From Tubulanus polymorphus (Eukaryota > Nemertea > Palaeonemertea > Tubulaniformes > Tubulanidae): a DNA stretch of 64,000 nt. Where the stretch lies: assembly GCF_964204645.1 (NCBI RefSeq), contig NC_134028.1:7977001-8041000 (forward strand), read 5' to 3'. The notes below the pieces were generated by a model. The model did not search any database. It saw nothing but the letters and a program-made list of their open reading frames with translations, and was not told the DNA's origin. Below, piece by piece: positions 1 to 64,000 of this stretch; position 1 is the stretch's first letter, and every line of letters starts with the position of its first letter. The position numbers and the translations under genes are program-made.

Positions 1-598
1 GCTCGGGTATATAACAGGTAAAATTACTGACAGTAATCAGCTGTCTACACTCATCCCCTATATCAACTATATATGAATCGACTTAAAACACCCCAGACGT
101 AAGACTTTCATCACCACATTTGCAAAAGATTACACCGAGTAAATGCAGGGGTATATCTAGAAAATAGAAGGGACCCTCGCGGCATCCATTTTTTTCGAAA
201 GATTTATTCGTTTAGATTGCATTTCCTGCGTTTGAATTCATTATTCTCAAATGAATTTTGGTATGATTCCTTACATTTTCTCAATTTTTTTATTCAATAT
301 TCTGTACTCGGATAAAAAAAAGGAGGAATGCACCCTAAATCCTCCCCCTGGAATGTCGGAAGGGAAGCGGATCCAGGCTTTAGATTGGTACTTGCATTGC
401 CAAAGACAAGACAAATGTCAATTGGGTGTTTCTTCTCAAATGTAGTCAATGGAAGGCTACAATACCAAACATCAAAGTCCAGGAGTTTGAAACGAAGTAG
501 CTAATAATGATTTGTCATATTGAATAATGTTAAAATTCTTAGAGCACGGAGAGGCATGGCTGAGTTTATGAAAAATTGTACAGTAGATAAATACAAAC

Positions 599-3500
599 CT
601 TTTGAAGGTTTAGCGTTGCAGTTCCCATAGCAACAATTGAGTCAGTAGTCATTTGAAGAGTCTTTTTCAGGAATTCCTGTAATTTTATGGATTTGCCAAA
701 CATATTTCCAAACGTCAATTGCATGGCTGTAAAAACAATGAGATATTTGGTTTTTAGACATTAAATATTAATCACATTTTATGAAGTGCAATAAATATCT
801 GCAGGCGGAAAGAGAAAGCTGTGAAAAACAGTATTTAAAATTACGTAAGCCTCAAAATTCTATACCGGTAAATTTCATCTATGAATTTCATGATACAGTT
901 CATTGAAATGACCTGTAATCGTAGGAAACCATGACTAAAAGCAAAACCTTATAATACAAGCATAAACAGATGCGGAGCCCAATCACGATTCAAGTCAAAA
1001 AGTAGCCAAAATCATAAAATATTTTATCCAATACTTTTTCCAAGAAAAAAGGGTTTTAACTAGCACCATGCTAATCAACAAGAGTAGAAATGCATGGTGA
1101 ATTATAGTAATATCAACCCCGGTGCTCGCGTTCTAAGATCAAGAACCCTCCCTTAAATTGGAGTACAAATTAATTTTATCAAACAAGTCAATAGTATATA
1201 CAAAATAAATACATGCTAAGGTCCAGAGGACATTACCAGCAATTACAATTATTATAGAAATGACAGCCCTCCCTTGAATGAAACTAACAAATCATAAACG
1301 AAAATTTAAGTCAACGCTGTTTACAAAGCCGAATAATGAAGCTATGAGCAACCATAAATCTAAATGATTTCAAGAATTCAATTTAGTTTTGTGTATCTAT
1401 AATTTCTTTTGGTGAGAAAATGGCTGACGACATTTTAACGCTCGATTTACGTACTGGGCACTCGGACCGATTCTTGAGAATACCATTTCATTAGTTTGTT
1501 GGCGAGCGACATGATTTTACGAGTTTCATTCCAGGTAGGTGAATCCGGACTGAATTTCTGGATGATCGGATCCAAGGTTTGCAGAATGAATCCCAAACTG
1601 GAAAATTGAAGAAAAATAAGATGATTAAGTGGTTTTCCATGATTTTTCAGCTACAGAGGGATATTATAATTATGCTATACCCCACACACCAGCAGATATA
1701 TTGGTGACTCATCCTCCTTCGGCAGGGATTCGAACCTGATGGCATCGCTAGATTCGGCCACATCACGAAACCCTGCTACACTAGCCCGAGTGCAAAGGAA
1801 CGTGCACAGTTTTGCCACAAGGAAACTTGCTACCCCAATCAGATTGCCCTCGTATGATCGCTGAAGCAAATTTCACAGATAAATTATAACCGCCAAAAAA
1901 CCTGCGCTAAAATAAAACAGGATTTCTGATTGGCTGATAATTACATCATCTTAGCTGCGCACATGGGCTAGTGTAACAGAGTTTTGTACCGTGACAGTCT
2001 CGATGTCATCAGGTTCGAATCCCTGCCGGGGAAGGATGTGATGGACTAGTTCGGAGGAGTCTCTTACCCGGCGAAATCCGTTTTCGAAACGTTGACCGAT
2101 CGCTCGACAAACTGTCCAACGTCTTTGATCCATTTCGCCAAGTGATTCAGATTCGGCATGTTCGCATCGGACACTTGGTTTCCTAACGCAATTATATCGG
2201 CGAGATCGTTGAAACCTTTACTGATCGTGTAGTTTCCCCCTAGTTCGGCCATATGCGCGATCTAAAATATCATCATACAATTTTTGAAATAACAGGGAGG
2301 CCTATTTAATTCGACTTGCTTTTTCCCTAACCGTTCCCAAACATGCGCGTTGCTCTGCTAAGAATCGAAGTAAAGGATTTGACTACTGATAGAACCGATG
2401 AAAGAGAATGGTCATCATTCTGTAAAGTTGCCTCAAAACAGACGTCTGGTACACCGAGTCAACTTAGATTCAGAGTTAGATTGGAATAGGGGGATTTCAG
2501 AAATGTGGCCATGAGAATTAGGGGACGAATTGAATATTTGTAAAATTCTGATACCATTAAAAAAAATTTGTGGGTAATATTGTATCACGAAGATCAAACA
2601 ACAATAAACTTTTCCAGAGATATAGAGAGAGCACCGATGACAGTGTTGTCTCCAATAGCAACAGTTGAATCGTTAAAACGTGCTTATGTGGCGTTAAAAG
2701 TATTTTTAACTATTCGTAAAATTCTGATAACGTAACAAATAATATCTGGGTAATTGTGTCATACATTTTTCCAGAGATACGACGAGAGTGTGCAGATGAC
2801 AATCGTCTCCAATAGCAACGATCGAATCGTTACAACGCCCTTACACGGTAGTAAAAAGTACGCTGCTTTATACTCACGATTTTCATGATTTTCGCGACGT
2901 CAATTTGTTTCTGCACGTAGTCGACGATTTCCGGTATTTTCGACGAATTCAGTCGACAAAGCTGATCGGCGATCGACGCCTGCGTCGATTCGTCCTTAAA
3001 CAGCAGATATTTACCGAATCGCGTCGAATTGCAGACGATTCCTTTGAAATCAATGTTACCCGTTAGATTCAGAAGCTGCAAGAGAACAGAATCGAAATGA
3101 GTTTCATGGATGTGGGGGGGGGGCGTGTAATGATCATTGGGAAAATTTTGAAATTTGTCTGGAAAGGCTTTAAAAAATTGATACCGTGTTTCTCATTTCT
3201 TTTCAGCTTAAAAATTTAACAGGCCAGCCACCTATTTACCCTGAAGTTAGTTTTTTCAAAAACCATGATCAAGCTAATCATTACAGACCTAATAGCTATT
3301 GAAATGTACTGATAACAAATTCTATTGCGATATATAAAATAACCCTGGGCCCCATTTCAGAGACAGGTATCAACTTTAACCCAGGGACTAACTCAATTGA
3401 AATTGAATTGAGTTAGGCCCCAAGTTAAAGTTAATACCAGTCTGTAAAACTGGCCCCGACTGATTAGGAGAAACAAGGTATCATTTTAGCCTTATTACCA

Positions 3501-6500
3501 TGGTTTCTCGTTGCTAATACGGCGGTGGTTGTCACCCAGGTTAAGGATTTACCCCTGGCGCTAACGTTCAATCCGGTACCCAGTCTAGGAAACCGGGCCC
3601 ATGGAAATTTTTTGGGGCAGCACTAGAACATCTATTACAAGGTCATGTGCATATTACTGTAGCAGTGTGTATAATATGTTTTTTAAACAGGGCTATTTCC
3701 TTCTGGCCCCAGAAAAGGATTAAGTGTGACTTTTTTCTATATCCGTTTTAAAATGACCGTGTTTAGAAGTGAAAGCAAAATTTCATTCTAATTTCTGGCA
3801 TTTCTCGCGTAATACATAAAGATATTAGCAATACAGCAGATTAATTCTTTCTTTCTATTCATACATAAGACTCCCTTTCTTGCCTGACCAAACGCATTAC
3901 AATTGACTAATCTAATTCAATGTTGTAGGGTGCCATCGCCCATGAATACCTTGAACGCCACACAGAAATCTGTCTGGCAAAAGATATACACATTCATGAA
4001 TAGATAAAAGCTTTATACCCGCAAGCAGTAATTTGTGTTCGCGAAGATTCCCTATATAGACGCATAGATGTTTTTCAGGCCCTGATGGCGCGGCGGGACA
4101 AAAATTCGCAATTCATGAAACGAGTTTCATCTATCTTAAAAGAGTTAAAGCATCTTTTATCATGGTTATCTTATACATCAAATTACAAATATACATTTAA
4201 AAATGAATTACAGGTATAACATTATGTCAAAAGAAACCCTTAAAACATGGAAGTGATTTCGTTCTGCTTTCAGAGATTTCTGGAAAAGTATAAAAGAGAG
4301 ATTGAATCGCATTGAATCGATCGAAAAAAAGGAACGTTCGCGCATTTTATTTCGATGTGCATTGATTTCAGTTCTTGACCCTGGTTTATTTTGGTCGTTC
4401 TGCGTCGACAATGCGCGGAATTCACGAACAATAACTACGAATGCTCGGTGCGAAAACAAGTTCCCATTCAACACCGATTCCGTACGGTCATGAAAGTTAA
4501 GTCATACGAATTGTTATGTAAAATGGAAAAAATTATGCAAAGCATTCGCGTCCAGTCGGCGGCTTACTTATCGTTCTTTTATTCCATGCGAATCTCTAGA
4601 AAGCAGTGTTTTCAATAAGAGCCAGGTCCCAGGTCCCAGACCCGTCTGTTGTTTATAAAGGCTCCGCCTGTTTTTTCAAACCAGCTTTTGTTTCAGGGAC
4701 TGTGACATAGGGGGGACCCTCCTGTTTTTCAAAGGGACCTGGCTTGTTAATTTCTTATTGAAAACACTGGGAAGCTAAATGGGGTAATAATCCTTTCATC
4801 GAATCAAGTGGGAATTCAAGCATTTCCACGCGCATCTGCTGTTAAACATGTACTTCTCTTATTTGAAACAGAGGCAACCATCGAATGGGACCTGAGTGGG
4901 ATTTTATTGCCCGACCCTTCGTTTTGCAACAGCTTTTTAAAATGATAACCACTAATATTTACAGGCCATTCTGATTACGATTTTCTAATGCAACTTAAAT
5001 CTTCATTCAGCCTGGAAATTTTAAAACAGTTTCATAGTCCAAAGTTATCAGATAGCTATTGCAATCAGATTTCAATGCTCAAGCGTGCATGGTGGGCGAG
5101 TGGTTGGCGAGTTCGACTCTGGAAAGCCAGGTCGTGGGCTCGAACCCCGTACATAACCGTAGTGCCTTCAGGCAAGACACTTTCCCTCATTGCGTCTCTC
5201 CACCCAGGAGTAATCGGGTACCTGGTCCGATAGATGACTCCGAGCTGCTCGGATGTGACTTCTCCCCAGGGAGAGATGACTGATACATGAATAGAGTAAT
5301 AGGCCGGGGTAATAATACCAAAATTTGGAGCGCACTCGAACCGACTCTGGCTGTGATACCTGCGCTATACAAATGAGACACTATCACTACTATCATCATC
5401 GAACGAATGATTTTTTTTTTCAATCAAAAAGTAAAAGAGCGAATGTAACTTTACCCCTTCCATGTTGATGGTAGCGTCGAGCAAGGCTTTGGCCATCAGA
5501 TCACTCATGACACGTTCGGTCTCCACCAAATACTTGCGAATTACTTCGGGATCTTTGACCAGACTGCTCACCGTGAAACTGTCGTCTGAAATTTTAGAGT
5601 AGCAAGCAAGATTAAACGCTGGAATATTTGAGTCTCGACGATATCGTTTTCTCCGTCTTGATATAACAACATGAAGAAGGTTGGAGAGATGGATAGCCTA
5701 CCGGTATATGGTATCAAGTGGTCTCCATATGCTGGAATTCTAAAGGGCTGTACCTAGCTGGGGGGGGGGGGGGCAGGGGGCAGTTGCCAGCCCAGAATTT
5801 TTGGATAAGTGTCCTTTTTGTAAATACGATTGTTATATTCAACAAAACTGCCCTTCTTCATGTTTGTCTGCCCCCTAAAATTCAAATACTCTGTACGGCC
5901 CTGAAAGATCGTTTAATGATAGGGGAATATAGACTTACTGAGAAACTGTTGCACTTCTTTTTTCTGTAACATTTCTCCCAAATCATCCAACAATTTGATA
6001 CTTGTATCCATGTTGTTCAGAACGTTGCCGACTTTTGAATCTTTTTGCGTCAGCGGTTTTAGATTTTTCACCAGTTTTGCGATTCTGTCATATGAAGAAA
6101 AAAAAACACGAGTCACACGGGTCCAATGCAATTACATAATTTAGTGGTAAGGTATTGAATAAAAGTTTGGTATTTTTTGCATATCTTATGAAGTGCACTG
6201 ATTATATCTTATAGAAATGCGTTAGAAGTAGATTGCTACACAAGAGGGTTGATCGTATTGCTACAGAGCATTGGACACTTGACGAGGATATAGGCTTCTA
6301 GAAGCCAAGGTGATGCGAGTAAACGGGATTTCCTATTGAGCAATCCGACCAATTTTAACGCATTTACTAGACAGTTTGAAAAAAAACATTTAGGCAAAAA
6401 AAATTGATACCCTATTCCTCATTTCTGCTGGTCATTTTTTATAGAAATGTTTTATTGCAGTTTACTAAATGACGCAACCAGGAGAAACAAGGTTTTATCT

Positions 6501-7372
6501 TAGCCTTAGGCCTGCCGGTGGTTTTCCAAATCTGAGAAACTATAGGTATCTGCCTTACGCACACCTAGCTACCTTTTGCTCGCACTCGCGGCTTTTGATG
6601 TTTGCGGTTCTACATTTTGACACTTGTTATTCACGTTACAGACGTATGACTGCATATACGACAAAGCACCAGCGCTGGGAAGTGACCGCGGATTGTAAGA
6701 ACCTGAAAATAAGCCAAAGAAAAAGGTTAGAAAAGAACCCGCGATATTCTATTGTCGAAGTAAACTTTTGTGACGCGGTAAAACTGCATTTTTGGGCTGG
6801 TTATAAATAGGTCATCATAGGTAAATATCATCCTTATCATTAAAACAAGAAAAACTACCATGAAACATCAGTGCCTCGAAAGAATAACATGCATAATTAT
6901 TCAATATTGATGACAATAAATAATATACTTCCGACGCCAATGTTTACTGAACTTCACTATAATTGCATTATAATCAATCGCTGATTTGGGACAATTTCTT
7001 GAAATTATTATCTTTATTTAGGACAGGATCTGAGTGTTTCCTTATTGTTTTGTCTTATCTTGGAGTGAATCAGCGACTGAACATTTGGCATGCACGCAAA
7101 GAAACCCATGACGTAACGCAACCAGACCAAGCCATTTTGAAGGCAAACAACTATTTGTTCAAACTTAGAACATCAAGTCATAGACTATCAATCGAAAAAG
7201 ACAGGCATTTAAATATTGATAGAAATAGCCGACACCTACTCTACCAATTTACTTAAGTTAACGAAATATCTATCCGCATGTATATGATCTCTTGTTCTGT
7301 ATGATTACTAGTTAGTGTTCTGTCAGCTCATCTCAATTCAGAGTAAATTTCAGGAGCAGTTTCATCATCAAT

Positions 7373-7404
<32 letters not shown>

Positions 7405-10400
7405 CAAAACATTCTAGGCCTAGTTGTATGTACACACACGAAAAGCAAGAGGGGTTGGAGGCCCTTCTCCCAAATAATTTGAAAAAAATGACCATCCTCC
7501 GAGCATTAGGGTGATTCTTCAACAAACATCGTACCATGCGATAATGTTATCTTGGCAAAAAATAGAAGGGCAGCCCCCCCTAGATTTTTAACAATAGCAC
7601 CTTCAGGATGCTAGGATTCTGAAAAGATGCTCTTGCAAAACTACTAATCATTTCATTTCACCGCAAAAATGAAATTCTTTCAATTTCTTGAACGATGATA
7701 ATAGTTCATCTGTCAGATCAGAGAAATGATGTAGAGATCGGTAAATGTTTTGAAATTTCGAATATCCTTCTACGCATTGCGCATTATTTGATCAGATTAA
7801 TCGACCTATTTCATGATATCTAACTAAGTACGCCGGCACTGAAATCCAGTTTGCAGCGATCTATTGAAATAGACTTTTAATGCATAATCGTAACCCGTGA
7901 CTGGTTTTCTTCACGGAGTATATAAGAACGCTATTATACATATACCGGGTACAATTCTTAAAGACTGGGCCCTTCTAAGAAAATACCATAAAAAATTCCT
8001 ATAACTCTATAAACCGGCTAATAAGTGTTTTTCTTTTAACAGAATTTATAGAACAGAATGTGCTCGATTTGAAAAGAGTGATTCAGAAAGACTCACAATA
8101 TTCAATGAAATCTCCAGCCAACTTATTTTGAACAGTTTCTTACTGACATAGGCCTATTATCATGTCAGTAATGTCAGTAAGAAAATAAATTGTCCTCAAT
8201 AATGACAGAAAGTTTTGTCCTAAACCCCATGATTATTGTGGTAAAGGTCACATTTTCGAACTATAGGGGGCAAAATGGAAGCACAAATTGTGCAAAAAAA
8301 AAGTTCAGTTCTTGAAAAAAAAACTTTGTTTCGCTAATCAAGATTACATGTTTGTTGAGAATCAGGTTCAAATTCAGGGGCGCTTTTTCTTTTAACACTG
8401 CTATTCCTTCCCACGTCAATAAATGTTCAATCGTCAATAAATTTCGCTGGTTAAATGCATCAACATGCATCTGGAGGTTCTATTTTTCAGACCCCCGCAA
8501 AAGAATTTGCCTCGCGTGCTCACAACTCATTCGACCCCATGCCCAATCCTGGATCTGCCCCTTGAAATTAGGACCAGTTTCGGGGTAGTCGTGATGTTGA
8601 AATGATGGATTTAAGGGAAACCTGGCTGTCGAGATTAATGAAATTAAGCTGAGAATTAGGGGCCAGATCTGAAATTTGATTATTTTTTAGCTGATCTTCA
8701 AGTCATCTAACAAATTAAAACCAGCCAATTATTGAAATCGGAATAACAGGCTTCACGTAGTCTCCACAACCAATCTGTCTTTCAAGGACTTTTTCAACTT
8801 CGATTCAAGGACTTAATCCTCGTGCTTAAGTCAGGAATCCTAAAATCGACATTTTCCTGGCATTCTTAAAATCAGTAGATTTTAAGAGCTATAATAGTGC
8901 ATTTGTATCTTGGATCTGCAGACGATAACTTATGTCTGAGGCCATTCAAGGACAATGATAATAAGGACAACGATAATGATTTCAAAATTTTAAAGCGCAT
9001 TCCAAGATACTCAAGGCCTTGTGAATTGACCTTCCCATTTCAAAAACTTGTAAGGACCTTCAAGGAGTGTTATGAACCATGCGATAGGAAATCTTCATTT
9101 AAGATAATAATTAAAGTGCTTGTTATAGCTCATTTTGATTTGTATCGAATGAGTCTTATATTAAGCCTATTTGGACATCATAACACTATAAAAGTCATTC
9201 ATTCTGCTGATATAAAAAAGCAGTAATTATAGTCAAACGCAAAGCCTGATTGAATATTTCTTCAAAGCGAGAATAAGAACCATAAATAGAACTGTTCTAT
9301 CGCTCGATGCGGTTCTCTATTATTGATGCCATTATATAATGACTATTCATCAATACTGTTGACTATTAGGTATATGAAATACCTGTATATGTTGCACGCG
9401 TATATAAACACATCGATCCTCTCAGTCAAAGAACATTAGAAACCACAAACCCGCAATAATGAAAGCTATCAATTTTATAGCCCGAAACCAACCAACTCCC
9501 AAAAATCTATGATTTGTCCACGATGAAGTTTAGACGATCATAGCTCGTCAGTAATGCGGTAATGGAAGATCTGGTTTTTGTGATAATTTCTCCCAGATGA
9601 GGTCCCAAACGTCTAGACGATGAAATTGGAAGAACGGCGACAGTGCTAATGTCTGAGGGGTGAATGCATGATGTAGATGCCTGCATGAAATTTGAAATCA
9701 ACAATACAGGGGCGGATCCAAGGGGAGGGTGCAGGGGTGCGCAACCCCCTAAAGTGTAAAGTAACCCAGAAATTTTACGGCAAAATGAAATATATTAAAC
9801 TGATACCTATAAGAGTTCAAAATTCATAGCTTGTTCTTCTCAAGCATTCTCAATTCATAGCTTGTTCTCTTGTTCTATATTTCCAAAAACGAGTTAATTT
9901 TTGCCTTTTTAATCATATGATGCGCCCTATTTAGGGAGTGACTCCTCCAAAAAAGGCCCTAGATCTACCCCTGAGAATGCAGTCTGAATGTAGGCCTAGG
10001 ATTGTTCGTTTCAAATTCCGAGGTCTATCGGACCAGGGAAGTGTCTCATTACACATCCCTGATCGGACTCACTTCATCACAGCCCCTGTCATGGTTAGTG
10101 GCTTATCCACGGTTAGCGCTGACAGTTCCTGCGCCCGCCCCAGAACGTTAAGCGTAATGCGCTTAAGTCTCGTAAAACTGCATCAAAGAGTTCCTTAGAA
10201 AAATTCTCTTCATTATGATGCAATAGATAGAACCAAAAAAGACTAGTCTTTATGAATTTTTGATAGAACGCATTCCATTTTATTCACCAATGACTCTTTT
10301 TCATTCATAAGAAAAAAGTCTTTATCTCAGAATACATCATTTCTATTTTTGGAAAATGGGAATGTCTTCAGGAAAATTACCTAGGCCTATCATATCAATT

Positions 10401-11955
10401 TTGTTTTCAAATACTTATCAATGTTCAACGTCATGAGAAAATATGTAATCATCAATTCAAATGAGTAATATTTGATTGATAAAGAAAATAGCGTAGGCAT
10501 ATCAGCACAATTATTCTTATAAATCAAAAAATGCAATCAAAACAAACATTGGCCAAATTTCAAAGCCATAGCAACAAAAAGGGTGTTGTTGAAGGCTATT
10601 TGTTTTCAGAGGAAAATCTATACGGTACTGGTCACAGTTTTACTGTTATCCGGCTTTTAAGTCCACTTTCAAGTTCGAAATTAATTAAATGAAAGCTCCG
10701 TTACATTTTACTTGACAACATTCAAATGTCAGCCCATTTCAAACATTTTGTATCAACTCAATAGAAATCAGTTGCATAAAAGATTGCACCAACCCCATAG
10801 AAACAACTTAATCAAATCATGATTCCCCTGAATTTCTATTTAACAAGAAAAATCAAATTAGGCTAGTTAATTCTAAAAAGTTTACCCGAGTTGAATAATT
10901 GGAAATTACAGCCAAAGCTAAAATTACTAAAATTCACAACTGTGGATTTTCCTCTAGTTTGTATCATTCTTGATTAATTAAGTCCCTTTGTTCTAGATTT
11001 ATTTCATAATTTCCATTCGCAATTCAGTACTCCCAAAGATGACTATTATACTATAATATAGTTGAAACGTCGAATAAACTACTAGTTCAAGGGAACATTT
11101 TCAGACTACATGTTTTCGTCATTATTGTGGGATCCTATATACGGTAGATTACAACAGTAGAAATGGTTCCTAAATGGATCCTAGAAAAATGGCCAGAGTT
11201 CATTGAGCGAACACAAATACAACTGAAAAATGCTATCGAATCAGTCAGAGTATAACAGACCTACGAATGGTGCTGGATAATGATTTTTTAAACAAGTGCA
11301 CTTATGCATAATATATTTCGAAAAATTTCAAAACTTACATGTTGGCTGTGAAACTGGTGGCACAGCCTGTCGTATCACAGCTAGAAGCACGAATAAACCA
11401 ATAGGCAATAATACATTCACACAGAGAATCACCTAAAAATTTGAGCGAAAAAAATGATACACAAAAAATCAACCATGCACATTTCACCGAATACCCAGTC
11501 AGTTCAATAATTCTTCTACATATAGCTTTGGTATGAAAAGTGCATTAAAGAGCAATTCTGTTTGATTTAGAGGCTGTCCTTATGACGTCCACACAAAATT
11601 GCCCAAAATTCTGACCCTACGGTCCACAAGAGTGTCCACAGTTTGTTATTCAATGTATTATCTTGAAAACATGTGAACTATTTCTCCTGTAATTCGAAGT
11701 TAAGTAATGCACTGAATGATTTGTTTTGGATTAGGCCTAGGAATTACGCTGAAGAAGGATATCTACATCCAAACAACCCCTTCCCCATTGTCCACAAAAG
11801 TCCAAAGTTCATAAACCCGCCCTACCCTAAATTGGAAACATTATTCATAATACCAGAACAATTTTTTTCAAAAATCTGACTTAGCTTACCGGTTGCCTAG
11901 CTTGCAAGGTAAAGTTCTTCCACAGATTTGATCCTAATTGACTAAATATTCCCAT
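599..11955 (-). CDS. ABCA1/2/4/7-type ABC transporter, N-terminal part (partial, 3' end off window)
   Basis: Membrane lipid-exporter type ABC transporter. Coding exons that join in phase: 11890-11955 (start exon, 22 codons, contains LWKNFTLQARQP, the hallmark cytoplasmic N-terminus of ABCA full transporters); 11339-11432 (first membrane helix, NVLLPIGLFVLLAVIRQAV, then PP); 5939-6084; 5455-5585; 2878-3075; 2068-2261; 1455-1597; 599-726. The last six encode about 313 residues of the first extracellular domain. LTQKDSK followed by QQFLND and VCNST...QLCRLNSSKI parallel the vertebrate ABCA1 segments around SQKDTS, LQDFL and LCN...ELCGLP. All these introns have GT/AG ends and consistent phases. 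The stretch linking the TM1 exon (ends phase 1) to the exon at 6084 (needs two preceding bases) was not found; at least one exon is missing from my model. The remaining membrane and nucleotide-binding domains lie left of position 1. Family assignment is firm; the exact ABCA paralogue is not. Confidence 0.8.
1716..2037. repeat. Inverted pair of tRNA-like segments in ABCA intron
   Basis: About 78 bp at 1716-1793 (minus orientation) is repeated in inverted orientation at 1957-2037 (plus). Each has a pol III B-box-like core CAGGTTCGAATCCCTGCC and a shared upstream block GGGCTAGTGTA. The right arm ends only about 30 bp from an ABCA exon's splice donor at 2067. Likely two head-to-head tRNA-derived SINE fragments or a MITE with tRNA-like arms. 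Confidence 0.55.
3345..3457. mobile_element. Short palindromic MITE in ABCA intron
   Basis: Imperfect terminal inverted repeats. The left arm has GGGCCCC then ACAGGTATCAACTTTAA; the right arm has TTAAAGTTAATACCAGTCTG then GGCCCC. The same TIR family (acagactggta / taccagtct) recurs at about 58585-58750. No coding capacity. Confidence 0.5.
5083..5400 (+). mobile_element. tRNA-derived SINE, copy 1
   Basis: About 300 bp: a tRNA-like head with A-box-like GTGGGCGAGTGG and B-box-like GTGGGCTCGAACCCC, then a conserved core (ttcaggcaagacac, cctca, tctccacccaggag, gggtacctgg), then ctccccagggagagatga, and a tail with cgctatacaaatgaga. The core resembles the central domain shared by SINEs of many marine invertebrates. 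It lies between ABCA exons ending at 3075 and beginning at 5455. A second copy is at 23291-23595. Confidence 0.7.
5758..5780 (+). repeat. Poly(G) tract in ABCA intron
   Basis: An uninterrupted run of about 14 G followed by CAGGGGGCAG. It lies in a degenerate repeat with hAT-like G-rich ends. Similar runs occur at 3114-3123, 7384-7404 (over 20 G) and, as C, at 42626-42640. Confidence 0.8.
9401..9512 (+). promoter_or_regulatory. TATA-like box followed by a very short ORF
   Basis: TATATAAA at 9401-9408 is followed about 50 bp later by an ATG at 9459 opening a 17-codon ORF (stop 9510-9512). The spacing resembles a pol II core promoter. No family resemblance; may be chance in AT-rich DNA. Confidence 0.2.
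9707..9973. mobile_element. hAT-like MITE
   Basis: Begins CAGGGGCGGATCCAAGGG and ends with the near-complement CCCTAGATCTACCCCTG, typical hAT-type ends (CAGGGG...CCCCTG). It is 267 bp, non-coding, and I see no convincing 8-bp target duplication. Related termini occur at 17048-17373, and partial ones near 42595, 44790 and 61590. Confidence 0.6.
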
Positions 11956-11969
11956 TGTTCGTTTGAAAA

Positions 11970-12605
11970 CTGATTATATCAACAATCCAAGAACGGTATC
12001 ATATTTTCTTTAAAATCCGTAGTTGAAAAGAATATTCTATGAAATAATTGATGTCCTGTTGTTTGTTGGTGCTGTAAATGAAAAAATGATTTTTACAAAT
12101 GATATTCGACAATTGCCTGCTGGACCGAAAACATACTTTTATCAATATCTATCATTTCCGGTAGCAGTATAATTATGTCAAAATGGATTGAAAATTTGGT
12201 TTCGATATTCATTTCATGTGTGACAACTAACTAGCAGCGATGTGGAATGCCCATATGAAAATTTCCAGAACGATATTAAACTTTGTCCAAGACAGGCTAA
12301 TACTACTTTTACAATTTGTAAAACTTTCTGATTTGTTACAAATTAGTTAATCAATCGAAGGCACCAAGAGTACAACTTCGGAGAATAGCGGCAACTTTCT
12401 TTTTAACTGTCAGTCAAAATGCCCTGACAAACATCGATCCTGCATTCATTCTTGTACTGTACTGTAGAGATGGTGAGAACCGAGCGATGATGAGTTAGTA
12501 GAGTACAGTAACCACAGACTTCCAGCATCCAGAAGTCAGCAAAATGTTGCTTTTCATTTTCAGCAAATAATGTCACTCTATGAAACTTATTCACAACGTA
12601 CTCAC
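11970..12605 (-). other. First intron of the ABCA-like gene
   Basis: Lies between the inferred 5'UTR exon and the start exon. AT-rich; no repeat or exon recognised. Confidence 0.4.
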
Positions 12606-12701
12606 CGATATCCTTTACGTTTTTGTAGAATCTATATCGCACGCGCGTCAGTGTTACGACGTTCTGTTTGACAGTCGCAGTACTATTTACTGCCCTTTAT
12701 A
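12606..12701 (-). promoter_or_regulatory. Core promoter and 5'UTR exon of the ABCA-like gene
   Basis: On the minus strand a TATAAAG box lies at 12695-12701. About 30 bp downstream would be the start site (near 12668), and a clean donor GTGAGT follows at 12605-12600, so 12606 to about 12668 fits a non-coding first exon. It is followed by an intron to the acceptor at 11970, just ahead of the ATG at 11955-11953. The placement relative to the ABCA start exon supports the assignment; transcription itself is inferred. Confidence 0.5.
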
Positions 12702-13526
12702 AACTTGAACTACCGGGTAGCGCAATGCGACTCCGTACAGTGGCGCCATCTGACAGTCGTTTTACTAACTAGCAACTAGGCTATCACCGCATCTCATCGT
12801 TCAATCATTATAAACAGATAAAAACTAATCAATTTCACCATTTGTTATATCAGTACCTTTTATCAGGTTTATTCGTTGTTTTATAGCTGCTATTGTACCA
12901 AAGTAGTAGTAACCGTTGACGTTGTCTTGTCGCAACATATTCTTTGCCCTTGTTAGAGAACCACGGGCAATTAGCTTAACGAAAATTGGTCAAAAATAAA
13001 TTGATACGAAATTAGTAACTCGTTGCTGAATGAACGAGTGTGTAACCTACAAGTACCATTTTCCTGATTCTAATAAATTTTTGATATGAATTTGAATCTT
13101 GGTGTGGCGAGTGCGGACTGTTTCACACGGCGTCGAGTCGTCGCGCGCTTGCGGGATTAACTTTGACGGATAGACTGAAATAGTTAGTGTTTCTAAGCTC
13201 ATCCTTGGGCTTAATGATATTTAAATTGAAAACGTATAACGTAAGAGTCATTAAGCAGATAGAGCCTGAAGTATACTACAAAAACCTGGACTGAAAACTC
13301 CCTCGAAAGCCTAACGTAAAGCTAAAAGTTACCAATTCAAATCCAATTCAATTTTTTATTTGACGCTAAATTAATTTTCACATAAAGTAAAGGTTTTGTT
13401 CAACAAACTGACTCCGGTTACGGGGGAGTCTGCACTATCTACGTATGCGCATGCGTGAAAGAATAGGGTTAGGTGAGGTTATGAATTAACTTGTCAACAA
13501 GCTTCTACCAGTCGTGTGCTGCACAG

Positions 13527-13948
13527 CGGTCATCCTTATTACCGAGATAACGTATTTTACCGAGATGACATGAAATATAACATATTTATTTATTCCTTAT
13601 CGATTTTAACACTTGAAATCATATTATATCAGTAATAAATGCCTGTTGGAGTCATATTTTACATATTTTGTCGGATATTTTTGTAAAAAAATAACTTTTA
13701 ACTTTATCGAGATGAGATCGTCGATCAATCAAATTCAATGAAATTTAATTGCTAACCGAGTTTACGTATTTGAAGTCAAAATTTTTTTAAATAAAAAAAT
13801 ATGTAAAATAGGACTCTAGAAGGTATTTATTACTGATATAACATGATTTCAAGTGTTAAAATCGATAAGGAATAAATAAATATGTTATATTTAATTTCAT
13901 CTCGGTTGATCTCAGTAAAATACATCATCTCGGTAATAAGGATGACCC
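13527..13948. mobile_element. 422-bp MITE with long terminal inverted repeats and 8-bp TSD
   Basis: The arms are about 170 bp. The left reads cGGTCATCCTTATTACCGAG and the right is its near-perfect reverse complement ending CTCGGTAATAAGGATGACC. The same 8 bp, CTGCACAG, flank it at 13519-13526 and 13949-13956. An 8-bp duplication points to the hAT (or P) group. The inner sequence is AT-rich and non-coding. It sits between the ABCA and annexin genes. Confidence 0.8.
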
Positions 13949-14006
13949 CTGCACAGGGGCTTGTCACAATTTATGGAGGATGGATGACACCAGTTATCCC
14001 TGTGGT

Positions 14007-14090
14007 GTGCTGTGGCTCAGTGGTTGAAGCACCCAAGCACTAATTAGCCACTATACTATTTTTTCGTTTGGTTTCGAATCCCAATATTGC
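14007..14090 (+). repeat. tRNA-like fragment
   Basis: Contains an A-box-like segment TGGCTCAGTGGTTGAAGC and a B-box-like segment GGTTTCGAATCCC about 50 bp later. The stems do not close into a functional tRNA, so it is probably the head of a decayed SINE. Confidence 0.35.
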
Positions 14091-14246
14091 AAGTCAGAAT
14101 TCTACTGTATTGCGCATGCCCCAACAAACCATAGGCCTACTCCATAACCGGAGCCACATCGTTTGTTCGGTGTTTGGTTCGTTGACAAAAAATATGTTTG
14201 ATTAATTTCAGTTTTTCTGATCGACGAGTAACTGATACTAGAAAAG

Positions 14247-17200
14247 ATGAGTTACCCTTATGGAGGAGGCGGAGGTTATCCACCTCAAGGAGGTTATGGA
14301 GGAGGTTATGGACAGCCTCCTCCCCCGGGTCCCGGATATCCAACACAACCCGGTTATCCTGCTGTAAGCGTCTTATCTAATGAATAAACGGCCTCGTGAT
14401 CTATTTTACCGCGACATCATGGGCCGGTTCCATAGTCAGGGCTTAGACTTAAAACCGGTCTAAGGCCGTCTTAGTTGCATATAGCCAATCTAACAACTTA
14501 AGAACACATTCTTAAGATTGGTCTGTGGTCTTGACTAAGGAACCAGCCCCTGACCTGAGCTTTGCTTCATATTCCATGTCCACATATGCTCTAATGATAG
14601 AATTCGGAGGGCCTTCTCATATTGGTTATTTATAATTCTGATTTCCATTGTTAGTTTGGAGTCAATATTAAATTCAAATTTTTAGGGCTAAATTCTCATT
14701 CTTGGGGTCAGTCATGGCTTATAAGACCACAGTTCTATTATCAATAGGCCTATTACCAATGACTTGACGACCACATTTGGACTTGAGTCATGACTGAGCA
14801 GCTTGGCTCAGAGCCACATACGTGTATTCCTATTTATGTCCATAAATTCTCTAATGATAGAATGCGAAGGGCTGTTGATAGCCAATTCTGATTTTGAATT
14901 TTGTTTCTATAAGCGCACAAATCAAATCGATCATTTCAAGTCAAATTTAACAGAACTTCGACCACATTTGGGCTTAAATCATGATGGAGAAAATAATAGG
15001 CCCAGAGCTACATATTCCTTTTTCTATGTATACATATGTTGTGCTCTGCGGCTACTTCATAATCGGCTTTGTTCTCATACTCTATCGTATCCTGAACACT
15101 ATATCTATCTATATGTATAGGGCCCAGGTATGCCTCAGCCAGGGTTTACTGATCCGTACGGGGCTGCGCCACCGCCTGGAGGAATCGGCTTTTCAGTAAG
15201 TAGGAAAGTCATTTTATCAATAAATCTATTTTCGTCAACTTCTTGAAAACTCTGACTCATCTCACAATTTTGAGTCAAATTAGTAGAATTTAAGCTAAGA
15301 TTTCAACTCTAAAAAGTTCAATGATACGTGGTATCTTTCTATAGATTCTTACTGTACTATACATGTATGTAGGCTTTTTGTCAATATTTGGGATTAACTT
15401 TCAGGGAATGCCGACGCCAGAAAGTGCTGGAATAAATCAAGTTCATGTAAGTCCGCTATAAAAACTCGGTCCGGCCACAGAATCTACTTGAACACTACGA
15501 CTTGAACAGAATCTACTCATCTTTAAAATGAATTTTTGTTTCAGGGTGGTGGGTACGGTATGCCTTCTGCTGCTGGCTACGGTCAACCAGCGTACGGACA
15601 GCCTCCCCCGCCGGCGCCAGGTTATGGCCAGCCACCAGTACCTGGTTATCCCCAACCCGGTTACGGTCAACCAGCGCCAGGAGGTTACGGTCAGCCACCG
15701 GCGCAAGGCTATGGCCAGCCACCGAGCGCTGGGTACGCGCCGGGCCCGGCTGCAGGCGGTTATGCACCCGCGCCAAGTGCCGGTGCATATCCAGGTTCGG
15801 GTGGGTATGCACCGGTGCCGAGTGGTGGCGCCGGCGCGTACGCTCCAGGAGGTGGGTACGCACCGCAACCAGGTGGGTATAATACAACCCCTGCCGCGGC
15901 TTCATATCAACCACCAAAAACGACATTGCACGTGGGAGCAGCTTCTGGTATCGTTCCTAAAATGAAAGGCATGAGCATTTCAGGACAAAGGGTACGTGTA
16001 CGATGAATATAACTATAGCCGTGATCACACACAGATGATTTGGCCTGGGCCGAATTGGCACGGATCAGGCCCGAGTCAAATTTAGCCTATAACTAGAGAG
16101 CGCTTTCATTCGCAAAACACTCCGTCGTTACTGAATAATGCTCAAACAAAGCAAAGCGAGTCATTTGTATTTCGTCGGGCCAAATACAGGCCCATTTGGC
16201 ACCCGTGTGAATAGTTGTTTCAGGCAAAATTTGGCCCGGGCCACAGATGCTCGTGTGATCGTGGTTTATGTGGATATATTTTTGCTTTTTTAGCGCTAGT
16301 TTCAGTTTCGTTGAAATGTTTTCAGTATCAAGGGACCCTTACGGATTACAAGGGTTTTAACCCGGAACAAGACGCTGGAGTTCTTAGAAAAGCTATGAAA
16401 GGAATCGGTAAATATAGAGACTAAATTTTCAGATTTGTTCATTCGGGTTGGAATTTTACCGTTGAGAGTCAAAAAGTGAAACAAAACTTCAGGTTCGGTG
16501 CAAGTGTTGAATACTGAAAATTAAGTCATACCTCAGATCGAAAATGAATGATCTAGAAAAGTATGAATAGGACTTTTTTTAAATTTTACCAGTTGCCTGA
16601 ATCGTCATTTTTCTGTTCTTTATCCGCTTCTATTCGTTAACATTGTGACATTATTTTTCGTAGGAACTGATGAGAAAGCTATCATCGACGTTCTCGGCCA
16701 CCGAACTAACGCCCAAAGATTGCGTATTCTCGTAACGTTCAAAACCATGTACGGCAAGGTAAGTAAGCCATATATATCGTAGAAGCGGATATTAGAATTT
16801 ATTGGTTAAAATAAAACTTAAATTCCAACCCTTTTGGTTATTTTATACTGGATATAAATGAACCTCAGAGGGAACTCATAATGATCACAAACTCGAATTG
16901 ACAAACCTTGCGTTTCGTCCCAAATGAGAAAATTTTACTAATTTCATACTGAAAAGAGAAAGAACTCGGATCAGTTATTACGGATATTTTCACTAGTCCC
17001 CTGATTTACATTGTAATGAGATTCTACTATATCTGCCGCTTTCGCAACAGGGGCGACCCAGCCTACTGCTGCTGCCGCTTGAGCGGTACTCGCGTTTGTA
17101 GAAGTGCCCTTCTATTTTGCAAGTTCTGGTAGAAGTAATTTGGAATGGTCAATTTGAATAATCGAAAATTGGTAAACTTCTTATCATTTGACGAATAGTC

Positions 17201-19973
17201 TTTCTTTAACAGGTTTAAATTTCATATTTTCTGGATGCAGAGAAGGATTTGATTCCCCAAATCAACTCATCTCAGATCGCATCTCAGAGCCCTGAAAATT
17301 CAAAATTTTCGAGGATATAGGTGCCCTTCCATAGCTGAGCAGTACTCAAAAACCTAGGCTAGATCCACCCCTGAACGAGTATTCAATTCATTAGTTCTTG
17401 GTTATGAGCGATAGAATTTCTGGTCCATTGTAGCAAGGATACGTTGTGTTTAATTTTAAAATTTCAAGACTTATTCATACTTAATCGAACGGTTCGATTG
17501 ACCAAGATTTGATGATTTTGTTCATTTCACGCAGGATTTGATTAAAGAGTTAAAAAGTGAACTTCGCGGTGATTTCGAGGACGCGATTATTGCACTGTTG
17601 AAACCGTTCGATACGTACGACGCTACTGAATTACGTAAAGCGATGAAGGTAGAAAATTGCGAAAAGTTCAGCATTTCTTGAGCATATTCGAACTCATGCT
17701 TGAGCTGTGGTCAATGATTTCGAAATTTTCAGGGAGCCGGAACTGACGAGGAAGCTTTGATAGAAATTATGTGTACGAGAACAAACCAAGAAATAGAGAA
17801 TATTAAGAAAGCCTATAAAGTCGGTATGTCTAAGGTGGTTGACAAAAAATAAAGTGGCTATCACTTCTAGCAGCGTGTGAGCGCATTTTATTGATGATTA
17901 GAATGGTCTTTCATCCCTAGTAGGCTGGGCTAGTCAATGACTGGAACGTCATAATCGCGTGAATAGACATCAAAAGAAAACGTTTTATAATTATGTTTGT
18001 AATTATGGCCTATGTTTGATTTTAGAGTTGAGGAGAGATTTAGAGAAGGATCTCGTCAGCGAAACCTCCGGTCATTTCAAGCGTTTAATGGTATCGATGG
18101 CAGCTGTAAGTGATGAAGATATTGATATTACGTTTGAAATTTCGTTTCGAGGTTTTCTAATCGCAGAATGATGGATTCAATCTTCTAATTACAGGGCGGG
18201 AGACTTGAGGATCAACCGGTAGATGTGAATAAAGCTAGAGCTGATGCGAAGGTAAGCCATAGAGTAAATTTTACAGAGCTTATTTCCACAGATGAGGGTT
18301 TTTGAGTTGATGTCTGGATTTAAGATTAGTTCCTATTCAAAGGATACACTTCAAAGCCTTTATTCTATGATTCGTATTACAGTGGATCCTCTTTAATACG
18401 TATCTTGTGGGCGTCAGTGAAATCATCGTGTTATTAAATTCTGGATTGATATAATCTTCTCAGCTGGATATCTAAATCATTGTAACAAAGGGGTTTCATA
18501 TTAAACAGAATCGTATTAACTGGGTCTGATCGTATTACTATGCACGCCTTGACGCTCGTTGTGGGCCCAGTAGGTTATTTTCAGGAGCCCACGGTAGATT
18601 TGTTTCGGTTTGCATTACAGGCTTTATACGATGCCGGAGAGAAGAAGTGGGGCACGGACGAGTCGAAGTTCAATTCGATCCTCGCGAGTCAAAGCGAACA
18701 GCAATTGAAACTCGTATTCGATGAATATCAGAAACTAACCGGACGGTCGCTAGAGCAGGCGATCCGCAGCGAAATGTCTGGTGATTTACTGAACGGCATG
18801 TTAGCTCTAGGTAAATATTATCGCCGCAGATATAGAGAATTTCATACTAATATAAGGAAAGCTGAAGTCTGATTAGTCAACTAGTGGTCGGAAATAATAA
18901 TCGAACGCACTTTCGTTCGGTCGTAATGCATTTCACTGTGTCGGCCATCTTGGAACTAGGTCCGAACTATATCGTCCGTGCTCAATTATTTCTTGACCAT
19001 AGTTTCGACTAACTGACATTCGGTTTCACTTAGTTCGCAAATCGTCGACTAACTCCACTAACCGATGTACACCATAAGTAGTATCTGGGAAGTACTGGGA
19101 ATTATAGCCATGACAGCAAACATGTTAAGCTTAAAATTTTGCGTTATAGGGAATACCTTGTGTAACATGGCACTAAAAGAGAATTGCTCGATTTAAAGTG
19201 AACCGAAATATTAAAAATATTTTAAAAAGTTTAAAAATATTTAAAAAAGTTAAATTGCATTCGAATAGTGTTAATAGGCAGGACTTGAGATTGACTTGAT
19301 TGTTGAAATTAGAAGTTCATTTCATGTTTAAACCTGCGAGTTTATTTTTAGCCAAGAACTGTGAAACTTTAGTCCAGGCGTGCTAAACTTCGCGAAGAAA
19401 AAGGCCGTTATCAATTCTACTCATTTTGCTGTGCTTGCATTGGAACAGATTTTGTCAAATCTGTCTCTTAACTCATCTGTCCAGAAGAGTGATTTGTAAT
19501 GTCCTACTCTTAGTAATGGATGGTTCACCGCATATTTCTTGTTTTTCAGCTAAAGTCGCTCAAAATCGTCCAGCCTTCTTCGCTGAACGTCTGTATAGAT
19601 CTATGAAGGTATGATGCAAATACATAATATAATACTAACTGGACTGTATTTTCGAATGAGCTGTCAATATGCCTTTTGTTATCGTCGAATAATTCAGGGA
19701 TTAGGAACGAACGACACGACGCTGATCCGAATTATCGTCACTCGGTGTGAAAAAGACATGGTCCAAATTAAACAAGAATTTCAGAAAATGTACGGAAAAT
19801 CGCTGGAATCATTCATTAAGGTTTGTGCTATGATTCGATTTCTCCTCATATGGATCGGTATCTTTTTCCGTCCTCAAGATATTTTTTCTCAAGCGAATGT
19901 TCCATTTTTTCAGGATGATTGTTCCGGTGATTATAAGCGAATATTGCTTTCTCTTGTCGGAGTCAATTATTAA
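14247..19973 (+). CDS. Annexin A7/A11-like protein (543 aa)
   Basis: Ca2+-dependent phospholipid-binding protein of the cytosol and membrane surfaces. Coding exons: 14247-14363, 15121-15195, 15405-15446, 15545-15991, 16326-16407, 16664-16758, 17535-17648, 17733-17823, 18026-18105, 18195-18251, 18621-18810, 19550-19608, 19698-19820, 19914-19973. All have GT/AG borders and the phases close exactly. Residues 1 to about 227 are Gly/Tyr/Pro/Gln-rich low complexity (GYGQP-type repeats), as in annexins A7 and A11. The rest is a four-repeat annexin core with type II Ca2+ motifs GIGTDE (about 254), GAGTDE (about 325), WGTDE (about 409, degenerate start) and GLGTND (about 484). It ends LLSLVGVNY. An acceptor at 14211 implies an upstream untranslated exon. 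A poly(A) signal AATAAA is at 20187-20192, with more farther on. Confidence 0.95.
14421..14550. mobile_element. Small MITE in annexin intron
   Basis: Inverted arms: GGGCCGGTTCC...TAGTCAGGGCTTAGAC on the left against TCTGTGGTCTTGACTAAGGA then ACCAGCCCC on the right. About 130 bp, non-coding, inside the intron after the first coding exon. Confidence 0.45.
16017..16265. mobile_element. TIR MITE in annexin intron
   Basis: Left arm GCCGTGATCACACACAGATG and GGCCTGGGCC; right arm GGCCCGGGCC and CTCGTGTGATCGTGGT are near inverse complements. About 249 bp between the Gly/Tyr/Pro-rich exon and the first core exon. Confidence 0.55.
17048..17373. mobile_element. hAT-like MITE in annexin intron
   Basis: Starts CAGGGGCGACCCAGCCT and ends AGGCTAGATCCACCCCTG, matching the CAGGGG...CCCCTG termini of the element at 9707-9973. 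About 326 bp, non-coding, no clear target duplication. Confidence 0.5.
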
Positions 19974-21684
19974 ACTCGGTAATGAACGTCTGAACGCTCG
20001 ATAGCTTCCATATTAAACCCTTCTGTATGTTAATGATATATAATGGTATATGCATATTGCTTTACGAATATTTTGTAATTTATCAAGGTTATTGATATTA
20101 ATCCATGTTTGATTCTATGCCTTAGTTAGATTCTGTTAATAGATTTTATACACGAGTTGACTGGGGAAAGAAAGATTCAGTTGAAGAATAAATCCAAACG
20201 CTCTACTATCTCATCTTTATTTGGTCATTCCTATCCATATCGAGTATGTAAGTAAGTGTTAAATTGAATCTCAGCCATGTTAATGTGTCTGTGATGTTCC
20301 TTCAACTGCTGAAGGATCACAGGGCCGATCCAAGGAAACTTATACAAGTGCCCTTTTTCATTTTGCCTACAGAGATAATTATTAATGCATTTCAGAATGA
20401 GTCGGGCTATTATTGCCCTTTTTAAACATCGAAGTGCCCTGTTGGGATATGACAAGTTCTTCAAAATTAGCCCCTCTGTGCCAGAGTACACCTAATATTG
20501 CCTTTTTGGCATTGGACTTTTCAGTTGCCCTTTTGGTATTTCAAGTCCTTCAAAATTAACCAGTTGATCGTGTCTGTGATGTTCTCCATATACTGGTAGT
20601 GGCATTTCTACTAAGACTTGGTGCCTGGTATAGAATGTTCTGCTTTCATTTAACATTATACCCGTCCTTATTTCTTCTCCAGACAAGTAATTCGCAGGAT
20701 TTCTCTATAGTGCAGTCAGTCGCGATAGGTTGAAAACTATGTTTTATATCTTGTTAATGTTCAATCGTGTACTAATTTTTAGGTGTGTATATAAACGTGT
20801 CCATAAAAATCTTGTATCTCGCTCCAGTTGTTTGTCATGTGTAGTCGAGTCGCGTTCTACTGTAAAATCATGCGTTTGAACTACAGAAATGTAAAATACT
20901 TTTAAAAAAATGGTGCTTGATTCGAGTAATAAGGTTTTTTAGGGGGCTAATTAATAAGGCCCTTTGAATTCATGAGCGATTCATGATCAATGCAACTTGC
21001 ATTCTAATTTTCTTCGACAAACTTTGGTTTACTACTTGTTTCACTTTGGTTTTCTGCCAGAGAAAAGTTCGATAGCTGATCCTATATTACGTGAATTCAT
21101 ATTGTTCTATGGAAGGGTTTTTTTTTCGATAAAAATTTCATTCGACGATTTTCCTTTTGATCATGTTTGTTATATATAATAAACTCATCGTCTTTCCAGT
21201 AGGTATACGGTTTAACGTGCATGAGTGTAGAATTTTTACATGTTTTATTTAACAATTAGATTTTGAAAATACTCTAGTTCCAACTTGTTAATGGTCTTAA
21301 TAATACATAACGCTGTAATGTCAAAGAGTGATGTGCCATCTACATTAATTTTTGTAACTGTCCATTATCAATGTTACTATCAATATTATTGTATGTTGTT
21401 TATTCATGAATATTAATAAATTCATCTATATTTAACGAGTATTAAATATCTAGTTATTTACTTCACCAAGTGGACTTACAACTAGTGGTTCTACAGTCGA
21501 AACTCTACTTAAGTCACGTTTTATTAGACAGAAATGACCTCAACCTCCTTGAAAAAATCCATGTATTTCCTTACTAACGAAAACTGAAAGCTTTGCATTT
21601 AATTTTCATTTCTTAGTTTTCTTTTCATAATCTTATATAATACAAGTAGGTACATTATAATACAGATATTAAATGCATACATTC
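19974..21684. other. Annexin 3' region and annexin-PPAN convergent spacer
   Basis: Begins with the annexin 3'UTR (AATAAA at 20187-20192; further AATAAA copies near 21178 and 21415 could give longer ends). A degenerate repeat at about 20320-20690 contains two copies of tgtctgtgatgtt and a hAT-like start CAGGGCCGATCCAAGG. No coding potential seen. Confidence 0.5.
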
Positions 21685-24600
21685 TCAACGACGACGACTG
21701 CCTCCCCGACCTCTCGTCCCACCTCCCCGACCTCTTGTACCACCTCGACCTCTCATCCCACCCCCTCGACCTCTCATTCCATCACCACGACCTCCTCTCA
21801 TCCCGCCTCCACGACCTCCTCTCGTCCCAGTTCCAGGTCCTTTCGTTCTTACTCCAGCTTGAACTCTGGTTCCTCTGTTGCTCGATTTACCTCTCATTTC
21901 ACCTCTTTGTCCGCCTCTGCCGTTCAGTGATTTACCTCGCCGAGGAACACCTTTATTCGACATCTCCATCTTCAGTTTTTTATTGCGGTGAAGCGACGGC
22001 TTGCGAGGTGTCTGTTTTCGTTTCAAGCCACGCACGATATCTAAAAGATATAAACATTTCATTAACATTCAAAAGAAAAGTACAGTAGAACTCGCTTAAT
22101 TTTGATTTTCACTTAATTCGGATGAAATGTTTGGTCCATTTAACCTGGAACCATAGATTTTATTTAATTCAAAGAAATCTGGGCAGTCCCAAGTCATCTG
22201 AATTAAGAGTATTTTAAGTGAGTTCTATTGTAGAAACAATGCATCTTCGCACAGTCAGTGGCACTTGATGTAAAAGACAGATGCCAATCATTTTGACCTT
22301 GAATTTATTTTCGCTAACATTTCATCTAAAATCTCTGAATGCTACCATAGCAACAATTATGGTTTTTAATGAGCCATAGTCCCTGGGGTAGATAGGAAAA
22401 TTGGCACCAAAAGAATAGCTAGGGCAAGCCTCGCTAAGTTGCAACCTAAGAAGTTTTGATAAAATTCAACCTAGAAGATTAAATTAGCAGATTGATGATC
22501 ACTGTCTTGATATAAACCTCAATGGAAAGGTGGTGTTCCGGGTCACCGAGAACGCCCTAGATATGCTTGTATGATCATTATCTTTTTGAGGAGTACCTTG
22601 CATACAAACACTGGATCCTGCTATGTCTACATATTCATGCATAGGTAATGAGAATACACAATATCCAAGTCGGATGAATAAGTAGAAAAGGCAAGGTATT
22701 AGATGATAGCCAAAACGCTGCAGGATAAGATATTCTCACCCAACAAAACATTTCATCTTATATTAGGATTTATCGTGGGATTATCTACTTATGTTCATGC
22801 ATGCTTCACAGTTTTTATGAGCAGACGCACACATCTCAAACAGATCCACAGTATACAACATTTACCTTCATCGGGCTCTTCGCCAACTTCTTGTCTGTAA
22901 TATTCTACATCATCATCATCTTCCTCTTCAGCATTATTTTCATCATCAGCATCATCATCATCAGCATCATCATCATCAGCAATTTTGGTGTTATTTCCAG
23001 TATTATCTTCAGTATTATCTGAAAAGAACCAGAAACCAGTGTCTACTGTGCAAAATGATAACCGCAATCGCGCAAAAAACATCAAATTACCTTCATCTTT
23101 TTCTTCTCCATCCTGCTCAGCCTTTCTCTTCATTCCAGCTAATGCCTTCTCTTTAATCATCTCTTTTTCTAATTCTTTTTTCTTTACATTTTCCTTCTGG
23201 ATTTGTTTTCGTTTATCCTTCAATTTCCTATGGAAATACCCGCCAAAATATTCAGTCTTTTCAACCAATGTCTTAATTTTGAATTAAATAGCGAGCAATA
23301 TGTGGTTAGAGCATTGACTATGGGAAACCAGGTTGTGGGTTCAAATGTACATTACCATACTGTCCTCAAGGAAGACACTTATTTTCATTGCCTCTCTCCA
23401 CCCAGCTAGGAGCAAATGGATACCTGGCCCAATAGATGACTCGATAGAATGTTACTTCTCCCCAGGGAGAGATGAATGATAAATAGTTGGAGATAGAAGG
23501 TTGGGGCATAGTTGATTTGAGTTCTAAAAAGTTCGGGGTAATAATACCAACTACCGGTAATAAAAAGCGCCTTCGAACATTTGTGTCTCATGAAGAGGGT
23601 GCTATGGAAAATTTAATTGTTATATTCAATTGATCAAATAAGAATCAATTTTCCCATACTTTTTTTCTTCTTTAATCTTCTGCTGCAACTGAATTTCTTC
23701 GGGCGTTTTCGCGATGAAATCGTGGAAGATGACCTTCCCGTCGCAGATTCCCTCTTCTACTTTAATCAAGTGTAACGTCATTCTCGGCCCGATTTCAGTC
23801 AACCTGTTTAATCATTAAATAAATCTATAATAAGTACTGTTCCGACAAGATAGTAGTGTTAGTCAACGAAGACGGCATGTCTAACAGTTAATCACCTGAT
23901 TGCCGATTGTGATGCCCTTTTATTTCCTTTTCCGGGCATGTTTTGTGGAAGTACGATTTCATTGTGAGGACCATCTAATTCAACTTCGCTTTCTGATAGA
24001 TTCCCTCTGCAAAAGCAACCAAAAAATGCGAATTATTTCTTTGCCTTTATCTGCAATTTAACAGCTCTCAATCCAAAGTTCAGAGTGACAAACTTGGAAC
24101 AAATGCCATGTTGTAGAGTTCTCAGAGGAAACGAGCCATTGAATTCATCAGATATCAATTTGTAAGGCTGACATTTACATGAATTCAACCTATAAATACT
24201 GGGTACATGTATTTCCCAGTCTAAAATTGTGGGTTAAGTATAACTAATTATTTATTCTAAATCAATAATTACTTATTTTCTTTGTAATATGATCGTAACT
24301 ATGATGGTTGTTAGCCGGGTTAAGGGATAAAGATAATTTCGACATGCAGTCTTTGAAACCAGATTTTACTCTAACCACTTCGACATGATACCAGTACAAA
24401 TGTAATCACTATGGAACCATTATTTCAGAACCTAGTAAGACTACTGTATTCAAACTGACCTGAGAATAAACTCGCTGACATCTTCGTAAGCGCCTAAATC
24501 TGGCAACTTCGATTTAATCAGTTTTTTGACGCCACGACTCATTCCGACAGGCACAGCGCGAACATTACTGAAAATAAGGCAAATTCATTTTTACCAAGAA

Positions 24601-27600
24601 AGATAAATAATTGTCCGGAGAGATGGAAATGTTTGTATCACCGCGTAGAAATTACTTACTAATGACGAAGATCTATATTTTTTGTTTCAGGATCGTACTG
24701 CAACAATAACGTTCTTTTGATATCGGCTAATTTAACCTGTGTAGAATGACGATGAAAACTGTCAAGGCAAGACAAATATAAGAAATCCAACAAATTTGAT
24801 ATTTCAAACACGTTTGATATTGTGTTATTAGAGACACTGAAATCAGTCGCAGCCGTGTGAACCCGCAGATGAGTCGCTACGATTTCTCAGTCGCACTATC
24901 AAATCGCACGAAAAAAATTGCTTCTCCGCGCCAGTCTTAAAATGAACTGATTTTGGTGAACAATGATGGCCCCAGTCAAACATATCAAATCTCAGTTTTT
25001 GGGCTTTTTATGTGTCAAGATAGATGTATATACCAAATATCAATGCAATTCATTGAAACATCTTCGAAACTTCCCAAAATAACTGGATTCTGTCTACAAA
25101 CAGACAAATGATAATGATAAGTGAAGACAATAGCCCACTAAGATTTAAGTCGGAAGTGGGCTGAAAAGTATTCAGTTCTTGCGAGAGAATGGGTTTACAA
25201 ATAAATTGAGTTAAATCCGATCAAAGGCAGGAGTTCACTATATTTACAGTACAAACGAGGTCGAGCGGTATAGAATATCATCATTTACCTTATTGATATT
25301 GATCGACGGAAACATATTCTGAAACATCGTCGACATCAGTTTCAAGTGTAATCCTTCGCCGGTGAAATTGTTCATAACCAGTAACGGATGGTGATCGAAT
25401 TGTTTCGGATCGGAATAATGCCGCTTCAACGACGACACGATATCGCGACTCAGCGTATACTCCTGTATTTTAAACGTCAACGTCGGTCCGCGCGGCAGAC
25501 GCATTACTTTTAAATACATTCCGTTCTCGGTTTTCGTGAACGAGAGAATATTCGTGATGTTCAACGGTCCGGCCATCGATATGAAGTCTTTTAACGTGTT
25601 TTTCCGTCTCGCCTGTGAATGAAACAATGAATGAATTTGAATTACTGTTCCGCCTACCAGCTTTTAGTTATTTGCCGGGTAAATTATCCTCCGCATGCAA
25701 ATTCTTTTTGAAATGAATACTTTTATGAATTCGACTCCTTCCAAATAAAATTAAACTCTGTAACAGTGAACTTAACGGCAGCAGAAAACCAATCATAGTC
25801 TGTTTAGCTCAGTATATTTCATTATCAACATTATGAGCAAAATTTCAAACTTTTTAACCCTTTCAGTGCGGTGTACATATTGATGGACTTTGCTAATAAG
25901 TGTGGTGCATCAATGTAATGATCAAGTACTTTTTTCTCTATTGGAAGATGGTAGCACCCATCAAACATTGTGAAATATTGAAAAATAACAATACACTGCA
26001 CTGCAGTGTAGATGCACTACGACTGCATGCACATTCTATAACATACTGGGCTTAAGTTCTACAGTTTTCAATTTATCCCAGCAATTTTGGCAAAAAATTT
26101 GTCAACACCAAGGGGGTAAACTGGTAAATCATTGCACCAGAGTTCTCCACTATCAAGTAATTATGCAACCATTTTCTTTCCTGATAGCAGAACCTGGCAG
26201 GTAGATCTGTTGGAAGCTGAGCAGTATATTCCTTAGAAGAGGCGTGGAGTATGCTAACTTACTCTAAGGTTTCTCGCGCAGAAAGGTTCCATGATTCTCC
26301 GAGTATCGTCCATCAGTTCTTTGACATATTTGCCGACGACTCCTCTGTGTATGACGAATGCATGTGGCACTTTGCTGTATTCATCTTCCAACATTTGCTT
26401 CTGTTTTTCTTTGATTTTTATCACAGATTTTCCCACTTTCTTCTTCCCCTGAAAGAAACAATTTTGATGGGTCACCTTACGTTACAATGTCTTACAACAA
26501 AACCGAACATCTTAAGTCTTACATACAAAGCTCTTCGTTCAAGAAAGCACAATTTATCAGAATATGCATATCCAGTTGAGACTTGGTTACTTAAGTTTCA
26601 GGACCGAGCATTTACTTATACATGCAGGAAAAAATACATAAAGAGGACTATAATCACACTGCCGTAAATGAACTACAGCGGTCAGAGGGTTTACGACATT
26701 CGAAACTGCAGCTTGTTGAATGGCAGAAAATAAGGGTTTAGGGATTTGAGGGTTCGGGTCCTGAGGAGGGTCTTGTTTATGTGTCATAATAGTTAAGTAA
26801 GGCATAGGCTAAGGAAAAAAAATAGTTTTACATCAGCATCTGGCCTCATGAGAGCTAAAGACTAGTGGTTAGAATGCAGTGCTAGTATACTATCTAAAAA
26901 GAAGCGTGCATGTTCCAATCCCAATTTATGGCAATTGGTTATTTCTCAGAATGTCTCTAAGTCGTCATCATATGCACTGCCTACATCTAGCCAGTGTCAT
27001 TCATTTTTGTGGACGCACATGCAGAGTAATGGGCTCAAGCATTTAGTATTTTTTTGCCGACATCTATATATGATAAGACATACTAACAGAATTAATACAA
27101 TCAAATCATTTGATTAGGTATAGGGTTAGGGCTTCGATAGAGTTGGGGTCAAGACGGTTAGCTAGGATAGTTGAGCGCTAGTTAAAATATTGGTTGGGAT
27201 TCACCGAGCCTCTGTTGTGGTCAAGTGGAAAGACGCTGCACTAACAATACGTTGGCCCAGGTTTGAATACTGCTCTATGTCCGCTCCATTTTTTCTCCGC
27301 TGTTCTCCACTCCACACTTTCCTTGAATACTTTATAAGTTGCGCACTTTAAGCATGCGCAGCTTAAGTCAGCCAATCAGAACGAGTCATCGGCAAAATAG
27401 CAGTAACAGGAATAATGCCACGTCGGCAAAATATCACCTGCCTTAACTTTTTTTCACTCACACCCCATATTACTACAACAAGGACAGCAACAACACTCTC
27501 CAACTGAACAAATTACAAACGTTGTTACATCGTTGGAAGTGATTATTTAGCCGGATCCAATAAAATCATTTTATTATTGGGTTTAGGGTTAGGGTTTCGA

Positions 27601-28112
27601 TAGGGTTAGTGTCAAGAGGGTGAGAAGAGGGTCCAGAGGGTTCCGTTTCACAACTAGGGATAGGTTTAGGGTAAGGTGAGGCTATATGTAGTTAAAACAT
27701 TCGGGTGGTTTTCAGCGAGCTCGGTGGTCTATTGGGATGACGCTGCGCTAGTGTAGTAATTTACTGGCCCAGGTTCGAGTCTCGCTCTATCCGTGCTATT
27801 TTCTCAAACTCTGTTCTCCACACTTCCTTCAAATTTTCGAATTTCATGCGCAGAGTAAATCAGCCAATAAGAGACGATATCCGGCAAAATAGCGTTCGTT
27901 TAGAAGTCGGTGACCGGATCGGTGAAATAACTACTGCCTACGTAGTAGGCTACTACATCGTTTTTACTTTTATTAGGCCTGTGTTGTTGGTACTGATCAA
28001 ATGATGCGAAAAAGGTCCGCATTTAGTGCGACTTATTGTATAAAATGAATGAACTTCCTTTAATCGATAAGATTCTCAAATCATCTATCAATATACATAC
28101 TTTTCGCCCCAT
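21685..28112 (-). CDS. PPAN: Peter Pan / Ssf1 homologue, Brix-domain ribosome biogenesis factor (535 aa)
   Basis: Nucleolar factor of 60S subunit assembly that binds pre-rRNA through its Brix domain. Ten exons: 28101-28112, 26263-26448, 25289-25612, 24660-24736, 24460-24567, 23896-24006, 23660-23803, 23091-23227, 22866-23018, 21685-22040. Phases close to an uninterrupted 535-residue frame. The first exon has only four codons (MGRK). The Brix domain spans about residues 25-260, with the family signatures PHAFVIHRGVVGKYVKEL, MEPF, KNTLKDF, MAGPL, MRLPRGPTLTFKI, TMFQNMFPSI, DLRHY and LTEIGPRMTL. A Lys/Glu-rich helix follows, then an acidic block of Asp (about 375-395) ending DVEYYRQEVGE, and a C-terminal RG/GGR-rich tail from about 440. 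All match animal PPAN in order. It converges with the annexin gene, and intron 1 holds a repeat pair. Confidence 0.95.
22083..22230. mobile_element. Tc1/mariner-type MITE in PPAN intron
   Basis: Termini CAGTAGAACTCGCTTAA and TTAAGTGAGTTCTATTG are inverse complements and are flanked by TA (22081-22082, 22231-22232). 148 bp. A sister copy lies at 47456-47611 and a related one at 33764-33918. Confidence 0.75.
23291..23595 (+). mobile_element. tRNA-derived SINE, copy 2
   Basis: Aligns along its length with the SINE at 5083-5400: tRNA-like head with GTGGTTAGAGC and GTGGGTTCAAAT, core ctctctccacccag and gatacctggcccaatagatga, then cttctccccagggagagatga and ggggtaataatacca. It is antisense to PPAN, in the intron between the exons at 23091-23227 and 23660-23803, about 63 bp from the exon acceptor at 23227. 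Confidence 0.75.
26835..26940 (+). repeat. tRNA-like fragment in PPAN intron 1
   Basis: Has an A-box-like block GACTAGTGGTTAGAATGC and a B-box-like TGTTCCAATCCC about 50 bp away. Too decayed to fold as a tRNA; probably SINE debris. Confidence 0.3.
27115..27930 (+). repeat. Diverged tandem duplication with tRNA-like core in PPAN intron 1
   Basis: Unit 1 (about 27115-27430) and unit 2 (about 27575-27930) share in order: agggttagggyttcgata, a tRNA-like core (gtggtc...gacgctgc.ct... ggcccaggttcgagt), ctccacactttcctt and gcatgcgcag...gtcagccaat.agagac. The cores contain a recognisable B box, GGTTCGAGTCTC, in unit 2. No coding content. Likely two copies of a tRNA-headed SINE-like element inserted as a tandem pair. 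Confidence 0.6.
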
Positions 28113-29009
28113 TATGCCGAAGAATTTAAAGTTTCACGTGTATTTTTGTTTCGAGGGATTACATTTGTCAGAAATCGAAGGTAGGTCATGTATACAAGCC
28201 GGATGACGGCTATGGACGTAGTGGAATGGCTTCCCAGTTTGGCCATCCTCGCTTGCCAGGGTTCCGGTATCGCTCCCTGAACTCGCTTCCACCGAGTTCG
28301 GGGCTTCCATCACTGAGTTCAGGAAACGGCATACGACAGATGAAGATGCGGTTTGACGGCATCAATAAAGTCACATAGTCTCTAAAAACATTCCCCATAT
28401 GTTTATCAAAAACGAATAAAGGCGAATTTATCGAAACGTACCTATCCCCGTTGACGAGTATAGGGTACTCAATTCTGAGTATCCTTTGTGTTTTGTTGAT
28501 TTAATAGGCTTTTTTTTATCATAACCGGGATAACTGGGGTTGGTCATTAATATTGGTTTCATTCATTCATTGTGACAATTGTGCCTGATGGCAAGAATAT
28601 TTAGATGTCAGTGAACCGTATCTAGGCACTGATTTTTACATTTTTAGATTGGAAATATGCTACTAAACTGATTCTAGATTTTAATTGGCTTGGAAAAAAT
28701 AATTTTATTTGAACAGTTCTGTCGGGGCATACGCATATGTTTGGTATGGGATGATTTAGATAATTCTAAAGTTTGCTCTTGGCCGAACGGTACCGGTTCA
28801 TACGTCACACTTTCCGTAAATATCATGGCTGTTCATTCATTTATCAAAAATTGAAAGTGTTGAGTGTTGAGTAAAATCTGGTACGTACCACTAGTGGACA
28901 TGATGACTGACAGATTTGTTTTTGAAATACAGACGTTCAATTCCTGTTAGGCTGGTATACCAGGTGTAAAAAAGTAGATTTTCCATGGCTTATAGAAAGA
29001 ATGTATTCT
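28113..29009. other. PPAN upstream region
   Basis: Would contain the PPAN promoter (28113 upward, divergent from nothing recognisable). A GC-richer patch at 28200-28380 has no clear ORF. No TATA box or repeat identified. Confidence 0.3.
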
Positions 29010-29400
29010 CATTGAAAAGCGCATATGTATTATGGGGAGGTCGATCCTTGGTTCAATCCCTTGTATCGCCTAACATTTTTGGGAATAACATTTTTTGGGA
29101 GTTTCACTGCTACTATCGTACTACAGTGGAACCTCGTGGGACGAAATTCTGACATTTGACAACATAAACTCAGTTGTTTGTTTCATCGAAACCTTTACGA
29201 TGGTCTTTCGAACAAAATTTAAAAATATTCACGAAATTCTCGTCCTAGTAGAATGTATATGTAAAAGTTAACGGCATAGTTACACAATTGATACTGAATT
29301 ATTACATCGAAAATAAATTCTCTGTATTCCTGAACAATCGATAGAAATACTGGAAATGCCGATGGAAGTGTGAATATGATGAACGCAAGAGTCAACCTCT
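29010..29400 (-). pseudogene. Partial duplicate: GPCR 3' end plus tRNA-Cys-like remnant
   Basis: Matches 33625-34150 at high identity with internal deletions. It keeps a tRNA 3' half (ggtccttggttcaatccc equivalent near 29040-29075), the MITE edge cagtggaacctcg, the block acatttgacaac...ctcagttgtttgtttcatcg, and, on the minus strand, the last helices of the GPCR (FTLPSAFPVFLSIV and YQLCNYAVNFYIYI). Homology stops at about 29388, where tRNA-like unrelated sequence starts. A dead segmental duplicate. Confidence 0.75.
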
Positions 29401-29424
29401 TTGCATGTCCTAGTACAGTCAGGG

Positions 29425-29480
29425 TATTTGTTCCTCGAACCGGATTTGAACCAGCGACCTAAGGTGCATAGTCCAATAGT
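29425..29480 (-). repeat. tRNA 3'-half-like fragment
   Basis: On the minus strand CGCTGGTTCAAATCCGGTTC forms a T-arm-like segment preceded by a plausible anticodon arm. No closing 5' acceptor half found. It marks the breakpoint of the duplicate to its left. Confidence 0.3.
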
Positions 29481-29739
29481 AACACCCAACAAGAAAATTA
29501 ACTTTAATAAATTATTTGACGCCTGCGAAAAAAATGTAGAATTTCTGGGAGAACCTAATGTGGAATTGCAAATTTGAAATAGAAGTTTTAAGAAATTTGG
29601 GGAATTATGAGATTTGGTGATTGGGTAGATGATACAGTCTTCAACTGGTCTAATTTTAAAAAAATTGTCAACTTGTGACCGACTTCGATTCACTTTTGCC
29701 TCTAAGCTGGTCTGCAACTTCATTGCCTCCATGGTTGAA

Positions 29740-30018
29740 GAAAGAGTTCTTTGGATGTTTGCTTCATCATGACGTTGAGCATATCGTGTAGCCAGCCGGC
29801 CCGGTCCTGGGGCCCGGTTTGGCTGTCACTCGATATCCTAGACTTGAGTCTGGGTTGAAGTAGACATTGTCATTTAAAGAACTTATTCATATGTTATTCT
29901 GTATGAATTAACCGTGTGTCTTGTATTTTGTATTTTCTTATTTTAAGATTTGTAAGTTTTTTAAATTTTATCCCGGAATTTCAATGTAATAAGGATCAAT
30001 AAAGTATTGAATTGAATT
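29740..30018 (+). mobile_element. 3' end of a non-LTR element or SINE
   Basis: Ends aaggatcaataaagtattg followed by aattgaattg, a typical 3' tail of CR1/RTE-like LINEs or their SINEs. The same ending (aaggatcaataaagtatttt) occurs at about 62758-62785. Non-coding fragment. Confidence 0.45.
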
Positions 30019-33000
30019 GTCACCTTATAAACATGCCATCAATGGACGCGGAGCCGTATATGACAGCTATGCTATTATAAATTGCTAATCTCATGAAACT
30101 TGCATACCCCTTATATCGAACATATTTTCTAAAACATTTGAACATTGAAATTATATGTTAACACGTTTTTATATAGACCGCTTGTAGCCGCCGATGAAAT
30201 TCACGCCGGCCCTACTCAGATCGTAGATAGCTTCGTCATTCCACTAGCATCCCCATGTCAGGGTCTGACTTTTATATCAGACTTCCAAATCGTGTATACA
30301 TCCGCCATTTAACCGAATAATCCGATTTACTTATCATTTCTATTTATGCCTGCCGCTCCTGATATAATCATACATCCTTTACTACTACAATACGTCTTCT
30401 CATGATATTCAATGCAATATAACATTTCGACGTTCAAATAGACGTCATTATATAATCAAAGGGAGCCATTCTACATCTTTATCAATAATATTTTGCCAAA
30501 TAGCTTGTATGTGTACACATAAACCTGTGACGTTTTGCACATCGATTTACGGTTGTCGTATGTAAAATGACGCTGAATGGTTAACATTGTTTAGGTTTCA
30601 TAATGGTAACGTTTTATAAGGCGTCAAAAAACCAGTTTTTTCCATGGCTTGGAAAAAATGCTTTCCTTTTAGAAAGTGTAACCGAATAGGCCGGGCACAG
30701 TAACCGACTGGCTCTCCGGGCCAGATTTTCTCACAACGGCTGCGCCAGACAATATACCGCCGCTCAGTACTGGTCTTCAGCTTGGCCTCCCTAACGCACG
30801 GGCCGGGCCAAATAACTTCGTCGGGGATCACCTCTACACGTCGTGCCTCCTATCGATTCTAGGTGGGTCTTCGGGTCCAATCGTCCTTTAACCTGAAGGC
30901 GACCAACAACAACTCGGACTCCTTCGTTCTGGGTAGCGCGTCCTTATCGGTTCCAGAGTTGTTCCCGAAACTGGTTGAACTGACTCGGACTCAGAAATCC
31001 ACTCAATAAAGACATAAGACCGTTATTCGTAAAACGTAACGTTAGACATGTTTATTGCCTCAACAACGCAAAATTTATAAATGGAATGTTGCTCGCTACT
31101 CGTAGTGCTCATTCGTAGTAATTCTTTTTATACTCGTAATACTTTTAATACTCGTAATACCTTTAATAGTCGTAATACTCTTAATACTCGTAATACTAGT
31201 AGACCCCTAGGATAAGGTCACAATATCTCACTATGACGGCTCGTCAGCCTAATCATGTTCAACTAATATTTCGTACGAAATGTGGTTAACTCACGCTATG
31301 AAAGAACATCTAGGGGAGAGAGGGGTGAGAGGTACAACTATGAAATTAAATAAATAAAAGGCTTGAGTCTGAAGCGGAAATGTCAGTGACGATGGACAGA
31401 TCCCAATATCTGAACTCGGCCCCAGGGCCGACTCGATAACACCTCCTCTTGAACTACCACTACAGGTATTCTTCATCTTGGTTGGAATTCGCCTTCACTG
31501 GTGGTCCGACGCAGGGACTGATCAGTTCCCTGGCCCTCCATTCTTTCTTCGGGACAATCATCTCCGGTCCTCTTAGGAAGTAACACATCAAGGGAAGACT
31601 TGGTTTCGACCTGGACTACCACTGGCAGAATGGCTAATCGTCACCCGACAAATTCCGAGACTCAAGAGGTTTAGTGAAACCAACGTATTATAATGCAACT
31701 GGAATGGTACTCTCACGCCTTTCTCTCATTTAATAGCTCGAAAAAATACCGCACGCAGCTTTGCTTGCGGGTATAAATGCACTAAGGCCATTGACGGCAC
31801 ACGACTAAAATAATAGGGGGTTAATTCTACCCATATGATATATACGCGGATTGATGCGAGGAAGCCCGAACGGTTAGATCCCGCAGGTTCATAATACTAA
31901 CGGACAGGTGGCTAAACCGCCTGATTGTCACAAGTTTGAACTAGACTAGCTCGGAATATGAGCGACTGGGAGACGGAGAGGGATAACCCTCGCCGTGTCC
32001 CAACATCACAATGATGTGGCGACTCAATAATAATACTTAATAATAATACTTTGCAACTTAATACTAAAACAGTCGATCGTCGATCGATAATACTATACGA
32101 GATATAATAGGACGGATAAGCCCCGAATAACAAATGAAGGATTAAGGTAAGAGGGGGATGGATCTAGCGACAGGGTCGGTACCCGGCCAGCCTGCAGAAT
32201 CCGCAGAATCTCGTCGGACATCATTCGGTGGATAGCGTAGGTCTGCTTCATTCTTCGTCGTTCCAAGGACCAATGAACCATTCCCGTCAGCGGTTGAATC
32301 TTCCACACCAAACCTCATCTTACACCGGCAAGTCCCTCAGGGCGGCTGTACCATCCACACCAGTAGCCATCGTCTTCCATCTAGTACCATCGGCTGAAGG
32401 CAACCCGATACTGCGCGGACATCTGCCCTGCCGAACACCAGCCACCGTCGCCGAAATCCACCCACCCGGGACAGTAATTCCACTTAGTTTGAAATTACAA
32501 GGTCGTCATTAGGAGCAACCCTTGATAAGACATTCTAATAATGATAGATTAGGATAAGGAATTTGGATAAAAGAACATGGCGGCAACCGCAAAAACCGGG
32601 CAATCAAGGCCGCGGCAAGGCAATAATAATAATATATCAACTATCTTAACTGTAGTAACAAGTGATCACATCCCCTAAGGCCTATCGGGACGTAAGAGGT
32701 AGCGCTTACATCGTGTCACGTATAATTATCTGAAGTCGATCGAAAGTCGCTTGTTAATCTCACTAGTATATTTCTATTTTTTCGCGGCGATGCCAATCGA
32801 AATATGAATGCTGAACTAGAGTTCTGCGCGCCTTATATATATAGGGCTTCCAGTCCCCGACGATTAATTGGATGGAAGTTTTTGTCCCCGATGCCCTCCA
32901 TTGGTCAGAGTTCTTTGTCCCCGACGCGCCTCATTGGTTAGAGGTCACGAGGAACACGTGACGTCACGATCACGCGTGATTAAGTTTGTCAACAACGACG

Positions 33001-33626
33001 CTCGATCTAACTTTTCCATCATAAATTAGTTAATAAGAATTCCGGCCTGAACCGAGTTTTAAATCTTAAAAAGGAGGGATTTATTACCCGTGAAAGGATT
33101 TATCGTTCGAATAGTTGAAAAATAACCGCCAGAAGGGGGAGCACCCGGAGTGCCGAATTGAACCGGACCGAAAATCTGGGCGACTCGGCCTTCAGATCGG
33201 AATTCTATTTCACAATGTAATTTGACGACTAAAATGGTCTAATTAGTATTAGTATAAGAAGATTCAAGAAATAATGATTCGATTCCTCACGCGGTTTAAC
33301 AACTGCGGAAAAGTGATTCCCCGGATAGTTTAAAACTCGGTAAGAACATAGTCTGGGTGAAATCCTTAACCGAACACAACTCGACCGGACGCGAGTTCGT
33401 GCCGCAGCATAAACTGGAAATTTGGCCCGGATATAACAACCATAAAGGAACAAGACGGATGATTAACGTTTGATAAAGTAGTTATAACATTATGACATTA
33501 TGACGCTATCTGTGGCGATTATTTTGTGACGCTATCTATGGCGATCAAAGGAAATTGATTTTGAATTTGGCGCTCTCGGCGCAATCACAGGGGAATTTCC
33601 GCTACAGAAAGCTCATACTTATCAAT
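30019..33626. other. Accessory DNA without a recognised protein gene
   Basis: About 3.6 kb, less AT-rich than its surroundings. Minus-strand ORFs of about 75 codons (30598-30831, 32093-32311) have no family I recognise. A short tandem array of taatactcgtaat-type units lies at about 31120-31200. A strong promoter-like segment on the minus strand is listed separately (32815-33000), with a possible poly(A) signal AATAAA (minus) near 31055. It could be a transcribed non-coding unit or the remains of a retroelement with one long terminal repeat. Confidence 0.4.
32815..33000 (-). promoter_or_regulatory. Compact pol II promoter-like cluster (CRE, E-box, CCAAT x2-3, TATA)
   Basis: Read on the minus strand from 33000 down: ACGCGTGATCGTGACGTCAC (CRE TGACGTCA overlapping the E-box CACGTG), ACCAATGAGG, TCGGGGACAAAGAACT, GACCAATGGAGG, TCGGGGACAAAAACTT, CATCCAATTAATCG, TCGGGGACTGG, then CTATATATATAAGG and about 30 bp to a possible start near 32805. 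GGGGAC blocks alternate regularly with CCAAT boxes. No recognised gene follows. Confidence 0.5.
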
Positions 33627-33698
33627 GGGGATATAGCTCAGCGGTAGAGCGTTCGATCGCAGGTCGGAAGGTCCTTGGTTCAATCCCTTGTATCTCCT
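33627..33698 (+). pseudogene. tRNA-Cys(GCA)-like gene, probably decayed
   Basis: Folds as a 72-nt cloverleaf: acceptor GGGGATA with TATCTCC, D stem GCTC/GAGC, anticodon stem TTCGA/TCGGA, anticodon GCA at 33659-33661, discriminator T as in Cys tRNAs. Oddities: base 33 is C instead of the universal T (33658), and the T stem CTTGG/CCTTG has two mismatches. These argue for a pseudogene or a tRNA-derived repeat. A truncated copy is at 29040-29075. Confidence 0.6.
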
Positions 33699-33763
33699 AG
33701 TATTTTTAGATGACATTTTAGGGAGTTTTTGGGAATAACAATGCTACTAATGTACTACAAATA

Positions 33764-33918
33764 CAATGGAACCTCGTTACAGCGAACTTCACGGGACCAG
33801 AAAATATGTTCGTTATAACCGATAGTTCGGATAATCAGTATGAAATTAACCTAATTGTCTTACTTGGGACACAATTCTGATGAATCGTTGTATCCGAGTT
33901 CGTTATGACGAGGTTCCA
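33764..33918. mobile_element. Tc1/mariner-type MITE
   Basis: Starts after TA with CAATGGAACCTCGTTACAGC and ends TCGTTATGACGAGGTTCCA, inverse complements. It lies just 3' of the GPCR stop codon. The duplicate at 29125-29165 keeps only its edges, so the insertion predates the duplication. Confidence 0.65.
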
Positions 33919-33942
33919 AGGAGACATTTGACAACATTAAAC

Positions 33943-34377
33943 TCAGTTGTTTGTTTCATCGAAACCTTTACGATGATCTTTCGAACAAAATTTAGCACAG
34001 AAATATTCACGAAATTCTCGTCCCAGGAGAATGTATATGTAAAAGTTAACGGCGTAGTTACACAATTGATACTGAATTAATACATCGAAAATAAATTCTC
34101 TGTAATCCAGGACAATCGGTAGAGATACTGGAAATACCGATGGAAGTGTGAATATGATGAACGCTAGTGACACGGTTACAAGCATTATCGTCGTGCGCTT
34201 TGCTTTGGCGGTTATCTTATCAGACGAAACCAATTTTGAACGTTTGAACAGTATAAAAATTATTAGAGAATTGGATGTTACGATCAACGTTAAAGGTACA
34301 AAGAACACGAAAAATGTTAGTGAAACAAAAAATATGAATTGGTGCATCAATTTGAAATAGCAGCCAAAGAAAATGTT
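33943..34377 (-). pseudogene. Rhodopsin-family GPCR, 3' half (TM5-TM7), disrupted
   Basis: An open frame encodes TM5 (FIFFVSLTFFVFFVPLTLIV), a basic third loop (FKRSKL...AKAKRTT), TM6 (IMLVTVSLAFIIFTLPSVFP), TM7 (QLCNYAVNFYIYILLGREF; NFYIY in place of NPxxY) and a short C-tail ending DETNN. It resembles invertebrate peptide GPCRs. The 5' half is at 38923-39440. The two were separated by the copia insertion at 34383-38922, and the frame is continuous across the empty site. Not assignable to a ligand. Confidence 0.8.
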
Positions 34378-34382
34378 GTTAA
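34378..34382. repeat. Target-site duplication of the copia element (left)
   Basis: GTTAA immediately outside the left LTR; the identical GTTAA lies at 38923-38927. Confidence 0.9.
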
Positions 34383-34625
34383 TGTTGTTACAGAGCTTGT
34401 AAGCAACACAAAACGGCGTGGAAGAAGAAATATTGAGACTACGTGTTTACTATATGACGTTCTATTGATAAGTAAGGATTCACACATACAAAGATAAAGC
34501 AGGAACACGTGGTACAAAACACATGGTACAATAAAGATCAAAAGTTCATGTAACCGCAACCACAAACTAAAACTACTTATGCATATTACTCATATCATAG
34601 GTTTTGGATAATACTATAAACAACA
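34383..34625 (-). repeat. Copia 3' LTR
   Basis: 243 bp, TG...CA ends, differing from the other LTR at one base (C versus T in aggaacaYgtggtac). Confidence 0.95.
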
Positions 34626-34713
34626 CTCCCACTTAATATTCACTTTCAGTTAATATTACTAAAAACACAAGTATTTGCTTAATTTCACTTTCATTCAAGT
34701 CCCATCTGACTTC

Positions 34714-35552
34714 TCAGTTTCTCAAATGCGACACGAGGTAGTGGCTTGTTAAAATATCAACCACCATATCTAAAGTATGACAGTGCTCAATTGTTATAAC
34801 CCCATCAGATACAGCCTCACGAATAAAGTGATGACGCAAGTCAATGTGTTTAGTTCTACAGTGACCTACAGGATTTCTAGCTAAGGCAATGGTGCCTCTA
34901 TTATCTTCCGAGATAACGGTAGGTGACTCTGGCATTGCACCTAGATCATTCATTAAACGCCGTAGCCAAATAACTTCCTGTGTAGCACTGCTGAGCGCTA
35001 TATATTCAGCTTCTGTGGTCGAGAGCGCAGCAGTAGGTTGCCGTTTGCCTATCCAGCTAACCGCACTACTGGCAAGCATGAATATATTACCGGTAGTTGA
35101 CCTTCGATCGTCGAGGTCACCACCCCAGTTCGCATCAGAATATCCTCGCAGACAGTCATCATCAGACTTCTTGTAAACAATTGATAAATCTGTGGTTCCT
35201 TTTAAATATCGCAGCACAGTTTAGCCGCTGTCAGATGTGCTTCTGACGGATCGCCACAATATTTACTAATAGTGCTCACAGATTGAGCTATATCCGGACG
35301 CGTAGCTATGGCGGCGTAAAGCAAACTTCCAACTATCGATTGATACATAATTTTATCCACAGGTTTACTCACACCATCATTTTTAACTAACTTGACATTT
35401 ATGTCAGCAGGTGTTGAAACAGGATATGCATCACACATTCTGAACTTTTCAAGCATACGTTGGATATATTGCTTTTGATTAAGCTTAATAACTCCGTTTT
35501 CCTGAACAACACTTATTCCAAGGATGAAATGCAATTCACCCATATCTTTCAT
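34714..35552 (-). pseudogene. Copia RT C-terminus and RNase H in two shifted frames
   Basis: Segment 35202-35552 carries MKDMGELHFILGI, the usual continuation of RT, and ends near ARCH-like AHLTAAKLC. Segment 34714-35217 carries YLKGT, RNase H SDANWGGDLDDRRSTTG and KHIDLRHHF. Each junction (about 35560 and about 35217) looks like a one-base indel, so the element as read here encodes no intact polyprotein. Not reconstructed. Confidence 0.85.
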
Positions 35553-38544
35553 TTGAAAGCGATTTTGAAAGATTACCTTTCAAACTATCTAACTCACGCA
35601 TAACACGCGAGACGATTATAAGATCATCAACATAGACGGCCACTATAAGTAATCCAACATCGGTAAACTTTATAAACACACAGGGATCAGCAGCACTCTG
35701 CTGAAAACCCAACGACACTATATAACGTTTAAATTCGGTATTCCAACACCTGGGCGATTGCTGTAATCCATACAACGATTTTTTAAGTTTACAAACACGA
35801 TTATCTCCAGGTTGCGCATATCCATCAGGTTGTTGCATATATATCTCGTCATCTAAGGTACCATTTAGAAACGCTGTCACGACATCCATCTGGTGGACAA
35901 ATAATCCCTCCTGAGCTGCAAAAGCTAGCAAAGATCTTATAGAAGAGAACTTAGCGACAGGGGAGAAAGTTTCTTCGTAATCTATCCCATATTGTTGAGC
36001 GAATCCTTTCGCAACCAGACGAGCTTTATACCGATCTACAGCTCCGTCTTCACCAATTTTCGCTTTAAACACCCATTTACAGCCAATTGCTTTTCGACCT
36101 TGTGGTAAATCAACTAGATCCCACGTGTCATTATCAATTAGCGATTTAAATTCTGAATCTGCGGCCATTTTCCACTCAGTGGCTTCTTCACTTTCCATGG
36201 CCTCTTTTAAGCTTGTCGGTTCAAAAACATTAAGCGCCATGTGCTCCCACTCATTAGATTCGACCGCCAAATCGGCAAAGTCATCAATCATAAACCGCGA
36301 AACGGGTTTCCGGTTTCTGTCGCTTCTTCTTGGTTCAACCACCGTTGGTTGATCACATGATTCAGTTTCATTCTCGATGACTGTGGTTTCATCTAACACC
36401 TGTTCAGCAGACTGTCCAAAGTCATATTCATTGAAGGCTACGTCACGACGTTTGTATATTTTCCCATTATTGTCGATCAGGCGGTATCCCTTTGATTCCC
36501 GATCGTAACCAACAAAACGAAGTTTCACAGCCTTATCATCGAGTTTTTTACGATGCTTATCTGGTAACATAGCATAAGCAATACACCCGAACACTTTCAC
36601 GTGACTCAGGTCTGGTTTGCGGTCGTACCAGAGTTCATATGGAGTTCTATCCCCATTTAAAGACCTGGTTGGTAGTCGATTTTTCAAATACGCGGCGGTG
36701 GCGATCGCTTCAGCCCAATACGATTTAGATAATCCAGCATGAGCAACCATTGAACGCGCTTTTTCACAGAGAGTACGATTCAATCTCTCAGCTACGCCAT
36801 TTTGCTCGGGATTGTGCGGGAGAGAAGGCTCATGGCGTATGCCCTTCTCTTTTAAGTACGCAAGAAACTCGTTAGACATATATTCCCCGCCATTATCGGA
36901 TCGTAGGGTGCCTATACGTTCACCACTATCATTACACGCGACCGACTCGAACTCTTTAAACTTTCCGAAAACCTCAGATTTTTCACGAATGAAGTACACA
37001 GCCGAGCATCGACTGTAATCATCGGTAAATGACACAAAATACCGTTTTCCTCCGAGGGATTCCGTGCTCATCGGACCACACACATCACTATGCACAATTT
37101 GCATCTTTCTTTTCGACTTTATTCCACTCGAGGATTTAAATGGTTTTCGCGCCATTTTTCCTTTTACACAACCCTCACAGAATGACGTCAGGGGCCCGGG
37201 TTTAGCAACGTGTACCCCTTTAACAAGATCGTATTTTACCACACGCATGAGTAATTGAGGATTGACATGAGCGAGTCTTTGGTGCCATAGTTCCATCTCT
37301 TTGTTTACACCATTGACCGCAACAGCTGCACTTTCATCACCAGCGGTAATGTACTGTAGTTCAAACAACTTATCAGATAATAAACCAACGCCTTTCACAC
37401 ATCCGGTGTTAACCTGAATTATACATTTTGTATTTTTGAACTCAACAGTTAACCCCTTCTTTATCACGGTGCGCACTGAGAAAATATTACAGGCCAGGTC
37501 TGGTACATAGAGAACATATCCCATGACCTCACTCCCACTGGCTCCATCTTCCAGAAGAGTAGTCAGTCGTACCTTTCCGTGACCTTGGGCACATATCGGT
37601 CGTCCATCACCAAGACCTACTCGCTGTGGCTCATCAAATGCTACATAATCCAATAGAATGTTTCTATTCCACGTCATGTGGCTCGAAGCACCGGAATCAA
37701 TCAGCCATTTGCTGTGTTTCTCATTCGCATTTTTGCCCACTTGAAACGCATGATCCTCTTCATGAGGCATAGCCGCTGCCTTTGCCACGTGACCAGTTTT
37801 CTTCGAAGATCCACGATACGGAGATACAGGACAATCCCGGTGGAAGTGTCCTCGCTCACCACACCCAAAACACTTGGCTGGCGGTTTCAATTTCCCTGGA
37901 TGCCTACGACCATTCTTGTTTTCGGCTCCCAGTAACGCTGCAGCCTTATTGTTGGCTGTCGGCGTCGCATTGGTCTCCTTAAGCTTCATCTCCTCATGGA
38001 TGAGAGCTTGCTGAACAGACGACAATTTCAGCTGGTCATTGCGCGCTTCAAGAGCAGTCACCAGAGTTGCATAACTTCTGGGTAGGCTGCCAAGAAGGGT
38101 AACGACCTGATCTTCTTCATCAACCGGACTATTTATAGCTGCTAGCCTATCAGTTAAAAGTTTCATTTCTTTTAAGTGACCCTCAACTGACGTTCCCTCC
38201 TTCATTTCCATTCTAAAATACTTCTTTTTTAGATAGATCCTATGGTTTAAGGAATCTTTCTGGAAATGTTCTTCAAGTAACTTCCATGCTACTTTAGGCG
38301 ACTCCGTGGACGTTATCAGGTATATTTGCGACGGCGCGATCAACATAACAATCATTCCAAACGCTTTCGCCATTTTCGCTTCAAACTCATTTTTCTTGAG
38401 ATCATCAGCGTCCTCCGGAAGTGTCTCAGACCCATCAATGTATTTCCAAAGCTCTCGTGAGCGTAGCATATGCCGAACTTGAAAGCTCCATGTCGACCAG
38501 TTTCCACCATTCAATTTTTCAACGGTCCACTTTTCTTCAGCCAT
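35536..38544 (-). CDS. Copia gag-protease-integrase-RT polyprotein (1002 aa, frame-broken at its end)
   Basis: Retrotransposon polyprotein. Gag N-terminus about 1-220. CCHC zinc knuckle C225-C238. Aspartic protease DSGA at 283-286. Integrase zinc finger H421, H426, C456, C459. Catalytic integrase residues D487, D550, E586 with the D,D(35)E spacing. RT ending with YVDDLIIV at about 971-978. The frame then shifts and stops at 35536, and the continuation is in another frame from 35552 downward. Length and order are those of a single-ORF copia element. The ATG at 38544 is 136 bp inside the 5' LTR. Confidence 0.95.
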   Translation of the reverse strand: MAEEKWTVEKLNGGNWSTWSFQVRHMLRSRELWKYIDGSETLPEDADDLKKNEFEAKMAKAFGMIVMLIAPSQIYLITSTESPKVAWKLLEEHFQKDSLNHRIYLKKKYFRMEMKEGTSVEGHLKEMKLLTDRLAAINSPVDEEDQVVTLLGSLPRSYATLVTALEARNDQLKLSSVQQALIHEEMKLKETNATPTANNKAAALLGAENKNGRRHPGKLKPPAKCFGCGERGHFHRDCPVSPYRGSSKKTGHVAKAAAMPHEEDHAFQVGKNANEKHSKWLIDSGASSHMTWNRNILLDYVAFDEPQRVGLGDGRPICAQGHGKVRLTTLLEDGASGSEVMGYVLYVPDLACNIFSVRTVIKKGLTVEFKNTKCIIQVNTGCVKGVGLLSDKLFELQYITAGDESAAVAVNGVNKEMELWHQRLAHVNPQLLMRVVKYDLVKGVHVAKPGPLTSFCEGCVKGKMARKPFKSSSGIKSKRKMQIVHSDVCGPMSTESLGGKRYFVSFTDDYSRCSAVYFIREKSEVFGKFKEFESVACNDSGERIGTLRSDNGGEYMSNEFLAYLKEKGIRHEPSLPHNPEQNGVAERLNRTLCEKARSMVAHAGLSKSYWAEAIATAAYLKNRLPTRSLNGDRTPYELWYDRKPDLSHVKVFGCIAYAMLPDKHRKKLDDKAVKLRFVGYDRESKGYRLIDNNGKIYKRRDVAFNEYDFGQSAEQVLDETTVIENETESCDQPTVVEPRRSDRNRKPVSRFMIDDFADLAVESNEWEHMALNVFEPTSLKEAMESEEATEWKMAADSEFKSLIDNDTWDLVDLPQGRKAIGCKWVFKAKIGEDGAVDRYKARLVAKGFAQQYGIDYEETFSPVAKFSSIRSLLAFAAQEGLFVHQMDVVTAFLNGTLDDEIYMQQPDGYAQPGDNRVCKLKKSLYGLQQSPRCWNTEFKRYIVSLGFQQSAADPCVFIKFTDVGLLIVAVYVDDLIIVSRVMRELDSLKGNLSKSLSNERYG

Positions 38545-38679
38545 TATAGACGTTCACAATTCACAAGCTTTAAAACACCAAACAGTTCACCAGAACAGAC
38601 TGGACAAACAACGTCAATTCATTAACTTAATTAGTCCTCAATTAACAACATTCAACCATCGTAGCCTGGGCCCATAACC

Positions 38680-38922
38680 TGTTGTTACAGAGCTTGTAAG
38701 CAACACAAAACGGCGTGGAAGAAGAAATATTGAGACTACGTGTTTACTATATGACGTTCTATTGATAAGTAAGGATTCACACATACAAAGATAAAGCAGG
38801 AACATGTGGTACAAAACACATGGTACAATAAAGATCAAAAGTTCATGTAACCGCAACCACAAACTAAAACTACTTATGCATATTACTCATATCATAGGTT
38901 TTGGATAATACTATAAACAACA
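38680..38922 (-). repeat. Copia 5' LTR
   Basis: 243 bp; followed inward (38666-38679) by the half-tRNA-iMet primer-binding site GGTTATGGGCCCAG (minus strand), and outward by the GTTAA duplication (38923-38927). Confidence 0.95.
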
Positions 38923-39440
38923 GTTAAATTGCATTGTTTTCGCGACAGGAACTGATACGATTAGTATGTTTATAACCAAAATGAGAATGATTACGCACCG
39001 AGCAAATCTCGGCGTACATATCAAATACGAGACGCGATCGGAAAACGTACAACTGCCGCCCGTTCTAACGATATAGCTACGATTAACCAAGAACTTGTGG
39101 AAGCCATGCACAGTGTGAATGCTTCGTATATTTGGCAACTGGTCAGGAATTCATCACATATATAGGACCGATGTTCACGTGCAAGAGAACAAACTGTACC
39201 ACAGGCATCAACGTGAAATCTGTACAAACCAGAAAATCGCTGAGAGACAAAACTAACAGATAGTTAGCGTACGATAATCTGCGCAATCTACGATTAACAT
39301 CAACAGGAAAGTAGCCGAATTTTCGAAACTACCGAGCAGAAATACTATGGGTAAATAGATTATTAGAAATACGCGCAATTTCCCAGACATATTGACTACG
39401 GACGTGATGACAATATAACTGGTGTACGGTCGACCCACCG
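38923..39440 (-). pseudogene. Rhodopsin-family GPCR, 5' half (TM1-TM4), frameshifted
   Basis: Reading down the minus strand, TM1 (LIIYLPIVFLLGSFENSATF) is in one frame. TM2 (YANYLLVLSLSDFLVCTDF) is in a second frame after about 39295. TM3 (SCQIYEAFTLCMASTSSWLI) with ERA in place of DRY is in a third frame after about 39170. TM4 (CVIILILVINILIVSVPVAK) is in another after about 39040. At least three indels therefore break it. The last codons before the LTR join in frame with the TM5 exon at 34377. The N-terminus is lost at the LINE boundary near 39450. Confidence 0.75.
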
Positions 39441-39455
39441 ATGATGATTCAGTTG

Positions 39456-42230
39456 AGTTTTGATTTGATTTGATTTGAACACTTTATTTTTCAAATATAA
39501 TTTACAGCATAGTGTACAAAGCATAATACAAAATACAGTAAATTAGACCTGGAGGGGCCTGTAGAAACTAAGGAATAGTTTGTATAAAACAGGTCCCTCA
39601 AAAGAGAAAAGAAAAAAAGAGAAATGCAATAAAGAAAATAATATGCTCACAGTCAACCCTTAACACACAAAATGCAATCAAAGTAAACTATGATAACAGC
39701 TTGATTAAGATATAATCATTTAATAAGCCAGTTATTTTCTGAAATATTCCAAAAACAATAATTTTAGTTCGAATAACTGTATGATAAAATCAAGCACAAA
39801 GTTGCTTTCTATAATTTCTTAGGAACAGTTTAGAATTTTCCATGTTTTTTAGATTTTCACTGATGTTATTCCAAAGTAAAGGGCCGGATACTTTTACTGA
39901 AAATTTTCTTCTTAGACTATTGAAAGAAAGTGTTTGTAAATCTTGACGTCGCCGAGTATTGTGACTGTGGATTTGAAAATTTTGGTTCCAATAATTTTCG
40001 AATGATTTCGGTAATTCGGAGTGGACAGATCTGTAGATAAAAGTACCTAGCTGAAGTTTATTAATATCTTTGAGCTTGAGGATATTAAAAGCTTTGAATA
40101 AAGGGTCAGTGTGCGCCAAATAATAGGAATTAGAAATTAGCCTGATAGCTCTTTTTTGCAATACAATTAATGGCTGAAGTTTATTTTCAAAATTTCGTCC
40201 CCAAACTAAGTTACAATACTGGAGGTAAGGATCAATAAGCGACAAATAAAGGGTACGAAGAGAACTCACTGGCAGCTTATGTCTTACTCTATTTATTATA
40301 CCAATGCTTCGAGAAACTTTTTTTTCAACTGATTTTATTTGATCGTCCCAGGTTAAATTTCTGTCAATAAAAACTCCAAGAAAATTTGTGACATTGACTT
40401 GTTTGATCTCTATATTGTTAATTGATATTCTCAAGTTATGTTTCAATAGTTTACCGAACACCATAAATGACGTCTTCTTTACATTTAATGACAGCTTGTT
40501 TGTTTGAAACCAGGTATACAATTTTGATAATTCAATGTTTACTGTACGTACTAATCTGTCTAAATTAATGTCACTATAAAAGGCATTTGTGTCATCGGCA
40601 AACAATATAAGTTTTAACACATTAGAAAATTTAATACAGTCGTTTACATATAATAAAAAAAGCAAGGGACCTAAAATTGAGCCTTGGGGTACTCCAGTTT
40701 TAACGGTACATAACGAGGATTTATAATTTTGAATTTGAACAAATTGTTTTCTATTCTTCAAATAGTCTTCAAACCAGTTGTTAGAGATGCCTCTTATTCC
40801 ATAAAAACATAATTTTCTTAATAAGATTTCGTGATCAACGGTGTCAAAGGCTTTTGATAAATCTAAGAATACCCCAATAGTTGATTTGTTTTCTTCTAAA
40901 TTTTGTGAAATTTCATCAGTTATCAATGTTAAGGCCATGGCAGTTGAATGGTTCTTTCGAAAGCCGAACTGGTTTGGTTGAATGATATGAAACTTGTTAC
41001 AATATTCGGTTAATCGATTATACACTATCTTTTCGAGAATTTTAGAAAAGCAAGGCAGTACGGATATCGGTCTGTAATTATCAAAAGAGTCATTATTGCC
41101 AGCTTTATAGAGTGGACGTATTCGCGCTACCTTCAGTTCAGCCGGCACTATACCGGAATTTAAGCTACAGTTAAATATATGAGTTAGCGGGTATTTTACA
41201 GAATCAATTATTTTCTTAACTACTTTTACAGAGAAACCATCAGCACCAGCGCCTTTGCTGGGTGAGAAATCATTTACAATCTGACTGATTTCATCAGGGT
41301 GGGTCGGGAAAAAGAAAAAGTTTTCATTTACTGGATCTGTCAGATATTCACTGAAGTGGACACCTGTATCTGGTATTTGATTGGCTAGGTTGCTACCAAT
41401 GTTTACAAAGAAAGAATTAAATTCATTAGCGATATTTTCATAGCCGTTTACAACGATACCGTTCCTTTTGAAAGAGCAAGGTAATCTACACCGATCATTA
41501 GAAGATTTTCCAATTAGACTGTTTAAGATATTCCATGATTTTTTCATGTCGGATTTGGCTGCAAGTAATTTAGTCTCATAATACTTTTTCTCGGCATATT
41601 TGAGTGTACGAGACAAGGTACGTTTGTAATTCAAATAATTTTTCAAATGTGATCTATTACGCAAAGATTTTCTGTACAAGCGATTTTTGTGTTTAATACA
41701 TTTCAATAATCCAGATGATAACCACGGTTTATGTAATTTATTTTCGTTTATTTTACGGGGAGTTGAAAAAGGAAAACATTCATTATATAATTCCATGAAT
41801 TTAGTGTTAAATGCGCTGTATGAGAGTTGCGGGTCTGCATTACTATAGATATCCGACCAATCAGTGGCCAGAAGAGCTCTATTGAATTTTGAAATGTTAC
41901 GTTCACAATAGTTTCTGTTCGAAGTCACCTCTTGGTCAATTTTGGGCTCAACGTGATTACAGACAGTAAAAATAGGAAAATGATCCGAAATATCGGTACA
42001 AATAATACCCGTACTAAACACATGGCGAATATCGTTACAAAAAATATTATCTATAAGCGTCGAGGATGTGGGAGTGATTCTTGTGGGTTTATCAACTAAT
42101 GGAATGAACCCAAATGAAGTCATATTTTCTAAATAGTTATCAGTTGGTCTGTGGGCGTTAACTTGTAGTAAATCGATATTGAAATCGCCCATAAGATAGC
42201 ATACTTTGTCTTCTCTATTAATGTTTATGG
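39456..42230 (-). mobile_element. CR1/L2-like non-LTR retrotransposon, 5'-truncated
   Basis: Carries one intact reverse-transcriptase ORF and ends in a short pentamer tail (AAATC repeats at 39460-39480 on the minus strand), as CR1/L2-group elements do. At the 5' side the frame meets a stop near 42230, inside the endonuclease domain, so the N-terminal part is missing. It abuts the broken GPCR 5' end. Confidence 0.85.
39790..42192 (-). CDS. LINE endonuclease (C-terminal part) - reverse transcriptase, 800 aa
   Basis: Starts inside the APE-type endonuclease: GDFNIDLL (2-9) and SDHFPIF (69-75). RT motifs in order: NYRPISVLP (about 372-380), GVFLDLSKAFDTVDH (about 440-454), GVPQGSILGPLLFLLYVND (500-518) and the catalytic FADD (531-534), followed by the thumb and a C-terminal region with SLIDPYLQYCNLVWG. 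No internal stop or frameshift over 800 codons, so the copy is young. The conserved frame extends upstream of the first ATG to about 42225. CR1/L2/Jockey group by motif style; exact clade not resolved. Confidence 0.9.
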   Translation of the reverse strand: MGDFNIDLLQVNAHRPTDNYLENMTSFGFIPLVDKPTRITPTSSTLIDNIFCNDIRHVFSTGIICTDISDHFPIFTVCNHVEPKIDQEVTSNRNYCERNISKFNRALLATDWSDIYSNADPQLSYSAFNTKFMELYNECFPFSTPRKINENKLHKPWLSSGLLKCIKHKNRLYRKSLRNRSHLKNYLNYKRTLSRTLKYAEKKYYETKLLAAKSDMKKSWNILNSLIGKSSNDRCRLPCSFKRNGIVVNGYENIANEFNSFFVNIGSNLANQIPDTGVHFSEYLTDPVNENFFFFPTHPDEISQIVNDFSPSKGAGADGFSVKVVKKIIDSVKYPLTHIFNCSLNSGIVPAELKVARIRPLYKAGNNDSFDNYRPISVLPCFSKILEKIVYNRLTEYCNKFHIIQPNQFGFRKNHSTAMALTLITDEISQNLEENKSTIGVFLDLSKAFDTVDHEILLRKLCFYGIRGISNNWFEDYLKNRKQFVQIQNYKSSLCTVKTGVPQGSILGPLLFLLYVNDCIKFSNVLKLILFADDTNAFYSDINLDRLVRTVNIELSKLYTWFQTNKLSLNVKKTSFMVFGKLLKHNLRISINNIEIKQVNVTNFLGVFIDRNLTWDDQIKSVEKKVSRSIGIINRVRHKLPVSSLRTLYLSLIDPYLQYCNLVWGRNFENKLQPLIVLQKRAIRLISNSYYLAHTDPLFKAFNILKLKDINKLQLGTFIYRSVHSELPKSFENYWNQNFQIHSHNTRRRQDLQTLSFNSLRRKFSVKVSGPLLWNNISENLKNMENSKLFLRNYRKQLCA

Positions 42231-43829
42231 TTCATGATTCATGAAAAAAAATCAATGCTCCCCCATATATTATTATTCACTAGTGAAATTAGGTCTATTC
42301 AAATCCTTTTCATTTACAATTTACAATCTATTATGACTTAAGAAATCAATACATCGACACAATTTTGTGATAATGCACTATTATGAAAATAGAATAGAAT
42401 AGAATGAAAATAGAATAGACCGATTATTGAATTCGTTCCTGCTGTTTCGAAAAATGAAAATTGAAGTATTTTATGAAAGATCGAAATATTCGTACTGGAT
42501 AAAACGAGGTTACAGATAATTGAAATTTAAAAAAAAATAAATCAGTACTTTGCACGAAAAATTACCCATGTAAAAACTAAACTACGCACGTTGGCGGATC
42601 CAGCGGGGACGTACTCGGCGTGTGCCCCCCCCCCCCTATTTTTGCCAAGCAAATTTTTTTCAAGCCAATGTATATTAAATAATCCGCCCCTAATTCACTG
42701 ATAGTAACTATACAATAAAGATAAAAATCACTAGATCCTGCTCCGGTGCCAAAGTCAATTTTACTGAAATTTCGAAATCTGAACTACACGAAAGCTTGCG
42801 TATGTTAGATCGGCGTTATTCGAAAATCGGAAGGAATATCTAGGCTCAAAATTGTCCAGTTCATTGTCCTATTAAAATCTATCTTTAAGCCAGATCAACT
42901 TCTCGTCTGCCTACATCGGGACAGACATTCCAAAAAGTCTAGACGATTAGCGTACATTTCATGTGTTGGCCGCGTTGTTGATTCATTACTTAGAAAGAAA
43001 AAAGTAAACTGACTCAGAACCATGAGCCGAAAAGTCGGAAATTTATCAAAAGGAGTCGCGTAACAGTGTCACGTAGTGTGTCTGGATCAGTTAGTTTTCC
43101 TCCTAGAATGTTGTTCTATAGGGAGAGTCACCTTCTCTGTGCAAAGTAAGTTCAATTTGCAGTTTTGACAATTTTTCAGTTGATATCCCTTAATCAGACT
43201 TTTTCTTAGCCATACAATTTTGGAGTCTCTCAACCTATCCAATTACGCAAGTAGTGTCGCTCTATTTCTACTAGGGTCAAAATTAATTCAGATCTACGGA
43301 TTTGGAATCATCATATTTCGGCGAGGAGCCATAGTTTGACTTTCCTAGAGCCCATCCACGTAGTTCACCAACGTGCACTGAAAGCTTGCGTGAAATAGCA
43401 GTGAAATAAACAATTTTGGTTTGAAAATTTGATTCATTTAAACTACAAGTCCGTTATTAAATAGAGTACTAGTTATATGGAACCTTTTTCTGATAATGCG
43501 TGCCTATTCATTTATCGCGACCAGAGTAATTACAGGCTAGTTGTTGAAATTGTCCTCCTGGATCATAGTTGTGGGTTAGAGTTAACTCTTAAGATTAGTT
43601 CATTTTCACTGTTTTAACTCACGACTGTGGAACCGGGCCCCTGTAGTCTTGATGTTAGTTTGGCTGCGTCTGCTTTATCTATGGTGTGTTTCTGTTTCTC
43701 CTCTTTCATTTTTTCGCAATAAGTATGCCTTTCGGACAATCTGGATGAGAATGTTTTAAGACTTCGGTGTGGGCTTAGTCATCATGTCCATAAACGTACG
43801 CTGGCAAGCAAGGTTAATGGCTGTGCCAG
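42231..43829. other. Intergenic, repeat debris
   Basis: AT-rich DNA. A hAT-like fragment with ggcggatccagcgggg and a run of about 14 C lies at 42594-42690. A small imperfect palindrome at about 43537-43642 (ggttagagttaact...agttaac-like arms, ending gggcccctg) is probably another MITE. No ORF of interest. Confidence 0.4.
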
Positions 43830-44238
43830 TAGGCGCTTTTACGAAATTGAATCTGATTCGGTTTAGCTAAATCCGATTCGATGTCGGAAAACAAAAGGTT
43901 TAGTAAATCGAATCGTTTTTCGTAAATGAGTCGAATCAATTTATCAATTTAAAGGTCGGAATTCAAAAGAAAATGGGCGTCAATGGTGACCGAATTATTG
44001 ATAGATGATGGTCTGCGATAGATGTCTTATGCCCGCGGTCGAAGAGGACGCCATGTTGGATTTCACTGACTAAATCGCCACTAACTTGCTCGCCGAGCAA
44101 GTTAGTCGATTTAATAAATCAGTTTGGCTAAACCGCGTCCATAAACGAGTTGATTTACCAAATCTGATTCACTAAACCGCGTGCCGAAACGTGAAACTTA
44201 AATCGATTTACAAAGATTCAGTTTCGTAAAAGCGCCTA
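43830..44238. mobile_element. 409-bp MITE with 25-bp TIRs upstream of the LRR gene
   Basis: Termini TAGGCGCTTTTACGAAATTG and, inverted, CAGTTTCGTAAAAGCGCCTA differ at one base. The interior carries repeated gattcg/cgaatc and taaatcga motifs and no ORF. Ends 163 bp before the LRR gene's ATG, so it may overlap its promoter. Confidence 0.75.
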
Positions 44239-44401
44239 GTGCTATCCGTATTTTACTTATTCTTCGCAAAACTGTTGACTTCCGCTGTAATAAATTGTTG
44301 TATATCCAAGATGGACGTCCATCACCAAAACAAATAAAATTTTTGAGATAAATATTGGGTTTGCTAACTTCGCGTCATTTTACTAGTTATTTCTTCGAAC
44401 A

Positions 44402-47400
44402 ATGAATGTAGAATTACAACAGATGAGCAGGTCTTCGGTCCACAACAAAGTCGGCAGACAAATCGAAGAAAAAAGCCAAACAATCAAAGCGAAATCAACG
44501 GTTTCTCTTCAGAAAAAACTAAAAAATGTCCAAACTGCACCCGCCGGAGCGCCAACTTCTACCACTACTACGAAAGGAAAGAAATTGTCGAGCAATGGTA
44601 GCAGAACTACGCGTTCATCAGCTATTCGTAGTCAAACATCAGCTGGTACAGTTAAAACAACAAGGTACTGCATATGAAATTAAAAATATTTGCAAGATGT
44701 TCGCCTTATAGGCTAGCAGAGCTGCCATGCAGGAAAGAGTGATATCTGATATTCTGATACAACTTCAAATAGCCTATATAAAATCAGTGGCGGATCCAGG
44801 GGCATTTTGAGACTTGTACAAGTCCATCAAATCCATGTTTTCATAGGCCCATCATATTATATACGCTTACCACCACAGATTAGGTACCGGTAACTAGCTA
44901 GGCTTATACCAACTTATGGTTTGTGAAAATTTCTGATCGTAAATCGAAACCACAGACAGGTTACTGACTAGTGGTAGTATAATAATTAATATATCCAACC
45001 TGACTACGGTTCCAGTTAACAATCCGAGAGTACCCCCGTAATTGTTAGTACTCTATTTCAAGAGCTCAATTTATTCTAAAATTATCAAAGTATGCTATAA
45101 AAATCAAAACGGTACATTTTGAATTTTACAGACAGTCGAGCGCTAGAAGGCCGTCGTCTAATAAGAAGAAAATGGACTCACCGCTGCCGAGTGTGAACGG
45201 AGAAATTGACACCGATGATGACATATTATTCATAAACATTCCGAGTGAAAATGAAAAAACCGAAAATGATGAAAAACATTCGAGAAAACAGATTTCACCG
45301 GACGATATTGTAAGCAGTTTCCGCAGCGATTGTTTTCTGTCTCATCGCTGCTCTGATTCTGTAATTGAGAAAAGTTACACATGTGTACCGGTACTCTTTT
45401 CAGTTGAAAAATGCTCAAGAAACTAACCCGAAACGAGTGTATGAAATAATCCTTCACGCTGGAAATATTGATCGAATTTGCCGCTTAGAAACAGTAAGTG
45501 TTATATCCTAGAATTAACTCTGCCTGCCAAACCGTGCTGGTACAGTTGGCTTGTTTCTAAACTCCAATGATAATAGATGGCGAATCAATCGCACAACACC
45601 TTGTGCTACTGAAAGCAGATTACTGTCAAAAGCCTGAAAGGGCATATTTCCTGCAAAATACCCCCCCTCCTCGCACTGGTGTATCAATCGTTTCAAAAAT
45701 ACAGAAAATTTAAGCTTAATTTTGTAGTAATCAATTTTTCACATTAGCTGAATTTATTCAAAAGTAATTTATAGCATTAGGTTAGTAGAATATTGATATC
45801 CGCTGTGGTAGGAACAGGTATTCTATAAGGGCTCGCTGATTTTCAAATGGGTGGATGTAAAATGAAAGCCCTCTAAAACCTGTTGTGAAGAACTCTGCAA
45901 TCTGGAGTGCGGTTTATTGATGATCAGAAATTGTGATTAAGTAATGAATGGCTGAGGTGGATCAAGACAGCAGATCAATACCGGCATTTTTGGAAACTCT
46001 AGAGGATGCTCGATGGCGCCGGTGTAGCATTGTCATTATCATCTCAGCTTGTATCACGATTATCGTTTCAGTTTACATCATGTCGCGTGTTGGATCTTTC
46101 CTGTAACTACATCAAGAAAATGGAGAATTTAGAACAACTTAGTGATCTACGAGAATTGAAAGTTTACGACAATAAGATCGCACAATTAGAAAATCTTGAT
46201 TGGTAAGTTACTAATTGAATTTGACCTCACTTAATACAGGTCAGTTGATTCGTGATTTTGAACTGACTGGACTTTCTACACAGTCCATCCGTACGTCAAT
46301 GCATGTAAATTGTGATGTTTTGTTTTCATCCGGCGTTCTCATAAATCAGATTAATCTAAATAGAGCCCAAATAGGATGTACTTACTATCTGGGGCCTGAT
46401 AAAGCAAAAAAATCTTTAAAAAATTATCTTGTGAAATTCTTAAAAATATTTCTTGCGTACTGTTGGAATTTCAAAATTATGGGGGTAGTAAGTCTCAATA
46501 TAAAAATCCTGCTAAATTTCAAGATTTCGCAAACTGCTAATAATGTTATGCTTTAAATCCTTTTCAGTTTGAAGGAACTGTGCAACCTACAATTACAGCA
46601 TAATCTGATAAAGAATATTGGTACGTTATCTTCATTCCTTAACGCTGTGTATGAATAACCAGCTCCCTTTAAGTAAAGCTGCCTCCATAAACCCCTTATG
46701 ACATCGCCTGTCCCAATATGTGTATTGACACAGTCAAACATTGTCCTCTGGAAAGACTTAGCTACACAATTCATAAATAATTTTAAGTATATCTGCAATT
46801 TGCGATAATGTTTGCCAAACTGAAACAGGCCTTTGTTGTTTTGCCATTGTTCTATCATACTTTTGTAACACTTATTGTTTTATTTGCTCTGTTGGGCAAT
46901 GAGAAATTATTGAATATTGGCGGACACTCTTTTCCTAAAGAATCTATTCCTTACTTGATTTGGCAGCTTTAAATATTTCATATATTGTAGGTAAAGGATT
47001 AATGAATCTGAAAAAGTTGAAACAGTTGAGACTGGATTATAACAACTTGATTAAGATGGAACCCACCGAACTCGCCTCCTGTTCGATGATTACGTATTTA
47101 AACATCAGTCATAACAGACTGGATAATTTAGCGGTAAGTCCCATAGAAAATCATGGCCTAATCTTTGAAATGTTTGCTAACGGAGGATTAGATTATCGTA
47201 TTTGTCTTATTTTTAAGGCCGTTAATTGTTTGTCGAATCTAGAAGAACTTCACGCATCTGATAACAGAATAAGAGTGGTCACAGATTTAAAACGGTGTAA
47301 AAAGGTAAATCAACTTACTGACTGGTGTAGACTCAGGCTAATATCCGGTCAGTAAACTTCTATCGAGTTTGCCAAAATTTGATAGTTTTGGCAAATGCAG

Positions 47401-49769
47401 TAAACTTCAGCAAAAACTTCCATTTAGCCAAAATCTGAGTAGAAGATTGAAAATACAGTGGAACTGGCTTAATTTGGATTTTTCAATCCTGATTTTCACT
47501 TCCATTTAAGCTGGAACCATGTAAACTTTTATTCATAAATCAGATTTTACATAATTCGAAAAAAAAATCTGGGCAGCCGCTAGTAATCTGAATTAAGTGA
47601 GTAGAAAATTGTATACATTTGACTCTTTTTGATATACAGCTTCAAGAGTTGAATCTGTCCAGAAATAAGATCGCTGATATATCGGGTCTGAAAGACCTCC
47701 CAAAACTTATGGTAAAGTAAAATTTGTTTTTGTAATTTCTAATTTGTCTCATAGATGGCAGCGCATATCTCCACTGTGTTGTTTCTATCTCCAGGTGCTT
47801 GATGTTTCTCACAATCAACTATTCAATACAAAAACCGTAGGAAAATCTAAGTAAGTTCACTGAACGCTAATCGTATACATAAACCTAAAAAATCGGAAAA
47901 TCAAGAGTTTATCTAAGAATTAGGAAAAATATTATCTTTTTTTTCCAGAAATTTACACGAACTGAATATTTCTGACAACTTGCTGACAGAAATGGTTGTA
48001 TTGGCTCGTACTTGTCCGAATTTAGAAATCCTCAACGTCAAGAACAACAATTTACATTCGTTGGAAGATCTGGTAGGTCTGCAAGATTATTAAGATACAA
48101 CCCTTTTCAATTGAGCTCCTATTGGAGACTACTCTTTGCTGTATTATGTTTCTGTTATCGCAGAGACAGAGAAATTGTCAGAACTTGCAAATGCAGCAAT
48201 CTAAAGAAAAAGTAATTGAATGTATGTCTTGTTTGTATATTTTCAGGTCGAGCTGGAATCGTTGTCGGAACTAGTTGAGCTATTCATCAATGGCAATCCG
48301 TTTTGTCGGTCGGCTGATCAACAAAAATCCGTCCATGATTTCATCATCAAATTCATTCCTAACCTGGAAATATTAGACGGAGTAAGTATGCAATGAATGC
48401 ATCCAGAACGTTTATGGAATTTAGAATTTCTTGTCATTAATTCTTCTAGAAAATCTATACCGGTAGATCAATCTTTTTAATCAAACTAACGTTAGGGGTC
48501 GGTTTTATAGGCCAGAATAGTTGAACCTCATGACAACGGACTTCACAGGACTTTGAATTCTTATGTTTCATAGCTTATAGTTTGTTATATCCAGTTTGAA
48601 AATTTGTTCGGCTTGAGTGATATCCAAGTATGTTCATTAACCTGGGGGGTCTATAAAACTGGGCCAGGGGACTTGAAAATCTGTTCATTATGAAGAATAT
48701 TTCATTACCGTAATATATTCGTTACGATAAGAAGAATTTCTTACTACATCGGTTCGTTTTATCTGAATTCGTTTTTAGTGTAAAACAAGATTCTACATAA
48801 TTTTCAGGCTCATGTTAAACGGATTACGAGTAAAAGCGCGCCATTAATGAGACCTATGTCAGCGTCTACTGGTTGGTAGCATTGACTGATTTATATCACT
48901 TGTGAATTGATAACCGTTGATGTATGTCTATTTATGTAAGGTGTAAATATTTACTTTTAGTGGTGAGTTCTCGACAAGTTGAAACTCAAATCAAAAGCCT
49001 CCAGTGTGAAATATCAGCATTTGAATTCGATCTGTCCAAAAGGTAAATATGATAATAATAACAAGGTGGCCACTTAAGAAATGAGAGAATTTTCTTCTCT
49101 TAAAAAAGTTAGGGAATTTTGTAGAATTGCTAAAATCAAGAAAAAGTCAGGGAAACTTCATGAGATGTTTAGATTGCGCAAAAAATCAAACAGTTCCCGT
49201 GTTTTATTACATATTTAATTTGTATTAATTGTTTGGATACTTAGCAGATTGAGTCAGGGGAAACGACATGCATCTCAGGCAATAGTCTGGGAAAAGGAAA
49301 AGCTAGGCCCCCTTTTATTATGAAAGTGTCATAGGGGACTGCATGATGTCATCATCATTTTTTCATCTGTGTCTGTTTTCAGATTTGCATCATTACGATC
49401 GACGATGAACGATTTGCCAGAAGAATCGCGGACCGATCAACAAACGCCGGGAGGTGTTGCGCAGAGTAGACCTACATCTAGTCGACCTGTCAGTAGATGT
49501 AGCGCGTAAGTATCAAATAAAGGTTGACCAAAAAAATGCTAAAAAGCTTTGAAAAATTGTTGATGATAATCAAATCAAGGTTTTAATCAAGGTTTCAACC
49601 AGTTAGAATTATTTCTGATATGCTGTTGACATTTCCAATTCAAGCCAGCGAAATGCATTCTAAAGGCCAAGTTTGTTGAGGGGTTTGCGAGTCATAGACT
49701 TTTTACGAATTTTTCAGGAGATCGAGACTTCAGTTAGCAAAGGAATTTGCTGAGCATCAGGATTTATGA
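44402..49769 (+). CDS. SDS22-like leucine-rich-repeat protein (550 aa)
   Basis: Function unknown beyond protein-protein interaction. Exons: 44402-44664, 45132-45309, 45404-45493, 46072-46202, 46568-46620, 46991-47133, 47218-47304, 47640-47711, 47795-47850, 47949-48072, 48247-48381, 48808-48871, 48961-49042, 49383-49505, 49718-49769. All introns are GT/AG and the phases close. Residues 1 to about 165 are Lys/Ser/Thr-rich and disordered. Residues about 178-445 hold some ten SDS22-class repeats (LDLSCNYIKKMENLEQL, LKVYDNKIAQLENL, LNLSRNKIADISGLKDL, LNVKNNNLHSLEDL) ending in a cap (LFINGNPFC...FIPNLEILDG). Then comes a short coiled-coil-like stretch and a Ser/Arg-rich tail with SRPTSSRPVSRCS. SDS22-type proteins include PP1 regulators and ciliary proteins; I cannot name the orthologue. 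AATAAA at 49976-49981. Confidence 0.88.
47456..47611. mobile_element. Tc1/mariner-type MITE in LRR gene intron
   Basis: Flanked by TA (47454-47455, 47612-47613), starts CAGTGGAACTGGCTTAA and ends TTAAGTGAGTAGAAAATTG. Sister of the copy at 22083-22230 (shared interior: ctgggcag...taatctgaatta). It ends 26 bp from the acceptor of the exon at 47640. Confidence 0.7.
48500..48770. repeat. Degenerate MITE-like sequence in LRR gene intron
   Basis: Contains gttgaacctcatgacaacgg and, inverted, motifs like cgttacgataag, reminiscent of the mariner-type MITE at 33764-33918, plus several gttcgtt/gttcatta blocks. Termini are not clean. Confidence 0.3.
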
Positions 49770-49981
49770 GATCAGTTCTTCGCAGCGCTGACGTGTTAAT
49801 GATGAATACTGAACTGTGATTAGATGTGCAAGAATTCCGTCCTTTCTTTAAAAGCTTAAGTTATCCGTATCATTCTGTGTATTTTGATTTATCACATGGA
49901 AATAACTGATTTATTTCATTTTATGTATCGTTTATTGTATTTTCATGAGATGTTATGTATATTATAAAAAAGCGGAATAAA

Positions 49982-52900
49982 AACAAGCAAAAATATATTA
50001 TTTCAATTTCTCTTGCTTCCAGTTAACGATTAGTCTAGTACCCGTAAAAACGTATGGTATCCAGGACCCAGTTCCTCAGTTCTGAGTTAAATTTGACATT
50101 GAAAATGAACTGATTTCAACGCGAGTTAACTCTGAATTAAGCGATTAAACTTGGAAGGATTATCACCGAGGGTTGCTAGCATTCCGCTGATGATGTAGCT
50201 GCACGCGGTTTCACTACAAGTAAACAACAACATGAACTTATGTCCCTCAGTTCAGCTACCATACACAGCCACATACACCTGTAGACTCCTTCCTCCCTAC
50301 GTCCCACCTACTACGCTTTTCAGTTAGTTTTGAGCTCGAGGAATTTATCGGTTAGTACTACCGCGAGGCAACGATGCCGCTGCGATCGCCTACAGCACTT
50401 TTCCCGCCATAAATGGGGAGACTGGAGTTCTCAACACCCGACGAGAGAATGAGTAACAACAGCTCGGAAAGATCGGGGAGCTGATGAGTCCGTATCGATT
50501 CCGTTCTGATTAATACTAGAACGAAGAAGGCCTACTAGGCACTAGAAACTAGAGCTACATTGAATCCCACCACACCCAACGCTCTAGGTACGAGACTAGC
50601 CCGAAAAATTAATCGTCTTTTCAAAAGTTCATTTAAGATTATCTTAAAAATTGCACATAGTGGGTGTTTTCTTTTGTATAGCGAATATATAGCCATATAC
50701 ATTTAAGTATGAGAATCGTAAAATCTTTTAAAACAATTTTCGTCACTCAAGGCAGGCATTTTCAAAATTTTTTTTTCAAAATTTAGTGAAAATTCCAGGA
50801 ATATAGCCTACATATTTGTTTTTTCGAAATTGATATGGGTCTATAGAGTGACAATTCGTGGATAAATTCCCGCTGGAATTTCTGGACTGTAACTCTATGA
50901 TTGGGATTTGCGACAAAGTTTGTAGGTGTTTATTCCAAGTTTCTTTATCCCAAATAACGATCGGAACCTGTTTTCAAGATCCAACAAGCCGGCAAATGAA
51001 ATCACTGTATTCAAACGACGTAAAGCAAAACGAACAAACGAAAACTACGTAACTGCGACCCGCATTTCGCATGTTACGTGACCTCATTTCCATCGACATG
51101 CGCATGTACGTCTGAGAATTCACTCTCGTCTGCAAGTTTTCTTTGTACCGTCAGTATGTTCATTACGAGCCACCGTACGATACGGCCTAGTTCTACATCG
51201 GCTGCTGATGATGCTGCTATACCACCAGTACACAACCAGTACCCAATAGTATAGTCATATATACCAAATATGGTATCAAATGAGCGATTTACCGACGACA
51301 AGGAAGTTGAAATTTAATTGAATAATTGAAGATCTTTACTATGATAAAAACACCCGGAATCTATTGAGCGAAGAATACACATCCATCGGCATTTCGAGTC
51401 TTAGATTAAAGCGATGACATTACATTTTTCAAAATGCGACTCTCTTTCAGAATTCCCTCTGTCATAAGAGACGCGACACAAAATGTAACGCGGACACATG
51501 ATTGCTTGCTGGGCTTCCGCTTGAGGGGCACGGTTCAGAAAATTAGAGGAACAAAAATACGAGGATCAAAAAGTCTTGATCTGTCCTTTGATGATTAGGT
51601 TGACAATTTCCAGTTACTTCAACGAATCAAAGAGGTAGATATAGAATATGAAATAGACGCCACACCAAAGCAATTTATTTTAATGTTCTCTCCAAATTCT
51701 CCGTTAACTGGGTCTCGACTCACGGAATATAGGTAAAACACGTACATTTATTTCGCTTATGAGATTAATCCTAGTATACAAATGAATTTTGTGCTTTTCC
51801 CTAGAATATACGAAAATAAATACCCCAGAATATTCGAAAATAAGTAAATACCAAACAAATGATTTTTACGTAAAAATAGAAGGTAACAGGTTTTTTTGTG
51901 ACTCTGTGTCATCAGGAAGGGGCTTTTTCGAAAAGAGCACTCGACCATAAAAGAAGACCCCACCTGTATCCAAGCCTGGTTGCGCTGCTATACAGTCGAT
52001 GAAAACTTCTTTTCCGCACCAGATATCCAGATGAATGAAAAATGATTTTAAAGATACGCATGCAATCATCCTAGAATCAAAAGTTGCCAAACTAATAGAA
52101 ATATGTTTATATTATACATTTTAATATCCTGTTTGACACTTCTCACAAATACGGGCGCATTGAGGATGTCGGTTTTCTTATCTCTGTGCATCTATTACCT
52201 ACGTATTGGACCCTCCACGTCCACGCTTATTTCATAGATCAATCGTCACTGAAAATATTTAAAATTTATCGTATATCATTATCTATCGACGTTGTTTGTA
52301 AAATCTTCGTTTGCGATCGGAAAGCGCGCGAGGTTGAAATTCGCGTAGCATTCTTCATACAGCCGCACAACACAACTCTCTACACTCGCAGTGGAAAGCA
52401 TCCAAAGGGCCGTCTATCATACCATATCAGTACAAATATATCACCCACAACACAACTCACTCTTACTAGAACATAACAGTGAATGCTTGTAAATCATGAA
52501 TGGATTTTCGCATTTTCTCAATGAGAAAACTGTGCGCTATTAAATGTTTTTTGAAAGCATTACGTAACCGTTGGAATAATGACAGACGATAACTTCGGAC
52601 ACGGAGTAGAGCTGACTCATGTGGACTCGAATCCGTGAATGAACCGTGCCTGAAATTAATACGCGTAGAAATTACAACTTTCCAAAATGGGTAGCTTTAG
52701 TAATCATAGGCTACATAAATGAGAATAATCGATGACCTAGAGGTTTCACCGGGCTAAACGGTTCCACGGATTATAAATTCTTTCAAATACAAATACACAT
52801 ATTTAACAGTAACTAAACAAAACAAACTAAACGAAAGTACTGACTTTGCAAGTGCGTTTCCAGAGACACCCGATCCAAATAAAACAGTCCCGTAAGTTAA

Positions 52901-54118
52901 GCCTACAAAATTATCCTTTATTGAAAACTCATGATCTCATTGTCTTCTTTTTCGTTGGGTGAACTTCCGGAAGTCGGTTCATTTCCTCGAACAATGAACG
53001 CAATTTCAATCATCTGTTTTCACAACTAAGTTACGTAAGGCCATTTTTGCACAGAGCACATTGGAGCACGGATTTTTCCAAGAAAAAATTGGAAGGGGTA
53101 GGGTAAGAAATTTTTTAAGCGGTTCAAATGGAATGGACAAGATAAAAATTCAAAATCATCTTTTTTATTATATGAGTATTTCCCACATAAAACATCGGAA
53201 GGACTGCAGCGCGAAAAAACAAACGATTGTGCAAATTGATGAGATTGAAAATCAAGACGAACATAACTTTTACAAAATCAAGACAAAAATAATTTGTGAT
53301 TAAAACACGGTGGAAGACTATAAAAAGAATTTTTGATTTGATAATCTTAGCAGAATTCTGGGGGTGGGGTCGGGGTGGAACCGTGCTCCAGGTTATCAAA
53401 ATTAGCCGATCGTGAAACCATTGACTCTATCTAGAACGAAGTTCGTCGCTTCGCTTTTAGAGTCAATGGTGAGACTAAACCACGGACAGGTTACTGATTA
53501 AACCAGGCCATACTTTTTCAATTGAGATTTTTAATATCTCAATGCATTATTTTATCACCGGGATGGGCTAATTGAAAAATTCTACCCAGATGCATGTATT
53601 GAATCATATACATGTATTTGTAGTCGACCCCTATTGTAGAAAATGACATTATTCACAGTGCGATAATCCGTTTAGATGTCAATATATTCACAGTGCAATA
53701 ATCCGTTTAGATGGCCTATACTGACTAGTGACGTCAATATAATCTAACAAACCATTAAAGAGTGATTGACTTTAAGAAGTGAAAATAGCAATGTATCATA
53801 GTGCAGCCTTGTTGTGTTTACTTGCGTAGTGCTTGCATCTACAGGTTTTACGTAAGATTTTAAAAAGTTCAATGAAATCTTTGATTATTTGGTATGCAAA
53901 ATCGCGCCTTTTCAATGAAAAGTTCAGAATATTCGATCCGAAGAATCATCAATTCCTGTAACCAGGTCGCCTGGAGGCCCATATTCCGCATGATTAATCA
54001 TGAAATTGTGACGCATGCGTATCGGAAAGTTCGTCTGCTAACCTACAGCGCATCGTCGAACGCTCGCTAGAGCCTCCGTACGTTAGCGAGGGATGCTGCA
54101 AATCCGGTACTGGCGTTG
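49982..54118. other. Intergenic region between LRR gene and actin
   Basis: About 4.1 kb without a recognisable gene. Seen: an imperfect palindrome near 50080-50145, short non-homologous ORFs, a perfect 13-bp inverted repeat (53417-53429 / 53458-53470), and a 29-bp tandem duplication (53650-53713). The rest looks like ordinary AT-rich spacer. Confidence 0.5.
53417..53470. repeat. Perfect 13-bp inverted repeat (hairpin)
   Basis: ACCATTGACTCTA at 53417-53429 and its exact complement TAGAGTCAATGGT at 53458-53470. The 28-bp loop itself contains gaacgaagttcg and gtcgcttcgc mini-hairpins. Confidence 0.75.
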
Positions 54119-54165
54119 CCATATATGGGAGCCGTACGCGGCTGCGTTCGCGAAACAGTATAAAT
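54119..54165 (+). promoter_or_regulatory. Actin promoter: CArG box and TATA box
   Basis: CCATATATGG (54119-54128) is a perfect CArG/serum response element, the standard SRF site of animal actin promoters. TATAAAT follows at 54159-54165. A start about 30 bp on (near 54190) gives a 5'UTR of about 80 bp reaching the ATG at 54273 without an intron. Confidence 0.85.
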
Positions 54166-54242
54166 GCGTACGTGCGCCACAGACTCATCGCCATTTCCAC
54201 AAAGCAAGTAGCCGTGACTGCTAGAGCTCTTTTTTCTTGTGA

Positions 54243-56712
<2,470 letters not shown>

Positions 56713-57204
56713 GTTACAAAAATGCGATCAATTCAATACCATCACAGTCGACGCCACGCCCGCAAAGAAAACCACCGAACATTTATTTCGATCTAAGTGT
56801 TGAACTGATGCCCGCCGCTGCGTAGTTAAAATATGAACTATATCAACAAAGAATTATATACCATAGAAACACTTGATTAATGACGTCAACACTGCCGGAT
56901 TCACACTCTCAAATGGCAGCCGTTGTTTTGTGCGAAATTTTCGGTTTTTTATTCAGTTTTCAAATATTTCGGGTTTTATCAGTAGCCTATAGAGCAAGGA
57001 CTCCTATCGAAATAGAAATTGACTTAAACGAATTAAGAATATGTAAAACAACTTTCGATTTTTTGTAGTTTGTGCGCAGGTCCCTGTTCTGGGGCTACCG
57101 GTTGCCCTGGATAATTGGTGCTATAAAATCCGAATTAAATTGCTTTTGGATTCTCTTGTATTACGAACGGACTATATCCTAGAATGAATTATTATAATGG
57201 TTAA

Positions 57205-57210
57205 AATAAA
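57205..57210 (+). terminator. Actin poly(A) signal
   Basis: AATAAA followed by a T-rich stretch (attttgtaatttttgtt), about 490 bp after the actin stop codon. Confidence 0.6.
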
Positions 57211-57559
57211 ATTTTGTAATTTTTGTTACAATGAATTTAATAGTAATTATTTGTTTTGTATTTGATGAATATTATTTTCTGTACATTTTGAAGAAAAGAC
57301 AACAAACGGCGAAAATTACGAACGCCAAAAATCCAATTTGATTATCCAGTTTGATTCTTCGCATTTGATTGAATATTTGGAAATATTATGATAACGGTTT
57401 GTAATCGTAATATTCTGATATGTATGGAATATTCTTAGCACAATGATAGTTAATACGTATGCTATTTTCATCATTGTTCTAAGATTTATCCATCATCGAT
57501 ATTCATATTTTTCGGAGGACTCTGTTTCTGCGATTGTGGGAGGTATTTCTGTCGGAGTC

Positions 57560-57612
57560 GCAACAAAATCGAGATGGAGGATTCGAACCCCAGACAGTGA
57601 TTACAAGACTTT
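57560..57612 (-). repeat. tRNA-Thr-like 3' fragment
   Basis: The minus strand has GTCTTGTAATCA, resembling a tRNA-Thr(UGU) anticodon arm, then CTGGGGTTCGAATCCTCCAT with a perfect B box. The 5' half is absent. Likely tRNA-derived repeat debris. Confidence 0.35.
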
Positions 57613-57889
57613 ATGAGGACACGAAAAAGAGAGGAATCCCGAGGAACCATCATTTGTTTTACCTGAGCCTGTAAATTGACTGACGTAAACGTGCCTGACA
57701 GGATTCGACAAGGATGAAATGATGAAGAAATGACATATGCTAAATGAAATGAGATGCTAAAATATAGAATACATGCACACGTAGGCCTTCTATGCACTTC
57801 CATAAAAGCGCGGCAAACGCTTGTAAACCTTTAGTTCCACAATCCAACGAAAGATGGCAGGGTAGACGATGATTATGATTTAGAATTGG

Positions 57890-58378
57890 GTCTTATCTCT
57901 TGCCTGTAAATAAATTATCAAATCTTCCGTTAGATAGAAATGATAGATTATGTTCGGCTTGTAATGTTTTAGGTGATGAATTGCATTTTATTTTTAACTG
58001 CGACCTACTGAATGAAATCCGTGAAATTATTTTGAATCTGAATTCTTTTGGCAATCTTGATATTCTAAAAATCCTGCAATCCACCTTGCAAAATTCATTA
58101 AAAAAGGCTTAGATGTATATAGATCCCTCCAATAATTAGTATGTTGTAAATAGTGTATGTATATATTGTTAATAACTTTGTTATATTTTATCAAAACAAG
58201 TTTATACTTTCTGTTAATTGTAAATATTGTATACTTTGTATAGGTCTCCCTCCATGTACCATAGAAATGGTTGGAGTGTAAATGAAATCCTAAATCTCCC
58301 TAATAGCGGCCTCAGTAAAGGCGTGATGCTTTTACATCCTCTGCGAGGTAAAGCCAAACAAACAAACAAACAAACAAA
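57890..58378 (+). mobile_element. LINE 3' fragment with Cys/His motif and (CAAA)n tail
   Basis: A 69-codon frame (57900-58109) has RLCSACNVLGDELHFIFNCD, the C-x2-C...H-x4-C signature found at the C-terminus of many Jockey/CR1-type ORF2 proteins. It is followed by a 3'UTR with gtaccatagaaatggttgga and ends gaggtaaagccaaacaaac repeated. Truncated at the 5' end, no RT. Confidence 0.65.
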
Positions 58379-58584
58379 ACGAACGACTTTGCAAATGAAC
58401 AGAAGAGTATGACAGCAGGCGAAACTTCGTAAATTATACCATTACTATTACCATTATAGCAAAAGTCGAACACAATATATTTAAGGTATATTAAAATGGA
58501 ATACACTGTATAATTTTTGGGACGACATCCCAAAATTATGCGAGCGGTGGGGGAAGGGGGCTGTGCCCCAAAATAAGAATTAAC

Positions 58585-58750
58585 CCGGGCTCAGTTTTAC
58601 AGACTGGTATCCCCTCGGGGTAAACTCATTTAAAAATGAATCCAGTTAGCCTACAGAAGTGTTACGAGTCTGTAATGAGAATGGCGCTATATAAAAATAA
58701 ACATTATCATTATTATTATTATTATCAGAAGATAATACCAGTCTAAACTG
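58585..58750. mobile_element. MITE-like palindrome with TTA microsatellite
   Basis: Arms CTCAGTTTTACAGACTGGTA and TACCAGTCTAAACTGGGCC are inverse complements and match the TIR of the element at 3345-3457. The interior holds (ATT)n at 58705-58730. Confidence 0.55.
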
Positions 58751-59949
58751 GGCCGTGGGGTTTTCATTCGTGCATTAATAGAATATATAGATAAAATTAA
58801 AACGTTCAAGGCTTTCAAAATATACACGCTTACATACGTTCATGCTATGAATCAAATCTATACTAAAATACATGCAGTAGAAAAGATAAAGATTTTGATA
58901 GCGAAACAAAAATAAGCCGTTATTAAATCCAAATATGAGTATAGTTTTTTTAAGAATCTTTATCACAGCCAAAATATAACATGAACGTTGATATGTGAAA
59001 TATATATGATATAACAGATTTTATGTACAGATATCGAACCAAAGTATACATGTAGTATTTAAAGGGTATATAAGTTAATAACCAACAAGACATCTAAAAG
59101 TAACAACACAATATACATTTATGTGCACATATAACCATGATCTCACACACGTTTACGTTTACAAGAACCCGTTCTGTTAAAGCATACCCGTTGCCATATG
59201 TAAACCACTTTCAGGGGGTATTATAAGCCCCGTCTACACTTGCTTCATAGACCCGGGCTATGCATCTACGCTACGCTCGAAACACAGGTTCAATGAAGAG
59301 TTTACCGTAAAACCCACATTTTAGAAACGCTTTCCCCGCATTAAACCCGCGTTCGCATAAGCCTCTTTTTTTCTTGTGTAGACGGAAAGCCCGTGTCCAA
59401 TGGAGCGTAGCTTTACACGTAAACCTTTATAAGGCATTTTTTCAATTACTCGGAGTACGGATCCGCCTCCCAGAATTCTGCAAAAATTATCAAATTGAAA
59501 AAGAATTGTTTTAGTCCTCTGGAATTTCATCACGATATTTCAAAAAAAAAGAATTTTTTTTGTTATGTTAATAATTTTCAATGTAGTAACTTGTAAAGAT
59601 CATGTTCATTTCAATTTTCAACGATATTTTGTTATGTTAATGATTTTCAATGTAGTAACCTGTAAAGATCTTGTTCATTTCAATTTTCAATGATTTGCAA
59701 AAAGTTTTTTTTTGTTTCATTTCTCCAATCATTTGAAATAAAATTCCTCACAATTTTCACTCCTTTTTAATTCTACAGTCCCTCCGAGGTTTTATGCTGA
59801 AAATACTCGAACATAAAAACAATTTTCTCAATTTTTAGTTTTCCCTTCGCCCTCCCACTTTCGTCTTGTAAAAATCCGTTCTCCGAGTAATTAGCAAAAA
59901 GGCCTAACCAAGGACAAGTAAAGCAAAATTCTATCTAAATGAATTGCAT
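58751..59949. other. Spacer between LINE debris and the SRCR gene
   Basis: Contains a palindromic repeat at about 59225-59400 (gtctacac... and ...gtgtagac, probable MITE) and a tandem duplication at 59561-59697. The right part is the 3'UTR side of the SRCR gene. No gene seen. Confidence 0.4.
59561..59697 (+). repeat. 69-bp tandem duplication
   Basis: Copies at 59561-59628 and 59630-59697 share tgttatgttaat.attttcaa, tgtagtaac.tgtaaagatc and ttcatttcaattttca with about four differences. Confidence 0.8.
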
Positions 59950-62634
59950 TCATTCGACTGGTGGTGGTTGTGGTGGTTGTGTTAAGGATGGCGGTTCTCT
60001 ATTCGGGTCCTGGTTTCTATCCATGGTTAGATATACAGCAGAAGGAGCTCGAGCTGACACACACGTGCTGTATGGATTACCCGACGACGTTTTTGTTGGT
60101 ATTTCCACTTTAGTATATCCGCTACATTCCTCGCCATCATCTAACGATTCGTAGAGCCCCTCTTCGGTTTCCTCACCGGGCGGAAACCACGGTTCGTCGT
60201 AAACGTTCTTTATATCCCCGTTATACGAGGGATTAGCGATCCCGGTGTCCGGCTCGAAGCCGGTCATTTCTGTCGGGACTCTCTTTCGAAGTCGGCACAA
60301 CAACACGCCTCCGACGATGATAAGAATCAGGCCTATTATAACGACGACCGACGAAACTGCACCTATCAGAGCTGCTGTCGTTGACTCTCCAGTTGGATTA
60401 GTTATCTTAGTCGATATCTGTGTTATTGTGGTTGATCGTATTACCGATGGTTTAGGGGTCTGTCTAGTTTTTGCTGTGGTTGTCGGAATGGTTGTTGTCG
60501 TGGACGGTCTAGTTGTTGGTTTTGTGGTCGTAGTTGTAGTAGTTAGCTCTGTTGTCTCTGATGGTAAACAAGAACAACATTCTTTAAAGCCCGCCGCACA
60601 CGGCACCGAAAAAACGTTTTTTCCTCGTGAAAAAAACGTTTTCGATGTTTTTTGCTATGCCTTGTGCGGGGGAGGCAAAACACAAAACGCCGAACTGAAA
60701 AACGTTTTTCGCGAGCAAAAGCTACGTTTTGTGTAGTCGAAAACGTTTTTCGTCCCGTGTGCGTTGAACGTTTTATCGTTTGCGGGCAAAACGTTTTACG
60801 AAAAACGTTTTGTGAAAACGTGTTTTCTGTTTCGGCGAAACAAATGTTTTGCCGTGTGCGTTGGGCTTAAAGATCTTACGATATCTAAATTGTTATTGTA
60901 AGCAAGTAAAAATGAAACGACAAGCTCTTTTGCATTTCAAAAACTTCGGAAAATTGTGTAAACATGGTTACGTAATGTTTGGGTGACTCGAGAGTTTTTT
61001 CAAGACTGATTAATTACGAGTTATTCATTTCTAAATTCAAAACATAAAAAGATTTAACGTATATTTACTTACTGTATTTGGTACATTGAACGTAGGCGGC
61101 GGTACTAGATCCAGACCCTTCACCCGAACAAAAGTCATTATAACTGAAGAACGGTTGACGACCGCAGTTCACGACGGTTTTTTCGGTACCGTCGCAAACT
61201 ACACCAGATATCAGATAATCAGACGTAAAGCCGCCGATGGAATTGGGAGTCTTCGTGCGACCAACTCCGCTTTTGTAACCCAAACTACGACAGAAGACGT
61301 TCGCCTCGTTCGTCGACCAAGCCGATGTAGCGCATATGTATTTGTCGACGGCGGTGAAGTTACTAGCGCGAAACGACACTCTAGGGTATCCCGATACGTC
61401 AGAATCAGTGTGGACAGCACTACCTATATCGAATGTCACTAGAAAGAAAGTAAAGATACTTTTTATGTTATATTGATATACACTTCGCAGACAGTTTGCT
61501 CCAAAATTCAATCATGTTATTTGTCCTTCATCCTGCCATTTCATTTTTCAATTTTCTTATCATCAAAATTCATTTCTCGGGGCCGTCGGAACAGGGGCGG
61601 CCAAAGCCGCCCCACTTTTTTACAAGAAATTTTTCAAAAGCACGCTGTATCGCGTAGCAGCTCGTCGTTCTCTGTATTACGTGCTCACGACTTCTCATGC
61701 TTCTGTGAATGAGACCGTGAAATGGCCCCAAAACGTATCCCCGGCGATTGAATTTCAAAAAATTTTTCTAGGGGGCCCCCAGACCCCCCTTCAGAAATAA
61801 GCTTCGCCACTGAAAAATTCCTTCCGACGGCTCTGTTTCTTTGTTTGTTCTACTTCGGGGTGTGTGGTTCCCCCATTGGGTCCACAGCCGATAATGGCTT
61901 TCCGTACATCCGTGTCATGTGTAATAAATATAAAGTATGTGTGTATGAAAAAAAAATTATACAATGGCCATATACGACAAATCAAAATTATTATTATCAT
62001 CATTATTATTATTATTATTATTATTATCATAACAAAAACTTCATGCTTTCACTTTATTCATACACATCGAAATATATACATAAAATAAACTTGCAAGTGA
62101 CTCGATTTGGTCTGACGGACTCCGAGATCCGACACTTGACGATGGTGTGGAGACGTCATGCTCCTTTTACAACAAAACTAAAACCTTGTGATTTCCATGT
62201 TCATTCTTGAATTCGCACATGGACGATGACAATTCCAAAAATCCCACGAATGCAATATTGTCTACTATAATTACCTGACGGTTTGGTTTTATCGGCTGGT
62301 CTGTAGCAGAAAGCAGCGGCGGCGTATTTACTAGCAGTGCAATACATCACGTATTGGTCATTATCCCGAATACCGGGACATTGCCTCAATTCGGTCTCCG
62401 AGCCGCTGCAATTCATCCGACCAAAAAACGCTCTCCATTTCGGATGACCTTGTATCGAGCGGCTATCTTTGTAGGCCGAACCGATTGAGTACGGATCCAG
62501 TTGCTTACACAGTACTGTCGCCTCGACGTCAGACCAATTCATATCAGGACATATAAGGCCGTTTGGCTTCAGTATGAAACTTCTAACTGGACCATCCATT
62601 CCGAAGCGACTGCTCGGTACTTCAAAGCGTATAA
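59950..62634 (-). CDS. Transmembrane scavenger receptor with two SRCR domains and tyrosine-rich tail (5' end missing)
   Basis: Probable cell-surface pattern-recognition or adhesion receptor. Exons 62275-62634 (SRCR 1), 61073-61438 (SRCR 2) and 59950-60557 join at phase 1 borders, the classic arrangement for shufflable SRCR modules. Each SRCR has six Cys. SRCR 1 has LICPDMNWSDVEATVLCKQL and MNCSGSETELRQC; SRCR 2 has WSTNEANVFCRSLGY and GVVCDGTEKTVVNC. Then comes a Thr-rich mucin-like stalk (about 60 residues), a TM helix (LIGAVSSVVVIIGLILIIVG) and a tail of about 110 residues. Tail motifs in order: NPSY, VYDEP, GLYESL, GYTKV, NPYS, VYLTM, and a Pro-rich end. YESL and YTKV are 8 residues apart, as in an ITAM. 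The signal peptide and any further SRCR exons were not found up to 64000. Confidence 0.88.
60588..60867. mobile_element. 280-bp MITE with TAA target duplication (PIF/Harbinger-like)
   Basis: Ends AGCCCGCCGCACACGGC and, inverted, GCCGTGTGCGTTGGGCT. It is flanked by TAA (60585-60587, 60868-60870). The interior contains about eight copies of ACGTTTT in both orientations (AAAACGTTTT palindromes) and no ORF. It lies in the SRCR intron, 27 bp upstream of the acceptor for the stalk/TM exon. Confidence 0.8.
61570..61825. repeat. Degenerate hAT-like MITE in SRCR intron
   Basis: Has aacaggggcggccaaagccg on the left, and ctagggggcccccagacccc and cttcgccactga on the right, echoing the CAGGGGCGG termini at 9707. 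Imperfect. Confidence 0.35.
61985..62032 (+). repeat. (ATT)n microsatellite
   Basis: About 14 units of TTA/ATT with two interruptions, in the intron between the two SRCR exons. Confidence 0.9.
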
Positions 62635-64000
62635 CTATAAGAAAAAAAAGAAGAGAAAGGTTTTAGAAATAAACAAGAGAAGTAACTTGAAATTTAATTG
62701 GCCTTTAAGAAAAAACAATACACACATTGTTTAATCTATCTACAATAAATAATGTGAGCAAGGATCAATAAAGTATTTTGGATTTGAATGTATCTACAAA
62801 TAAATTAAACGGCAGCCAGTCTAACCAGGCTACCTTGATATTGGTGACGTAGGGCTTATCCACTCAAAATTCATTATCAAAATACGTGAAATTCTATTTA
62901 ATAGAACACAAGTCATGAAATAAATCTCATACAGAATGATCTCAAAACTTGTGCTTGTTATTTTGAAACGCCAATATTGATGACGTTGTGCACATTACAC
63001 AGCACCCCTTAGACAACGCATAGTAGGTATCGATATAACATTATTGTGACGGTTCTTACATCAGAAATAAGACGACATTTCTCTCACAATGGTTTGTCGA
63101 TAAATTTTGTTGGTACATTATTGCAACATAACTACAGTTTCCCCAGTTCCCCAGTCTTGTATCTTATGATGCCTCATATTTATAAATCGCGAACCGACGC
63201 CAAAGATCTTCGCCTATTTTCTAAGAATTTGTAACTTGGTCGGAATGCCACTAAACTATTTTTGCCATTTCATAACCACGGATTAACGCTGAAATTTGTA
63301 GAACACATACAGGGTGTCTCAGAAAATGTGTAACCCAACTTTTAGGATCAATTATTCATTAACTATAATTGGAATAATTTTTTTGTGAGGTAAGGTTGGT
63401 TGGTAGACCTGGATATTTGCTCAAGGATGAAATGTTGAAATGCAATCATAGAAGTCATGCATGGCTGAGCACTAACGCCAAAATTACGGAATATTCCATT
63501 GCATATTTTTATCTTTAAATGATCAGCTACTAATTGAAAAATTGATTTAGAATCACCAAATTTCACCCCTTGTGATATTTTCCTGTGGGGAATTGTTAAG
63601 ACCAAGGTATTCAAATTGCAACCAGCATGAATCGAAGACTTACATGTTCGGGAAGTAACAGATTTTGAGAGATACTGAATCTGATGTGTCAAAATCCGAC
63701 GTCGATCTCAACTGTGTATTGGTTAAAATGGTTATGATATTGAATAAGTTGCTGACAAGCCTGATTTGTAAATCCGACCTAGGATTTTTATCAAGAGATA
63801 TATATCCGTCTCAGCTGATATAATTGACTTAAAATGTACGTTCTGGGTAGGTCCCGAGACTCCTTAGACGATTTCGCGCCTTCGTCGCTCAATCTTTACA
63901 CTTGACCAAAAATGGTTCCGGTATGAGATAAGGTCGTTCCAAACTGAACTCGCGTCCCCGTCGCCCTCGCAACAAATAATCAGATATTGAGGCTTCGTAT
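62635..64000. other. Right-hand end, no exon identified
   Basis: Should contain intron or upstream sequence of the SRCR gene. A LINE/SINE 3' tail (aaggatcaataaagtatttt) lies at 62758-62785. A minus-strand ORF at 63363-63692 (109 codons, containing KFGDSKSIFQLVADHLKIKI) sits next to acagggtgtctcag (63309-63322), which resembles a transposon terminus. I recognise no family. Confidence 0.4.

Follow-up and report, generated by a model that had tools for sequence, protein, structure and literature searches.

In Draper, the two tyrosine motifs of the tail have separable roles, the NPxY in the clearance of corpses and the ITAM in Syk-type signalling (PMC4503800, PMC8092387). CD5 carries an ITAM-like motif beside its SRCR domains and signals through its tail tyrosines (PMC6292949, PMC8158487), and the title of a reference in one of these papers states that its pseudo-ITAM mediates inhibition (PMC6292949). 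WC1, a vertebrate SRCR receptor, signals via the tail tyrosine motif YEEL (PMC2906472). Receptors with ITIM, hemITAM or ITAM tails are also described from the invertebrates Botryllus and Hydractinia, and in Botryllus signalling and non-signalling members adjoin each other (PMC12065747).

Here we describe gene A, a predicted SRCR receptor gene that runs across the end of the window, the stretch of 64,000 nucleotides analysed here (C4:7977001-8041000). The window belongs to an animal assembly of 267.8 Mb in 77 contigs, in which a search for COX1 gave no match. Some invertebrates have many SRCR receptors, but to our knowledge their signalling is poorly understood; our literature search for SRCR, ITAM, invertebrate and cytoplasmic tail found no paper.

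Gene A and its domain plan

Joining ten exons at GT/AG sites with consistent phases (phase 1 throughout) gave a predicted type I receptor of 782 residues, which starts with MNISNYLLFGLIIRLSFVSS and consists of a signal peptide, five SRCR domains, a mucin-like Thr/Ser/Pro stalk, one transmembrane (TM) segment and a tail of 115 residues. Its features are as follows, position p of L004 corresponding to window position 64000+p, past the window end:

59950..60557, minus strand: last exon, with Thr/Ser/Pro-rich stalk, TM segment, cytoplasmic tail and stop; acceptor ACCATCAG/, joined in phase 1 to the preceding SRCR exon, frame open to the stop
59950-59952, minus strand: stop codon
60298..60375, minus strand: TM segment AALIGAVSSVVVIIGLILIIVGGVLL, 26 residues, followed by basic CRLRKR (hydrophobicity by sequence reading)
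61073..61438, minus strand: exon for SRCR domain 5 (Pfam SRCR 8.6e-10), splice sites CTTTCTAG/..A/GTAAGT
62275..62634, minus strand: exon for SRCR domain 4 (Pfam SRCR 1.8e-8)
62635..64000, minus strand: intron leaving the window
L004 3729-3810, 3080-3240, 1936-2092, 1625-1776, 839-989, 537-733 and 124-238, minus strand: seven upstream exons beyond the window, for the signal peptide and SRCR domains 1-3

Pfam PF00530 matches five stretches of the product (1.6e-62 in total), SRCR being the sole domain type found, with no enzyme or adhesion domain in the product. SRCR domains of group A have six cysteines and those of group B eight; domains 1, 2, 4 and 5 of gene A have six, and domain 3 has eight. 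The nearest PDB matches of the ectodomain are CD163 (M130; 1.7e-120), chicken PIT54 and CD5L, and LOXL2 and neurotrypsin are also among the matches. The model thus has what defines a membrane SRCR receptor, namely SRCR domains, signal peptide, TM segment and cytoplasmic tail. The SRCR receptor gene announced in the preliminary description of this DNA is borne out by the exon model, in which a signal peptide precedes the five SRCR domains and a stalk and TM segment follow them, and we take gene A to be a genuine, intact-looking receptor gene with a tail that is, by its motifs, of the phosphotyrosine type.

The last intron of gene A holds a short MITE-like element (window 60584-60871) with 22-nt inverted ends, 86% complementary, and rich in AAAACGTTTTTCG palindromes; a relative of this element (L074:4983-5059), 90% identical over 40 bp, is found close to the Syk gene described below. 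The downstream neighbour of gene A is a cytoplasmic-type actin gene (window 54273-56712, plus strand) with an intron after RHQ. Two regions of the minus strand, window 35536-38553 and 39790-42231, contain long retroelement open frames, identified by eye as copia-like gag-pol and LINE-type reverse transcriptase.

Tyrosine motifs of the A tail and their chance level

The tail contains the following motifs, their types being assigned by pattern:

59953..60297, minus strand: cytoplasmic tail, 115 residues, six tyrosines
60223..60240, minus strand: IANPSY, a complete Phi-x-N-P-x-Y of PTB-binding/endocytic type, membrane-proximal
60190..60201, minus strand: YDEP, Nck/Crk-type SH2 site
60142..60153, minus strand: YESL, after EETEEGL, first half of an ITAM-like pair; also hemITAM-like and Src-substrate-like
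60106..60117, minus strand: YTKV (SGYTKV), second half of the pair, Val at +3; matches the ITIM pattern as well
60067..60078, minus strand: NPYS, not an NPxY
60022..60033, minus strand: YLTM, PI3K p85-type SH2 site

All six strings of the preliminary description (NPSY, YDEP, YESL, YTKV, NPYS and YLTM) are present in this 115-residue tail on the minus strand, at the place it had given. Its account of the tyrosine pair is equally accurate: eight residues (DDGEECSG), the upper end of the ITAM spacing of 6-8, separate the Leu of YESL from the Tyr of YTKV, acidic residues stand upstream, and the second +3 residue is Val. Because of this Val, the strict ITAM (YxxL/I-x6-8-YxxL/I) has 0 matches in the tail, and a canonical ITAM is rejected. 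IANPSY has the hydrophobic residue at -5 that characterizes the NPxY of Draper/MEGF10/CED-1-like tails. The NPxY claim holds for IANPSY, a complete motif of a type that recurs in two other SRCR receptors, but not for NPYS, which we reject as a second NPxY or PTB motif since its tyrosine is in third place, the wrong register. Gene A also joins an SRCR ectodomain to an imperfect ITAM-like tyrosine pair, and is CD5-like in this works-like sense only. Searched against its own genome, the tail matched only itself at E < 0.6, and no match was found in viral contigs.

How much of this could arise by composition was estimated by shuffling the tail 100,000 times, all motif P-values being post hoc. The relaxed ITAM pair ([LIVM] at +3) appears in 1.3% of shuffled tails (P = 0.013), NPxY at P = 0.045 and Phi-x-NPxY at P = 0.008; the relaxed ITAM and NPxY appear jointly at P = 0.0007. 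Of the six tyrosines, four are followed by L/V/M/P at position +3 (P = 0.05). YxxM (P = 0.10), ITIM (P = 0.13) and YxxP (P = 0.62) stand differently: YDEP, YLTM and the ITIM reading are each, taken alone, no more than chance. The tail does exceed chance, though modestly, and the NPxY and the spaced pair account for this.

The finer claims of the preliminary description fare accordingly. YLTM as a PI3K site, YDEP as a Crk/Nck-type site and SGYTKV as an ITIM do fit their patterns, yet at the chance frequencies just given. The ITAM geometry stands as far as spacing and the relaxed pair go, but the strict consensus is missed and the pair is missing from all three other SRCR tails compared below. 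The larger proposal, a self-contained activating and inhibitory receptor, is not supported on these points together, namely an ITAM pair that departs from the strict consensus and does not occur in the paralogue or the other SRCR tails, and ITIM, YxxM and YxxP individually at chance; self-contained activating, inhibitory and adaptor signalling in A is partly supported at best.

Sister gene B and other SRCR tails

Head-to-head with A lies a paralogue, B, on the plus strand (L004 4468-9790, equivalent to window 68468-73790). The two start codons are about 660 bp apart, and a shared promoter is possible. Pfam also recognizes five SRCR domains in B (4.5e-53), and the two ectodomains share 41.8% identity. 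The tail of B, 29 residues long, ends in SAGVTNPTYAKGN and has a single motif, VTNPTY. The tail of A, four times as long, has stayed open. As the different tail of its sister shows, this part of the receptor evolves fast. Downstream of B, an RRM followed by an SR-rich exon marks an SR splicing factor gene (L005:6600-9990, plus strand).

Two further SRCR tails of the same genome could be compared. Gene C (C2:19.10 Mb; L048 = C2:19098501-19107000, plus strand) has a TM exon joined to the tail RLRRNRAKTSVTNIRNPAYAGPATKSKEDAEENIYCETK, assembled by eye from splice sites and carrying IRNPAY and ENIYCE; apparent fibronectin-type (III) repeats, also judged by eye, follow in its downstream exons. Tail D (L043:4207-4740, C5:17609207, plus strand) is tyrosine-rich, with YDLA, YSEP, YEEV and YANP, and is without an NPxY; its TM exon follows a large SRCR cluster on C5, to which it is assigned by position alone. 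No clear tail was found at the SRCR loci L044-L046 and L049, and that of L047 may belong to another gene.

Phi-x-NPxY is thus found in three of the four tails compared, as IANPSY in A, VTNPTY in B and IRNPAY in C, with post hoc shuffled P-values of 0.008, 0.003 and 0.001, while the ITAM-like pair is absent from B, C and D and found in A only. By sequence, the paralogues of the same genome speak for the NPxY and lend no support to the ITAM-like pair. This recurring motif, barely mentioned in the preliminary description, points first to a probable role in endocytosis or phagocytosis via PTB adaptors.

Signalling machinery, proposed mechanism and comparison with known systems

Proteins that could read such a tail are encoded in this genome. 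A search with the SYK SH2 region found a Syk/ZAP-70-family kinase gene (C2:4184722-4193900, plus strand, intact-looking; SH2 exons at C2:4185226-4186681, SH2 and kinase exons at C2:4185226-4190k). Its joined SH2 exons give both SH2 domains together with the helical linker (interdomain A), in one alignment stretch, residues 9-259. This tandem SH2 product matches ZAP-70 (8e-40) and SYK (1e-33) in the PDB, and kinase-domain-type exons with HRDLAARN, DFGMSRAL and WPLKWYAPEC lie downstream. This kinase family has been lost in some other invertebrate lineages. SHP2 (7.6e-66), the N-SH2 of p85 (1.5e-20) and CSK (3.3e-29) are found as well. PTB-domain exons exist; an exon-by-exon search for a clear CED-6/GULP-type PTB adaptor gave only a weak best match (E 0.002), which does not imply absence. 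Kinases, phosphatases and adaptors that could read the tail of A therefore exist in this animal.

We tentatively favour, at somewhat less than an even chance, the reading that A is an SRCR receptor for phagocytosis or endocytosis, in which a PTB-binding NPxY core is joined by tyrosines for SH2 docking, and that it works in the manner of Draper/MEGF10 and CD5/WC1. By analogy with the NPxY of Draper/CED-1/MEGF10, the membrane-proximal Phi-x-NPxY common to A, B and C would form a first layer that couples the receptor to PTB adaptors, leading to clustering and uptake. The second layer would be made of the A-specific tyrosines YDEP, YESL, YTKV and YLTM, which may be phosphorylated by Src-family kinases once ligand clusters the receptor. 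SH2 proteins, including the Syk/ZAP-70-family kinase, SHP2, p85 and adaptors, could then dock on these phosphotyrosines and turn uptake into a signal. Here YESL-x8-YTKV would serve as an ITAM-like or hemITAM-like element of imperfect form, not as the canonical motif. Sister B shares the ectodomain plan and has the NPxY alone; in this divergently transcribed pair, it may be the member for uptake only, or the partner receptor. A further step, that the two genes form a paired uptake/signalling SRCR system in which divergent sisters share the PTB-binding NPxY and one of them gained a self-contained phosphotyrosine array of Syk/SHP2/PI3K type, we consider unlikely. That A is an immune receptor at all is, from its sequence, plausible but unproven.

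Other readings of the same tail have to be weighed against this one. It may be mainly endocytic, the NPxY internalising bound ligand constitutively and the other tyrosines being incidental to a disordered tail rich in acidic residues and proline. CD163, whose ectodomain is the nearest among solved structures, is an internalising receptor, Phi-x-NPxY alone is common to A, B and C, and YxxP, YxxM and ITIM are each at chance level; yet the +3 residues of four of the six tyrosines (P = 0.05), a tail four times as long as that of B and kept open, and the tyrosine-rich tail D of another SRCR locus (YSEP, YEEV, YANP) fit it less easily, and we regard it as unlikely, if not strongly so. A true ITAM is possible: a Src-family kinase would doubly phosphorylate YESL-x8-YTKV, which would recruit the tandem SH2 of the Syk-family kinase, making A an activating immune receptor with an SRCR ectodomain. 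The exact spacing, the upstream acidic residues, the relaxed pair (P = 0.013) and the Syk/ZAP-70-family kinase, for which the two SH2 domains as well as kinase exons are encoded, all speak for such a receptor, which we nevertheless find doubtful given the Val in place of Leu/Ile at the second +3, failing the strict consensus, and the missing pair in B, C and D.

It is also conceivable that the two halves of the pair have split roles: YESL would be a hemITAM, while SGYTKV would recruit SHP2 as an ITIM does. A would then modulate or inhibit in the way of CD5 and tune a partner receptor, which might be sister B. SGYTKV fits the ITIM consensus and SHP2 is in the genome; inhibition through the CD5 pseudo-ITAM, as worded in the reference title (PMC6292949), and the adjacent FF/FcoR gene pairs of Botryllus, with an ITIM or hemITAM on FcoR (PMC12065747), offer models. 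We judge such a division of labour improbable: the ITIM-type match is at chance (P = 0.13), a pairing of the A and B proteins follows solely from genome order, and B, unlike the FF proteins, retains an NPxY of its own. A role outside immunity, in development or adhesion, for a receptor that has SRCR repeats and a phosphotyrosine tail would agree with the SRCR domains of non-immune proteins such as LOXL2 and neurotrypsin, both among the PDB matches; it seems very improbable, as A has no enzyme or adhesion domain and its several SRCR domains, TM segment and tyrosine tail are closer to CD163, WC1 and CD5.

The head-to-head pair with its contrasting tails is more interesting than the claim of self-contained signalling. 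Two sisters built on one ectodomain plan but with tails of opposite design, where the genome has retained a Syk/ZAP-70-family kinase, offer a direct natural contrast between uptake only and uptake plus signalling. If the array is conserved, Draper-type logic, an NPxY with an ITAM-like element, would be joined to SRCR recognition outside the vertebrates.

Like A, Draper, MEGF10 and CED-1 are single-pass receptors, and their tails hold both an NPxY for CED-6/GULP and, for kinases of the Src and Syk families, an ITAM or YxxL (PMC8092387, PMC4503800). Their ectodomains are EMI/EGF-like, whereas that of A is SRCR only by Pfam, and we claim no sequence homology; Draper and MEGF10 are described with an ITAM, whereas A has Val at the second +3. 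CD5 and CD6 share with A the SRCR ectodomain, one TM segment and several tail tyrosines including a pseudo-ITAM pair, but they have three SRCR domains, belong to vertebrate lymphocytes and have an unrelated tail, and A adds the membrane-proximal Phi-x-NPxY. Tandem SRCR domains and one TM segment are also the plan of WC1/CD163c-alpha and CD163, with a YxxL-type signalling tyrosine in the WC1 tail; these are vertebrate proteins of gamma-delta T cells or macrophages, differ in SRCR number, and no NPxY is noted in them. The likeness of A to CD5, CD6, WC1 and CD163 is drawn here from the features just named. The Botryllus FcoR/FF and Hydractinia allorecognition receptors have Ig or sushi ectodomains and polymorphic loci, whereas A and B have SRCR domains and are known here from one genome sequence. 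Read as a paired uptake/signalling system, the two SRCR sisters would parallel both CD5/WC1 and the FF/FcoR of Botryllus.
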